From an uncultured Bacteroidales bacterium (lineage in GTDB: Bacteria; Bacteroidota; Bacteroidia; Bacteroidales; Muribaculaceae): a stretch of DNA of 49,164 nt. The stretch is taken from positions 1 to 49,164 of the forward strand of contig CADBDH010000019.1 in the NCBI GenBank assembly GCA_902793405.1, in the 5' to 3' direction. Below are positions 1 through 49,164 of this stretch, piece after piece (position 1 is the first letter of the stretch; each line of letters opens with the position of its first letter). The position numbers and the translations under genes were made by a program. The notes beneath the pieces were generated by a model. That model saw only the letters and a list, made by a program, of their open reading frames with translations. It made no database searches and was not told where the DNA came from.

Positions 1-28
1 TGTTCGTTTCCATTGCGGTTGGTGTCAT
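1..28 (-). CDS. Start of a gene coupled to the ECF sigma gene (partial, cut by window edge)
   Basis: An ATG on the minus strand (28-26) overlaps the TAA stop of the sigma gene by one base (TAATG). It opens a frame reading MTPTAMETN before the window ends. Such overlap usually means translational coupling. In Bacteroidetes the gene after an ECF sigma factor is most often a FecR-type anti-sigma factor, so that is the best guess. Too little sequence is visible to identify it. Confidence 0.45.
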
Positions 29-510
29 TAGATTAAACTCTTGATGCGATTGATACACTGACGCAAGTACTTATAGACGGCGCCCACGCTCATGTCAAGA
101 CGTGTGGCGATTTCCTGGAAGGTCAATTCCTCGTCAAAGCGCAGGCGGAAAATGGTCCGTTGCGGCTCCTCGATTTGGCCATCGACGATGGCATTAATCC
201 GGTCAAGTTCGGCCAGCACTTCCTCGATAGGACGCGTATCATCCGCCTCGTCCAGTGGCTGGAGGTGCTTGAAACGTTCACGCAACTGCATTTTCCTGAT
301 GTGGTTGAGGCAGCCGTTGCGCACGGCACTCATCAAGTAGGCCTCGGTCTTGTTGCCCGTCATCTGGTACTCGTTCTCCAGCAGGCGGGCAAACACGTCC
401 TGGACCACGTCCTGGGCCTCGGCATCATCGTGCAGCAAGGTTCTGGCCAGATGTATCATCTTGCCGTAATGTTGCCTGAACAGGCCCTCAAGTATACTCT
501 TGTCATTCAT
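28..510 (-). CDS. ECF-type RNA polymerase sigma factor
   Basis: A 160-residue sigma-70 family protein of the extracytoplasmic-function group, a normal length for the family. Region 2 is seen at about residues 10-75 (FRQHYGKMIHLARTLL, then AEAQDVVQDVFARLLENEY). Region 4, which contacts the -35 element, is at about 115-158 (PQRTIFRLRFDEELTFQEIA followed by a helix-turn-helix with MSVGAVYKYLRQ). It would direct RNA polymerase to a small regulon and is normally held inactive by an anti-sigma factor. The next gene to the left overlaps its stop codon and may encode that partner. The start fits an ATG about 85 nt below a good promoter at 602-633. Sensor and target genes are not in view. Confidence 0.9.
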   Translation of the reverse strand: MNDKSILEGLFRQHYGKMIHLARTLLHDDAEAQDVVQDVFARLLENEYQMTGNKTEAYLMSAVRNGCLNHIRKMQLRERFKHLQPLDEADDTRPIEEVLAELDRINAIVDGQIEEPQRTIFRLRFDEELTFQEIATRLDMSVGAVYKYLRQCINRIKSLI

Positions 511-601
511 ATCAGTATCGTCTCTCTATATCAATGACACATGAACGGTGCGTTTTTTCACACCCAAGTGAAACTTTTTTCATAAATCAACGATTCCATG
601 A

Positions 602-633
602 CAAAAGTATTGTAATTCTGATGCCCTGACAAT
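602..633 (-). promoter_or_regulatory. Promoter of the ECF sigma gene
   Basis: On the minus strand, TACTTTTG (plus strand 602-609) matches the Bacteroidetes -7 consensus TAnnTTTG. A TTG (630-632) lies 20 nt upstream, where the -33 element is expected. The predicted start site near 595 gives a leader of about 85 nt. Confidence 0.65.
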
Positions 634-833
634 ACCCAATCGGGTATTACGCAGTCAATCATAAGGTAATAGCGACTAAAAACGGCTGCCCCAAAAGACA
701 ACCGAGATAAGGCCCAAATGGTATGCGCTGGCGCTTGTCGCCATGTTATAAGTATTGGAAACTCTTGTGAAACAGCTTGTTGATAGCTGTGTTGTGTCAC
801 GATGTGGTGAAGCTTACGGCCTGTAGGAATTAC

Positions 834-886
834 AAAAAAAAAGAGCCGCTTGATGGTTGTTTATCAACTGTTTGGCGGTTCTTCTT
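834..886 (-). terminator. Rho-independent terminator after the barrel-protein gene
   Basis: On the minus strand AAGAACCGC pairs with GCGGCTCTT (one mismatch). An inner stem TTGAT/ATCAA extends it, and a run of nine T (plus-strand A 834-842) follows. It lies about 155 nt below the stop codon at 1042. Confidence 0.6.
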
Positions 887-1041
887 TTTATGATAGTCCC
901 TAGAAACCAAAGTTTCTACAGCTTGTGTCCATTGTTGCGGCTCTTTTTGGGGCCGTTTGTCGTAGATATAATTCTGTTCGATATAAAATCTTAACCTATG
1001 CCCCTTGGCGCTCGTGTAACTAATGCGTATTTAATAATGGA

Positions 1042-1764
1042 TTAAAATTCGAAACCAACTCGAAGTCCGGCAAAGCCGAAGTCTAGATGTTCGTCATAAT
1101 AGTAGTCAGAAAGCTCTTTTCGTTGATAGGTGTAGCCTGCAGCAAGGCTCAGTTTCTTGATGCGGCATCCCACACCTAGATAGGCGTAGAGGCCACGGCA
1201 ATCATCAGTTACACTATAACCAACGCGAGTGTCGAGAAATGGAGACACTTTCGCGTTCACAAAGTCAAAACGGATGGCTCCGTATATCGGCAAGAGGAAC
1301 CCTGTCTCGAACTCATCATAATATTCGTTATCGTATAGGGTCAACGTGGGAGCACATCCAGCACCGATGAAGAAGAAACGATTGACCTGATAGCCTGCAG
1401 TAAATGATGGCATCAGCAACAAGTTGTCTTCAGCATCACCAAAGCCACCATGGAATCCCAAGTCTATAAATCCCCTAAAGCCTGATTTCAAATAATCCCC
1501 TGAGTCGTATTCTTGTTCTTTGTTCTGACTTTTTTCCTCATTCTGTGTCTTTTCCTCGTTGACGATACGGTCAACTTCATTCATGTCAAATACGAAAAGA
1601 CTACCGTCCTGGGTCTGAATCTTTACAGACCCGTTAGGAATCACCTCTATGACCGAACCTTTGATGATGCTGCCGTTCTTCAAGTAAACAACATCGCGCG
1701 CCATCATGATAGTTCCCATGGTGGCAAATAATAATACAGCTAATGTTACAAATAATCTCTTCAT
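1042..1764 (-). CDS. Outer-membrane beta-barrel protein, function unknown
   Basis: A 240-residue secreted protein. The start chosen is the ATG at 1764, giving the signal peptide MKRLFVTLAVLLFATMGTI. The longer frame (to 1908) runs back through a promoter-like box at 1812-1819. After the signal comes a short module with YLKNGSIIKGSVIE, a motif common in Bacteroidetes barrel proteins, then a Lys/Glu/Gln-rich linker. The remainder, about residues 95-240, alternates aromatic and glycine residues as in an opacity-type 8-strand barrel and ends in Phe-Glu-Phe. A terminal aromatic residue is typical of outer-membrane barrels. It has its own promoter and terminator, so it is probably a single gene. 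No substrate or partner can be read from the context. Confidence 0.75.
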   Translation of the reverse strand: MKRLFVTLAVLLFATMGTIMMARDVVYLKNGSIIKGSVIEVIPNGSVKIQTQDGSLFVFDMNEVDRIVNEEKTQNEEKSQNKEQEYDSGDYLKSGFRGFIDLGFHGGFGDAEDNLLLMPSFTAGYQVNRFFFIGAGCAPTLTLYDNEYYDEFETGFLLPIYGAIRFDFVNAKVSPFLDTRVGYSVTDDCRGLYAYLGVGCRIKKLSLAAGYTYQRKELSDYYYDEHLDFGFAGLRVGFEF

Positions 1765-1811
1765 GTCTAATATGTTGTTTTTGTCAGTGTCTATTGTAGT
1801 ATTAAAACTCG

Positions 1812-1819
1812 CAAATGTA
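1812..1819 (-). promoter_or_regulatory. -7 promoter box of the barrel-protein gene
   Basis: TACATTTG on the minus strand fits TAnnTTTG, about 48 nt upstream of the chosen ATG. No clear TTTG is seen at -33, so support is partial. Confidence 0.45.
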
Positions 1820-2014
1820 CCACTTTTTCCTAATTTGTAGTGTTTTTTGCTCGTTTTCTTTAAATAATCACATTCTATTGTGCTTTTCCGCTTTGCAGCC
1901 GAAAACACTCTAACACTTATATACTATCTAACCTGCTACCGAGACGGTACAATTTGACAAATAGGTCAGAAATGCAACCGAGATGAGATCATTATGGCAA
2001 GTAATGATTAAAGA

Positions 2015-2058
2015 ATTGAGACGCAACCAACTGATTTTTCAGTTGATTGCGTCTCAAT
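2015..2058 (-). terminator. Hairpin at the end of the glucan operon
   Basis: A long stem, ATTGAGACGCAA with TTGCGTCTCAAT, is continued by AACTGA/TCAGTT after a small internal loop. It begins about 26 nt below the GH3 stop codon. There is no strong T-run, so it may act as a 3' stabiliser or an imperfect terminator. Confidence 0.5.
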
Positions 2059-2083
2059 ATGTGTATATGGTTCTAATTGACGA

Positions 2084-4357
2084 TTAGCGCAGGGTGAAGG
2101 GGAGGCGCTGGACGTCGCGGCTGTTGGGGCCGATCATGGCTTCGAATTGGCCGGGTTCGCAGACGTATTCCAGGTCTTTGTTGTAGAACTTGAGCAGGTC
2201 GGCGTTGATGGTGAAGGTGACGGTGCGGCTCTCGCCGGGTTTGAGGCTGATGCGCTCAAATCCCTTGAGCTCCTGCACGGGACGGGCAATGCTGCCCACC
2301 ATGTCGCGGATGTAGAACTGCACAACTTCGGTTCCTTCAACTTTGCCGGTGTTGGTGACGGTGACGGTTGCATTGATTGTGCCGCCGGCATTCATGGCGT
2401 TGCTGCTCAGCGTCATGGGGCTGTACTCAAAGGTGGTGTAGCTCAGTCCGTAGCCGAAGGGGAATAGCGGGCTGTTGGGGACGTCCAGATAATTGGTGGT
2501 GAACTTGGTGAACCACTGGGGATTGGGACGGCCCGTGTTCAGGTGGTTGTAGTAGATGGGAATCTGGCCCACGTTGCGGGGCATGGTGACGGTGAGTTTG
2601 CCGCTGGGAGCGACGTCGCCGAAGACGACGTCACAGATGGCGTCGGCTGCCTCGCTGCCGCCAAACCACACGTTGAGGATGGTGGGGATGTTCTCGACTT
2701 CCCAATCCATGACTGTGGCGCGGCCCGAGAAGTTGAGCAGGACGATGGGTTTGCCGGTAGCCTTGAGGGCGGTGAGCAGGTCCTTCTGGGCATCGAGGAT
2801 GGACAGGTCGCTGCGCGAACTGCTCTCGCCCGACATCTCGCTGGGTTCGCCCATGGCGGCAACAATCACGTCACACTCCTGGGCAATGCGCACGGCCTCG
2901 TCGCGCATCACGTCAACAGGACGGTTGTCGCGCATCTCGCGGCCGAACATTGTCGAGTTCTTCTCCAACTCGGCATCATAGCACACGTTGCAGCCCTTGG
3001 CATACATCACCTCGGCCTTGTCGCCCACAGCGCGGCGCATGGCCTCGAGCAGGGTGCTGTAACGGTCGCTGGCGGCGGCCACACTCCAGGTGCCGGGCAT
3101 GTTGGCGCGGGTGTTGGCCAAGGGACCCACGAGGGCGATTTTGCCCGTGCGCTTGAGCGGCAGCACGTTGTCCTTGTTTTGCAGCAGGACAAAGGTCTCG
3201 GTGGCCAGTTGGCGTGCTGCGGCACGATGTTCGGCGGTATAAACCTCCTTCTTGGCGCGCTTGGCGTCCAGGTAGCGGTAGGGATCCTCAAACAAGCCCA
3301 ACTTGTATTTAGCCTCCAGGATGCGGCGGCAGGCCTTGTCAATGTCGGCCATGGTCACCTTGCCCTCGTTGAGTGATTTCTCGAGCGTGCCCAGGAAACC
3401 GTCGGCCACCATGTCCATGTCGGTGCCTGCCTTGAGAGCCAGGGCCGAAACCTCCTGCAGGTCGCCCATGCCGTGGTGGATCATCTCGCTGATGGCTGTG
3501 TAGTCGGTCACAACAAAGCCGTCAAACCCCCAACGGTCGCGCAGCACCTCGGTCATGAGCCAATGGTTACCTGTGGCGGGAATATAGTCAATCACGTTGA
3601 ATGATGTCATGAAACTGCCTGCTCCGGCATCCACACCGGCCTTGTAGGGCGGGAAATACTCGTTGAACATGCGCACGTGGCTCATGTCCACAGTGTTGTA
3701 GTCGCGGCCTGCCTCGGGAGCGCCGTAGAGGGCGAAGTGCTTGACGCATGCCATCATCGTGGCCTTGTCGGTCAGGTCGGTGCCTTGGTAGCCCTCAATC
3801 ATCGCACGGCAGATGGCCGAACCCAGGAACGGGTCCTCGCCGTTGCCCTCGCTCATGCGTCCCCAGCGGGGTTCGCGGCAGATGTCCACCATGGGACTGA
3901 AGGTCCAGCAGATGCCGTCGGCCGTGGCTTCGATCGAGGCGATGCGTGCCGAGTTGCGGATGGCATCCATGTCCCAACTCATCGACAGGGCGAGCGGGAT
4001 GGGGAATACCGTCTCATAGCCGTGGATGACATCCATACCGAAGATGAGGGGGATGCCCAGGCGGCTCTGTTTCACTGCCACCTCCTGCAAGGCGCGAATG
4101 CTCTGCACGCCCTTCATGTTGAACAGGCCGCCCACTTGTCCGGCCTTGATTTTGCCGACCACGTCGCCGCTGACCGTCGAGCCGGTGATGATGTCACCGG
4201 TAACGGGCAGGTTCAATTGTCCAATTTTCTCCTGCAGGGTCATCTTGCCCATCAGGTCGTCCACGAACTGTTTCATCTTTGCTTGGTCAACAGCGTGGGC
4301 CGTCAAGGCTGCAAAGGCCACTGCCAGTGTGGTTAAAATGCTTTTGAATCTCATCAT
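2084..4357 (-). CDS. bglX: GH3 beta-glucosidase (BglX-like), secreted
   Basis: A 757-residue family 3 glycoside hydrolase of the usual three-part form: (beta/alpha)8 domain (about 25-360), alpha/beta sandwich (about 385-610) and C-terminal fibronectin-like domain (about 665-755). The signal peptide is residues 1-22 and ends AHA. The nucleophile is Asp285 in GFVVTDY. The probable acid/base is Glu511 in SGESSSR. The enzyme would remove terminal beta-linked glucose from oligosaccharides in the periplasm. It is the last gene of the operon, 12 bp below a GH144-like gene. A similar GH3/GH144 pairing is known from the beta-1,2-glucan enzymes of Bacteroides thetaiotaomicron, so sophoro-oligosaccharides are the likely substrate (inference). 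General beta-1,3/1,4-glucosidase activity remains possible. Confidence 0.92.
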   Translation of the reverse strand: MMRFKSILTTLAVAFAALTAHAVDQAKMKQFVDDLMGKMTLQEKIGQLNLPVTGDIITGSTVSGDVVGKIKAGQVGGLFNMKGVQSIRALQEVAVKQSRLGIPLIFGMDVIHGYETVFPIPLALSMSWDMDAIRNSARIASIEATADGICWTFSPMVDICREPRWGRMSEGNGEDPFLGSAICRAMIEGYQGTDLTDKATMMACVKHFALYGAPEAGRDYNTVDMSHVRMFNEYFPPYKAGVDAGAGSFMTSFNVIDYIPATGNHWLMTEVLRDRWGFDGFVVTDYTAISEMIHHGMGDLQEVSALALKAGTDMDMVADGFLGTLEKSLNEGKVTMADIDKACRRILEAKYKLGLFEDPYRYLDAKRAKKEVYTAEHRAAARQLATETFVLLQNKDNVLPLKRTGKIALVGPLANTRANMPGTWSVAAASDRYSTLLEAMRRAVGDKAEVMYAKGCNVCYDAELEKNSTMFGREMRDNRPVDVMRDEAVRIAQECDVIVAAMGEPSEMSGESSSRSDLSILDAQKDLLTALKATGKPIVLLNFSGRATVMDWEVENIPTILNVWFGGSEAADAICDVVFGDVAPSGKLTVTMPRNVGQIPIYYNHLNTGRPNPQWFTKFTTNYLDVPNSPLFPFGYGLSYTTFEYSPMTLSSNAMNAGGTINATVTVTNTGKVEGTEVVQFYIRDMVGSIARPVQELKGFERISLKPGESRTVTFTINADLLKFYNKDLEYVCEPGQFEAMIGPNSRDVQRLPFTLR

Positions 4358-4369
4358 ATTGTTAGTTTT

Positions 4370-5770
4370 TTAGTTGTTTGTATCTATTATTACTTGTTTG
4401 TATCTCGGGGTAGCAATATGGGTGAAGCCCAGTTTGTCGAGGCCTTCCCGTACCTCGGGACACCTCATAAAGAGTTTCCACAGCAATCCCGTGCGGTAGT
4501 TCTCAATCATCGGGGCGATGGTGCACTGGTCGATGGCGAGGTAGCGGGGCAGAGTCCAACCGCTCGCTGGGCTGAAGGCGTCATAGAAACCGTATTTGCC
4601 CCAGATGGACTCGCCACGGGCATAGAATCCCTTGAGGGCCGCCATACTCTGCTCGGGCGTGTAGGGGAACGAGGACAATGCGGCCGTGGGCGTAATAACA
4701 CCCAGGTCATTGCTGGGACTGTGGGCCGAGTAGCCCTCGACCGAGTAACTGGCGGTCAAGCCCCAGCAGTCGGGGCCATAACCCGTATATTTCTTGGGAT
4801 TATCCACACAGTACTGGTAATTGCTCATGGCATGGTTGCGCACCACATTCCAGTAGTCGGCATACTGGTCTTTCAATTCCCGTGGGTCCAAGCCAATCCA
4901 GCTATAGTGTGCCCAGAAGAGCGGACCGCCCGTCTGCTCGGCACCGTTGTGTTTCAGTTCCAACGGGTAGCCATAGGGAGCCGCATCACTCTTGATGCCG
5001 CCGCTGCGGGCCCATCCTTTGTGATAGCACGAGGTGGGCACGGTGTGGGTGGAAGACGCTGCTGCCAGCACATAGACGATGAGGCACTCGTTGTAGCCCT
5101 CGAGCGGGAAGTTCATCTCCCACTCATACTCGGGCGACCAGTGCCAATAGATGACGTCCTGTCCACCGCGGGTGTACCAGTCAAACTCCATGCCTTCCCA
5201 CAGGGCATTGATACGCTTTACAAGGTCCTTCTCAGCATCGTTGTCGCGATTGAGGTACTGTCGGGCGCACAGCAGTCCCTGCATCAGGAAGCAGCTCTCA
5301 ACTAGGTCACCGCCATTGTCTTTTTGGCCGAAGGGTTTCACCTTGCCCGTCGGACCGTGCAGCCAGTGGGGCCACACGCCGTGGAAACGGTCGGCACGCT
5401 CCAGGAAGCCCACGATGCGCGTCAAGCGCTCAACGCCCTGGTCGCGGGTGATGAAACCGCGTTCCATGGCTACCACCAGTCCAGCGATGCCAAATCCGCT
5501 GCCACCCGTGGTGACCACGTCCTGGTCGTGTTCGGGGTACTGGCCGTCGAGGTGGATGCGCTCGCGTGCAAGGCCCGAAATGGGCTCCGCCCCATCCCAC
5601 ATGTAGTTGAAGTGGACGCGTTCGATGTAATCGAGCATAGCATCGTCGCTGGCAAACGTCGCGGGACGTGTAGGCTCCTTTTCAGGAACGGTATTGCTTG
5701 TTTCGCTCTTGCAGGCGGGAAGTGCTGTCAAGATGGCGAGCAGCAGTATTTGAAAAAAGGCTTTGTACAT
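4370..5770 (-). CDS. GH144-like (glycoamylase-domain) lipoprotein, probable endo-beta-1,2-glucanase
   Basis: A 466-residue protein with a lipoprotein signal (LPAC, Cys20), so probably membrane-anchored. The remainder is one (alpha/alpha)6-barrel domain of the glycoamylase type (Pfam PF10091). Visible signatures include TTGGSGFGIAGLVVAMERGF (about residue 87), WPHWLHGPTGKVKPFG (about 133) and YGPDCWGLTASYSVEGYSAH (about 335). This family contains endo-beta-1,2-glucanases (GH144). Catalytic residues cannot be named with confidence from sequence alone. It is spaced 12 bp from genes on both sides, in the middle of the operon with SusC/SusD and GH3. That supports cutting of polymeric beta-1,2-glucan before import or in the periplasm. 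Annotation pipelines may call it glucoamylase, which is probably wrong for substrate. Confidence 0.82.
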   Translation of the reverse strand: MYKAFFQILLLAILTALPACKSETSNTVPEKEPTRPATFASDDAMLDYIERVHFNYMWDGAEPISGLARERIHLDGQYPEHDQDVVTTGGSGFGIAGLVVAMERGFITRDQGVERLTRIVGFLERADRFHGVWPHWLHGPTGKVKPFGQKDNGGDLVESCFLMQGLLCARQYLNRDNDAEKDLVKRINALWEGMEFDWYTRGGQDVIYWHWSPEYEWEMNFPLEGYNECLIVYVLAAASSTHTVPTSCYHKGWARSGGIKSDAAPYGYPLELKHNGAEQTGGPLFWAHYSWIGLDPRELKDQYADYWNVVRNHAMSNYQYCVDNPKKYTGYGPDCWGLTASYSVEGYSAHSPSNDLGVITPTAALSSFPYTPEQSMAALKGFYARGESIWGKYGFYDAFSPASGWTLPRYLAIDQCTIAPMIENYRTGLLWKLFMRCPEVREGLDKLGFTHIATPRYKQVIIDTNN

Positions 5771-5782
5771 ATTTTACTGGAA

Positions 5783-7885
5783 TTAATGGTTGATTTTAAC
5801 TGTTTTGGAAAGCGGACTGCGTCCCGTCTCGGCCAGGGCTTCGATGGCGAAATAGTAATCGGTGCCCAGGTCCAGGCCGCGCAGGTCATATTGCGTGTCG
5901 CCGTTGACGGTGATGCAGTGGTAGAGTTTGTCGGGGGCAATGCCGAAGTAGATGTTGTAGCCGTAGGCCCCATCGACGGGCGCCCAGGTGATCATCGCGT
6001 TGCGACGGTCATTCTTGTCACGCTTGACGGTGAACTTCTTTACCGCCTGCGGTAACGCGCCCTCGGCTTTGCCAAAGACCCGCACCTCACTCAGGCAAAA
6101 GTTGCCGCCTGAGGGCATGTGCAGGTTCTCGATGCGCAGATAGCGTGTATTGAGCGCCTCGCGCAGTTCTATATAGTCGTGCGGTACATCACGGTCGTTA
6201 TCGCTCTTGTCCACTGCCAGTGTCCAGTGCTTGCCGTCGTCGCTGGCCAGGATGCGGTACTGGTAGTAGATGTCGTTGGCGCGGTTGTGCTGCACCGTCT
6301 TGTGGTCATAATAGTTGAGTTGCAGGGCATGAACCTCACCCATGCCGCCCAGGTCCATCTCGACCCACTCGTCACTGCTGCCGGTGGCGGCGCTCCAGTA
6401 GGTGCGCATGTTCTCGTCGGTGAGGCTGGCAGCGGTGAGCGTGCTGTCGCTGCTCGATACAGCGCAGGGCTTATTATAGGAAAGTAGCATCCAGCCCGTG
6501 AAACGGTCGGCCGGATTATTGATATCGTGGTCGGCATTCCAGGTGGGATAGTCACCAAAGGCCGTGATGCAGTACATCACGCCATCGCCATCAAAGGCGG
6601 TGGGGTAGAGGCCGATGCGCCGCTCAAACTTGTACTTGAGCGAGAGCATGCAGGTGCCCACGTGCCAGTAGTTGCCCTTGAGGTCGGTAAAGGTGCCACC
6701 ATGGCCCACGCCCTGGACGAAACCGCCAGGCTTGTAGCTCATGGGGTTGTGGCGCTGGTAGGTGAACGGTCCCAGCGGGTGGTCGCCCACATAGACGCCG
6801 TCGGCATAGACCTTGAACTCGGTGCCCGGCGCGCCATACTGGAAATAGTATTTGCCGTTATGCTTGGTCATGAAAGCGCCCTCCATAAAGGGCTTGAGCG
6901 TCACCTCGTCGTCGTTGTTCATCCCGAAGCGCTCCCAGCCGTGCTTGTCGGGCTGCAGGAGCACCAGGTCATGAATCTTGCTGACGGGTGTGAAGTCTTC
7001 GCGGCTGATTTCAACGCCCTTGACGGGATATTCGTTGCTTGAGCCGTAGTATTCGTAGAGCCGGCCGTCATCGTCGAGGAAGACGTAGGGGTCCCATGTG
7101 GGCAATGTGTTGCGCTCCACGGCACGGCGCCAACGACCGCTCTTGGGATTGGTCGAGAACCAGATGGGCAGGCCCTCGTAGGTGGAGCCTGTATAGAATA
7201 ATGTGTCGCCCACTACCCAAGCCGCCGGTGCGCACTCATCATCATCGGCGGGATAGCGCTGGAACGAGGCTTGGCAAAAGTCCCAGTCGCTCAGGTTGCG
7301 CGAGTAGTGGAAACCGCCTTGATTGGTCGAGAACAGGTAATACTCGCCCTTGTAGGCGAGTCCCATGGGGTCGGCACTCGAGCGGAACGAGCCCCCCTGT
7401 CGGGTATTGTTGTTCCAAGGCTCGTAGTTGTAGCTGATGTTGAGAGGATTGCAATAGGTGCTGGTGATGCGGTTGTTAGGGTCATACCAGCGGGTGGCCT
7501 GTGCCTGGCAGCGCGGAGCGGCAATGCTGCCGCTGGTCTTGACAGGCAGACTGATGTTGACCGCATGCTCGCTGGCATCGCGGGTGATGATGGTCATTTC
7601 CTTGCCCGGATAATGTACACACAGCCGGGTGTCGCCGTCGGTAGCCACAAGGCGGTAGCGTCCCTGCGCGTCGGTGTTGCAGTGAGCAGGGCTATAGAGC
7701 CACATCACGGTAGCGCCCTCCAGCGGTATTCCTTGGGTGTCGGTCACCACGCCAGTCACCTCATAGCTGGTTACAACCGGGATGTAGTAATCGCTCACCT
7801 GTCCCTTGACCACCTTGACCGAGTCGTTGTTGGCACTGGCTGTCAGAGCGGTAATTATCGCTATAGCGGCAAGAAAATGTTTCAT
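5783..7885 (-). CDS. GH43-like five-bladed propeller protein with discoidin and fibronectin domains
   Basis: A 700-residue secreted protein with a signal peptide at 1-18. Domain order: carboxypeptidase-regulatory-like beta sandwich (about 41-115), GH43/62-type propeller (about 150-455), F5/8 type C discoidin domain (about 475-615), FN3 (about 625-700). The three acidic residues expected in a GH43 site are present: Asp172 in ADPMGL, Asp265 in WDPYVF and Glu335 in MEGAF. It may therefore be active. GH43 enzymes usually act on arabinose or xylose linkages, which does not fit a beta-1,2-glucan locus, so the substrate is open and a glucan-binding role is possible. It lies 80 bp after susD, behind a hairpin attenuator, and 12 bp before the GH144-like gene. 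No separate surface glycan-binding protein is encoded here; this protein could fill that place. Confidence 0.8.
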   Translation of the reverse strand: MKHFLAAIAIITALTASANNDSVKVVKGQVSDYYIPVVTSYEVTGVVTDTQGIPLEGATVMWLYSPAHCNTDAQGRYRLVATDGDTRLCVHYPGKEMTIITRDASEHAVNISLPVKTSGSIAAPRCQAQATRWYDPNNRITSTYCNPLNISYNYEPWNNNTRQGGSFRSSADPMGLAYKGEYYLFSTNQGGFHYSRNLSDWDFCQASFQRYPADDDECAPAAWVVGDTLFYTGSTYEGLPIWFSTNPKSGRWRRAVERNTLPTWDPYVFLDDDGRLYEYYGSSNEYPVKGVEISREDFTPVSKIHDLVLLQPDKHGWERFGMNNDDEVTLKPFMEGAFMTKHNGKYYFQYGAPGTEFKVYADGVYVGDHPLGPFTYQRHNPMSYKPGGFVQGVGHGGTFTDLKGNYWHVGTCMLSLKYKFERRIGLYPTAFDGDGVMYCITAFGDYPTWNADHDINNPADRFTGWMLLSYNKPCAVSSSDSTLTAASLTDENMRTYWSAATGSSDEWVEMDLGGMGEVHALQLNYYDHKTVQHNRANDIYYQYRILASDDGKHWTLAVDKSDNDRDVPHDYIELREALNTRYLRIENLHMPSGGNFCLSEVRVFGKAEGALPQAVKKFTVKRDKNDRRNAMITWAPVDGAYGYNIYFGIAPDKLYHCITVNGDTQYDLRGLDLGTDYYFAIEALAETGRSPLSKTVKINH

Positions 7886-7901
7886 GTTGAATGGTTGATT
7901 T

Positions 7902-7946
7902 AAAAATCAGGCAGGGTGTAGCCAGCGGGCTTTTCACCCTGCCTGA
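7902..7946 (-). terminator. Hairpin attenuator between susD and the downstream enzymes
   Basis: A perfect 12-bp stem (TCAGGCAGGGTG, plus strand 7907-7918, with its complement at 7935-7946) is followed on the minus strand by TTTTT (7906-7902). It begins about 20 nt after the susD stop. Such partial terminators keep susC/susD transcripts more abundant than those of the enzymes. Confidence 0.75.
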
Positions 7947-7965
7947 AAAGCTATGAATGAGTGAT

Positions 7966-9414
7966 TTATTCGCTCTTGGGATCGTTGGTCAAGGTGGGCA
8001 CGGTCTGGATTTGCGTCAGGGGCAGAGGATAGTATTTCACGTTCTCGCTCCAGCTACTGAGCACGCTGGCAGCCAGGCCGGTGCGGATGAGGTCGTTGTA
8101 ACGCTCACCCCACTCGCACACGAGCTCCATGCGACGCTCGTCAAGAATCTGTTCAACTGTGACATTGCTCATCGTCGGCATCTGTGCACGTGTGCGCACC
8201 AGGTTGAAGGGCTGGTCGCCATTCTTGCCCTGACGTACCTTGGCCTCGGCATTGATGAGCAGCACGTCGGCATAGCGCAGGATGCGGATGTTGTTGTTCG
8301 AGCCGTACTTGGTGCGGCCGGGCGTCAACTGGTTGGTGGGCGTGTAGGCCTTGCCGTTCCAGGTGTTGGTGTTGTTAACATTGCCCATCACGTTGATTTC
8401 ATCGCCATCGCGGGTGGTCGTGCCGCCAAAGAGCACAGAGGTCTCCAAACGGATGGTCTCGCCACGGGCACGGGCCCAGTTGATGAAGTTGTCGGTAATA
8501 CCCACAAAGTTCCAGCCACCCAGGTTGCCGGGACCCTGGAACACGAACCACTGGTCGGCGTCAATCATGTCGCCACTGCCCTGGCCAAAGTCGGTGCACT
8601 GGCACTCCATCAGGCTCTCGTTACACATCTTGCCGGGAATCTTGAATAGGTTGTAGAAGTCGCTGTAAAGTTGGAACTTGTTGCTCGAGATGATGTCGTC
8701 AGTCAAGGTTTCGGCCTGGGCATATTCGCCACGGTTCATGCGGACCTTGGCGGCAAGCGCCTCGGCGGTGTAGGCCGTCACGGCACCAAAGTGTGTGGCC
8801 TCGTTGGGACGCACCTTGGGGCAATTCTCGATGGCGTACTGCAAGTCCTCGAGCATGTAACGCTCAACAGCGTCCTTGGTCGAACGGGTGAGGTCGCTCT
8901 GGTTGTTGTCGCGCAGGATGGTCACGTCGCCAAAGGCCTGTGTGAGCCTGTAGTAGGCATAGGCGCGCAGGATGCGCACCTCGCCGCAATAGGCGCGATA
9001 GGTGGCACGGTCGGCATCACTGGTAATGTGCTCGGCATATGAGTCGAGCGATGTCAAGGCCCCGTTGGCTACCTTAATCATGCCGTAGTACTGGTTCCAC
9101 ATCTCGTTCAGACCCCAGAACGAGTTGTCGTACCTGAAGTTGCCGAAGTCAACCAGCAGACCCTGGTCGTCGACACGGCCGCTCCACACGTCACCGTCAC
9201 GCACGATGGTCAAGGGCCAAATCACCCAGTGCATGCCGCCGGTGCGCAACTTGGCATATACACCCGAAACGGGCATATACATCTCGCTGGTTTTGGTGTA
9301 ATCCACATCCGACTCGGGAAGCGTGTTCTCGGGCAGGATGTCCATCCAATCATTGCAGGAGGTGGCACCCACCATCAGCAGACCTGCAATCATGATATAT
9401 TTCAGAAATTTCAT
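7966..9414 (-). CDS. susD: SusD/RagB-family glycan-binding lipoprotein
   Basis: A 482-residue outer-membrane lipoprotein (lipobox ATSC, Cys20). SusD features are the N-terminal acceptor region (LPENTLPESDVDYTKTSE) and helical repeats of the TPR-like core (ILRAYAYYRLTQAFGDVTIL near residue 150). The C-terminal signature is seen in RILRYADVLLINAEAKVR and LDERRMELVCEWGERYNDLI. SusD proteins sit as a lid on their SusC channel and capture oligosaccharides. It follows susC by 39 bp, as is usual, and is followed by an attenuator hairpin. Tryptophan- and tyrosine-rich stretches (MHWVIWPL, NSFWGLNEMWNQYYG) suit stacking on sugars. The substrate is probably beta-1,2-glucan fragments, judged from the enzymes downstream. 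Confidence 0.94.
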   Translation of the reverse strand: MKFLKYIMIAGLLMVGATSCNDWMDILPENTLPESDVDYTKTSEMYMPVSGVYAKLRTGGMHWVIWPLTIVRDGDVWSGRVDDQGLLVDFGNFRYDNSFWGLNEMWNQYYGMIKVANGALTSLDSYAEHITSDADRATYRAYCGEVRILRAYAYYRLTQAFGDVTILRDNNQSDLTRSTKDAVERYMLEDLQYAIENCPKVRPNEATHFGAVTAYTAEALAAKVRMNRGEYAQAETLTDDIISSNKFQLYSDFYNLFKIPGKMCNESLMECQCTDFGQGSGDMIDADQWFVFQGPGNLGGWNFVGITDNFINWARARGETIRLETSVLFGGTTTRDGDEINVMGNVNNTNTWNGKAYTPTNQLTPGRTKYGSNNNIRILRYADVLLINAEAKVRQGKNGDQPFNLVRTRAQMPTMSNVTVEQILDERRMELVCEWGERYNDLIRTGLAASVLSSWSENVKYYPLPLTQIQTVPTLTNDPKSE

Positions 9415-9453
9415 TGTCTTTATCTTTTTATGATGTTTGAAAAACTTGAAGAA

Positions 9454-12400
9454 TTAGAAGTCGATGGTTACACCAAAGGTGTAGGTCGCGGTCAACGGAT
9501 AAACCTCGGTGTCCCAGCCCTCGGGATCGTTCAGCTCGGGAGTGAAACTGTTGGCCTTGAACAGGGTGAGGGGACGGTCGGCAGTAGCGCTCAGGCGCAG
9601 CGAGGGCAGAGTGTAGTTGCCCATGCGGATGTTCCTGAAGGTGTAGCCGAGCGTGACATTCTGGATGCGGAAGAAGTCGGCATCCTCAACAAAGAACGAG
9701 TTCACGCGCTGGTCGCTGACGTTCCACGAGCGGATCCAACCCTCGGCCGACGGATACTTGTTGGTCGAGCCTGAACCGGTCCAGCGGTTGGCCACCTGGT
9801 CGTGGTCGAAGTTGTAGTTGGACTGGGCGTAACGCAGGGCGCGCTTGCGGTTGTACATCTGGGCACCGGCGTTGCCATAGGTGGTCACGGCGAAGTCCAG
9901 GTTCTTCCATTGGAAGCCCAGGTTGATGCTGTAGATGAAGTTGGGCAGATAAGAACCCAGCGTGGTGCGGTCCTCGCCGTTAACGATGCCGTCACCGTTC
10001 AGGTCCTTGTACTTGAAGTCGCCAGGCTGCAGGCCGTTGGCTTGAGCGGTCTTGTCGCTGGCGCATTCCTGTTCGGTCTGATAGATGCCATCAACAACGT
10101 AGCCGTAGAACGAGTTCATCTCCTTGCCCACAAACTGGTAGGTCTTGCCACCGGCGATATAGGGGTTGCCCGACAGGCTCTTCACCTCGTTCTTGAGGTA
10201 GGACAGGTTGGCACCGATGTAGTACTTGAAGTCGTTGCCCACACGGTCGGCCCAGTTGATGCTCACGTCAACACCGGTGTTGAGAATCTTACCGATGTTC
10301 TGCAGCAGTGTGCCGTTCTCGAAGGGCAGACGCGGAGCGATAACGGCCTTACGGGTCATGCGGTAGAACCAGTCGATGTCAACACTCAGGCGGTTGCTCA
10401 AGGTGGCGAATTCAACACCCACGTTGGTCTCGTCAACAACCTCCCACTTCAGGTTGGTGAAGTAGCTGTTGTTCTGGAAACCGGCGATGGTGGCGTTGCC
10501 AAACACGCCCGACGACCATGAACCCGTCGATACCGAGCGGAAACCGTCGCTTGCGGGAACAGCGTTGTTACCTAGACGGCCCCAGCTGGCGCGCCACTTC
10601 AGGTAGTCCACAACCTTCTGGTTGTCCATGAAGCTTTCCTTGCTCATTACCCATGCAGCACCAAACGAGGGATAGTAGCCCCAAGTCTCCTGGTACTTGC
10701 TGGTACCGTCGGCACGGAAGGTGGCCATGAACAGGTACTTGCCCATGTAGTCATAGTTGATACGGCCAAAGTAGCTGTTGCTGCGGTAGCGGGTACCGCC
10801 ATCGCTGGCGCGGCGGCTGTCGCTCTCGGTGCTGATGTCGATGTACTTGTAGGCATCATCGCCGTCAACGATACCGTAGCCGATACCGTACAGGTAGTGG
10901 TACTTGTCCTCGCGCAGCGACTGACCCAGCATCACGCCCACGTTGTGGTCACCGAAGGTGTCCTTGTAGGTCAGCACGTTGTCCCAAATCCAGTTGTTGA
11001 AGGTGGACTCGGTCTTGCTTACCCACGACTTGTCGTTGCGCTGTACGGCGCTCACATAGTATTCGGGCATGTAAGTGCGGTTGTGGATGGCCGAATAGTC
11101 GTAGGAGTAGCTTGTCTTGAAATTCAGCTTGCTAGGGATGAAAGTGATCTGAGCATAGAAGTTGGTCAGATACTTGTTGATGTCGTTCACGCTGTTCTGG
11201 TAGTTGGCCGTAGCGACCGGGTTGTAGAAGTTGTTGGTAAAGCCAACCGTCTCGGGCGAACCGTAGTGGGTGGGGAAGGTGTTGTCATACTTCTCGTCCA
11301 TTACGGGATAGATGCCGGGAGCGTTAAACGCCTGCTGCCAAGCAGCATTGTTGGGCGTGCGCTGTTTGCCCTTGGAGAAGATGCCGTTGAAGCCCACCTT
11401 CAGCCAGTTGGTAGCCTCATAGTCGAGGGCAGCGCGGAAGTTCATGCGGTTGTAGAAGTTCTTCACATCCATGACACCATCCTGGTGCAGGTAGTTGATA
11501 CCCATCGAGTAGGTGGCTTTATCGCCACCGCCAGTGATGGTCAGGCTATGGTCGGTGATGATAGCCGTGCGCAGTAACTCCTTGTACCAGTCGGTGTTCG
11601 AGCCGTAGGTCCAGTTGTGGAAGTCGCCGCTGTAATTGCCGCCAAAGCGGTCGATCGAAGCCTTCATCGTCGACACATAGGCATCGTAGTTAGCCTCCAT
11701 CAGCATGGTAGCATACTCGCTCGAAGAGGCCATCTTCAGCACGTTGGTGGCCTTCTGGATACCCACGTAACCGTTGTAGGTGATTTTGGCAGGCTGGTTC
11801 TTGTTACCATGTTTGGTGGTGATCAGTACGACACCGTTGGCGGCGCGCACACCATAGATGGCAGCTGCCGAAGCGTCCTTCAGCACCGACATGTCGGCGA
11901 TGTCGTTGGCATTCAAGAAGTCGATGTTGTCATAGAACATACCGTCTACAACATACAACGGGCTGCCGCTGGTGAACGAGCCGTTACCACGGATGTGGAC
12001 CTTGGGACCCTCACCCGGGGTACCGCTGTTGACCACGTTCACGCCAGCCACCTTGCCCTGCATGGCGGCCATGGGCGATGCTGCAGGCACTGCCAGCAGT
12101 TCTTCGCCCTTGACAACGGCAATGGGCGCCGTCAAGTCTTTGGCTTGGGCCGAGCCATAACCGATGACTACTACCTCGTCAAGGTTGCGCACATCATCCA
12201 GCAGCTGGACATTCATCATGCTGCTGGCCTCCATCTCCACGGCCTGCATGCCCATGAAGGTGAATTTCAGGATCGCGCCATCGGGCACATTGGCAATCTC
12301 GAAATTGCCATCAAAGTCGGTGACAGCTCCCATCGTGGTCCCCAGGACCTTGACGGTAGCACCGATCACGGGCTCGTTGACCTGGTCAACGACCGTACCT

Positions 12401-12474
12401 TTTACTGTAAGTGCCTGTGCACCAGCAATGGCACACGTCACCGCGAGTAAAAGCATCAGGAATCTTTTTTTCAT
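9454..12474 (-). CDS. susC: SusC-family TonB-dependent outer-membrane transporter
   Basis: A 1006-residue receptor, typical in length. A signal peptide (1-21) is followed by a CarboxypepD-reg-like domain (about 22-100, VKGTVVDQVNEPVIGATVKV). The TonB-box region is LDEVVVIGYGSAQ and the plug domain spans about 115-225 (LYVVDGMFYDNIDFLNANDI, SAAAIYGVRAANGVVLITTK). A 22-strand barrel fills the rest and ends TFGVTIDF with terminal Phe. It has no N-terminal STN domain, so it does not signal to a sigma factor directly. It would import oligosaccharides using TonB energy together with the SusD gene 39 bp downstream. It is the first gene of the operon, below a strong consensus promoter. No dedicated regulator (hybrid two-component, SusR or sigma) sits next to the operon. 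Confidence 0.95.
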   Translation of the reverse strand: MKKRFLMLLLAVTCAIAGAQALTVKGTVVDQVNEPVIGATVKVLGTTMGAVTDFDGNFEIANVPDGAILKFTFMGMQAVEMEASSMMNVQLLDDVRNLDEVVVIGYGSAQAKDLTAPIAVVKGEELLAVPAASPMAAMQGKVAGVNVVNSGTPGEGPKVHIRGNGSFTSGSPLYVVDGMFYDNIDFLNANDIADMSVLKDASAAAIYGVRAANGVVLITTKHGNKNQPAKITYNGYVGIQKATNVLKMASSSEYATMLMEANYDAYVSTMKASIDRFGGNYSGDFHNWTYGSNTDWYKELLRTAIITDHSLTITGGGDKATYSMGINYLHQDGVMDVKNFYNRMNFRAALDYEATNWLKVGFNGIFSKGKQRTPNNAAWQQAFNAPGIYPVMDEKYDNTFPTHYGSPETVGFTNNFYNPVATANYQNSVNDINKYLTNFYAQITFIPSKLNFKTSYSYDYSAIHNRTYMPEYYVSAVQRNDKSWVSKTESTFNNWIWDNVLTYKDTFGDHNVGVMLGQSLREDKYHYLYGIGYGIVDGDDAYKYIDISTESDSRRASDGGTRYRSNSYFGRINYDYMGKYLFMATFRADGTSKYQETWGYYPSFGAAWVMSKESFMDNQKVVDYLKWRASWGRLGNNAVPASDGFRSVSTGSWSSGVFGNATIAGFQNNSYFTNLKWEVVDETNVGVEFATLSNRLSVDIDWFYRMTRKAVIAPRLPFENGTLLQNIGKILNTGVDVSINWADRVGNDFKYYIGANLSYLKNEVKSLSGNPYIAGGKTYQFVGKEMNSFYGYVVDGIYQTEQECASDKTAQANGLQPGDFKYKDLNGDGIVNGEDRTTLGSYLPNFIYSINLGFQWKNLDFAVTTYGNAGAQMYNRKRALRYAQSNYNFDHDQVANRWTGSGSTNKYPSAEGWIRSWNVSDQRVNSFFVEDADFFRIQNVTLGYTFRNIRMGNYTLPSLRLSATADRPLTLFKANSFTPELNDPEGWDTEVYPLTATYTFGVTIDF

Positions 12475-12538
12475 TCGCTTGGTGTTAAAGGTTAATAAAA
12501 ATATAGTTTATACTTGATTTATGTTAGGTGTAAGAATA

Positions 12539-12570
12539 CAAAAGTATATAAAATAAAGCATTTGGGCAAA
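12539..12570 (-). promoter_or_regulatory. Promoter of the susC-led glucan operon
   Basis: Minus-strand TACTTTTG (12546-12539) matches TAnnTTTG, and TTTG (12570-12567) lies exactly 20 nt upstream. This is a full Bacteroidetes consensus promoter. The start site is expected near 12532, giving a leader of about 58 nt before the susC ATG. Confidence 0.8.
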
Positions 12571-12652
12571 TTAATATTCACCTAAAGTAACAACCCAACC
12601 ATTAAACCCCATTATTTTACTACTTTCGGTGTCCAAACACATTCCCCCGCCC

Positions 12653-12692
12653 AAAATATAAACCTGTCACTACCATAATAGGCAATGACAGG
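12653..12692 (-). terminator. Weak terminator after asd
   Basis: CCTGTC (12663-12668) pairs with GACAGG (12687-12692); on the minus strand it is followed by TTTATATTTT. It lies about 37 nt below the asd stop. A short direct repeat of AGGCAATGAC overlaps it. Stem length is modest. Confidence 0.45.
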
Positions 12693-12728
12693 CAATGAAA
12701 TGTTTAGTTTGGTTATGAATTGAGTAAC

Positions 12729-13739
12729 TTATTTCTTGCGGTGGGCGATGAGGTATTGGCCGATTTGGACGGCGTTGAGGGCGGCGCCTTTCTTGATTTG
12801 GTCGCCGCAGAGCCAGAAGGTGAGGCCGTTGTCGCTGCTGGTGTCGACGCGGATTCGTCCGACGTAGACGGGATCCTTGCCTGAACAGTCGATGGGCATG
12901 GGGTAGCGGTTGCTGCGGGGATCATCGACGACGACAACGCCGGGGGCCAATTGCAGGGCTGCGCGGGCCTCCTCGGGGGTGATGGGGTTCTCGCATTCGA
13001 TCCAGACGGCCTCGCTGTGGGCTCGCATGACGGGCACGCGCACGCAGGTGGCGCTCACGCGGATGTCGCTGTGCATGATTTTGCAGGTCTCCTTGACCAT
13101 CTTCATCTCCTCGCGGGTGTAGTCGTTGTCCTGGAAGATGTCGATGTGGGGGATAACGTTGTAGGCGAGTTCATGCTGGAAATGGCGCACGGTGAGTTCT
13201 TCCTTGCCGACGGCGATTTCGCTGGTCTGCAGGGCGAGCTCATACATGGCTTCCATGCCGGCACCGCTAGCGGCCTGGTAGGTGGCTACCTGCACGTTTT
13301 TGATGTGCGAGAGGTTGTCCAGCGGCTTGAGGGCCACGACCATGATGATGGTGGAGCAGTTGGGGTTGGCGATGATGTTGCGCGGAGTGTTCAGGGCGTC
13401 CTCGCCGTTGACCTCGGGCACTACCAAGGGCACATCGTCGTCCATGCGGAAGGCGCTGCTGTTGTCGATCATGATGCAGCCGTACTTGGTGATGGTGGGG
13501 GCGAACTCGCGGGCGGGCCCTGCACCCATGGCAACAAAGGCGATGTCGATGTCCTTGAAATCGTCGTTGTGCTGAAGGAGTTTAACCACATAGTCCTTGC
13601 CGCGGAAGGTGAAGATACGGCCGGCACTGCGTTCCGAGCCAAAGAGGACGAGTTCGGTAACGGGAAAATTCTGTTCATCGAGGACACGCATGAATTCCTG
13701 TCCCACTGCGCCGCTGGCGCCAACGATAGCAACCTTCAT
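12729..13739 (-). CDS. asd: Aspartate-semialdehyde dehydrogenase
   Basis: A 336-residue cytosolic enzyme of normal length. It reduces aspartyl phosphate to aspartate semialdehyde with NADPH, the branch step to lysine/diaminopimelate, threonine and methionine. The N-terminal Rossmann motif is [18 protein letters not shown]. The catalytic cysteine is Cys128 in [10 protein letters not shown], and the acid/base histidine is His241 in MRAHSEAVW. It is the last of four minus-strand housekeeping genes. The 124-bp gap to argB is largely a 7-bp repeat array that starts just upstream of this ATG. No own promoter of consensus form is seen in the gap, so read-through from upstream is likely. Confidence 0.96.
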
Positions 13740-13744
13740 TCTTT

Positions 13745-13812
13745 TAGTCTTTAGTTTTTGTTGTTAGTTTTAGTTTCTAGTCCCTAGTTTTTAGTCCTTA
13801 GTTTCTAGTTGT
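13745..13812. repeat. Heptad repeat array between asd and argB
   Basis: Degenerate 7-bp units (TAGTCTT, TAGTTTT, TAGTTTC, TAGTCCC, TAGTCCT, TAGTTGT) with two one-base slips. The array begins right behind the asd start codon and so occupies its leader. The same units fill the next two junctions. Confidence 0.85.
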
Positions 13813-13863
13813 TTGCCGATGGTCGTTATGGCAAATCTCGTGCCAAGATGTGTCGTGGGGCCG

Positions 13864-14634
13864 TCAGGGCTTGATGTGGGTGCCCTTGTCGGACTTGCCC
13901 AGCTGGGACGGGCAAGTGATGATGACCTCTTTCACACCGTGGTCGATGGCCGAGTAGGCGTTGTCGATTTTGTTGACAAACCAGTCCTTGATGATGTCCA
14001 TCTCGCGCATGGCTTTGTAGCGGGTGCGGCGCAGCTCGGCAAGGACGCTGTCGGGGTCATCGGTGTTGAGCAGCACGCCTTTTTTCTCAAAGCAGTAGAT
14101 GAGCGTGATGTTATAGCGTAGGGCCAGTGCGCGGGCAATCTCGGCGGCCAGGGCATCGGTCTCGTTAAAGAGCAGGTTGCCGCGTCCATCGTGGGTGATG
14201 GGCGCCAGTACGGGCACGATGCCGGCATCGACCAGTTGTGCTATGCCCGCCGTGTTGACGTGCCGCACCTGTCCTGTGTCACCCAATTGGCCGTCGGTGA
14301 GCCTGGCGCTGGTGATAAGGTTCATGTCGGCACCGGTAACGCCCAGGGCGTTGACTTTGTTGCCCTGGAGCAGCGACACAAACAGTCGGCTCACGAGTCC
14401 GCCATAGACCATGGTGAGCAGCTTGAGCGTGCCGGCATCGACAACGGGTCGGTCGTTGATGAGCTTGGTCTTGATGCCCAGTTTGTTACCAATTTCCTGA
14501 GCCATCATGTTGCCGCTGAAGATGAGCATCTTCTTGCCCTTGATGCCTGCAAACGCCTTGACAAAGGTGCGCAATTCGTCGGCTTTCTCGACGATTTTAC
14601 CGCTCACTTTGACGATGGTAAAGTTCTCGTTCAT
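13864..14634 (-). CDS. argB: Acetylglutamate kinase (or succinylglutamate kinase), arginine biosynthesis
   Basis: A 256-residue amino-acid kinase family protein. The N-terminal nucleotide/phosphate-binding strand reads IVKVSGKIVE (the usual KxGG is KVSGK here). Other family features are KLINDRPVVDAGTL, NALGVTGADMNLI and IVPVLAPITHDGRGNLLFNE, which contains the conserved D/N residues around the acyl-glutamate. It phosphorylates the N-acylated glutamate gamma-carboxylate in the cytosol. Bacteroidetes such as B. fragilis use N-succinyl rather than N-acetyl intermediates in arginine synthesis, so the natural substrate may be N-succinylglutamate (established for the group, inferred here). The other arg genes are not in the window. 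Heptad repeats flank both ends. Confidence 0.9.
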   Translation of the reverse strand: MNENFTIVKVSGKIVEKADELRTFVKAFAGIKGKKMLIFSGNMMAQEIGNKLGIKTKLINDRPVVDAGTLKLLTMVYGGLVSRLFVSLLQGNKVNALGVTGADMNLITSARLTDGQLGDTGQVRHVNTAGIAQLVDAGIVPVLAPITHDGRGNLLFNETDALAAEIARALALRYNITLIYCFEKKGVLLNTDDPDSVLAELRRTRYKAMREMDIIKDWFVNKIDNAYSAIDHGVKEVIITCPSQLGKSDKGTHIKP

Positions 14635-14710
14635 AGTTTCTAGTTGTTAGTTTCCAGTCCCTAGTCCCTAGTTGTTAGTCCTTAGTTGTTGATTCTGAGT
14701 TTTTAGTTGT
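14634..14710. repeat. Heptad repeat array between argB and prfB
   Basis: Eleven consecutive 7-bp units in perfect register, of the types TAGTTTC, TAGTTGT, TAGTCCC and TAGTCCT, with TGATTCT and GAGTTTT as the most divergent. The first unit shares its T with the argB start codon on the minus strand, and the last ends 11 bp from the prfB stop codon. Confidence 0.9.
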
Positions 14711-14720
14711 AGCTTGGTGG

Positions 14721-15830
14721 TTAGCCCTCGGCGAACTCCATGAGGTAGGCCTTGATGAAGTCGTCCAGGTCGCCGTCCATCACGCCACCCACGTCGCTGG
14801 TCTGATGGTTGGTGCGGTGGTCCTTGACGCGGCGGTCATCGAAGACGTAGCTGCGTATTTGGCTGCCCCATTCGATTTTCTTCTTGCTGTCCTCGACCTT
14901 GCGCTGCTCCTCGCGGCGGTGTTCCAGTTCCTTGTTGTAGAGGATGGAGCGCAGGTTGCGCAGGGCGTTTTCACGGTTCTTGGGCTGGTCGCGCGTCTCG
15001 GTGTTCTCGACCAGGATTTCCTCTTCCTCGCCGGTGTAGGGGTCCTTGTACTGATAGCGCACGCGCACACCCGATTCCACCTTGTTCACGTTCTGGCCAC
15101 CGGCGCCGCCACTGCGGAAGGTGTCCCACGAGATGCGTGCGGGGTCGAGTGTGATCTCGATGGTGTCATCGACCAGCGGGGTAACGAATACCGAGGCAAA
15201 CGAGGTCATGCGCTTGCCCTGGGCGTTGTAGGGCGAGACGCGCACCAGGCGGTGCACGCCGTTCTCGCTCTTGAGGTAGCCGTAGGCAAAGTCGCCCTCG
15301 ATGCTGATGGTAACACTCTTGATTCCCGCCTCGTCGCCGTCGATGATGTGTTCGATGGCGGTCTTGTAGCCGTGGCGCTCACACCAGCGCAGGTACATGC
15401 GCATGAGCATCGAGGCCCAGTCCTGGCTCTCGGTGCCGCCGGCTCCCGAGTTGATCTTGAGGATGGCGTCCATCTTGTCCTCGTCGTGGCGCAGCATGTT
15501 GCGCAGCTCGAGCTTCTCGAGCATGACAAGCGCCTTTTTATAGAGTTCATCGAGTTCGCCTTCCTCGATGAGTCCTTCCTTGACAAAGTCAAATCCAGTG
15601 GTGACCTCGTCGACCGAGAGTTCCACTTCCTCGCACCCGTTGATCCAGTTGCGCAGCGACTTGATTTTCTTCATCTGCGCCTCGGCGGCCTTCTGGTCCT
15701 GCCAGAAGTCAGGCACGTGGGTGCGCAGTTCTTCTTCCTCGACCTCGATTTTCTTGCCATCGATGTCAAGATAGCGTTTCAGGTCTTCTTTGCGTTGTTG
15801 CAGATCCTTGAGTTGTTCTTGTGTAATCAT
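14721..15830 (-). CDS. prfB: Peptide chain release factor 2, without programmed frameshift
   Basis: A 369-residue class I release factor that recognises UGA and UAA stop codons and triggers peptide release on the ribosome. The catalytic GGQ is at 244-246 (SGGAGGQNVNK). At the codon-recognition site, E. coli RF2 has SPF; here it reads SPY (199-201, RVSPYNAQGKR), a form I believe is usual in Bacteroidetes. In many bacteria prfB carries an in-frame UGA and +1 shift near codon 25. Here the corresponding DNA reads ...TAT CTT GAC (R-Y-L-D-I-D, residues 19-24) in one open frame, so autoregulation by frameshifting is absent. It is flanked by heptad arrays on both sides and probably co-transcribed with fadD upstream and argB/asd downstream. 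Confidence 0.95.
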   Translation of the reverse strand: MITQEQLKDLQQRKEDLKRYLDIDGKKIEVEEEELRTHVPDFWQDQKAAEAQMKKIKSLRNWINGCEEVELSVDEVTTGFDFVKEGLIEEGELDELYKKALVMLEKLELRNMLRHDEDKMDAILKINSGAGGTESQDWASMLMRMYLRWCERHGYKTAIEHIIDGDEAGIKSVTISIEGDFAYGYLKSENGVHRLVRVSPYNAQGKRMTSFASVFVTPLVDDTIEITLDPARISWDTFRSGGAGGQNVNKVESGVRVRYQYKDPYTGEEEEILVENTETRDQPKNRENALRNLRSILYNKELEHRREEQRKVEDSKKKIEWGSQIRSYVFDDRRVKDHRTNHQTSDVGGVMDGDLDDFIKAYLMEFAEG

Positions 15831-15834
15831 TATT

Positions 15835-15932
15835 TAGTTTATAGTCCTTGGTCTTTAGTTTCTAGTTTCTAGTTTCTAGTCCCTAGTTTCTAGTCCCTAG
15901 TCCTTAGTTTCTAGTTGCTGGTTGTTAGTCTT
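15835..15932. repeat. Heptad repeat array between prfB and the acyl-CoA synthetase gene
   Basis: Fourteen 7-bp units in perfect register over 98 bp, mainly TAGTTTC, TAGTCCC and TAGTCCT. It spans nearly the whole gap and overlaps the stop codon of the upstream gene (15925-15927), so the array appears to have grown to the limits of both coding regions. Confidence 0.92.
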
Positions 15933-17775
15933 TTGTTTCTTTTTTCTTGCGGTAGTCGGCAGCATACATGGCGTCGATCAGCGGCCTGTAGCGCTTGTTG
16001 ATGACGGCACGTTTGATTTTCAGGGTGTTGGTCAATTCGCCGTTCTCCATGGTGAAGGCCTTGGGCAGGAGCACGAACCGCTTGATTTGCTCATAGGCGG
16101 CGAGGCCCTTCTGGTAATCGTTGATGCGCTGCTCAACCATCTTGTGGATTTCTGGGTCGTTGACGAGCTCCTCGATGGAGCTGTACGGGAGATGCTTTTT
16201 GTCGGCATAGGCTTTCAACTCCTCGAAGTCGGGCACGATCAGGGCCGACACATATTTGCGTCCGTCGCCGATGATGGCTACCTGCTCGATGAACTTGTCC
16301 TGTCCCAGCATAGTCTCGAGCACCTGCGGAGCGATGTACTTGCCGTTGCTGGTCTTGTACAGGTCCTTGAGACGTTCGGTGAGGATGATTTCGCCCGTCG
16401 GCGTGAGTTCGCCGCAGTCGCCGGTATGGAACCAGCCGTCGGCGTCGATGGCCTTGGCGGTCTCGTCGGGTTTGTTGTAATAGCCCTTCATCACGGTGGG
16501 ACCCTTGACAAGAATCTCGTTCTGTTCACCGATCTTCACCTGTATGCTCGAGATGGGCATGCCCACAGTGCCGATGGTCCAGCCGGGCTCGGTGAAGAAG
16601 CTGACCGAAGCGTTTGTCTCGCTCAGGCCGTAACCGATGCAGATGTTGATGCCCACGGCGTGCAGGAACTCGGTGATGTTATCGCTGAGCATGGCGCCGG
16701 CAGTGGGGAACATCTTGCCGTCGGTCACGCCGATGGCACCGCGCAGCTTCTTGAAGACCTTTTTCTCGAAGTACTGGTACTGGCGCTCGATTACGGCGGG
16801 AGCCTTCTTGCCCACACGGGAATATTTCAGGTTGCGTGCCTTGCCCACGCGGATGGCCTGCTTGACCATCATGCGCACAACGGGTTTGGCGCTCTGCAGG
16901 TTATCGTTGATTGCGGTATAGACTTTCTCCCAGAATCGCGGTACGCTGCACATGTAATTGGGCTGCACCTCCTTGACGGCGCGCTGTATCTCTCTGGTGT
17001 CATAGTTGATGGCCACACGGATGCCGGTGCACAGGCACACCATGGTCCATCCCAGTTCAAAGACGTGGCTGAAGGGGAGGAAACTCAGCGACACGTCGGT
17101 CTTGTCGTTGATGAATGAGTCGAAGCGCTCGATGTGGGCGTCCATGGCGGCGTTCATGTTGCTGTGCATGAGCATCACGCCCTTGGGGACGCCAGTCGTA
17201 CCTGAGGTGTAGATCAGGTACATGATGTCGTCTTCCACGCCTTGCTGCTTGCGTTGCTCGATGGCGTCGAGCACGTCCTTGCCCAACTTGTCGCCCGTGG
17301 CCAGGAATTCCTGCCAGGTCAATGTCGACTTGTCGTCCTTGTCGCGCACGACGCTGGGGTGCAGGGTGACGATGAACTTGAGGGTGGGGCAATCGCCAAT
17401 GACTTGGCGTGCGATATTATACTGGCCCTGGTCACCGGCAAACAGGATGGTAGCGCCCGAGTCGTTGACGATATAGGCGACCTCGTCACGGCTGCTGGTG
17501 GCGTAGATGGGCACGGGGATGGCGCGGTTATAGAAGGCGCCGAAGTGGGTAATCAATATCTCGGGGCAGTTCTGCGTGAAGATGCACACACGTCCCTGCG
17601 GCTCCACGCCGCCCATGTAGAGGGCACCCGCGGCGCGGTCAATCAGTTGGCTGAAGCCCTGCCAGGTGATTGAGGACCATACCTGGGTCTCGTAGTCACG
17701 GAACCTTAACGCCTCTCGCTCACCATATTTGGCGCACTGTTGTGGAATCAATTCTACAAATCTGTTCATAGCCAT
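15925..17775 (-). CDS. fadD: Long-chain acyl-CoA synthetase (AMP-binding, FadD/FACS type)
   Basis: A 616-residue adenylate-forming enzyme that activates fatty acids with ATP and CoA at the cytoplasmic membrane. The AMP-binding P-loop is seen as YTSGTTGVPKGVML (about 187-200). The adenine/substrate motif is GYGLSETNASVSF (about 385). The hinge region is GWFHTGDCGELTPTGEIILTERLKD (about 447-470), containing the conserved TGD and the ...LTERLKDLYKTSNGKYIAP form typical of long-chain FACS in Bacteroidetes. The first ATG (MAMNRF) is used; a second lies two codons later. It is the first gene of the four-gene run to asd, with a -7 box about 24 nt upstream. The C-terminus is Lys-rich and its stop codon lies inside the heptad array. 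Confidence 0.92.
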   Translation of the reverse strand: MAMNRFVELIPQQCAKYGEREALRFRDYETQVWSSITWQGFSQLIDRAAGALYMGGVEPQGRVCIFTQNCPEILITHFGAFYNRAIPVPIYATSSRDEVAYIVNDSGATILFAGDQGQYNIARQVIGDCPTLKFIVTLHPSVVRDKDDKSTLTWQEFLATGDKLGKDVLDAIEQRKQQGVEDDIMYLIYTSGTTGVPKGVMLMHSNMNAAMDAHIERFDSFINDKTDVSLSFLPFSHVFELGWTMVCLCTGIRVAINYDTREIQRAVKEVQPNYMCSVPRFWEKVYTAINDNLQSAKPVVRMMVKQAIRVGKARNLKYSRVGKKAPAVIERQYQYFEKKVFKKLRGAIGVTDGKMFPTAGAMLSDNITEFLHAVGINICIGYGLSETNASVSFFTEPGWTIGTVGMPISSIQVKIGEQNEILVKGPTVMKGYYNKPDETAKAIDADGWFHTGDCGELTPTGEIILTERLKDLYKTSNGKYIAPQVLETMLGQDKFIEQVAIIGDGRKYVSALIVPDFEELKAYADKKHLPYSSIEELVNDPEIHKMVEQRINDYQKGLAAYEQIKRFVLLPKAFTMENGELTNTLKIKRAVINKRYRPLIDAMYAADYRKKKETKD

Positions 17776-17798
17776 GTAGCAATTTTGGTTTCAATTGG

Positions 17799-17806
17799 CA
17801 AAGTTA
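17799..17806 (-). promoter_or_regulatory. -7 promoter box of the acyl-CoA synthetase gene
   Basis: Minus-strand TAACTTTG fits TAnnTTTG 24 nt upstream of the first ATG. No clear -33 TTTG is seen. It probably drives the whole fadD-prfB-argB-asd run. Confidence 0.5.
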
Positions 17807-17975
17807 CGAAAAACTCTTCACTCTATAGCCATACCCCTACAGTTTTTTTTCAATTCCCCACTGCGGAATTCCACACAGTATGTCTAAGTGTGGACTTTAA
17901 CGGCGCGGATATCAGAAATTGCAATGGTGCGACAATGGCGAGAGCTTTGTTGGATTTCCACACGTGCAGATATAC

Positions 17976-18010
17976 AAAAATGGCCGCGTGTCGTATGACT
18001 TGCGGCCATT
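17976..18010 (-). terminator. Terminator of the leucine-rich-repeat gene
   Basis: A perfect 9-bp stem AATGGCCGC (17979-17987) with GCGGCCATT (18002-18010) is followed on the minus strand by TTTTT. It begins 16 nt after the stop codon at 18026. Confidence 0.8.
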
Positions 18011-18025
18011 CCTGTGTGTTGTATA

Positions 18026-20845
18026 TTACAGCAGGGCGTCGATCAGGACAGCCAGGTCGCTGATGTCGATGCTGCCGTCGCTGTTGCAATCGGCATTGCC
18101 GGCGTTGAAGTTCGGGTCGACACCGCCCAGCAGGTGGTCGATCAGGGCAGTAACATCGTTGATGTTCACCGCTGCGTCGTTGTTCACGTCGCCAGGCATG
18201 TCGGATTCGGTGAGGACTTTTACTGTGCAGGGATCTTCGCCCAGCCTGAGCACCTCGCCGTCGGGCGTGGTGTACTGTCCCTTATCCAGCCAGATGATGT
18301 AGTCGCCCTGGGCATCGGCAGCTACCTTGACGGTGATGTTGAACAGCACTTCGCCTTCCTCGCAGGTGTAGTAGCCTCCGTTTCTCGGATAGCACATCAC
18401 ACACACGTCGCCATTGGCCATGTCCATGTTCATGAGGCTATGGGTTTGTGCCAAGCGGGCAGACGGCTCGATGAGGTAGCCGTTATTCCCCTTGACCAGT
18501 TCCAGCCCGTCGGGCATACTGATGCTCACCTGAATGGATCCAAAGCTGGCGGCATGGTTCATCTTGACGGGTAGTGTGATGGTCTTGCCCTGGAGTACAG
18601 TTGCGTCGTCCATAATCAGGCTGTTGCCCATCAGCTCGATGTTTTCAAAAAACATGCTCCACCATTCATCGGCCTGGTAGGCTTCGAGCGAGCCGGCAGG
18701 GACATAAAGCGTGCGCCCAGCATAGTCATCTTCATCATTCAGGAAAACCCAATGACCCATCGAGATTTGTGACGGGTCGATGATATAGCTGTAGACCTCT
18801 TTCAAGGCCCTGCAGCCCTCAAACGCCTGGGAACCGATTTTGGTAACTGAACTGGGGATTGTGACGCTGGCCAGGTTGTAACAGTTAGTGAAAGCCCAGT
18901 CTCCAAGAGAAGTAACGCTGTTGGGTAAAGTGATGTCGGTCAGTCCCAAACAAAATTCAAACGCCCAATCACCGATGGTAGTTACCGAGTTCCCGAAGTT
19001 GATACTGGTCAGCCCTATGCAGCCATTAAACGTAGCTTCGCTGATTATGGTGATACTGTCGGGAATCGTCATACTGTTCAGACTTTCGCAAGCACCGAAC
19101 GCACGGTATCCGATGGACGTGAGGGTGCTTGGAAGGACCAAGTCGGTTAAGTTATGGCAATCGGCGAACGCTTCGATGCCGATGCTCTTGAGCGAGGAGC
19201 CCAGGCTGACACTGACTAAATCGTGGCAAGCCAGGAACGTTTGGTCACCAATCGCCGTTACCGAGATGGGGATGTCGATGCCGGTCAGACCATGGCATCT
19301 CCTGAACGCACCCTTACCGATGGCAGTGACCTCGCCTGGGATAATCGTGTTCCTGCAGCCTAAAATCAACGTGTTGGAAGCAGTTTCGATGATCGCATTG
19401 CAGTCGTTGCGGGAGTCGTAAACGGTATTGCCGTTGGCAACGCTGATGCGCTCAAGCTCGCAAGGGTCGAATGCACAAGATCCGATCGAAGTGACAGAAC
19501 TTGGAATGGTGATGCTCGTCAGGGCAGAGCAGTCATCGAATGCTTCCTCGCCGATGGTCGTTACCGAGTTGCCCAACTCAATGCTGATCAGGTTTGTGCA
19601 GAACTCAAAAGCATAATTGTCGATGGTCGTTACCGAATTAGGAATCGTCACGTTTGTCAGACTTTTGCAAAAAGTGAAGGCCGATTCGCCGATGACTTTG
19701 ACGCTCGCGGGAATCGTCACGCTCGTCAGGCTCGCGCAATCACAAAAGGTGCCAGTGTTGATGGTGGTGATCGTGTTGGGAATTTCGATGCTGGTGAGAC
19801 CGCTGCAACCATTGAATGCCCTGGCACCGATGTAGGTCACCGTGCTGGGGATGTCGATGCTGGTCAGACCGGTACATTGTGAGAATGCATTGTCGCCGAT
19901 GTGGGTGATCGAGTTAGGAATGTCGATGCTCGTCAGACTAGAGCACCAAGTAAACATTCCATTGCTGATAGCAGTGAGAGAGCTGGGAATGTTGACACTG
20001 GACAGGCTTTCGCACTGCAGGAGCACCCTGATACCCATGTGGGTCAATGTGTTGGGCAGGGTGATACTCGTCAGTCTAGTGCAATAGGCGAACGCCTGGT
20101 CGCCGATGCTGGTCACCGAGTTTGGAATGTCGATGCCGGTGAGTCTTCCGCAGCCTTCAAATGCCTGGTCGCCGATGCTGGTCACCGAGTTGGGGATGTC
20201 GATGCCGGTCAGGCCGGAACATTCGTGGAATGCATTGTTGCCGATGGCGGTCACTGTGCTAGGGATAACCGAGTTCATGCAGCCTGAAATCAACGTATTG
20301 GTGGCTGTCTCGATAATCGCATTACAGCCGTTGCGCGAATCGTAGGCGGGATTGTCGCTGTCCACAACGATTTCGGCAAGATTTGAATCCCAGGTGAATA
20401 TCCCGGTGCCGATGCTGGTCACCGAGCTGGGGATGGTGACGCTTGTCAGACCATCGCAATGCCTGAATGCCTCGTCACCGATGCTGACGACCGAGTTGGG
20501 AATGTCGATGCTGGTCAGACTGTTACACACTCGAAATGCCTGTGCTTCGATGATCTTGACTGTGTTAGGAATACTGACACTCGTCAGGCCGTTACAGTAG
20601 CCGAACGCGTTCTCGCCGATAGCCGTCACCGTATAGGTCGTGCCGTTATAGGTGACGGTGGGGGGTATTACTATATCACCCTCATAAGCGTGAACATAGG
20701 GATTGCCAAATTGGTAGCGGGTTACCGTGACCTCGTTGCCATTAATGTCATAATAGATGCCATTGGCTTCAAAATCTTGAGCCATGGCGGCGACAGACTG
20801 CAGGAGGGCCAGCAGCAACAATGCCGATTGGATAAAATGTTTCAT
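18026..20845 (-). CDS. BspA-type leucine-rich-repeat surface protein with cohesin-like and dockerin-like domains
   Basis: A 939-residue secreted protein with a signal peptide at about 1-22 (ending AMA). Residues of about 60-690 are some 25 LRR_5 repeats of about 23 residues with the core C..LTSI.IPNSVTSIG..AF; this fold is common in Bacteroidales surface adhesins. Residues about 738-878 form a beta-sandwich with VLQGKTITLPVKMNHAASF and GEVLFNITVKVAADAQGDY, which resembles a cohesin-type domain (my reading, moderate support). Residues about 880-939 are dockerin-like, with two Ca-binding loops (GDVNNDAAVNINDVTALIDH and CNSDGSIDISDLAVLIDALL). Expression is from its own promoter with a leader of about 100 nt, and it ends in a strong terminator. 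It likely binds a protein or glycan at the cell surface; the ligand is unknown. Confidence 0.85.
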   Translation of the reverse strand: MKHFIQSALLLLALLQSVAAMAQDFEANGIYYDINGNEVTVTRYQFGNPYVHAYEGDIVIPPTVTYNGTTYTVTAIGENAFGYCNGLTSVSIPNTVKIIEAQAFRVCNSLTSIDIPNSVVSIGDEAFRHCDGLTSVTIPSSVTSIGTGIFTWDSNLAEIVVDSDNPAYDSRNGCNAIIETATNTLISGCMNSVIPSTVTAIGNNAFHECSGLTGIDIPNSVTSIGDQAFEGCGRLTGIDIPNSVTSIGDQAFAYCTRLTSITLPNTLTHMGIRVLLQCESLSSVNIPSSLTAISNGMFTWCSSLTSIDIPNSITHIGDNAFSQCTGLTSIDIPSTVTYIGARAFNGCSGLTSIEIPNTITTINTGTFCDCASLTSVTIPASVKVIGESAFTFCKSLTNVTIPNSVTTIDNYAFEFCTNLISIELGNSVTTIGEEAFDDCSALTSITIPSSVTSIGSCAFDPCELERISVANGNTVYDSRNDCNAIIETASNTLILGCRNTIIPGEVTAIGKGAFRRCHGLTGIDIPISVTAIGDQTFLACHDLVSVSLGSSLKSIGIEAFADCHNLTDLVLPSTLTSIGYRAFGACESLNSMTIPDSITIISEATFNGCIGLTSINFGNSVTTIGDWAFEFCLGLTDITLPNSVTSLGDWAFTNCYNLASVTIPSSVTKIGSQAFEGCRALKEVYSYIIDPSQISMGHWVFLNDEDDYAGRTLYVPAGSLEAYQADEWWSMFFENIELMGNSLIMDDATVLQGKTITLPVKMNHAASFGSIQVSISMPDGLELVKGNNGYLIEPSARLAQTHSLMNMDMANGDVCVMCYPRNGGYYTCEEGEVLFNITVKVAADAQGDYIIWLDKGQYTTPDGEVLRLGEDPCTVKVLTESDMPGDVNNDAAVNINDVTALIDHLLGGVDPNFNAGNADCNSDGSIDISDLAVLIDALL

Positions 20846-20953
20846 TTAATGTGTTGGTTAATGTTGGGTTTATGATTCTTAGGTTGATGTATGGTATTGA
20901 GTGTCAAGCCCGTTGGCTTCAAAACGTCATCAATTACATCTCATTCATGCCAA

Positions 20954-20984
20954 CAAAGGTAACAACTCTTAACCACATGTGCAA
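20954..20984 (-). promoter_or_regulatory. Promoter of the leucine-rich-repeat gene
   Basis: Minus-strand TACCTTTG (20961-20954) fits TAnnTTTG, with TTG (20984-20982) 20 nt upstream. The leader is about 100 nt. Confidence 0.65.
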
Positions 20985-21264
20985 CTATATGCTCGCTGTT
21001 CCCGCTGTTTCATGTGGTTTAAGGTTGGATGATGCATCCGCCTCCAGTATCCGTTCAGTTGTTTTTTCCCGAGCCTCTGCCCACTAGCGTGAACCTCGTC
21101 TGTAATCTCCGTAATATCCGTTTCTTCCGTGGCGTTTGCGGGCCAAGAAGTGACCGTGTCGGGTGCGAAATGGGTTTAGATTTTTGGGAGCAACCGGAAA
21201 TGGTAAATTTTTGGTTTTTAGTTGGTTATTGGTTTGAAAAGTTTAGATTTTTTGTTTGACGGGC

Positions 21265-21294
21265 TTTGGCGTGTGAGAATTATGTGTACCTTTG
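21265..21294 (+). promoter_or_regulatory. Promoter of the amylase-regulator genes
   Basis: TTTG at 21265-21268 and TACCTTTG at 21287-21294 with 18 nt between them. The start site is expected near 21300, about 20 nt before the amylase ATG. The long open frame beginning at 21266 cannot be used in full because its start lies upstream of this site. Confidence 0.7.
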
Positions 21295-21319
21295 TGAAAA
21301 ATCACAAACCAAACCAACA

Positions 21320-23218
21320 ATGACCAAAATGAGACGATTGATTTATGTGTCCATCATGATGATGATGGCGTTGTGCTCGACGGCAGCGGTCTATGAACCG
21401 GCATTGACGAGCGACGACGAAGTGTGTGTGTTCTTCGAGGCAAACGGCACGGTGACCGACGCTCCTTGCATTTGGGCGTGGGAGGGCAGCACCGACGGCC
21501 GCAGCTATGTGGGCACTGCCTGGCCCGGGCCGGCGATGACCTACATGGGCGATACCCAGAGCGGTAATAAGATCTACAAGTGGACCTATACGGGCACACT
21601 GGCGATGCCCACGGGTCTGATATTCACCTGGAACAACCAGGGCGGCCGCGTTGACGGCACGTTTACCAACCATGGCTACTATGTGATGGGTCTGCTCACC
21701 AGGATTATCGGGGCGGGCGAGAGCACCTTCGTACCCAACCAAAACGTGATCTATGAGCTTGACCTGTACAACTTTACCAGTCAAGGCACGCTGGCTGCTG
21801 CCCAGCAGCGCTTGGACTACCTTAAGGATCTGGGCATCGATATCATCTGGCTCATGCCCATCCACCCGCGTGGCGTGCAGGGCCGCATCGGCTCGCTGGG
21901 CAGCCCCTATGCTCCCCGTGACTACCATGCTGTGAACAGCGACTTCGGCACCATTGCCGATTTGAAAGCCTTTGTCGCCGCTGCCCACGAGCGCGGCATG
22001 CAAGTGTGGCTCGACTGGGTCGCCAACCACACCGCTAAAGATAATGTGTGGATTACCCAGCACCGCGACTACTATAACTCGACGCTCACGAGCCCCAACG
22101 GCTATGGCGACGTCTATCAGCTGGACTACAGCAAAGAGGCTACGCAGCTGGCGATGATCGAGGCGATGCAGTACTGGATTGATCAGGTGGACATCGACGG
22201 CTACCGTTGTGACTACATCAGTAGCAACACCATCCCCACCAGCTTTTGGACCCGCGCCATCAAGGCCTTGAAGGAGTACAAGCCTGGCAAGACCATTACC
22301 ATGCTGGGCGAGGGCGACATGGCCAACAGCGTGTCGCGCCTGCTCGTGTGCGGTTGGGACTATGACTATGCGTGGGGCTTCCAATCTGGCCTGGTCAACA
22401 ACAAGACCAATCCCACTGGCGTGCTCAACCAGTGCCGCAACCTGGTGGGCGACCTGCGCTTTGTTGACATCAGCCGCATGGTCTACCTGACCAACCACGA
22501 CCAGAACTACAACAGCTCGATGACGACGCAATATGGCAACAATGCCTATGCCTTCACGGTACTGACCTTTACCCTGTATGGCATGCCCATGTTGTATAAC
22601 GGCCAGGAAACTGGCTACCTGATGTCGCGCAAGCTGGACTATTTCAACCGCACGCCCATCAACTGGAACAGCGTGGACAGCAAGATGCTGAACACCGTCA
22701 AGGCGCTGACCGCCCTCAAGCACAGCTGCGACGCCTTCATCGACAACGGTGACCGCGCCAGCGAGGTCAATTTCCTGACCACGGGCAACAATAACGTCGT
22801 GGCCTATACCCGCCATCATAACGAGCAGACGGCGCTGATCGTGCTCAACCTGGGCAGTAGCGCGGTGAATACCGTGGTTACAGGCCTCGAAGCCGGCGAG
22901 TGGAAGCTGGCTATCGATGTGGACAACATCGCCGCCGGACTGACCGCTACCCCCGTCAACCTGAACGCTACGCAGAGCTTCTCGATTCCCGCAGGCGGCT
23001 ACAAGGTTTATTACAAGGGCGAACCGGCCGCTGACTGGCTGCCTGGCGACGTGAACGGCGATGGCGAAATCAATATCGGTGACGTGTCCAAAATCATCGA
23101 CGTGATACTGGGCTATGACAATGATCCCGAGATTTTCGCCAAGTCCGACGTGAATGGCGACGGCGAGGTCAACATCGGTGATGTGTCTCGTGTAATCGAT
23201 ATCATTTTAGGCATTTAA
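21320..23218 (+). CDS. Secreted GH13 alpha-amylase with starch-binding module and dockerin-like tail
   Basis: A 632-residue protein from the ATG at 21320 (a second ATG follows at 21329). The signal peptide is about 1-23. Residues about 30-115 look like a CBM26-type starch-binding module (VFFEANGTVTDAPCIWAWEG, GTAWPGPAM). The GH13 catalytic domain is about 140-500. Region I is VWLDWVANHT; the nucleophile is Asp298 in GYRCDYIS; the acid/base is Glu331 in MLGEGD; the third acid is Asp394 in YLTNHDQ. The last 57 residues are dockerin-like with two near-identical loops (GDVNGDGEINIGDVSKIID and DVNGDGEVNIGDVSRVIDI). There is no lipobox, so release or attachment through the tail is possible. It hydrolyses internal alpha-1,4 bonds of starch. 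The SusR-like gene follows by 21 bp. Confidence 0.92.
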   Translation: MTKMRRLIYVSIMMMMALCSTAAVYEPALTSDDEVCVFFEANGTVTDAPCIWAWEGSTDGRSYVGTAWPGPAMTYMGDTQSGNKIYKWTYTGTLAMPTGLIFTWNNQGGRVDGTFTNHGYYVMGLLTRIIGAGESTFVPNQNVIYELDLYNFTSQGTLAAAQQRLDYLKDLGIDIIWLMPIHPRGVQGRIGSLGSPYAPRDYHAVNSDFGTIADLKAFVAAAHERGMQVWLDWVANHTAKDNVWITQHRDYYNSTLTSPNGYGDVYQLDYSKEATQLAMIEAMQYWIDQVDIDGYRCDYISSNTIPTSFWTRAIKALKEYKPGKTITMLGEGDMANSVSRLLVCGWDYDYAWGFQSGLVNNKTNPTGVLNQCRNLVGDLRFVDISRMVYLTNHDQNYNSSMTTQYGNNAYAFTVLTFTLYGMPMLYNGQETGYLMSRKLDYFNRTPINWNSVDSKMLNTVKALTALKHSCDAFIDNGDRASEVNFLTTGNNNVVAYTRHHNEQTALIVLNLGSSAVNTVVTGLEAGEWKLAIDVDNIAAGLTATPVNLNATQSFSIPAGGYKVYYKGEPAADWLPGDVNGDGEINIGDVSKIIDVILGYDNDPEIFAKSDVNGDGEVNIGDVSRVIDIILGI

Positions 23219-23239
23219 TAATAAATACGTACGGGTGTG

Positions 23240-24895
23240 ATGAACGGAAATAACGGAACGAAGATAAAGCGATGGCTGACGGTGGTCGTGTTGATGACCG
23301 CCGTGGCCCTTGCGGGGCAGGCCCGAGGTGCCTTTGCCCGATTGGACAGCCTGATTGCCGTTCAGCCGCACATCGTTGCAGCCAAGGAGGCACGGCTCGC
23401 GCAGATGAAGGCCGACTTGGCCGGCGAGACCACCGTGCTGGCCCGATATGGGATCATGCGTCGGTTGTATGAGGAATATGCGGCCTATCAGTATGACTCG
23501 GCCTACGCCTACGTGAGCGAGTGCATCCGTTTGGCCCAGGGAATCGGCGACATGGCACGGTTGAACGAGAGCCGCCTGAATCTGGCGCACATCCTGTCCA
23601 CGGCCTGTCTGATGGAGCAGGCGCGGCAGACGCTGGCCCAAATCGACACCACCCAGTTGACTCCCGCCCAGTTCATCACCTATTACCGTACACGAACGGA
23701 CCTGCTCATCTATCAGGCCGAGTACATGCAGGGCACACGCTATGCCGACGAAGCCGTGCAGCAGCTCATTGCGATTCGCCAACGTGTTACTGCACTTGAC
23801 GGGCCAAAGGATGACGTGAGCTACCTGATTACCAGGGCCGAAAGTCTGGCCGACAGCGGTAATCAGCAACAGGCGATAGACCTGCTGACCTCGTTGCTGC
23901 CACGCTACAAGAGCGGCGACCGCATGTATTCGATCATCACCAGCACGATGTCGTTCCACTATTTCCAGTTGGGCGACAAGGAGAAGCAGATGGAATACCT
24001 GATCAAAAGTGCCGAGAGCGACCTGGAAGGCTGCATCCGCGAGAACACGTCGCTCAGGGCTATTGCCGACCGCCTCTTTGACGAGGGTGACATTGACCGG
24101 GCCTACCGTTACATGCGTGTGGCGGTGGACGATGCCAACTTCTACGGCACGCGTTTGCGCAACATCCAGGCATCGGGCATCGTTCCCAAAATCCTGAGCG
24201 CCTATCAGACCAAGCAGGAACAGGGCAACCGCAAGATGATGTGGCTGCTGGGCGTGATTTCGCTCATCGCCCTGTTGCTGGTGGTGGGCGTTATCGCCAT
24301 CTACCAGTTGTTGAAGCGCTATCGCCGCCTGAATGAGCAGAAGAAGGCCATCAACGAGCAGTTGCGTCAGGTCAATGCCCAACTGGGCGACACCGTGGGG
24401 CAGCTGCACGAGAGCAACGCCCTGCTGCAGGAACGTGAAAAACTCAAGGAGGAGTACATCGCCCGATTCCTGGCCCTGTCGAGCCGTTTTATCGACCGTG
24501 GCGAGGAGCAGCGCAAGGCCCTCTACCGCCTGTACCGTGACCGCAAGACCGAGGAACTGGCCCGTGAACTCAAGAGCACGGGCTTCGGCAACGAGAATGC
24601 CCAGCTGTTCTACGAGAACTTTGACAACGCGTTCCTGAACATTTTCCCCAACTTCGTCGACGAGGTGAACAAGCTGCTGCAGGAAGGCGGCAAAATCGAG
24701 GTCAAGCAGGGCAAGCGCCTGACGACCGAGTCGCGTGTGCTGGCGCTCATACGCATCGGCATCACCGACAACCAGAGCATCGCCAACATCCTGCGCGCCA
24801 GCCTCACGACCATCTACACCTACCGCTCCAAACTCAAGGCCCGCGCCCTCGACAAGGACAGTTTCGAAACACACGTCAAAGCCATCGACCGCTAG
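23240..24895 (+). CDS. Membrane-spanning SusR-like transcriptional regulator (DUF6377 type)
   Basis: A 551-residue protein. The start is the ATG at 23240 (a GTG lies just before). A signal anchor or signal peptide spans about 10-30. Next is a helical, TPR-like sensor region (about 35-325), one transmembrane segment (about 333-358, MMWLLGVISLIALLLVVGVI) and a coiled coil (about 360-405, Glu/Gln-rich). The cytoplasmic domain ends in a LuxR-like helix-turn-helix (about 495-540, TESRVLALIRIGITDNQSIA). This layout matches SusR-type regulators of starch use in Bacteroides: the periplasmic part senses maltooligosaccharides and the cytoplasmic part activates starch genes. Its position between an alpha-amylase and a GH97 alpha-glucosidase supports that role. 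It is probably co-transcribed with the amylase, giving feedback control. Confidence 0.82.
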   Translation: MNGNNGTKIKRWLTVVVLMTAVALAGQARGAFARLDSLIAVQPHIVAAKEARLAQMKADLAGETTVLARYGIMRRLYEEYAAYQYDSAYAYVSECIRLAQGIGDMARLNESRLNLAHILSTACLMEQARQTLAQIDTTQLTPAQFITYYRTRTDLLIYQAEYMQGTRYADEAVQQLIAIRQRVTALDGPKDDVSYLITRAESLADSGNQQQAIDLLTSLLPRYKSGDRMYSIITSTMSFHYFQLGDKEKQMEYLIKSAESDLEGCIRENTSLRAIADRLFDEGDIDRAYRYMRVAVDDANFYGTRLRNIQASGIVPKILSAYQTKQEQGNRKMMWLLGVISLIALLLVVGVIAIYQLLKRYRRLNEQKKAINEQLRQVNAQLGDTVGQLHESNALLQEREKLKEEYIARFLALSSRFIDRGEEQRKALYRLYRDRKTEELARELKSTGFGNENAQLFYENFDNAFLNIFPNFVDEVNKLLQEGGKIEVKQGKRLTTESRVLALIRIGITDNQSIANILRASLTTIYTYRSKLKARALDKDSFETHVKAIDR

Positions 24896-24915
24896 GGACT
24901 TGTGATTTGCGTTTG

Positions 24916-24923
24916 TAAATTTG
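24916..24923 (+). promoter_or_regulatory. Possible -7 box before the GH97 gene
   Basis: TAAATTTG fits TAnnTTTG 27 nt before the GH97 ATG, in the 55-bp gap after the regulator. No -33 match is seen, so GH97 may instead be read through from the amylase promoter. Confidence 0.35.
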
Positions 24924-24950
24924 TAATTAACAAATGAAACTATTAATAAT

Positions 24951-26933
24951 ATGAAAAGAATTTTTGTTTTAGCCTTTATATGCTTGGCAATGAATTTGTT
25001 GGCATCAGCTAAGGACGTGAAAGTGAGTTCGCCTGACGGGGCATTGACTGTGACCGTGGGCGTGGACGGCGGTAAGGCCTGGTATCAGGTCAATCGCGGC
25101 ACCGAGGCCATTATTGGCCGCTCGGCTTTGGGCTTCGTGCTCAAGGACGGCGACTTGAAGGACAACTTCAAGATGGGCAAGGTGACCCGTTCGAGCCTTG
25201 ACGAGACGTGGAGCCAGCCCTGGGGCGAGGATGCCCAGGTGCGCAACCATTACAACGAGATGAGGGTGCGCCTTCAGGAGAAAAATGGCAAGAAACGCAA
25301 TCTGGACGTGGTCTTCCGCGCCTTCGACGACGGTGTGGCCTTCCGTTACGAGTACCCGCGTCAGCCCGGCTTGCAGGACTTCGTGATCATGGACGAGGTG
25401 ACGCAGTTTGCCCTGCCCAGTGATGCCCAGGCATGGTCGATTCCCGCCTTGCAGGCCTACTACGAGGGTATCTACACCCGTGAGCCGCTGAGCAAGAAGG
25501 GCAAGATGTCGGGTCCCGTGGCCCTGGAGGTGAACGACTCGCTCTATATGGCCATCATGGACGCCAATCTCACCGATTACTCGACGATGAATTTCGCCCC
25601 TAGCGGGACGACCCTGCAAGCCGACCTTGTGCCCTGGAAAAACGGCGACAAGGTGAGGGTGGGGGACACCCGCATGAGCCCCTGGCGTGCCATCATCATC
25701 GGGCGCAAGGCTGCCGACATCCTGCTCTCGCGCATGGCCCTGAACCTGAACGAGCCGTGCAAAATCGAGGACACGTCGTGGCTGAAACCCGCCAAATATG
25801 TGGGCATCTGGTGGGCATTGCAGAAACAGCGCTGGACCTGGTCACAGGGCGAGCGCCATGGCGCCACGACCGAGAATACCAAGCGCTACATTGACTTTGC
25901 CGCCCGTCATGGCTTGGGTGGCGTGCTGGTCGAGGGCTGGAACTACGGCTGGGACACCGACTGGACCAAGCACGGCGACGGCTTCTCATTCACCAAGGCC
26001 TATCCCGACTATGACCTGGAGGGCCTGTGCCGCTATGCCGGCGAGCGCGGCGTGCGCATCATCGCCCACAACGAGACCGGCGGTGCTGCCCAGAACTACG
26101 AGAACCAGCTCGAGGATGCCTACAGGCTCTATGAGTCACTGGGCATCAACACCGTCAAGACGGGCTATGTCAATTCCCACTTCTATAACGGCGAACTGCA
26201 GCACTCGCAGTGGGGCATCCGCCACTTCCGCAAGGTCATCGAGACCGCGGCCCGCTACCATCTGATGATTGTCAACCACGAGGGCGCCATGCCCAGCGGC
26301 ATCCAGCGCACGTGGCCCAACCTGATTGCCACCGAGAGCATGCGCGGTCAGGAGTACAATGCCTTTGACCGCCGTGGCGGCAATCCGCCTTACCACGAGT
26401 GCATCCTGCCGTTCACCCGCGGCTTGGGAGGCCCCATGGACTTCACGCCCGGCATCTTTGAGTACAGCAACGCGGCGGTGCCCGGCACACGTCCGCAGAA
26501 CACGCTGGCCCACCAGCTGGCCGAGTACATCGTCATCTACAGCCCGGGCCACATGGCAGCCGACGAAATCGAGAACTACGAGCACCAGCCCGCCTTCAAG
26601 TTCATCGAGGACGTGCCCACCCACTGGGAGCGCACGCTCGTGCCCCATGCCGCGATGGGCAAGTATGTGACCTACGTGCGTCAAGAACGCGGTACCGACA
26701 ACTGGTATGTGGGTAGTGTGACCGACGGTCAGGCCCGTGACCTGGACCTGACGCTCGACTTCCTGGGCGAGGGCAGTTACATGGCTATCATCTATGAGGA
26801 CGGCCCCGATGCCGATTATCGGACCAATCCCTATCCGATGACCATCCGCCGCCTGGATGTGGACCAGTCCCAAACCCTCCACCTGCACCTGGCACCCGGT
26901 GGCGGTGCTGCCATCCAAATTCTCAAGAAATAG
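24951..26933 (+). CDS. susB: GH97 alpha-glucosidase (SusB-like)
   Basis: A 660-residue family 97 enzyme with a signal peptide (about 1-20, ending ASA). It has an N-terminal beta-super-sandwich (about 22-275), a catalytic (beta/alpha)8 barrel (about 285-560) and a C-terminal beta domain. Glu444 in VNHEGAM and Glu468 in RGQEYNAF correspond to the base glutamates of inverting, SusB-type GH97 enzymes; retaining members have Asp at the first place. The barrel shows GVLVEGWNYGWDTDW and RIIAHNETGG. It releases glucose from starch oligosaccharides, most likely in the periplasm. It follows the SusR-like gene by 55 bp and ends at a shared terminator with the convergent gene. No susC/susD pair for starch is next to it. 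Confidence 0.93.
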   Translation: MKRIFVLAFICLAMNLLASAKDVKVSSPDGALTVTVGVDGGKAWYQVNRGTEAIIGRSALGFVLKDGDLKDNFKMGKVTRSSLDETWSQPWGEDAQVRNHYNEMRVRLQEKNGKKRNLDVVFRAFDDGVAFRYEYPRQPGLQDFVIMDEVTQFALPSDAQAWSIPALQAYYEGIYTREPLSKKGKMSGPVALEVNDSLYMAIMDANLTDYSTMNFAPSGTTLQADLVPWKNGDKVRVGDTRMSPWRAIIIGRKAADILLSRMALNLNEPCKIEDTSWLKPAKYVGIWWALQKQRWTWSQGERHGATTENTKRYIDFAARHGLGGVLVEGWNYGWDTDWTKHGDGFSFTKAYPDYDLEGLCRYAGERGVRIIAHNETGGAAQNYENQLEDAYRLYESLGINTVKTGYVNSHFYNGELQHSQWGIRHFRKVIETAARYHLMIVNHEGAMPSGIQRTWPNLIATESMRGQEYNAFDRRGGNPPYHECILPFTRGLGGPMDFTPGIFEYSNAAVPGTRPQNTLAHQLAEYIVIYSPGHMAADEIENYEHQPAFKFIEDVPTHWERTLVPHAAMGKYVTYVRQERGTDNWYVGSVTDGQARDLDLTLDFLGEGSYMAIIYEDGPDADYRTNPYPMTIRRLDVDQSQTLHLHLAPGGGAAIQILKK

Positions 26934-26960
26934 TCAGCGGCTACTAGCTGCCGGCAGACG

Positions 26961-27010
26961 AAAAAGACTGGGTTCAAACGAGGCCAATGCCCGTTGAACC
27001 CAGTCTTTTG
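26961..27010. terminator. Bidirectional terminator between convergent genes
   Basis: A long stem, AAAGACTGGGTTCAAACG (from 26963) with CGTTGAACCCAGTCTTT (to 27008; one unpaired base), has T-runs on both strands (TTTT plus, TTTTT minus). It ends both GH97 and the minus-strand dockerin-tailed gene. Confidence 0.85.
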
Positions 27011-27035
27011 TTATGGGTCAAACCTGACTAAAGCA

Positions 27036-29600
27036 TTATTGGGCTGTAGCCACCAGGATGTCAATCAGGTCGGTAAGGTCCTTGATGTTGATGGTGCCGT
27101 CGGCGTCAATGTCGGCATTCCTCAGGTTGATGACTACGTCGGGATTCTCGAGCAGGTAATCGATCAGGTCGGTAACGTCCATGATGTTGACGATGCCGTC
27201 CTCGTTCACGTCGCCCGGAACCACGGTCACAGGAATTTCGATGACATACTGTGCCGTTGCCACCTCGCTGTTATTCCAGCCGGTCATGACTGCGATGGCC
27301 TTGATGGTCGTCGTGCCCTCGCCCACGGTGATGGGCTCGGTGTAAACAGCGCTCTCGGTCGTGGGCTCGCTGCCGTCGGTGGTGTAGTAGATGGTTGCAC
27401 CCTCCTGGGCAGTGATGGTCACGCTCTGGGGTTCGGCATAGGTGCCTGCGGCAGGCGTGAACTCGGGCGCTGCGAGCGTTTCAACCTTGCGGGTGATATT
27501 GAACGTGTAGTCGTTGGCATTGATGGTGATGGTGTATTCGCCAGCCAGCTGCAACTTGATGGGGTCATCGTCGCCCATGTCGAGATAGCCGCCCTGTGAA
27601 GCCACGTCGGTCGACATCCACCAGTCGCCCTCGCTGTTGGGACCGAAGACGTAACGGGTATCCCAGTTCACGCCGTCGCCCAGCTTGCGGGCAAACATGA
27701 TATAGGTGTTGGGAACGGTGGCCGTGAAGGTTGCCGTGTAGATGCCGTCCTCGTCGGCCATCATGGTGCCGTTGTTGAAGTCCCAGTTGTTCTCGATGCC
27801 GTTGTCGGTCACGATATAGATGTCGGCCTTGTAGTTGACGGTTGCCGATGCGGTAACACCCGGGTTGTTGGCAACCTGGGCGATGACCGTATTCTGGGCG
27901 CTCAGGGCACGGCCGGTGTAGGTCACGTTCACCTCGCCACCCGTGTTGGAGAACGTTTCGGGATTCAGATACCAGTCGGTGTAGTTGGCCAGGCTGGCAT
28001 TGATGTTGCCGTCGATGTTGGCGCCGGTGATGGTGAAGACGCCAGGAGCGGCATCGTTGATGGTCATCGACTCGGGAGTCATGGCCAGTTCGGGAACAGC
28101 AATCACATATTCAGCGCTGACCGTCTCGCTGCAGTTATACAGGCCGATTTTGTTGGCCTTGGCCATCAGTGTCGTGGTCTCGCTTAACTCGATAGCGTCA
28201 TTATACTCGGTCCAGGTTGTGCCGCCGTCGATGCTGTAGAGAATGGTGGCGGTGTTGTCACTGCATGTGATGGTCACGCTCTGGGTGCCGGAATAAGTGC
28301 CCGACTCGAGTGAAATCGATGGCGTGGCAACAGTGGGGAAGAGGCCTCCCTGCTGGTCCATCCATGCCTTGTTGGCGGGCATTGCCTGAATCGTTCCTGC
28401 TGCCACAGGATTGCATTGCGAGTCATAGTTGTAGGTGATCATCGTGACACCCTGTGCCTCGACAAAGCCGAACTTGCCGTCCTTGATGCCCAATTCAAAC
28501 TTGCCGGTTATGGGCGTGTAATGGTTGCCCCTTATAATATCGGTGCCACCCGATGCTGTCTTGATGTACTTCACGTTTCCGTCGGTGTTGCAGAAGTAGG
28601 TGCCGCCCAGCAGATTGGCGCCGGTGTAGTATGACAGCGTGTCGGCAGCTGGCGAGTAGTTGTTGTCGGTCGATGCGGCGGGAGCCACGGGTTTGCCAAG
28701 GGGAACCAATCGGCACTGGGCCGGGTCGTCGGTGCTGCACTCCAGAATGACGGGCGTGCCTGCAGGAACGGTGCCCGTAATCTGCTTAGTCTTGAGCGAG
28801 CCGTCCCCGTTAAAGCCCTCGATCACATAGATGGCTTCGACCTTGCTGTTGTTTTCGGTGTCCACTTTCCACTCAAAGGGCACCTTAAGCGTAGTGTAGA
28901 ATTTGCCGTTGAAGGCCTCGGGGAATACGTTAAAGTGGTTGATGCGGTCGATATACCACATGGCACTGTCAGGAACGTCTTCGCTCAGGGCAAAATTCCC
29001 GTTGTCATCAATAAAATTGCGTGTGCCCATATCAATATTATAGGTCCAAATGAAGAAGGTATAGGACGCATCCAGTTTGATGGTGGCCTTATACCTTGTA
29101 TCGGCTCCTTCTCCATCCACTTTCTGGATTTGGATGTATCGTCCATCGACAGGAATGTCACCGACACTTGTTCCTACATATTTTCCTGCTGTCATCGACA
29201 GGAAGCTCGCTCCCTGGGCAATCAGGTCATAATCGACATTGGAGGTGTTTGTATTCCTCTTGTCACCATAGATAACAGCTGCCGGACTGATGATGTCATT
29301 GTCGGTATCGCTCTCAATAAGGTGAATGTCGTTTTTCAGGAATGCGCAGGCGCAGTTGAGCATATAGGGCCAATACGCTTCATTTCGGGCATTGGACGCA
29401 CCACCTGCTACACCGACTACCGATTGATAGGTGAACTTGTCGTTGGCGAGGATGATGCTGTGGTTGGTATGCTTGGCGTTGCGGAACCTGTAATAGCCGT
29501 CACCATTATTGGTCCTGACATCGTAAAGCTGAGCCATGGCTGGCAACGTGACCAGCGCTATCAGTACTGCTGTGCAGATGTGTTTGAAAAAGTCTTTCAT
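27036..29600 (-). CDS. Large modular surface protein with chitobiase-C-like repeats and dockerin-like tail
   Basis: An 854-residue secreted protein (signal peptide 1-23, ending AMA). About 25-320 is an unrecognised beta-rich region containing YDVRTNNGDGYYRFRNAKHT. About 260-400 carries ITGTVPAGTPVIL, a module shared with the protein encoded at 29738-35623. Two chitobiase-C-terminal-like (FN3-associated) repeats lie at about 440-510 and 705-780 (GATIYYTTDGSEPTTES). Between them are a short Ig-like part and a region at about 595-700 that resembles SusE/SusF-type sugar-binding domains (weak). The last 60 residues are dockerin-like (GDVNEDGIVNIMDVTDLIDY and DIDADGTINIKDLTDLIDIL). No catalytic motif is seen. 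Lying convergent with the starch enzymes, it may bind a polymer at the surface (inference). No consensus promoter is found in the 137 bp upstream. Confidence 0.72.
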   Translation of the reverse strand: MKDFFKHICTAVLIALVTLPAMAQLYDVRTNNGDGYYRFRNAKHTNHSIILANDKFTYQSVVGVAGGASNARNEAYWPYMLNCACAFLKNDIHLIESDTDNDIISPAAVIYGDKRNTNTSNVDYDLIAQGASFLSMTAGKYVGTSVGDIPVDGRYIQIQKVDGEGADTRYKATIKLDASYTFFIWTYNIDMGTRNFIDDNGNFALSEDVPDSAMWYIDRINHFNVFPEAFNGKFYTTLKVPFEWKVDTENNSKVEAIYVIEGFNGDGSLKTKQITGTVPAGTPVILECSTDDPAQCRLVPLGKPVAPAASTDNNYSPAADTLSYYTGANLLGGTYFCNTDGNVKYIKTASGGTDIIRGNHYTPITGKFELGIKDGKFGFVEAQGVTMITYNYDSQCNPVAAGTIQAMPANKAWMDQQGGLFPTVATPSISLESGTYSGTQSVTITCSDNTATILYSIDGGTTWTEYNDAIELSETTTLMAKANKIGLYNCSETVSAEYVIAVPELAMTPESMTINDAAPGVFTITGANIDGNINASLANYTDWYLNPETFSNTGGEVNVTYTGRALSAQNTVIAQVANNPGVTASATVNYKADIYIVTDNGIENNWDFNNGTMMADEDGIYTATFTATVPNTYIMFARKLGDGVNWDTRYVFGPNSEGDWWMSTDVASQGGYLDMGDDDPIKLQLAGEYTITINANDYTFNITRKVETLAAPEFTPAAGTYAEPQSVTITAQEGATIYYTTDGSEPTTESAVYTEPITVGEGTTTIKAIAVMTGWNNSEVATAQYVIEIPVTVVPGDVNEDGIVNIMDVTDLIDYLLENPDVVINLRNADIDADGTINIKDLTDLIDILVATAQ

Positions 29601-29673
29601 AAAAATATCGATTTATCGGTAATAATAAATATAAATAACCACAAGTTGTTGACTTGTTGATGATAGTTGTAAA

Positions 29674-29717
29674 AAAATGTGGGCAACTCATGGAGCCCAT
29701 GAATTTGCCCACATTTT
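29674..29717 (-). terminator. Terminator of the 5.9-kb surface-protein gene
   Basis: AAAATGTGGGCAA pairs with TTTGCCCACATTTT, with an inner CATGG/CCATG stem. It ends in seven T on the minus strand and lies 20 nt below the stop codon at 29738. Confidence 0.8.
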
Positions 29718-29737
29718 AAAGCTAGTGAAGTTAAGCC

Positions 29738-32700
29738 TTAGGGCTCAACGGGCTCTTCGGGATTATCACCCTCAGGCAGGTCTCTCATCAGGATGAACTG
29801 AATCAGATCGGCCAGGTCATCAACTTTGAGTTCGCCGTTCTCGTTGTAGTCGGCAGCCTCATAGTCCAGACCATTAGGATACTGAGCGGTGGGCTCAAGA
29901 TACTGATAAGGAGTCGTCTCGAGCTTGAGGTCGATCCAAGCGGTCACGTCAGTAATGTTGATGTAGCCGTCCTTGTTGACATCACCCCTCATCGACAGGA
30001 AGATCACGTTGTGCTCACCCTGCAGGTCAACGAGGAATGCCTTGTTGTTCTCGGTTGTCCAGTGATCGCTGAATGCCAGCTTGCCCATGTCGTCAACAGC
30101 AAGGTCGCGCACGATGGGCTCATCGGTCAACTTATCCAGGTCGGCATTGACGTTCCAGAAGTACTTGTTGTTTACGGTACCCGAGTTCAAATCCATCAGG
30201 TACTCGTAATCCTTCACGTAGTTGTTGTAGAAGTCTTCACCCAGCTTATTCTTCAATTGTGCGAAGAGATTAACCAGCTGAGGAGTCTTGAAGTCGTAAT
30301 AGTTGACGAGGTAGTCCGGACCCTGGAGCAGGTTGTCGGCGGGCCTGGTTCCGTCGTTCAGGTTCAGCGTCAGTACCTGGTCACCAGCCGTGGTCGACAT
30401 GAGGATGACAGGCGTCTGAGCGGGAACGGTACCGGTGATTGCTTCCTGCTTAGCAACGCTCGACTCGGAGATCTCGGTCACCTTGTAGGCAGTAACGCCC
30501 TCGGGCAGGTCATAAGCAAAGTCGGTGTAGAGCGTGGTGACATACATCTTGTTGGAGAGGTTCTCCTCGGGGAAGTTCACCGTGAACGTGGTGCGCTCTT
30601 CAACCGTCCAGATGGTGCGCGGCTCGTTGTTCCTGATGTCGGCGTTGCCCTCGCTGATGTAGTCGGGCTTGCCGTCCTTCTGGACGATGTAGTACTTGAA
30701 CTCGGGACGTACATTCTCAATCTTGTCGATGTACTGTGCCAGTTCGCCTAACTGTTCCTGAACTTCGGGCCATCTGGGATGAGCCTTCAGGTTCTCGATA
30801 TAGAATGTAGCGGTCTGGTAAGCGAAGTCCCAAACATAGTACTTGTTGTTGAGCACCTCACGGTAGAAGGCCATGATCGAAGCGTCGTCCTCGGGCTTGG
30901 TCAGGGTACCGCCCATACGCTCCCAGATGTTCAACAGGCTGAAGGGCTGGAAGACACTGCTGCCGCCAATCTTCTCTTTCAGCTTGTCGAGTGCACTGTT
31001 GATGAAGCTCTCGAGCATCGGCAGTTTCTGCTCAACCTTGCTCGTGTTCTCACGGTAGAAGTCAACAACGGGCTGCATGCTCGGCGTCTTGCCATAGATG
31101 CGCCAGCCCTCGCCAGCCTGTTCAACATAGAGGTGGTGGTCGAAGCTGCTGTTGAACTTGTCCATGATGGCATCAAGACCATTCTCACCCAGGATGTTGC
31201 CAGCGCCGTCGGCCTGGAGCTTCTGGGCAATGAGTTCAACGGCCTTGGGAACGTAGTATTCAACGGCACGGTCGGCATAGCGCTGCAGGTCGGCGGCCTG
31301 TGAACGCAGTACTTGTACCTGGCCCTTGTCGTTGGTCTTCAAGCGGATAACAGTACCAGCGGCCTTGTCGATGTCGTTGGTGAAGTTCAAGGTCTTGCGG
31401 CCAGCGATGTTGGCATACTTGTCGTTGCCGTTGTTCTTCACCTGGTAGTAGCCGTCAAATGCGGTGATGGTGGGCAACTCCTCAGGAATCTCGATGATGT
31501 AGGTAGCACTAACCTCGGGGCTCATGGTGTAACCGTCCTTCATGGCGATAGCCTTGACGGTGGTCGTACCCTCGCCCAGGTCGATAGCGTTGGTGTACTC
31601 GGTGGTGGGCTCGCTGCCATCGGTGCTATAGAGGATAGTTGCGCCATCCTCGGCAGTGATGGTCAGCTGCTGAGCCTCGCCATAAGTACCGCCTACCAGC
31701 GACAGCGTCGGCATAGCGACAACGGGACGCGGAGCGAAGGTGTAAGCACCCGTAGCTGTGGCAGCACCATCATGGTAACCATCGACTACAGTTACAGTCA
31801 GGTTTACGGTGCCCTCCTGGTCGCTGGTGATAGTGATGCCGTCCTCATACTCGAGTTCTTCACCGTCACCAATCTTGTAGGTCACCTCATAGTCACCGAT
31901 AGTGTTCTGGGTAGTTACGGTAACCTTTACCTGCTCGCCAAGGTAGTAGTTGCCACTGGCGGGATCCAGGGTAACAACGATGGCGGGAGCAGCGTCGAAG
32001 TGATAGGTAGCGCTAACAAATTCGTCGCCAGCATGCTCATAACCGTCGGTTACATAAACCTTAACGGTCACGTCGCCAGCCTTGTCGTTGGGCAGGACGA
32101 TGCCAGTCTCGGCATTGTACTCAATCTGCTCCTCGCTGTCGCCAATGGTATAGGTAACGAGGTAATCCTCGCCGATATACTTGTCAACAGCAACGGTTAC
32201 AACGGCATTGTCACCAACGGTGTAGTTGCCTTCCTTGTTGGGAGTCAGCGTAATCTCAAATGCGGGAGCTGCGGTGAAGCTGTAGGTGCCAGTGGCGGTA
32301 GCTTCACGCTCGCCGTCGGTAGCATAAACAGTAACGGTGTACTCTTTTGCCTTGTCGTTGGGCAGAACGATACCGGTCTCGGCATTATAATCCTGATCCT
32401 CACCATCGTTGATCTTGTAAGATACCATGGTGTCTTCGTTACCGTTCTCGACGTTAACCATGATCTTAGCCTCGTCACCCACGGTGTAGGTCTTCTCAGC
32501 AGGATCAAGAGTTACGGTCAACTCAGTAACAACAGGCTCATCACTCTTCTCAACATAGATCCAACCATATTCAGAGTTTTGGTCAGTGGTTGAGTAGTGA
32601 CCGAAGCGGTTGTAACTGCTAGAGTACCTTACTGCACGGTTATGATCAGCATGCTTTACACGGTAGCCGTCAAGCGTACCATTATAGTCAGAGATAGCCC

Positions 32701-35623
32701 ATTCTGTAGAGGCGCCGAAGTCCAGGCTAGTGGTGTTGGCAGCGTGCAGATAATTATCGCCAAGTGCGAGGGTGTAGTGACCCGAGGTCCCACCCAGGGT
32801 CATGATAGCAACACCATTATCGCTAACTGTGACCTCGTTACCACTAGTGACGTCGATGGCTGAGAGGAAGTTGCCTGAGGGTGCAACGCCCAGAGCCTTG
32901 TTGCCACAAACGATGATGTACTTCTTGCCAGCAACGAGCTGATCGGCAGCAGTTACTTTAACGAAGGTTGTGCCCTCGCCAGAGGGGATGTTGATCGTGT
33001 AGGTTGCGGTAGCAATCTCACTGTTGGTCATGCCTTCCTTCATGGCGATGGCCTTGATGGTCGTGGTCTCGCCAACAGCGATAGCCTCAGCGTAAACAGG
33101 GCTCTCGGCAGTGGGATCGGTGCCATCAACGGTGAAGTGGATGACTGCATCCTCGGTAGCGCACGTGATGGTCACGTTCTGAGCCTCGGTATACTCACCC
33201 TGAGCGGGATTGAAGGTCGGGGTAGCAACGACCTGTGTTGGCTGAGCACTTGCCTCGTGGCTCAAGACAATCTCATCAAGGAAGAAGCGTGCCTTACTTG
33301 CTTGAAATCCAGAGAATGTGATTGTAGCGATTTCATCAGTGGCTGTGAAAGTCAGTGTATAGTTATTCCAGCTACCGCTGTTAAGAGTAACGGTTGACTG
33401 GCTCAAATTGCCACCTGTTGCTGAAATATTAAGTGTGGTCTGGTCGCCTTCCCATGCACCTGCATTGAAAGTCAATGTATAGGTAATTCCAGGGGTAACG
33501 GCAATGTTGGGTGTTGTAGCAGAGCCTTGTTTGCTGCCAGTTCCTATCTTAATACATGCATTGGCAGCATTTCCTGATACCAAAGCCCAGCCAGCATTAT
33601 CTGCCTTGCTGTCACTGAAAGCACTGGAGGCAATATTTCCAGACCATGAGCCATCGTTACCTCCAGTACCATCACAGTCGGTAAATGTCTCCTTGAAATC
33701 AGTAATGATTCCAGGAGCGGCTTGCTTGGTGTAGGTAGCGCTGGCTACTTCGCTCTCAACCTCGCCCAGAACAGCCTTGGCATAGATGGTGGTAGTTTCA
33801 TCAATTACGATGGGCTCAGTGTAATTGGTGAAGTACTCGTTGTTATAGCTGTACTGGATGGTGGCACCAGTGGTCTCGCAAGTCAAGGTAACCGTGAGGT
33901 TCTTCTCAAAGGTAGTGCCATCCTCAGGATCAAAGACGGGCTTCTCAACTGTCACGGGTTTGGGAGCGGCGCCCATAACGGTAACGGTTGCGCTCTCAGC
34001 GCCCTGGCTAGCCACGGTGATGGTAGCAATTTCGCCATCGGTGTTGGTGCCGGTATAGGCTACGGTAACGGTAGCGCATTCTTCGGCATCAGCCTTGGTG
34101 ATGGTAGCAGGGGTTACCGTGAAGTGTGCGTTGTCGACAGTAATAGTCACATCACCCTTCAAGTCAGAACCCATAACGGTGAATGTGGTAGCCTCGCTAA
34201 GGTCAAGCTCGTCGGGGTCAACAACCAACTCAGGAGTGGGCTCAACAACAGCACCGCCATCCTCGTAACCGAAAGTTACCTTTGGAAGGAAGTCCAGAAT
34301 ACTATTTTCACCTGTGTAAATGCCGTTTGCATTAAGTTCGCCACCAGAGTAACCGGTTCTGGAAAAGAACGATGCTCCAGTTCGTGAAATTCCATAAAAA
34401 TATTGTGATTTATAGCTACCAGCATCGGTGGTCTTGTGCAAGTCAATGATAAGATTGCCTCCATTATATTGGAAGTCATTGTCAAACGTAATGGTTAACT
34501 CATTATTATTGCTTGCTACAGTATAGCCTTCTGCTACTTTAGTCAGATTACCTATGCGTGTGATGGGTTCGCTATATGAAGTCTGGTCTGTTGAGCCCAA
34601 ACTTACATCGATATTACCACCACTGAAACCTATATTTCCGTTACCGTAGAAAGTTATAGATTTGATTACCTTTCCTTGGATAGCTGATAAGAACTCAGCA
34701 GGATAAATCATTTGATTAAGTTGCTGTGCATCAAACCAATTGCCGTATAATGGTAAACATCCATTAGAATTATCATCATCACATATAGTATGCTCATAAG
34801 CGCATATGCCAGAAAGGCTGACATCGAGGGAGATGGCATCGCTCTCTTGAGCGCCGATGTGCATACTTCCCTCAATTGTACCGGTAGTCGTCGGAGTAAA
34901 CACCACGGGAATCGTTGCGGTTTCACCCTTAGCAATAGTGGTGGGTGTGTAGGTCGTGCTGAACTCTACTCCAGAAACGCTCACCACGGGGGTAATCGGC
35001 TGGAGACCCGTGTTCTTGACGGTTACGTCCTTGGTGATGGGCGTGTTGGGTGCCGTTTTCCCAAAGTTGATGGTGCCATTTGAAACCAATTGGGCTTCAT
35101 AGTCCTCGGGGGTGCTCCATTCAATTTCGATCTTATCGATGTAAGCAGCACCACTGCTTGAACTAATGCCAATATACTCATAATCGTCAGTTATGGTATA
35201 TTTGTTACCATTGTAAGTATACGAACTCAGGCCTTGGATAAGTGTTCCACGCGTGCTTTTATCATATAGGTCTTTAGCTGTAGAATAAGCACTGTGTTTA
35301 CCATAGACGTTAATGGTTTTTGTGGATGTTTGTAAAGTCGAGAAATAGAGTGTAATAGATTTTACAGTGCCTCCCGAGCTTGAAGAAACTATACCAATAG
35401 GCTCGTTTGAATTAATTTGAATAGCTGTCCCGTTTAATGCAGTTCTACCTGCATAGACTGCGCCACTAGGTTTTGTGACCCCAGAAAAATCAGTGTAACT
35501 GGAGGACGTTGCTGCAAGATCGGCAGCAGTAATCACATCTGTCACACTTGCGGCCCAGGCTGGTGGTAAGGCCACGGCTAGGGCTGCAAACAAAAGTAGA
35601 AATTTTAGTTTGAAGTACTTCAT
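29738..35623 (-). CDS. Giant modular surface protein (1961 residues) with dockerin-like tail
   Basis: The start is the ATG at 35623, with signal peptide MKYFKLKFLLLFAALAVALP...AWA. The frame is open to 35779, but that lies upstream of the promoter start site. Modules by approximate residue: N-terminal beta domain and Ig-like parts (25-550); chitobiase-C-like repeats at about 555-640, 798-878 and 1301-1381; a CBM4/9-like jelly roll at about 640-790; three tandem 88-residue Ig-like repeats at about 1033-1296, the first two sharing NAETGIVLPNDKA; a helical region at about 1440-1640; a module shared with the 27036-29600 protein (ITGTVPAQTPVIL); and a dockerin-like end (GDVNKDGYINITDVTAWIDL) followed by a short acidic tail. 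No catalytic motif is recognised. It is probably an adhesin or glycan-binding scaffold. Confidence 0.78.
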   Translation of the reverse strand: MKYFKLKFLLLFAALAVALPPAWAASVTDVITAADLAATSSSYTDFSGVTKPSGAVYAGRTALNGTAIQINSNEPIGIVSSSSGGTVKSITLYFSTLQTSTKTINVYGKHSAYSTAKDLYDKSTRGTLIQGLSSYTYNGNKYTITDDYEYIGISSSSGAAYIDKIEIEWSTPEDYEAQLVSNGTINFGKTAPNTPITKDVTVKNTGLQPITPVVSVSGVEFSTTYTPTTIAKGETATIPVVFTPTTTGTIEGSMHIGAQESDAISLDVSLSGICAYEHTICDDDNSNGCLPLYGNWFDAQQLNQMIYPAEFLSAIQGKVIKSITFYGNGNIGFSGGNIDVSLGSTDQTSYSEPITRIGNLTKVAEGYTVASNNNELTITFDNDFQYNGGNLIIDLHKTTDAGSYKSQYFYGISRTGASFFSRTGYSGGELNANGIYTGENSILDFLPKVTFGYEDGGAVVEPTPELVVDPDELDLSEATTFTVMGSDLKGDVTITVDNAHFTVTPATITKADAEECATVTVAYTGTNTDGEIATITVASQGAESATVTVMGAAPKPVTVEKPVFDPEDGTTFEKNLTVTLTCETTGATIQYSYNNEYFTNYTEPIVIDETTTIYAKAVLGEVESEVASATYTKQAAPGIITDFKETFTDCDGTGGNDGSWSGNIASSAFSDSKADNAGWALVSGNAANACIKIGTGSKQGSATTPNIAVTPGITYTLTFNAGAWEGDQTTLNISATGGNLSQSTVTLNSGSWNNYTLTFTATDEIATITFSGFQASKARFFLDEIVLSHEASAQPTQVVATPTFNPAQGEYTEAQNVTITCATEDAVIHFTVDGTDPTAESPVYAEAIAVGETTTIKAIAMKEGMTNSEIATATYTINIPSGEGTTFVKVTAADQLVAGKKYIIVCGNKALGVAPSGNFLSAIDVTSGNEVTVSDNGVAIMTLGGTSGHYTLALGDNYLHAANTTSLDFGASTEWAISDYNGTLDGYRVKHADHNRAVRYSSSYNRFGHYSTTDQNSEYGWIYVEKSDEPVVTELTVTLDPAEKTYTVGDEAKIMVNVENGNEDTMVSYKINDGEDQDYNAETGIVLPNDKAKEYTVTVYATDGEREATATGTYSFTAAPAFEITLTPNKEGNYTVGDNAVVTVAVDKYIGEDYLVTYTIGDSEEQIEYNAETGIVLPNDKAGDVTVKVYVTDGYEHAGDEFVSATYHFDAAPAIVVTLDPASGNYYLGEQVKVTVTTQNTIGDYEVTYKIGDGEELEYEDGITITSDQEGTVNLTVTVVDGYHDGAATATGAYTFAPRPVVAMPTLSLVGGTYGEAQQLTITAEDGATILYSTDGSEPTTEYTNAIDLGEGTTTVKAIAMKDGYTMSPEVSATYIIEIPEELPTITAFDGYYQVKNNGNDKYANIAGRKTLNFTNDIDKAAGTVIRLKTNDKGQVQVLRSQAADLQRYADRAVEYYVPKAVELIAQKLQADGAGNILGENGLDAIMDKFNSSFDHHLYVEQAGEGWRIYGKTPSMQPVVDFYRENTSKVEQKLPMLESFINSALDKLKEKIGGSSVFQPFSLLNIWERMGGTLTKPEDDASIMAFYREVLNNKYYVWDFAYQTATFYIENLKAHPRWPEVQEQLGELAQYIDKIENVRPEFKYYIVQKDGKPDYISEGNADIRNNEPRTIWTVEERTTFTVNFPEENLSNKMYVTTLYTDFAYDLPEGVTAYKVTEISESSVAKQEAITGTVPAQTPVILMSTTAGDQVLTLNLNDGTRPADNLLQGPDYLVNYYDFKTPQLVNLFAQLKNKLGEDFYNNYVKDYEYLMDLNSGTVNNKYFWNVNADLDKLTDEPIVRDLAVDDMGKLAFSDHWTTENNKAFLVDLQGEHNVIFLSMRGDVNKDGYINITDVTAWIDLKLETTPYQYLEPTAQYPNGLDYEAADYNENGELKVDDLADLIQFILMRDLPEGDNPEEPVEP

Positions 35624-35748
35624 AATAAAATAGTTATTAAAAGTGAATAAAAAGTTTATAGTTTTGATAATCAGTTTGTTGTGCTTAGGTAAAGCTATAA
35701 GATCAGTGTTAATGGTCTTAAAGGTTACATTATTCAATATAACACGCG

Positions 35749-35780
35749 CAAAGTTACATAATATTTTCATTTTATCCAAA
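35749..35780 (-). promoter_or_regulatory. Promoter of the giant surface-protein gene
   Basis: Minus-strand TAACTTTG (35756-35749) and TTTG (35780-35777), 20 nt apart, a full consensus match. Start site near 35742; leader about 120 nt. It decides the choice of the ATG at 35623. Confidence 0.8.
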
Positions 35781-36044
35781 ATATAGTATGTTTTTATTAG
35801 TTATATTTTTATATGGCATATTTTCTTGGCATTTGTCAATGCAGAGGATGTGAATTTGGGCTTGAATGGGTGGTTTTGATGTCATAATGCTCAGCTGTTG
35901 TAAAAAGCTGAAGAATACAAACGGTGCGGATGTATGGTCGGGTTTGGAAAATAAGAGGTGCTATTGAAATTAATCATTTTAGTGCAAAAATGCGTTTCTT
36001 TTGAATTTTTTCAATGAAATATGCCAGTTGTATGAAATAATGTT

Positions 36045-36052
36045 TATCTTTG
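36045..36052 (+). promoter_or_regulatory. -7 promoter box of repeat copy 1
   Basis: TATCTTTG, a TAnnTTTG match. The roughly 90 bp upstream are recognisably similar to those before copy 3, including AATCATTTTA and GCAAAAA. No good TTTG is seen at -33. Confidence 0.5.
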
Positions 36053-36260
36053 CACTTGTTGTCTAATAAAGGGTAGCAAACATTAGGAGAATTGCTCAAA
36101 CGCTCACGAATCACCACCTCGAACAGTATCAAGCAAAACTGCAAAAACCATCGAGCTAAAGTGTGTCCAATAAAAGGGCGCAGTTTTTCCCGATGTGGTT
36201 TTGCGGCTTGTGGTGAGCCAGAGAGCGGCTTGTGGAAATCTGCGCCTTTTCTATTTCTAT
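36053..36260 (+). ncRNA. Putative structured RNA, copy 1
   Basis: It begins just after a TATCTTTG box. Stem A: CGCTC (36101-36105) and TCACCAC (36111-36117) pair with GTGGTGA (36210-36216) and GAGCG (36223-36227). Stem B: GGCGCAG (36177-36183) pairs with CTGCGCC (36240-36246), then TTTTCTATTT. B1 lies inside the stem A loop and B2 outside it, so the stems interlock as in a pseudoknot. A small 5' hairpin AGCAA/TTGCT is near 36075-36095. There is no conserved reading frame. I do not recognise the family. Confidence 0.5.
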
Positions 36261-36593
36261 GAAATACGCAACTGTTTTCAGTTTATGGAATGAGTGGGTT
36301 TGTCATGAATATTGACTCGGCATGTCGGTCAAGCAATCTGACTGAATATCAAGAATCTATCAGGACTGTTGCCCTATTGACCTGTGGAAATGCGGCAATA
36401 CACAGTAGGTAAGTTGTGTGACTACCGAGTATCCCCCAGCATCCTGAAAAATCAAAGCACAGGGCGTGTCCAATTGTGGCACGCCCTGCTTGTTTTTTGT
36501 GATTAATACTATGGTTAATAGTAAATTGAAGGTTTTAGCGTTGATTTTTGCATATAAAATGCAATGTTATTAAAAAATTATGTTTTACTTTGC

Positions 36594-36795
36594 AGTGTGT
36601 TCATCAGAACCCATAACATTTACATATTATTGCTTTAACGCTCTCGAATCACCACATCGAACAGTTATGGGCAAAACAATGAAACTCAAAAGGATTCCTG
36701 CCATCTTGAGCGCAGATTTCTCTCACTAGGGTTTTGTGGTTTGTGGTGAGCTAGAGGGCGTGTGACCGAGAGAGGTCTGCGCTTTTCTTTTATGA
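36594..36795 (+). ncRNA. Putative structured RNA, copy 2
   Basis: It lies below a TTACTTTG box (36585-36592). Stem A: ACGCTCTC (36638-36645) and TCACCAC (36649-36655) pair with GTGGTGA (36743-36749) and GAGGGCGT (36754-36761, one G-U pair). Stem B: AGCGCAGA (36709-36716) pairs with TCTGCGCT (36776-36783), followed by TTTCTTTT. The interlocked order A1-B1-A2-B2 is the same as in copy 1, although the primary sequence differs. A 20-codon frame (36667-36729, starting MGKTMKLKR) overlaps B1. Confidence 0.55.
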
Positions 36796-36860
36796 ATAAA
36801 AGACATAACCAAAATTCAAGTATATATTAGTCATATGCCAACACTCAAAAATAACAATCC

Positions 36861-36894
36861 GCAGGCTGCTGCTGGTAACCCAGTGGCACCCTGC
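36861..36894. repeat. 34-bp imperfect palindrome, left orientation
   Basis: Bounded by GCAGG and CCTGC. Compared with the homologous site at 42890-42923, this block is the reverse complement apart from one base, while the flanking DNA on both sides is in the same orientation in the two copies. Confidence 0.9.
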
Positions 36895-37057
36895 GTTGTG
36901 CAATAGATGTCGTCATAAAAAAAGCTCGTACCGCGTTATGTGATGCGGGCATAAAGGCTTCCTTATAATTTAATACTTTTCTTTATTAGATACAATAGTG
37001 ATTAGACTTCTCATGCAGTGATGCATAGGGAGTCTTTTTTAATAAGATGTCTGTTTT

Positions 37058-37100
37058 GCCATTTTTTGCTGGTCATGATGTCGAAGGCCATCTGGTCGGG
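37058..37100 (-). pseudogene. Remnant of the 3' end of the cysteine-desulfidase-like gene
   Basis: On the minus strand it reads PDQMAFDIMTSKKWQ, matching the C-terminal TDQMVLDIMTGKK of the gene at 43084-44376, but the stop codon is lost (TAA to TGG). It is part of the long direct repeat and shows that the duplicated block was copied from the 3' flank of that gene. Confidence 0.75.
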
Positions 37101-37205
37101 ATTGAAAGTGTGAAGTATTGTCAAAGAAATCAATCATTTTAACGCAAAAAGCCGTTTTTGTTAGATTTTTTTCAAGGAAATGTGATTGAGATGTGAAAAA
37201 ATGTT

Positions 37206-37213
37206 TATCTTTG
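37206..37213 (+). promoter_or_regulatory. -7 promoter box of repeat copy 3, nearest box to the second susC
   Basis: TATCTTTG matches TAnnTTTG. I find no other such box between here and the susC ATG at 37739, so susC may be transcribed from here with a leader of about 520 nt that includes copy 3 (inference). Confidence 0.45.
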
Positions 37214-37430
37214 CGCCTGTTGTACCCCCAAAAGTACAGCAAACATGAGGAGAATTGCTCAATCGTTCTTGAATCACCACATTGATGTTAGAGTGAGCAA
37301 AATGTCAAAACCCATTGAGCGTGGGTGTGTCTAATAGCATGGCACAACAGTACACACAATGCGGTTTTGCACAATGTGATGAGGCCGAGGATGTGTTGTG
37401 GAAATCTGCACCTTTCTATATCTATGAAAA
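37214..37430 (+). ncRNA. Putative structured RNA, copy 3 (degenerate)
   Basis: Aligns with copy 1 over its whole length (GGAGAATTGCTCAA, GAATCACCACAT, GGTTTTGC, TTGTGGAAATCTGC, TATCTATGAAA). Stem A is kept: TCACCACATT (37274-37283) with AATGTGATGA (37373-37382), nine of ten pairs. Stem B is lost: the region matching B1 (GGCACAA, about 37351) does not pair with CTGCACC. It may be decayed or have another role as the leader of the susC that follows. Confidence 0.4.
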
Positions 37431-37738
37431 TTCGCAAGGGTTTCCTACCAATGGAGATGGAAAATCGAACATGTGTGGCAATAATTCTTAAACGAATGTG
37501 GGGAGATAGTGGCTGTAGGGCTATAGACATTCGTCGCAGTGGACACTTGGCGCCACTGCAATGCTGTTGTGCCTATAGGCCGGTTAGCCCCTCTTCCCGT
37601 AGAAATGAGACAAAATTCAGTAAGCAGAGCGCCCTTGCTGTAGATAAACACCTTAGAGATAATCAACACCAATCCACTGGAAGGTCCAGATAGGCGCTCG
37701 TCTGAACCTCCCCGTGGATGAACAAATTGTTTTACTGT

Positions 37739-40700
37739 ATGAAGAGACTTTTATCAATTCTCATGGCGATATGCCTCATCTCGATGAGTGCATGGGCCAA
37801 CAAGACCGTGAGTGGTAAGGTCATCAGTGCTATCGACAATGAGCCGTTGATTGGCGCCACGGTGCAGGCCGTAGGAACCAATCAAGGAACCTCCACTGAC
37901 TACGACGGTCAATTCACAGTAACTGTAGATGACAAAGTAACACAGCTCTTGATCAGCTGTGTGGGCTACAAGGCTCAAGTCGTTGCGGTTGCGAGTTATG
38001 TATCGGTAGCCCTTGAGGAGGACAAGACCTTGCTCGATGAGGTCGTTGTCACGGCTATGGGTATCAAACGTGAGAAGAAGGCACTGGGTTACAACACCCA
38101 GAACCTGAACGCTGAGGACCTGAACACAAGCGGTACAACTTCGCTGGCTAACGCCATTCAGGGTAAGTTGACCGGTGTGCAGGTGCACCAAGCCAGTGGT
38201 GCTCCCGGTTCCTCGGCCCAGATCGTGATTCGCGGTGCCCGTTCGTTCAGCGGTAACAACACCCCGTTGTATGTCGTTGACGGCATGCCCATCGCATCTA
38301 ACGCCGACTTCTCGACGGGACAGAGTGTTTCCGGTGCCGATTATCCCAACCGTTCTATTGACTTGAACCCCGACGACATCGAGAGCATCAACGTGTTGAA
38401 GGGTCAGGCAGCCAGTGCGCTTTACGGTATGCGCGCCAGCAATGGTGTCATTGTCATTACCACCAAGCGTGGCCGTGTCGACAGTGAGAGACCTACCGTC
38501 AGCATCAATTTCAATATCGCTGCCGACCGCGTGTCGCGCAAGTTTGAGCGCCAGACCGTGTATTCGCAAGGTAATGGTCTGTCCATGGACGATGACGGTA
38601 CTATCTATGACTCGGGCTTCAATCCTGCAAGCTCCATGACCTGGGGTCCCAAGATCACCGAACTGCCCAATGATCCCAATTATGGATATGGCGGAGCAGC
38701 AGCTCCCGAGGGTGGCAGTCCCGGTCAGTACTACAATCCCAAATATGCTTGGGGTGGCTTAAGCGGTTGGCAGACTCCCAAGGTCTATGACAACGTGGGT
38801 GACTTCTTTGAGAATGCCTATACCGAGAATGTGAACTTGTCGATCGCCCAAAAGCACAACAACGTGAACTACTCGTTCGGTTTGAGCAACAGTTACCAGA
38901 AAGGTATCGTGCCCTCGACCAACATGACGCGTTGGGGTGCCCGCGGTCTGGTTGACTGGGAAATCAGCAAGAACTGGAAGACGGGCTTCAGCGGCAACTA
39001 CAGCAGCAGCAAGATCAACACGGCGCCTGGTGCCAACTCGGGTATCTTGAACGTGGTGTATGCGGCTCCTGCCGAATATGACCTGAAGGGTATCAGCCCC
39101 AATTTCCCCGATGATCCCAAATATCAGGTCTGCTTCCGCACGACCAGTTTCAACAACCCCTATTGGTGGGCTAAGTATTGTGAGTACTATCGTCACACCA
39201 ACCGCTTCTTTGGCAACGCTTACCTGGAGTTCTCTCCCAGCTTGGGCAACGAGAACATGAAGCTCACCTTCCGTGAGCAGGCCGGTGTCGATTTCTGGAC
39301 CACCGATAACCGTGATGTTCAAGAGCTCTACTATGACGGCCGAACCGGCAACAGCATGGAGAAGGGCTCAATCTCGGTAACCGGTGTGCGCGAGAACGTG
39401 TTTAACAACCTGTTCTGGGCTAACTTGGACTATAAGTTCGGTGCCGACAACGAATGGTTCCTGAACTTCATGCTCGGTAACGAGATCAACCACGAGAATG
39501 CCCGCACCTGGGAGACCGACGGCTCGGCTTTCAGCTATTTTGGCTTCCCCACGCTGCAGAACTGTACGAGCTATGACTATGCGATGGACTATGAGTGGAA
39601 AGACCGTAGCGTGGCCTTCTTCGGACAGGCTACCATGTCATGGAAGGACATGCTCTACTTGACCGTCACTGGTCGTGAGGATATCGTTTCGTCGATGCCC
39701 TACAAGAACCGCTCGTTCTTCTATCCCTCGGTATCGTTCGGCTGGATTTTCACCGAGCTCCCCGGGCTGAAGGGCAACAAATTCCTGAGCTATGGTAAGT
39801 TCCGCGCTTCTTGGGCCCAGGTGGGTCAGGCAGGTCATTACTATAAGGATTACTACACCGTTCCCACCTATGGCAGCGGTATGTATACCTACACTCCGGT
39901 TGCCTTCCCCATGAACGGTGTTTCTTCGTTGGTTCCCTACTATGTGAAGTATGACAGCAACCTCAAGCCTCAGAACACCAACAACTTCGAGACCGGTCTT
40001 GACCTGAACTTCTTCAACAACCGCCTGCGTCTCGAGTACACGCTGAGTTATCAGAACGTGACCGACCAGATCTTCTCGGTTCCCTGCTCGGGCTCGAGTG
40101 GTTATCAGTACCTGATGACCAATGCTGGTAAGATGGAAACTTGGTCGCATGAGGTGGCGTTGAATGCCGACATTCTCCAGAACAAGGACTATGACTTGAC
40201 CTTCGGTGTGAACTTCTCGAAGATCAATAACAAGGTCGTTGAACTGGCCGAGGGCGTTGAGTCCATCTTCCTGGGTGGCTTTGTTGAGCCTCAGATCCGT
40301 GCTCAGGCCGGCTGCACCTATCCCAACATCTACGGTTACGCCTTCAAGCGTGACGAGTCAGGCAACCTGCTGTTGAAGGACGGTCTGCCCCAGGCAACTG
40401 CCGACAGCGAGGACCTGGGTAACTGCTCGCCCGACTTCCAGGTGGGCTTTAACCTGGGCGCTCGTTACAAACGCGTTTCGCTGGCTACCACTTGGGATTG
40501 GAACAAGGGCGGCCGCATGTACCACGGTACGCTGGGCACCCTGGAGTACTTCGGTACAACCAAGAATTCACTGCCTTACCACGAGGGTACCATGGTGGCC
40601 GAGGGTATCGACGAGGCTACCGGTAAGCCCAATACCAAAGAGGTGCTGAAGCAAGACTGGTACATGGCGTACTATGATATCACCGAGGCCATGGTCTATG

Positions 40701-40930
40701 ACATGAGCTACTTGAAGCTGCGAGACATCACGCTCACCTACGATCTTCCCCGCTTTGCCGGCATCAACCTGTCGATCTACGGCTTTGCCCGCAACGTACT
40801 GGTTTGGTCAAAGCTCACCGACTTTGACCCCGAGTCATCGCAGTCAAACGGCAACATGAGTGGTTACTTTGAGCGTTATTCACTGCCTGCTACCTCAAGC
40901 TACGGTGGCGGTATGAAGATCACGTTCTAA
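37739..40930 (+). CDS. susC: SusC-family TonB-dependent outer-membrane transporter (second system)
   Basis: A 1063-residue receptor from the ATG at 37739, with signal peptide MKRLLSILMAICLISMSAWA; an in-frame ATG also lies seven codons earlier at 37718. A CarboxypepD-reg-like domain (about 22-95, VSGKVISAIDNEPLIGATVQ) is followed by a TonB-box region LLDEVVVTAMGIKREKKALG and a plug (about 110-250, LYVVDGMPIASNADF, SALYGMRASNGVIVITTK). The large barrel ends GGMKITF. There is no STN domain. It partners the SusD-like gene 53 bp downstream. The pair stands alone, without enzymes or a regulator, between two long direct repeats, so no substrate can be assigned. Codon use looks like that of its neighbours. 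Confidence 0.94.
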   Translation: MKRLLSILMAICLISMSAWANKTVSGKVISAIDNEPLIGATVQAVGTNQGTSTDYDGQFTVTVDDKVTQLLISCVGYKAQVVAVASYVSVALEEDKTLLDEVVVTAMGIKREKKALGYNTQNLNAEDLNTSGTTSLANAIQGKLTGVQVHQASGAPGSSAQIVIRGARSFSGNNTPLYVVDGMPIASNADFSTGQSVSGADYPNRSIDLNPDDIESINVLKGQAASALYGMRASNGVIVITTKRGRVDSERPTVSINFNIAADRVSRKFERQTVYSQGNGLSMDDDGTIYDSGFNPASSMTWGPKITELPNDPNYGYGGAAAPEGGSPGQYYNPKYAWGGLSGWQTPKVYDNVGDFFENAYTENVNLSIAQKHNNVNYSFGLSNSYQKGIVPSTNMTRWGARGLVDWEISKNWKTGFSGNYSSSKINTAPGANSGILNVVYAAPAEYDLKGISPNFPDDPKYQVCFRTTSFNNPYWWAKYCEYYRHTNRFFGNAYLEFSPSLGNENMKLTFREQAGVDFWTTDNRDVQELYYDGRTGNSMEKGSISVTGVRENVFNNLFWANLDYKFGADNEWFLNFMLGNEINHENARTWETDGSAFSYFGFPTLQNCTSYDYAMDYEWKDRSVAFFGQATMSWKDMLYLTVTGREDIVSSMPYKNRSFFYPSVSFGWIFTELPGLKGNKFLSYGKFRASWAQVGQAGHYYKDYYTVPTYGSGMYTYTPVAFPMNGVSSLVPYYVKYDSNLKPQNTNNFETGLDLNFFNNRLRLEYTLSYQNVTDQIFSVPCSGSSGYQYLMTNAGKMETWSHEVALNADILQNKDYDLTFGVNFSKINNKVVELAEGVESIFLGGFVEPQIRAQAGCTYPNIYGYAFKRDESGNLLLKDGLPQATADSEDLGNCSPDFQVGFNLGARYKRVSLATTWDWNKGGRMYHGTLGTLEYFGTTKNSLPYHEGTMVAEGIDEATGKPNTKEVLKQDWYMAYYDITEAMVYDMSYLKLRDITLTYDLPRFAGINLSIYGFARNVLVWSKLTDFDPESSQSNGNMSGYFERYSLPATSSYGGGMKITF

Positions 40931-40983
40931 TGTTTGCCAGAGAGTTTTCAATCATATTTAACACATTCAAAAAAGACTGGAAT

Positions 40984-42459
40984 ATGAAACTGAAATATAT
41001 AACCATAGCCTTATTGGCTATCATGTTCACTTCTTGTAGTGAAGACCTGATGGACCGCATCAATACTGACAATGCCAACCCGCCCGCCGAGGCTGTCGAT
41101 GGCAAGTTTGTCATCCCGGGTGCCATTATGAGCTCGGCCTTCAATACCATTTCGGGCAACTATGCCTGGTACATCTCATCGTTCACTGAGCAGGAGTTTG
41201 GTACGGGCAACAACCAGCTGATGAGGACCGAAACCCGCAACGTGAGCGAGTATATGGCCACCAGCTGCTTTAACAACGAGTGGAACGACACCTACGCCAC
41301 CCTCAGGGGTTTGAAGGAAGTCATCGACAAGTGTTCTGAGGGCAGTTCCAATTACGGACAAAGCGATCTGCTGGGAATGGCTCAGACGCTCACGGCTCTT
41401 GACCTGGGTATCTTGACCGACCTGCATGGTGATATCCCCTACAGCGAGGCCCTTCAGGGCATGGACAACCTGCAGCCCAAGCTGGACAGCCAGGAAAGCA
41501 TCTACCAGGCCATCTTCAAGTTGCTGGACGATGCGATTGCCAACCTGCAGGAAGGCGGCGACAATGTAGGTGAAAGTGATATCCTCTTCGGTGGCGACTG
41601 CGACCAGTGGCTGGGCCTGGCCTATGCCTTGAAGGCTCGCTACAAACTGCACACCTACTTCCGTAACCGCAACGTCCTGCCCGAGGTGATTAACCTGGCC
41701 AATGCCGCTATCGAAGCAGGCTTTGACGGCGCTCAGCTCGATGTGTTCAACGGCGTGACTGCCGACAACCCCTGGAGCGCTTACTGGTGGAGCCGCTACT
41801 ACACGGGTTCCAGCACAACGGTTGATGACCTGATGCTGGAGCGTAATGACCCCCGTGAGTGGGTTTATAATATTGACTACTTTGGTGAAGACATCGTTGG
41901 CGTGCCTGGCGATGCCGCTGCAGCAAAGCTTGTTCAGGCTGTGAATTGTCCCACTTGGCTTGACAATGGCGCTTCGCCCATCCATGTGTTCAGCAAGAGC
42001 GAGTTGTACTTCATCCTTGCCGAGGCCAAGGCCCGTCTGGGTCAGGATGCCAGCGAGGACATGGCAACTGCCATCGAGGCTTCGTTTGAGGATTATGCTT
42101 ATTGTGATGCATATCCCGAATATACCGAGTTTGACCCGGGCACAGCGGCCGAATATATCGCCACGTTGCCCGTGACCTTGAAGGAGATCATGGTTCAGAA
42201 GTATCTGGCACAATGCCGTGACGAGCAGATTGAGGCTTACAACGACATCCGCCGCTGTAAGGCTTTGGGCGAGGAGCACATCACCCTCACCAATCCCAAG
42301 AACAACGGTTCGACAGGTAGCACTTGGCCCCTGCGTTTGCCCTACGGCAGCAGTGACGTGACCAGCAATCCTAACGTGTCGGCAGCATTCGGCACCGGTA
42401 ATGAGGCTGGCCGTTACATCTTCACTGAGCCCGTTTGGTGGGCCGGTGGCAGCCGTTAA
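40984..42459 (+). CDS. SusD-like lipoprotein (SusD-like_2 type), partner of the second SusC
   Basis: A 491-residue lipoprotein. The ATG at 40984 gives MKLKYITIALLAIMFTSC with lipobox Cys18; the frame is open upstream to 40930 but that would bury the signal. Features of the SusD-like_2 branch (PF12771 type) are ALDLGILTDLHGDIPYSEAL (about 140-160), PKLDSQESIYQAIFKLLDDA and ALKARYKLHTYFRN, plus the C-terminal VQKYLAQCRDEQIEAYNDIR. It would capture the ligand for the SusC channel at the cell surface. A 14-bp terminator hairpin follows 26 nt after the stop. Substrate unknown. Confidence 0.9.
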   Translation: MKLKYITIALLAIMFTSCSEDLMDRINTDNANPPAEAVDGKFVIPGAIMSSAFNTISGNYAWYISSFTEQEFGTGNNQLMRTETRNVSEYMATSCFNNEWNDTYATLRGLKEVIDKCSEGSSNYGQSDLLGMAQTLTALDLGILTDLHGDIPYSEALQGMDNLQPKLDSQESIYQAIFKLLDDAIANLQEGGDNVGESDILFGGDCDQWLGLAYALKARYKLHTYFRNRNVLPEVINLANAAIEAGFDGAQLDVFNGVTADNPWSAYWWSRYYTGSSTTVDDLMLERNDPREWVYNIDYFGEDIVGVPGDAAAAKLVQAVNCPTWLDNGASPIHVFSKSELYFILAEAKARLGQDASEDMATAIEASFEDYAYCDAYPEYTEFDPGTAAEYIATLPVTLKEIMVQKYLAQCRDEQIEAYNDIRRCKALGEEHITLTNPKNNGSTGSTWPLRLPYGSSDVTSNPNVSAAFGTGNEAGRYIFTEPVWWAGGSR

Positions 42460-42485
42460 CGGATAGACATCGTTAGCTAAATATC

Positions 42486-42525
42486 AGGAGGGTGTGTCAT
42501 TTTGACACACCCTCCTGCTTGTTTT
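42486..42525 (+). terminator. Terminator of the second susC/susD operon
   Basis: A perfect 14-bp stem (42486-42499 with 42503-42516, loop TTT) is followed by GCTTGTTTTTT. The related hairpin at 36461-36487 differs in the stem by matched C-G to T-A changes. Confidence 0.9.
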
Positions 42526-42621
42526 TTGTGATTAATACTATGGTTAATGGTAAATTGAAGGTCTTAGAGTTGATTTTTGCATATAAAATGCAATGTTATT
42601 AAAAAATTATGTTTTACTTTG

Positions 42622-42825
42622 CGGTGTGTTCATCTGAACCCATAACATTTACATATTATTGCTATAACGCTCTCGAATCACCACAATGAACAGTTATGGG
42701 CAAAACAATGAAACTCAAAAGGAATCCTGCCATCTTGAGCGCAGATTTTTCTCACTAGGGTTTTGTGGTTTGTGGTGAGCTAGAGGGCGTGTGACCGAGA
42801 GAGGTCCGCGCTTTTCTTTTATGAA
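42622..42825 (+). ncRNA. Putative structured RNA, copy 4
   Basis: It follows a TTACTTTG box (42614-42621). Stem A: ACGCTCTC (42667-42674) and TCACCAC (42678-42684) pair with GTGGTGA (42772-42778) and GAGGGCGT (42783-42790). Stem B: AGCGCAGA (42738-42745) pairs with TCCGCGCT (42805-42812), with one A-C mismatch, then TTTCTTTT. It is nearly identical to copy 2, including the 20-codon frame at 42696-42758. Confidence 0.55.
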
Positions 42826-42889
42826 TAAAAGACATAACCAAAATTCAAGTATATATTAGTCATATGCCAACACTCAAAAATAACAATCC

Positions 42890-42923
42890 GCAGGGTGCTA
42901 CTGGGTTACCAGCAGCAGCCTGC
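42890..42923. repeat. 34-bp imperfect palindrome, right orientation (inverted relative to 36861-36894)
   Basis: Bounded by GCAGG and CCTGC. It equals the reverse complement of 36861-36894 except at its tenth base. The loop reads GTTA here and TAAC there. Confidence 0.9.
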
Positions 42924-42944
42924 GTTGTGCAATGGATGTCGTCA

Positions 42945-42978
42945 TAAAAAAGCTCGTACCGTGTTATGGGGTACGAGC
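42945..42978 (-). terminator. Terminator of the cysteine-desulfidase-like gene
   Basis: GCTCGTACC (42952-42960) pairs with GGTACGAGC (42970-42978). On the minus strand seven T follow. In the left repeat the stem has drifted but largely keeps pairing through G-U pairs. Confidence 0.8.
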
Positions 42979-43033
42979 ATAAAGGCTCCCTTATAATTTA
43001 ATACTTTTCTTTATTAGATACAATAGTGATTAG

Positions 43034-43069
43034 GACTTCTCATGCAGTGATGCATTGGGAGTCTTTTTT
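43034..43069 (+). terminator. Plus-strand terminator closing the repeat unit
   Basis: GACTTCTCATGCA pairs with TGCATTGGGAGTC (two mismatches at the centre of the stem), followed by TTTTTT. It lies just before the convergent gene's stop codon and would end any RNA started in the repeat. Confidence 0.75.
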
Positions 43070-43083
43070 AGATGTCTGTCTTG

Positions 43084-44376
43084 TTATTTTTTGCCGGTCA
43101 TGATGTCGAGGACCATCTGGTCGGTGGTGCACATGGCATCGGCACCGATGATGGTGAGGTTGCGGATGGAACGGTCCACATCGTCGTCGATGATGCCCTC
43201 GGCACTGGTGACGTGGCGGCCTTCCATGGCGAGCACGGCACTGAGCAGGGCGGTCGATACGCCCGAAGCGATCTTCAGGGCGCAGCTGGGCTTGGCGCCG
43301 TCGCAAATCATGCCGGTGAGGTTGGCGATCATGTTCTTGACCGCATAGCAGATGCGCTCAAAGCTGCCTCCCATCAGATAGGTGATGCCACAGCTGCTGC
43401 CGATAGAGGCCACGACACAGCCGCACAGGGCGCTGAGTTTGCCCAGGCTCTGCTTGATGTAGATAGCCGTCAGGTGGCTAAGGGTGAGGGCGCGGATGAG
43501 TTCCTCCTCGGTATTCTCATTCTCCATGGCATAGACGGCAACGGGATTGGTGGCGCAGATGCCCTGGTTGCCCGAGCCGCTGTTGCTCATCACGGGAATG
43601 AGGGCGCCGCCCATGCGGGCATCGGTGGCCAACGCGGTCTTGGAGAGGATGCGGGAGAAGATGGTGTTGCCAAAGATGCCGTGGCTCAGCGGCCTCTCCA
43701 TGGTCTTGCCCAGGCAGTGGCCGTAATTGCCCTTGATGGATTCCTGGGCGGCCTTGAGGTTATAGTCGCGGGTCTCGAGGATAAAACTGATTTCGTCGAG
43801 CGGGGCTTGCATGGCAAAGTCATAGACCAGGCGCAGGTTCAAGGCAATGTCGCCCTCGTTGCCGTCGCAGCTCTTGCCACCTTGCTGGTCGAGTAGCACC
43901 TCGTCGTCGCGGGTGACGCGCACAAAGCGGGTGTGGGAGCCACTGATAATGGCCGTCGAGTGGTGGCCACCGCCCTCGCACAGTATCTCGACATAGAGCT
44001 TATCGCAGTCGCCCTGCTTGAGCTGGATGTTGATGCGGCCCTCGTCAATGTATTGTTTGCCTTGCTCGATGGCCTCGGGGGTGACGTCCTTGAGCACTTC
44101 AAGCTGGTACTCCGACTTGCCGATGATGGCTCCCAACGCGATGGCTATGGGCAAGCCAATCATGCCCGTGCCGGGGATGCCCACGCCCATAGCGTTCTTG
44201 AGGATGTTGGCGCTCAGCAGGACCGTGATTTTCTCGGGGCGGCAGCCCAGTGCCTCGGTGGCACGGCTCACACACAATGCCACTGCCATGGGTTCGGTGC
44301 AACCCACCGCAGGGACAACTTCGCGCTTGATCAACGCGATAATCTGCTCTCTAATCTTCTCTTCAATCATTATCAC
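43084..44376 (-). CDS. cyuA: L-cysteine desulfidase-like iron-sulfur enzyme (UPF0597/CyuA family)
   Basis: A 430-residue cytosolic protein of the UPF0597 (YhaM/CyuA, archaeal CdsB) family, related to the alpha subunit of iron-sulfur serine dehydratases. Seen: VVPAVGCTEPMAVAL (Cys26), GVGIPGTGMIGLPIAIALGA, CEGGGHHSTAIISGSHT, MSNSGSGNQGI and MICDGAKPSCALK. Conserved cysteines are expected to hold a 4Fe-4S cluster. Family members split L-cysteine to pyruvate, ammonia and sulfide. The start may be the first ATG or the one two codons later. It is downstream of dsbD on the same strand (112-bp gap containing heptad-like repeats). Its 3' end has been copied to 37058-37100. A serine dehydratase role cannot be excluded. 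Confidence 0.85.
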   Translation of the reverse strand: MIMIEEKIREQIIALIKREVVPAVGCTEPMAVALCVSRATEALGCRPEKITVLLSANILKNAMGVGIPGTGMIGLPIAIALGAIIGKSEYQLEVLKDVTPEAIEQGKQYIDEGRINIQLKQGDCDKLYVEILCEGGGHHSTAIISGSHTRFVRVTRDDEVLLDQQGGKSCDGNEGDIALNLRLVYDFAMQAPLDEISFILETRDYNLKAAQESIKGNYGHCLGKTMERPLSHGIFGNTIFSRILSKTALATDARMGGALIPVMSNSGSGNQGICATNPVAVYAMENENTEEELIRALTLSHLTAIYIKQSLGKLSALCGCVVASIGSSCGITYLMGGSFERICYAVKNMIANLTGMICDGAKPSCALKIASGVSTALLSAVLAMEGRHVTSAEGIIDDDVDRSIRNLTIIGADAMCTTDQMVLDIMTGKK

Positions 44377-44378
44377 AT

Positions 44379-44406
44379 AGTTTTTAGTTGTCAGTTTTTA
44401 GTTTTA
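44379..44406. repeat. Short heptad array behind the cyuA start, with an inverted counterpart
   Basis: Four 7-bp units (TAGTTTT, TAGTTGT, CAGTTTT, TAGTTTT) directly upstream of the cyuA leader. About 50 bp further, near 44454-44482, lies the reverse type (AAAACTT units), so the two can form an AT-rich stem. Same unit as at the asd-argB-prfB-fadD junctions. Confidence 0.7.
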
Positions 44407-44488
44407 AGTAATGATACTATTGCCTCTTGACTCGTCAGGCGATGGTAATCGTACTAAAAACTTAAAACTTAAAACTTACAACTCAAAT

Positions 44489-46570
44489 TTATTCTTTAAA
44501 TTTGGTCAAACCTCCGTCCAGGAAGTCGAGGAAGGCGGGGACGTCTTCCTTGTAGCTGAACGAGCCGCTCAAGGCGTTACCCTGCGGGTCGACGCAGACG
44601 TAGAACGGCTGGGTGTTGCTGCCGAACTTGTAGCGCTGCAGGTAGCTCCACTTGTCGCCGATGGTGCGCAGCGTGCGCGTCTCGCCGTTCTCCTCGGTCA
44701 CCTCGATGGGCTCGGGCAACGGGCGCTTGTCATCGACGAACAGGGAGATGAGCACATAATCTTTGTTCAGCTTGTCGGCCACACTGGGGTCGGTCCATAC
44801 GGCGGCCTCCATCTTGCGGCAGTTCACGCAACCGAAGCCGGTGAAGTCCAGGAAGACGGGTTTGCCGGCGGCGGCAGCGGCGGCCATACCTTGCTCATAG
44901 TCGGTGTAGGCGGCGCGCACCTCCTTGGTGTTGAGGTTGAAGTCCTGGGTGTTCATGGGCGGGGCAAAGGCACTCACGGCCTTGCACGGCGCACCCCACA
45001 GGCCCGGAATCATATAGATGGCGAAGGCGATGGAAATCAGTCCTCCCATGATGCAGATCACAGGCATGGGCTTGGTTTCGTCACCCGGCATGACAATGTC
45101 GCTTTGGAATTTGAGTTTGCCAATGAGGTAGAGTCCCAGCAGGCCAAAGATGGCGATCCACAGGCACAGGAACACCTCACGGTCCATCAGGTGCCAGCCG
45201 TAGGCCAGGTCGGCTACCGAGAAGAACTTGCATGCGAAGGCCAGCTCGATAAAGCCGAGCACCACCTTGAGGATGTTCATCCAGCCGCCCGACTTGGGAG
45301 CCGACTTCAGCCACGAGGGGAAGAGGGCAAACAGCGTGAACGGCAGCGCCAGGGCCAAAGCAAAGCCCAGCATGCCGATGGCAGGACCCCAGAAGTTGCC
45401 GCTGGTGGCGAAGTCAACCAGCAGGAAGCCAATGATGGGACCCGTGCACGAGAACGATACCAGCGCCAGCGTGAAGGCCATCAGGAAGATGGACAGCAGG
45501 CCGCTGGTGTTGCTGGCCTTGTTGTCAACAGCGTTGGACCACTTGCTTGGCAGCTTAATCTCGAACATGCCGAAGAACGACAGGGCAAACACCACAAGCA
45601 GCAGGCACAGGAAAATGTTGAATACGGCATTGGTCGACAGGGCATTCAGCGCGCTGGGGCCAAAGATGGCGGTCACGATGAGGCCAAGTGCCAAATAGAT
45701 GACCACAATCGAGATGCCATAGGTAATGGCGTCCTTGATTCCTTTTTTCTTGTCATTCTTGGCGCGCTTGAGGAAGAAGCTCACCGTCATCGGGATAATG
45801 GGCCAAACACAAGGTGTGAACAGGGCCACCAATCCGCCCAGCAGACCCAGCAGGAAGATGTACCACAGCGAGCGACTGCTGCTGCCGCCGTCGGTGCCGT
45901 CGATGCGCTGGATGTCACCCACAACGGGTTTCCACAGGGCATCGTGGTCAAGGGCAGCGAGGGCAGCGCTATCGACTGGAGCGCCCATTGCGGCACTGTC
46001 GGCAGCGGCGGCTGCCAGGGCAGCAAGCGAATCGGCTTTGGCCTTGGCTTCAGCTTCAGCCTTTGCCTTGTCCTCTTCTTCCTTGTTCTTGTCGGCCTTG
46101 CCGTCAACAGCGGGTGATTTGCCGGCCTTTTTGAAACTTGCCGAACTGGGCGGCAGGCACGACTGGTCGTTGCAGGCTCCATATTCCAGGTCGGCATCGA
46201 TATCGTAGTTGGGCTTGGTGAATTTCACCTTTTGCACGAACTGCACGTTATTTTCAAAGTAACGAAGTTTGGCGCCGAACATCTCGTCGAACTGCGAGAT
46301 TTCCTTTCCCACGGCCTTGAGTTTGCCCACGGGCTCCACGCCGTCCTTCTTGTGGAAGGTAATAGCGGCCTCGGTGGGTCCTGCATCGCCCAGGTTAGTG
46401 GAATACACATGCCAGCCCTTGTCAATCTTGCCCGTGAAGACAATTTCGCCCTCGCTGGAGCCGTTGGTGGTCTTGAGCTGGGAAGTAAACGTAACAGGAT
46501 TGGCCATCTGGGCTGCTGCCAGCAGCGCTACGGTAGCCATCGTCAACAATGTCGCGATCTTTTTCATCAT
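44489..46570 (-). CDS. dsbD: Thiol:disulfide interchange protein DsbD
   Basis: A 693-residue inner-membrane protein that carries electrons from cytoplasmic thioredoxin to the periplasm. A signal peptide (1-21) is followed by the periplasmic alpha domain (about 25-140) with Cys133 and Cys138 (YGACNDQSC). An unusual low-complexity Lys/Glu/Ala linker (about 155-210) follows. The membrane domain of about eight helices (about 235-530) holds redox Cys254 (FTPCVWP) and Cys375 (SFSCTGP). The C-terminal thioredoxin-like gamma domain (about 545-690) has Cys581 and Cys584 (GCVNCRK). All three cysteine pairs are present, so it should be functional. The Ala/Lys-rich linker is longer than in E. coli DsbD. 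It is read together with or just before cyuA and its promoter area has a 14-bp tandem duplication. Confidence 0.94.
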   Translation of the reverse strand: MMKKIATLLTMATVALLAAAQMANPVTFTSQLKTTNGSSEGEIVFTGKIDKGWHVYSTNLGDAGPTEAAITFHKKDGVEPVGKLKAVGKEISQFDEMFGAKLRYFENNVQFVQKVKFTKPNYDIDADLEYGACNDQSCLPPSSASFKKAGKSPAVDGKADKNKEEEDKAKAEAEAKAKADSLAALAAAAADSAAMGAPVDSAALAALDHDALWKPVVGDIQRIDGTDGGSSSRSLWYIFLLGLLGGLVALFTPCVWPIIPMTVSFFLKRAKNDKKKGIKDAITYGISIVVIYLALGLIVTAIFGPSALNALSTNAVFNIFLCLLLVVFALSFFGMFEIKLPSKWSNAVDNKASNTSGLLSIFLMAFTLALVSFSCTGPIIGFLLVDFATSGNFWGPAIGMLGFALALALPFTLFALFPSWLKSAPKSGGWMNILKVVLGFIELAFACKFFSVADLAYGWHLMDREVFLCLWIAIFGLLGLYLIGKLKFQSDIVMPGDETKPMPVICIMGGLISIAFAIYMIPGLWGAPCKAVSAFAPPMNTQDFNLNTKEVRAAYTDYEQGMAAAAAAGKPVFLDFTGFGCVNCRKMEAAVWTDPSVADKLNKDYVLISLFVDDKRPLPEPIEVTEENGETRTLRTIGDKWSYLQRYKFGSNTQPFYVCVDPQGNALSGSFSYKEDVPAFLDFLDGGLTKFKE

Positions 46571-46595
46571 AATACTTTGGTTATTTTTATGGTTG

Positions 46596-46617
46596 CAAAA
46601 TTATGGTTGCAAAATTA
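46596..46617 (-). promoter_or_regulatory. Duplicated -7 box upstream of dsbD
   Basis: Minus-strand TAATTTTG occurs twice (46603-46596 and 46617-46610) inside a 14-bp tandem repeat (unit TTATGGTTGCAAAA on the plus strand). Both fit TAnnTTTG. A TTG lies at 46631-46629, not ideally spaced for either, so which box is used is open. Confidence 0.5.
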
Positions 46618-46765
46618 ATTATTTTTTTCAATCGTTTGTCATTGTATACACTATAATACGACTTAGGGGTACATTTTCTGTGTTATAAATGGCTTTTTTA
46701 TTCGTGCGTTATGTGTTGAATTAGATTTTTTATCGAGTCCAATCACCTATTTATAGAAAAATGAT

Positions 46766-46773
46766 TACTTTTG
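46766..46773 (+). promoter_or_regulatory. -7 promoter box of the sigma/FecR/SusC genes
   Basis: TACTTTTG matches TAnnTTTG, 33 nt before the ATG at 46806. No TTTG at the expected -33 position; this would fit control by an alternative factor or a weak promoter. Confidence 0.5.
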
Positions 46774-46805
46774 TGGCTAGAACATAAGTATATATAGCGT
46801 AGAGG

Positions 46806-47354
46806 ATGATCAAGGAATCAGTCATGACTGTTCACGACTATGAGCAACTGTTCAAGCACAATTTTGAACGGTTGTATTATCATTCCCTTGACATTGTCCA
46901 CGATGAGGACTTGGCGCGCGATGTGGTGAGTGACGTGTATGTCAACGTGTGGAAGCTGCGTGAGACAATTGCTCTTGACACCGCTTTGTCCTACCTCTAT
47001 ACCAGTGTGCGCAACCGCAGCCTGGATCAGTTGCGTCACCGCAGCCGCCACGTACCGCTTATCGTGGAGGTAATCCAGGAGTTGGAGCACTATAACGATA
47101 CCGACTGGGAAGAATACGATGCACGCATCAAAGCGCTCAAGGCCGAGTTAGACCGACAGCCCGAGCGTGTCAGGCGCGTACTGTACCTGCGTTTCTATGA
47201 GCAGAAGAGCAACCGGGAAGTAGCCGAACAGTTAGGCATAACCGTCGATGGCGTGAAGAAGATTGTTCAACGCTCCTTTGCCCAAATGCGGGTATCCTTA
47301 GGTAAAAAAATGTTAAAGTTTGTACCACTATTGCTATTTGCTTGTATGAATTAG
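46806..47354 (+). CDS. ECF-type RNA polymerase sigma factor with FecR partner
   Basis: A 182-residue ECF sigma factor. Region 2 is at about 12-75 (LYYHSLDIVHDEDLARDVVS, SYLYTSVRNRSLDQLRHR). Region 4 is at about 122-170 (RRVLYLRFYEQKSNREVAEQ, ITVDGVKKIVQRSFAQMR). The first ATG (46806) is used; one six codons later (46824) is possible. It is followed after 4 bp by a FecR-type anti-sigma gene and then a SusC receptor with an STN domain, the classical cell-surface signalling arrangement. When the receptor binds its ligand, FecR frees the sigma factor, which then transcribes the receptor operon. A short hydrophobic end (FVPLLLFACMN) follows region 4. Confidence 0.93.
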   Translation: MIKESVMTVHDYEQLFKHNFERLYYHSLDIVHDEDLARDVVSDVYVNVWKLRETIALDTALSYLYTSVRNRSLDQLRHRSRHVPLIVEVIQELEHYNDTDWEEYDARIKALKAELDRQPERVRRVLYLRFYEQKSNREVAEQLGITVDGVKKIVQRSFAQMRVSLGKKMLKFVPLLLFACMN

Positions 47355-47358
47355 CGAA

Positions 47359-48432
47359 ATGGAACAAGACAACAAACATACTAAAGAACAACAGCCGCTT
47401 TCCCCGCTAGAACAATGGGAACTGCAGAGTGCCTTGAACCGCGAGCATGCCAGTGCTCCCGATGTCGAGGCTGCATGGCACGAGGTGAGCCGACGGCTGG
47501 AGTTGCCCGTTGATGGCGGAGATGTGGAGGAGGCCTCGAGCGATGTCTCTCCAGTGCTGTGGCCCAAGATGCGTCCGTTTGTTCGCTGGGCTGCCGGCAT
47601 TGCTGCCGTACTGGCGCTAATGTTGGGTTATCATTACTGGTCGGGGTTACAAGAGTCTGTTCCAGTCAATGTGAATGCCGACTCATTTGCGATTCATGTT
47701 CCTGACAGTGTCGATGAAGTGACCGTCACCACCGCCGATGGCCGCACCCGCCACGTCCAGGAGGAAATGGCTCTCAACAAGTCGGCCGAGGCGATTACAC
47801 CAGCCCAACTGATGGCTTTGTCGGTTCCCCGTGGACAGGATTATCACCTGACACTTGCCGATGGTACCCAGGTGTGGCTCAATGCCGAGAGCCGCCTTGA
47901 GTTTCCTGACCGCTTCAATGGCGAAACACGCGAGGTGCGACTGCGGGGTGAGGCTTATTTTGAGGTAAAAAAAGATGCCAAGCGTCCCTTCATCGTGCAC
48001 ACCGATTACCTGACGACGCGGGTGCTGGGTACCTCGTTTGATGTTCGGGCCTATTCCCGCCGTGATGTGTCGGTTACGCTCGTTTCGGGGCGTGTGCAGG
48101 TCAATGCGGGCGACTTGTCCCGGGTATTGTCACCAGGGGAGCAGGCTGCACTCACCGGTTCACAATTAGCCGTCAAAGCCGTGGACACTTATCCCATCAC
48201 ACAGTGGAAGGAGGGCTTCTTCTACTTTGATAATCAATCGCTCTTCTTTATCATGCAGGAACTGTCGAAGTGGTATGGCGTGAATGTTTCGTTTGATGAC
48301 AGGAGCAAGATGAACGTGCGTCTGCACTTTGTTGTTGAGCGAAGCAAGAGCCTGCGTGAAGCTGTTGCAAACCTCAACGCGCTGGGTGTCGTCCATGCCG
48401 AGGTGGATGGCAATATGGTTATCATCAATTAA
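47359..48432 (+). CDS. fecR: FecR-family anti-sigma factor
   Basis: A 357-residue inner-membrane protein. The cytoplasmic N-terminus (about 1-73) binds the sigma factor. A transmembrane helix lies at about 74-94 (VRWAAGIAAVLALMLGYHYW). The periplasmic FecR domain is at about 140-270 (LTLADGTQVWLNAESRLEFP, VRLRGEAYFEVKKDA, VLGTSFDVRAYS). A C-terminal DUF4974/STN-like domain (about 285-357, YFDNQSLFFIMQELSKWYGV) would contact the receptor. It sits 4 bp after its sigma gene and 105 bp before the receptor, with a hairpin terminator in between. Confidence 0.94.
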   Translation: MEQDNKHTKEQQPLSPLEQWELQSALNREHASAPDVEAAWHEVSRRLELPVDGGDVEEASSDVSPVLWPKMRPFVRWAAGIAAVLALMLGYHYWSGLQESVPVNVNADSFAIHVPDSVDEVTVTTADGRTRHVQEEMALNKSAEAITPAQLMALSVPRGQDYHLTLADGTQVWLNAESRLEFPDRFNGETREVRLRGEAYFEVKKDAKRPFIVHTDYLTTRVLGTSFDVRAYSRRDVSVTLVSGRVQVNAGDLSRVLSPGEQAALTGSQLAVKAVDTYPITQWKEGFFYFDNQSLFFIMQELSKWYGVNVSFDDRSKMNVRLHFVVERSKSLREAVANLNALGVVHAEVDGNMVIIN

Positions 48433-48455
48433 AAAATGTTAAAAATATAAATCTG

Positions 48456-48486
48456 AAGCGGAGTCTTGTACCCCGCTTATTTTTTC
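48456..48486 (+). terminator. Hairpin between fecR and the receptor gene
   Basis: AAGCGG (48456-48461) pairs with CCGCTT (48473-48478), followed by ATTTTTTC. It would separate low-level sigma/FecR transcripts from those of the receptor. Confidence 0.65.
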
Positions 48487-48537
48487 TCAGTATTAGAAAC
48501 AGAATAAGTTCAATCTTAAACTAAATCTGTATTTCAA

Positions 48538-49164
48538 ATGAACAAGAGAAAACTCATCGCGTTGTTGTGCCTGCTGATGCTGCCACTGGCGGCGCTGGCA
48601 CAGGGGCAGAAGGTGACTCTCAAGGTCAGCCAGACCCCGTTGCCCAACGCTTTCAGACAAGTGGAGCAACAATCAGGTTACTACAAGATCAATTATCCTT
48701 ACGAGGCTGTGAAGGATTACAAGGTGACCGCCGATGTGTCTAACGTCACGGCACCCGATGCTGTCAAGGCGCTTATCAAGGGCCTGCCACTGACCAGCAC
48801 CGTTGACGGCCGTTTCATCCAGGTGTCCAAGAGCACCAACCGTGCCGAGGCCGACGCATCCAAGCGCTCGGTCAAGGGGCAGGTGGTGGATGCCGACGGG
48901 GAGCCGCTTATCGGTGTCACAGTGCGCGTCTCGGGCACCGACATCGGCACCGTGACCGACATCGACGGTAACTATATGCTGGAGGGTGTAGACCCCAACA
49001 GCACGCTTGTGTATTCCTACATCGGCAAGAAGACCGTCGAGCGCAAGGCCACTTCCAGCAACAGCGTGCTCATCCTCGAGGATAACGCCAATGTCATGGA
49101 CGATGTGGTGGTGACGGGTTATCAGCAGATTTCCAAGGAGAGAGCCACGGGTTCGTTTGCCAAG
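48538..49164 (+). CDS. SusC-family TonB-dependent receptor with STN signalling domain (partial, cut by window edge)
   Basis: The first 209 residues are visible from the ATG at 48538. A signal peptide (1-22, ending ALA) is followed by the STN (secretin/TonB short N-terminal) domain at about 25-90 (VTLKVSQTPLPNAFRQVEQQ). A CarboxypepD-reg-like domain spans about 103-180 (VKGQVVDADGEPLIGVTVRV). The TonB-box region is DDVVVTGYQQISKERATGS, where the plug begins. The STN domain marks it as a signalling receptor for the FecR and sigma factor encoded just upstream. The remainder, the SusD partner and any enzymes lie beyond the window, so the ligand is unknown. Confidence 0.93.
   Translation, partial: MNKRKLIALLCLLMLPLAALAQGQKVTLKVSQTPLPNAFRQVEQQSGYYKINYPYEAVKDYKVTADVSNVTAPDAVKALIKGLPLTSTVDGRFIQVSKSTNRAEADASKRSVKGQVVDADGEPLIGVTVRVSGTDIGTVTDIDGNYMLEGVDPNSTLVYSYIGKKTVERKATSSNSVLILEDNANVMDDVVVTGYQQISKERATGSFAK

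Follow-up and report, generated by a model that had tools for sequence, protein, structure and literature searches.

A structured RNA element in four copies on a Bacteroidales contig, and its relatives in gut Bacteroidales

The four repeated elements found on a contig of an uncultured Bacteroidales bacterium (the whole stretch of 49,164 nucleotides analysed is referred to as the window) belong to a structured RNA family that is widespread in gut Bacteroidales and has no Rfam match. The fold, well supported and built of several interlocked helices, has no counterpart in Rfam 15; its carriers are dominant bacteria of gut and rumen, and many natural variants of it are at hand for structural work. 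From its sequence context, the element is probably a cis-acting 5' leader gating read-through into an accessory gene.

Copies in the window and distribution of the family

A covariance model (R1) was trained on window copies 1 and 2 plus six relatives. Four plus-strand elements of the window are matched by it, of which only copies 3 and 4 count as independent matches, since the other two belong to the training set. The elements, their promoter boxes (read from the sequence) and the neighbouring genes are:

36045-36052, + strand: TATCTTTG, Bacteroidota -7 box of copy 1
36086-36254, + strand: copy 1 of the RNA element (R1, 137.8 bits, 8.9e-29; training member)
36624-36791, + strand: copy 2 (R1, 134.0 bits; training member)
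37206-37213, + strand: TATCTTTG, -7 box of copy 3
37249-37420, + strand: copy 3, degenerate, stem B and hairpin G gone (R1, 59.4 bits)
37718-40930, + strand: susC (SusC/RagA; TIGR04056, 2.3e-172)
40930-42459, + strand: susD-like gene (PF12771, 1.4e-47)
42653-42820, + strand: copy 4, a near copy of copy 2 (R1, 124.5 bits)

The original prediction of a multi-copy structured RNA is borne out by these matches and by strong covariation in a 104-copy alignment, and the boxes it placed before copies 1 and 3 are present; copies 2 and 4 carry TTACTTTG in place of TATCTTTG. Its description of the region as gene-free does not hold, as susC and the susD-like gene lie within it. Copies 1/3 and 2/4 form the closer pairs. 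Positions 36485-36784 and 42514-42813 are 96% identical, with similarity running on piecewise to 37045-37099 and 43070-43124; local duplication therefore explains part of the copy multiplicity.

Among 101 genomes of the same genus, 7 were matched by blastn with copy 2 and 18 by R1. The covariance-model search of Bacteroidales genomes that had been proposed found, with models built here, matches in 42/297 genomes of the window's family and 25/393 at the order level, and a phylum-wide search matched 2/296 (own genome included in every count). At least 116 matching stretches were obtained in a scan of named genomes, with Parabacteroides faecalis AGMB00274, Heminiphilus faecis AM35 and Barnesiella sp. 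WM24 among the cultured carriers. A carrier genome usually has 1–4 copies. A scan of the fetched loci by architecture only gave 159 distinct matches versus 22 in mirrored sequence; once likely chance matches were set aside, twelve different loop six-mers were represented. A phage or plasmid origin was also considered and dropped: by blastn, with one query each, neither copy 1 nor the element of locus L218 matched phage records, nor did the element of locus L164 match plasmid records, and viral contigs gave a single exact pattern match (L218).

The original prediction knew of no family with this plan, and none was recognized here: Rfam 15 gave no match over the window at gathering scores, and only one weak match, away from the elements, at E up to 10 over 35700-43100. 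No element matched at the cut-off in 17 further loci, the one match over an element being rliD in L027 at 19.4 bits (cut-off 50). Bacteroidales-1 (RF01693), Bacteroides-1 (RF01694) and Bacteroid-trp (RF01692), conserved RNAs described in Bacteroidales or Bacteroidetes in the accessible part of PMC2864571, have no match in the window or those 17 loci; the table that names them also has Bacteroides-2, which carries no Rfam number. No description of the family was found in the accessible portions of the literature searched (PMC2864571 and PMC7366714 included), and the family may already be in print; in a word look-up of the text available from PMC11109978 and PMC8632094, none of four Bacteroidota words was present.

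A conserved fold with interlocked helices

In the 104-copy alignment stems A and B are confirmed, and three further parts emerge: stem C, hairpin E and a helix between two loops. B1 lies within stem A and B2 outside it, so the proposed pseudoknot order A1-B1-A2-B2 stands, with pairing across the aligned copies backing both stems. The parts of copy 1, and stem B of copies 2 and 4, are placed as follows:

36056-36079, + strand: P0, 5' hairpin of copy 1, at the start of the predicted transcript (predicted fold)
36092-36097, + strand: C1 of copy 1 (TTGCTC), partner AAGCAA at 36131-36136; 4/5 stem C pairs kept
36101-36117, + strand: A1 of copy 1 (from the alignment), outer strand CGCTCAC 36101-36107, loop strand CACCAC 36112-36117
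36141-36204, + strand: hairpin E of copy 1, arms 36141-36152 and 36192-36204; 7/9 pairs kept
36178-36183, + strand: B1 of copy 1 (GCGCAG), within hairpin E, doubling as D2 strand
36205-36227, + strand: hairpin G of copy 1 with loop strand GTGGTG 36210-36215, then outer A2 36221-36227
36240-36254, + strand: B2 of copy 1 (CTGCGC 36240-36245) and U-rich tail
36710-36715 / 36777-36782, + strand: stem B of copy 2
42739-42744 / 42806-42811, + strand: stem B of copy 4, one A.C mismatch by eye

Stem A of copy 1 keeps 6/7 outer and 6/6 loop pairs. The matched change claimed at stem B is seen in the adjoining pair (G-C in copy 1, A-T in copy 2), as is the T-A to T-G change in outer stem A. Stem B of copy 4 scored 2/7 in the alignment because of an alignment shift. 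Copy 3 had been said to keep stem A and lose stem B, and this is what its pairs reveal: A outer 7/7, A inner 5/6, E 7/9 and C 5/5 are kept, and D (2/5), B (3/7) and G (1/4) are eroded. Four copies gave no sight of the 5' hairpin, of stem C and hairpin E, of the helix joining two loops, of D as a competitor, or of the cargo gene that usually follows. A protein-coding reading of the peptide-like stretch shared by copies 1 and 2 was discarded, given a one-base insertion in copy 3 and the lack of an ATG at the common start of copies 1 and 2.

Lack of covariation in more copies had been named as an outcome that would count against the prediction. In 103 distinct copies scored at 34 pairs, 95.9% of cells are paired and the covariation score is 0.542, versus 0.174 in shuffled and at most 0.080 in slid versions; part of the excess over the latter is expected, sequences of this kind having served to derive the structure. 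For D, G, K and F taken together, the paired share is 93.9% of cells, and the model used to make the alignment did not contain stems C, B, G and K. The excess of pairs with two-sided changes is modest, both in the main set (22 versus 18.5 in shuffles, reached by 12/500) and in the D/G/K/F set (8 versus 6.0, reached by 44/500). Such changes occur in all nine pairs of hairpin E, all four of hairpin G and 2/5 of stem C (94.9% of cells paired), and also back stem A. Stem B has one-sided G.U-compatible changes in the alignment (one pair is G-U in 33/103 copies) and, by eye, two-sided ones in divergent members; no two-sided change was found in the alignment for hairpin K. The P0 region has a mean z of -2.5 (93 copies). 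Comparison of sequences shows RNA-type conservation, compensatory and G.U-compatible, for outer helix A, the six-pair loop-loop helix, stem C and hairpins E and G. The same compensatory changes, found throughout, contradict a reading as the terminus of a small mobile element or as a functionless, decaying repeat, an explanation we regard as extremely improbable despite the partial duplication in the window, the decay of copy 3 and the patchy presence of the family.

The B1 strand can pair locally, as hairpin D, or with B2, which adjoins the U-rich tail; sharing one strand, D and B exclude each other. Stem B can be extended to a median of 11 pairs, and 78/104 copies keep at least 4 pairs of D plus at least 6 of B. 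A balanced switch between A/E and B is not supported by nested energies (pseudoknots left out): 93 of the 104 copies could be computed, and in 91 of these A+E is more stable than the stem-B state, the median difference being 11.9 kcal/mol. The sole switch form left by these energies, D versus B on an intact scaffold, is plausible. In predicted folds, copies 1 and 2 adopt opposite states, the minimum-energy fold of copy 2 being the stem-B state.

Promoter, terminator-like end and downstream genes

A TAnnTTTG -7 box occurs in the 75 nt preceding the element in 93/103 copies (6.6 expected from shuffles), and in only 2/84 spacers between tail and ATG, about the chance rate; most cargo genes hence seem to depend on read-through. 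The T-rich run reported after stem B is general, with a mean of 8.4 T in the next 12 nt (103 copies). Among copies with at least 600 nt of downstream sequence, a sense ORF of at least 100 aa starts within 100 nt downstream in 83/108 (divergent control, 1/98), and one of at least 50 aa within 300 nt in 104/108 (control, 44/98). Cargo starts mostly 30–95 nt beyond the terminator-like stop. Lying between promoter and gene with an end resembling a stop signal, the element probably controls the reading of the downstream gene. Transcription would start at the Bacteroidota promoter just upstream, pass the terminator-like stop and enter the accessory gene; B1:B2 pairing would halt RNA polymerase, hairpin D would permit read-through, and the scaffold may sense a small ligand, a protein or another RNA that sets the D/B balance.

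A small RNA acting in trans as a stand-alone unit, with a promoter and a terminator of its own and a frequent but incidental downstream gene, would also fit the -7 box, the terminator-like end and the usual one to four copies per carrier genome. Some copies have no sense gene, a point against the leader as well (4/108 lack a sense ORF of at least 50 aa in the first 300 nt), and a well-kept training member (G079, 155.7 bits) is faced by a convergent gene. Tandem copies without an intervening gene occur in G1039 (189 nt apart), in L269 and as window copies 1 and 2. The window copies are partly decayed and have no closely adjacent cargo: susC begins some 300 nt beyond copy 3, copies 1, 2 and 4 have no sense gene downstream, and copy 4 is followed by a convergent serine dehydratase alpha-chain-like gene (PF03313, 2.1e-65). 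Nonetheless, tight ORF spacing and mostly box-free spacers are unexpected for an independent RNA gene, and we consider this possibility unlikely, if one to be reckoned with.

The cargo is very mixed (71 blastp clusters among 146 ORFs) and no common function was found, no Pfam family occurring in more than 2/64 representatives among the matches listed; this counts against the leader, as most riboswitch regulons differ in this respect. Defence genes were dismissed as a theme, since each of 11 PADLOC families appeared in just 1/64 members. In one cargo family, an R2 element precedes only 5/12 close homologues, and one of the seven R2-less members carries a divergent leader of like plan. Processive antitermination, in which a folded leader modifies RNA polymerase to read through later terminators, would suit any cargo, and hence the mixed one, as well as the series of several co-directional genes that follow some elements; phage put sites and the EAR element are of this kind. 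It appears decidedly unlikely here, given the terminator-like stem B at the element's own end. With cargo so unusually mixed, no single pathway gives away the signal; identifying it could uncover a general switch for accessory proteins in gut Bacteroidales, for the most part exported or membrane ones.

Possible cargo turnover at the 3' edge and comparison with known systems

A bolder and rather doubtful version of the leader is a promiscuous, transferable one, in which a single architecture free to change in sequence would stand before any accessory gene, answer one global signal and have its 3' edge as the joint where cargo is swapped. If true, cargo exchange would link RNA regulation to gene turnover. 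An integron-like DNA exchange site with cargo swapped at that edge is a very unlikely explanation. Homology stops near the 3' end with differing cargo in 6/10 locus pairs with common upstream sequence (among the matches listed): L068/L069 (-5), L079/L083 (+4), L079/L082 (+31), L086/L088 (0), and L062/L065 and L062/L067 (both +15), six pairs representing four loci. The other four keep cargo or homology: L084/L085 break at -6 and then share the same susC region, and homology runs on in L065/L067 (+90), L062/L071 (+313) and L082/L083 (+1023). Furthermore, G.U-compatible changes point to RNA, and plain homologous exchange likewise ends homology at the leader's edge. An empty-site comparison at miaA showed no clean duplication, with the two sides sharing a short repeat in G018 and not in G089, and gave no support to insertion with target duplication.

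In integron attI/attC cassettes, a folded conserved site stands beside interchangeable accessory genes, as in the element, whose promoter and fold are, however, 5' of the gene and whose changes are RNA-like. Type III toxin-antitoxin systems place a pseudoknotted RNA and a terminator upstream of a gene, features the element shares; it is mostly a single unit with very mixed cargo, and no type III toxin was seen in the 11 PADLOC families matched or among the 25 Pfam families listed of 58. In the purine riboswitch fold, a closing helix is combined with two hairpins that pair through their loops. These features recur in the element, which also has hairpin E and the extra pseudoknots C and B, and no Rfam match to the purine riboswitch family was obtained over the elements scanned (window and 17 further loci). 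Orphan riboswitches and attenuators resemble it in having a promoter, a folded domain that is conserved, a local hairpin and a terminator-like stem that exclude each other, and a gene nearby. Judged by sequence, the element has the co-directional gene at short distance and the structured domain typical of them, and lacks their functionally coherent cargo (about 70 clusters) and a known ligand; moreover, its B1 lies inside the sensor-enclosed hairpin and reaches across to B2.

Copies in the window and relatives in Bacteroidales

All four plus-strand copies claimed in the original prediction for this structured RNA element, built around two interlocked stems (A and B), are present, both in the sequence and with model R1 (trained on copies 1 and 2 plus six relatives). 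Copy 1 is akin to copy 3 and copy 2 to copy 4, and 36485-37099 is duplicated at 42514-43124 (pieces 89-97% identical) on this contig (C19) of a 3.19 Mb genome. The region had been described as gene-free; this does not hold, as susC and a susD-like gene occupy 37718-42459. In another genome, G091, one element stands ahead of a gene reading like susC, and a second, 6.8 kb further along, is opposed by the convergent gene that copy 4 also faces; given this arrangement, a duplicated unit of this type is probably what the window carries. Each of the duplicated units carries a 36-nt imperfect palindrome (36860-36895 and 42889-42924), which runs one way in the first and the other way in the second (97% match on inversion), as though flipped. 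Between element and susC-like gene, 37430-37717 carries a common pseudo-reading frame, also seen 3' of the element in loci L018, L030, L035 and L143 (a five-member cluster), and is possibly a second leader element.

The wider search proposed alongside model-building yielded relatives in the genus, the family and the order. With the window's own genome included throughout, copy 2 found relatives by blastn in 7 of 101 same-genus genomes, and R1 matched 18 of 101 in the genus and 42 of 297 in the family (15 of 30 genera; four weakest genomes at E 5.7e-5 to 1.5e-3). A second model, R2, was trained on 104 copies. In the order it hit 25 of 393 genomes, spread over 16 of 207 genera and in part weakly (E up to 2.8e-3); across the phylum it hit 2 of 296, namely the genome of the window itself and G756, which belongs to the same class (E 3.7e-7). 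The strict filters of these large R1 and R2 searches lose weak matches. An exact pattern search of named genomes gave at least 116 stretches. Among the matches listed, 78 of 80 titles name Bacteroidales groups, the other two being a Saccharibacteria and a Lachnospiraceae MAG, probably mis-binned contigs. Carrier genomes hold one to four copies (14 genomes); one element locus belongs to Heminiphilus faecis (L105; Muribaculaceae per NCBI). Match positions in G113, a genome of the window's family, coincide with those in that genome, so this family is probably Muribaculaceae. L269:1006-1649 (G712) holds a tandem series of three matches, of which two adjoin; every match closes with a stem and a T-rich run of its own (weakest, 31.2 and 24.8 bits).

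An Rfam family had been named as a possibility; no Rfam 15 family matched the element at cut-off in the window and the further loci scanned. A literature search found nothing alike; key surveys were outside its reach, and our claim of novelty is therefore restricted to absence from Rfam. A cobalamin riboswitch match above cut-off lies near one element-bearing locus (L255:3029-3163).

Pairing and covariation

Helices of the element in alignment A7 (104 copies, 100 loci; pairing counted over 103 distinct rows)
Stem C: 94.9% paired; two-sided changes in 2 of 5 pairs
Outer A, main run: 98.5% paired; two-sided changes in 6 of 6 pairs
Loop-loop helix: 99.2% paired; two-sided changes in 4 of 6 pairs
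Hairpin E: 93.5% paired; two-sided changes in 9 of 9 pairs
Stem B: 95.0% paired; one-sided changes to G.U only
Hairpin D: 92.5% paired; two-sided changes in 3 of 5 pairs
Hairpin G: 96.1% paired; two-sided changes in 4 of 4 pairs
Hairpin K: 96-97.5% paired; no two-sided change

The A7 rows were mostly gathered by a pattern fixing the loop strands and TCTGCGC, so that invariance there is partly selection; stems C, B, G and K were absent from the model that aligned them. Pairs with two-sided changes are in only modest excess over shuffles, both for C, A, loop-loop, E and B (22 vs 18.5, reached by 12 of 500) and for D, G, K and F (8 vs 6.0, reached by 44 of 500); in number of cells with such changes and in score, the alignment is above every one of the 500 shuffles. 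By eye, stem B is altered on both sides in divergent members (e.g., L272, with GTGCGGACT/AGTCCGCAC), and variants of the loop-loop helix include TGCAAC/GTTGCA in L027 and CTCGAC/GTCGAG in L269. A descriptor of architecture only gave 159 distinct matches vs 22 in mirrored sequence (2.04 Mb fetched, hence element-rich). Their loop is GTGGTG in 126 and another six-mer in 33; a few of the latter are the same loop shifted by one, and several (e.g., L066, L286, L287) look like chance. The descriptor match in L312, missed by R2, lies ahead of a homologue of a cargo (downstream) gene.

Upstream box, tail and a candidate leader function

In 93 of 103 copies (6.6 expected) a TAnnTTTG box is found no more than 75 nt upstream, the hairpin after it has a mean z of -2.5 (93 regions), and the 12 nt past the stem average 8.4 T. 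An ORF of at least 50 aa has its first ATG after a spacer of at most 100 nt in 82 of 94 cases. Among 119 pattern matches, restricted to those with at least 600 nt downstream, 104 of 108 are followed by an ORF of at least 50 aa within 300 nt, vs 44 of 98 on the divergent side, and 83 of 108 by one of at least 100 aa within 100 nt, vs 1 of 98. We lean towards a cis-acting leader; that the element is instead a small RNA acting in trans seems unlikely.

The B1 strand of stem B can pair either with nearby D1, forming hairpin D, or with B2 ahead of the U-rich tail. Both options are kept in 78 of 104 copies; copy 1 folds to the A/E/D state (z -2.2) and copy 2 to the B state (z -1.6). The A/E state beats B by a median of 11.9 kcal/mol in the 93 computable copies, only eight of which have the two within 6 kcal/mol; given this dominance, any switch would have to be D vs B on a standing scaffold. 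The element may work like an attenuator leader. Ligand binding of the riboswitch kind would be putative, and the cargo lacks the coherence of a riboswitch's genes: Pfam matches from 64 representatives are scattered over 58 families, each of them hit in at most two. Downstream ORFs number 146, a genome present twice contributing some of them, and form 71 clusters; one cluster, whose five members precede susC, probably does not represent a gene. By our own simple hydropathy rule, the N-terminus is hydrophobic in 53 of 70 cargo representatives vs 19 of 53 upstream neighbours. In several of L039-L059, which represent several genera within the window's family, conservation extends through the spacer to the ATG, where GGCAATAATGCAC occurs, resembling the 3' arm of P0, the hairpin at the predicted transcript start.

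Possible cargo exchange

Ten locus pairs have common upstream sequence and element (nine among the 60 listed of 428 pairs, one separately); in six the sequences part near the element's end and in four they do not.

Homology in the ten locus pairs (positions from the element's end)
L068/L069: ends -5, after 8.3 kb at 84.6% identity
L079/L083: ends +4
L086/L088: ends 0
L062/L065 and L062/L067: ends +15
L079/L082: ends +31
L084/L085: break at -6, yet the following susC region is common to both
L065/L067: continues to +90
L062/L071: continues to +313
L082/L083: continues to +1023

Other pairs have element and cargo in common at different loci, e.g., L097/L098 (to +1001). Furthermore, an R2 element precedes 5 of 12 close and 1 of 7 distant homologues in a first cargo family, and 4 of 4 close and 0 of 20 distant ones scanned in a second. 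As read from sequence, break points and cargo distribution show a modular history; they imply no mechanism, since plain homologous exchange would leave identical marks.

Seven homologues of one cargo family (L311-L317) are without an R2 element, and several carry a TTTGC-type box near the ATG; L312 is preceded by a divergent leader built on the element's plan. In L083 (G018) a 41-nt AC-rich repeat flanks element and cargo (-296..-256 and +1059..+1100, counted from where the element ends); G089 is without the right-hand one, and some relatives carry a similar stretch singly.
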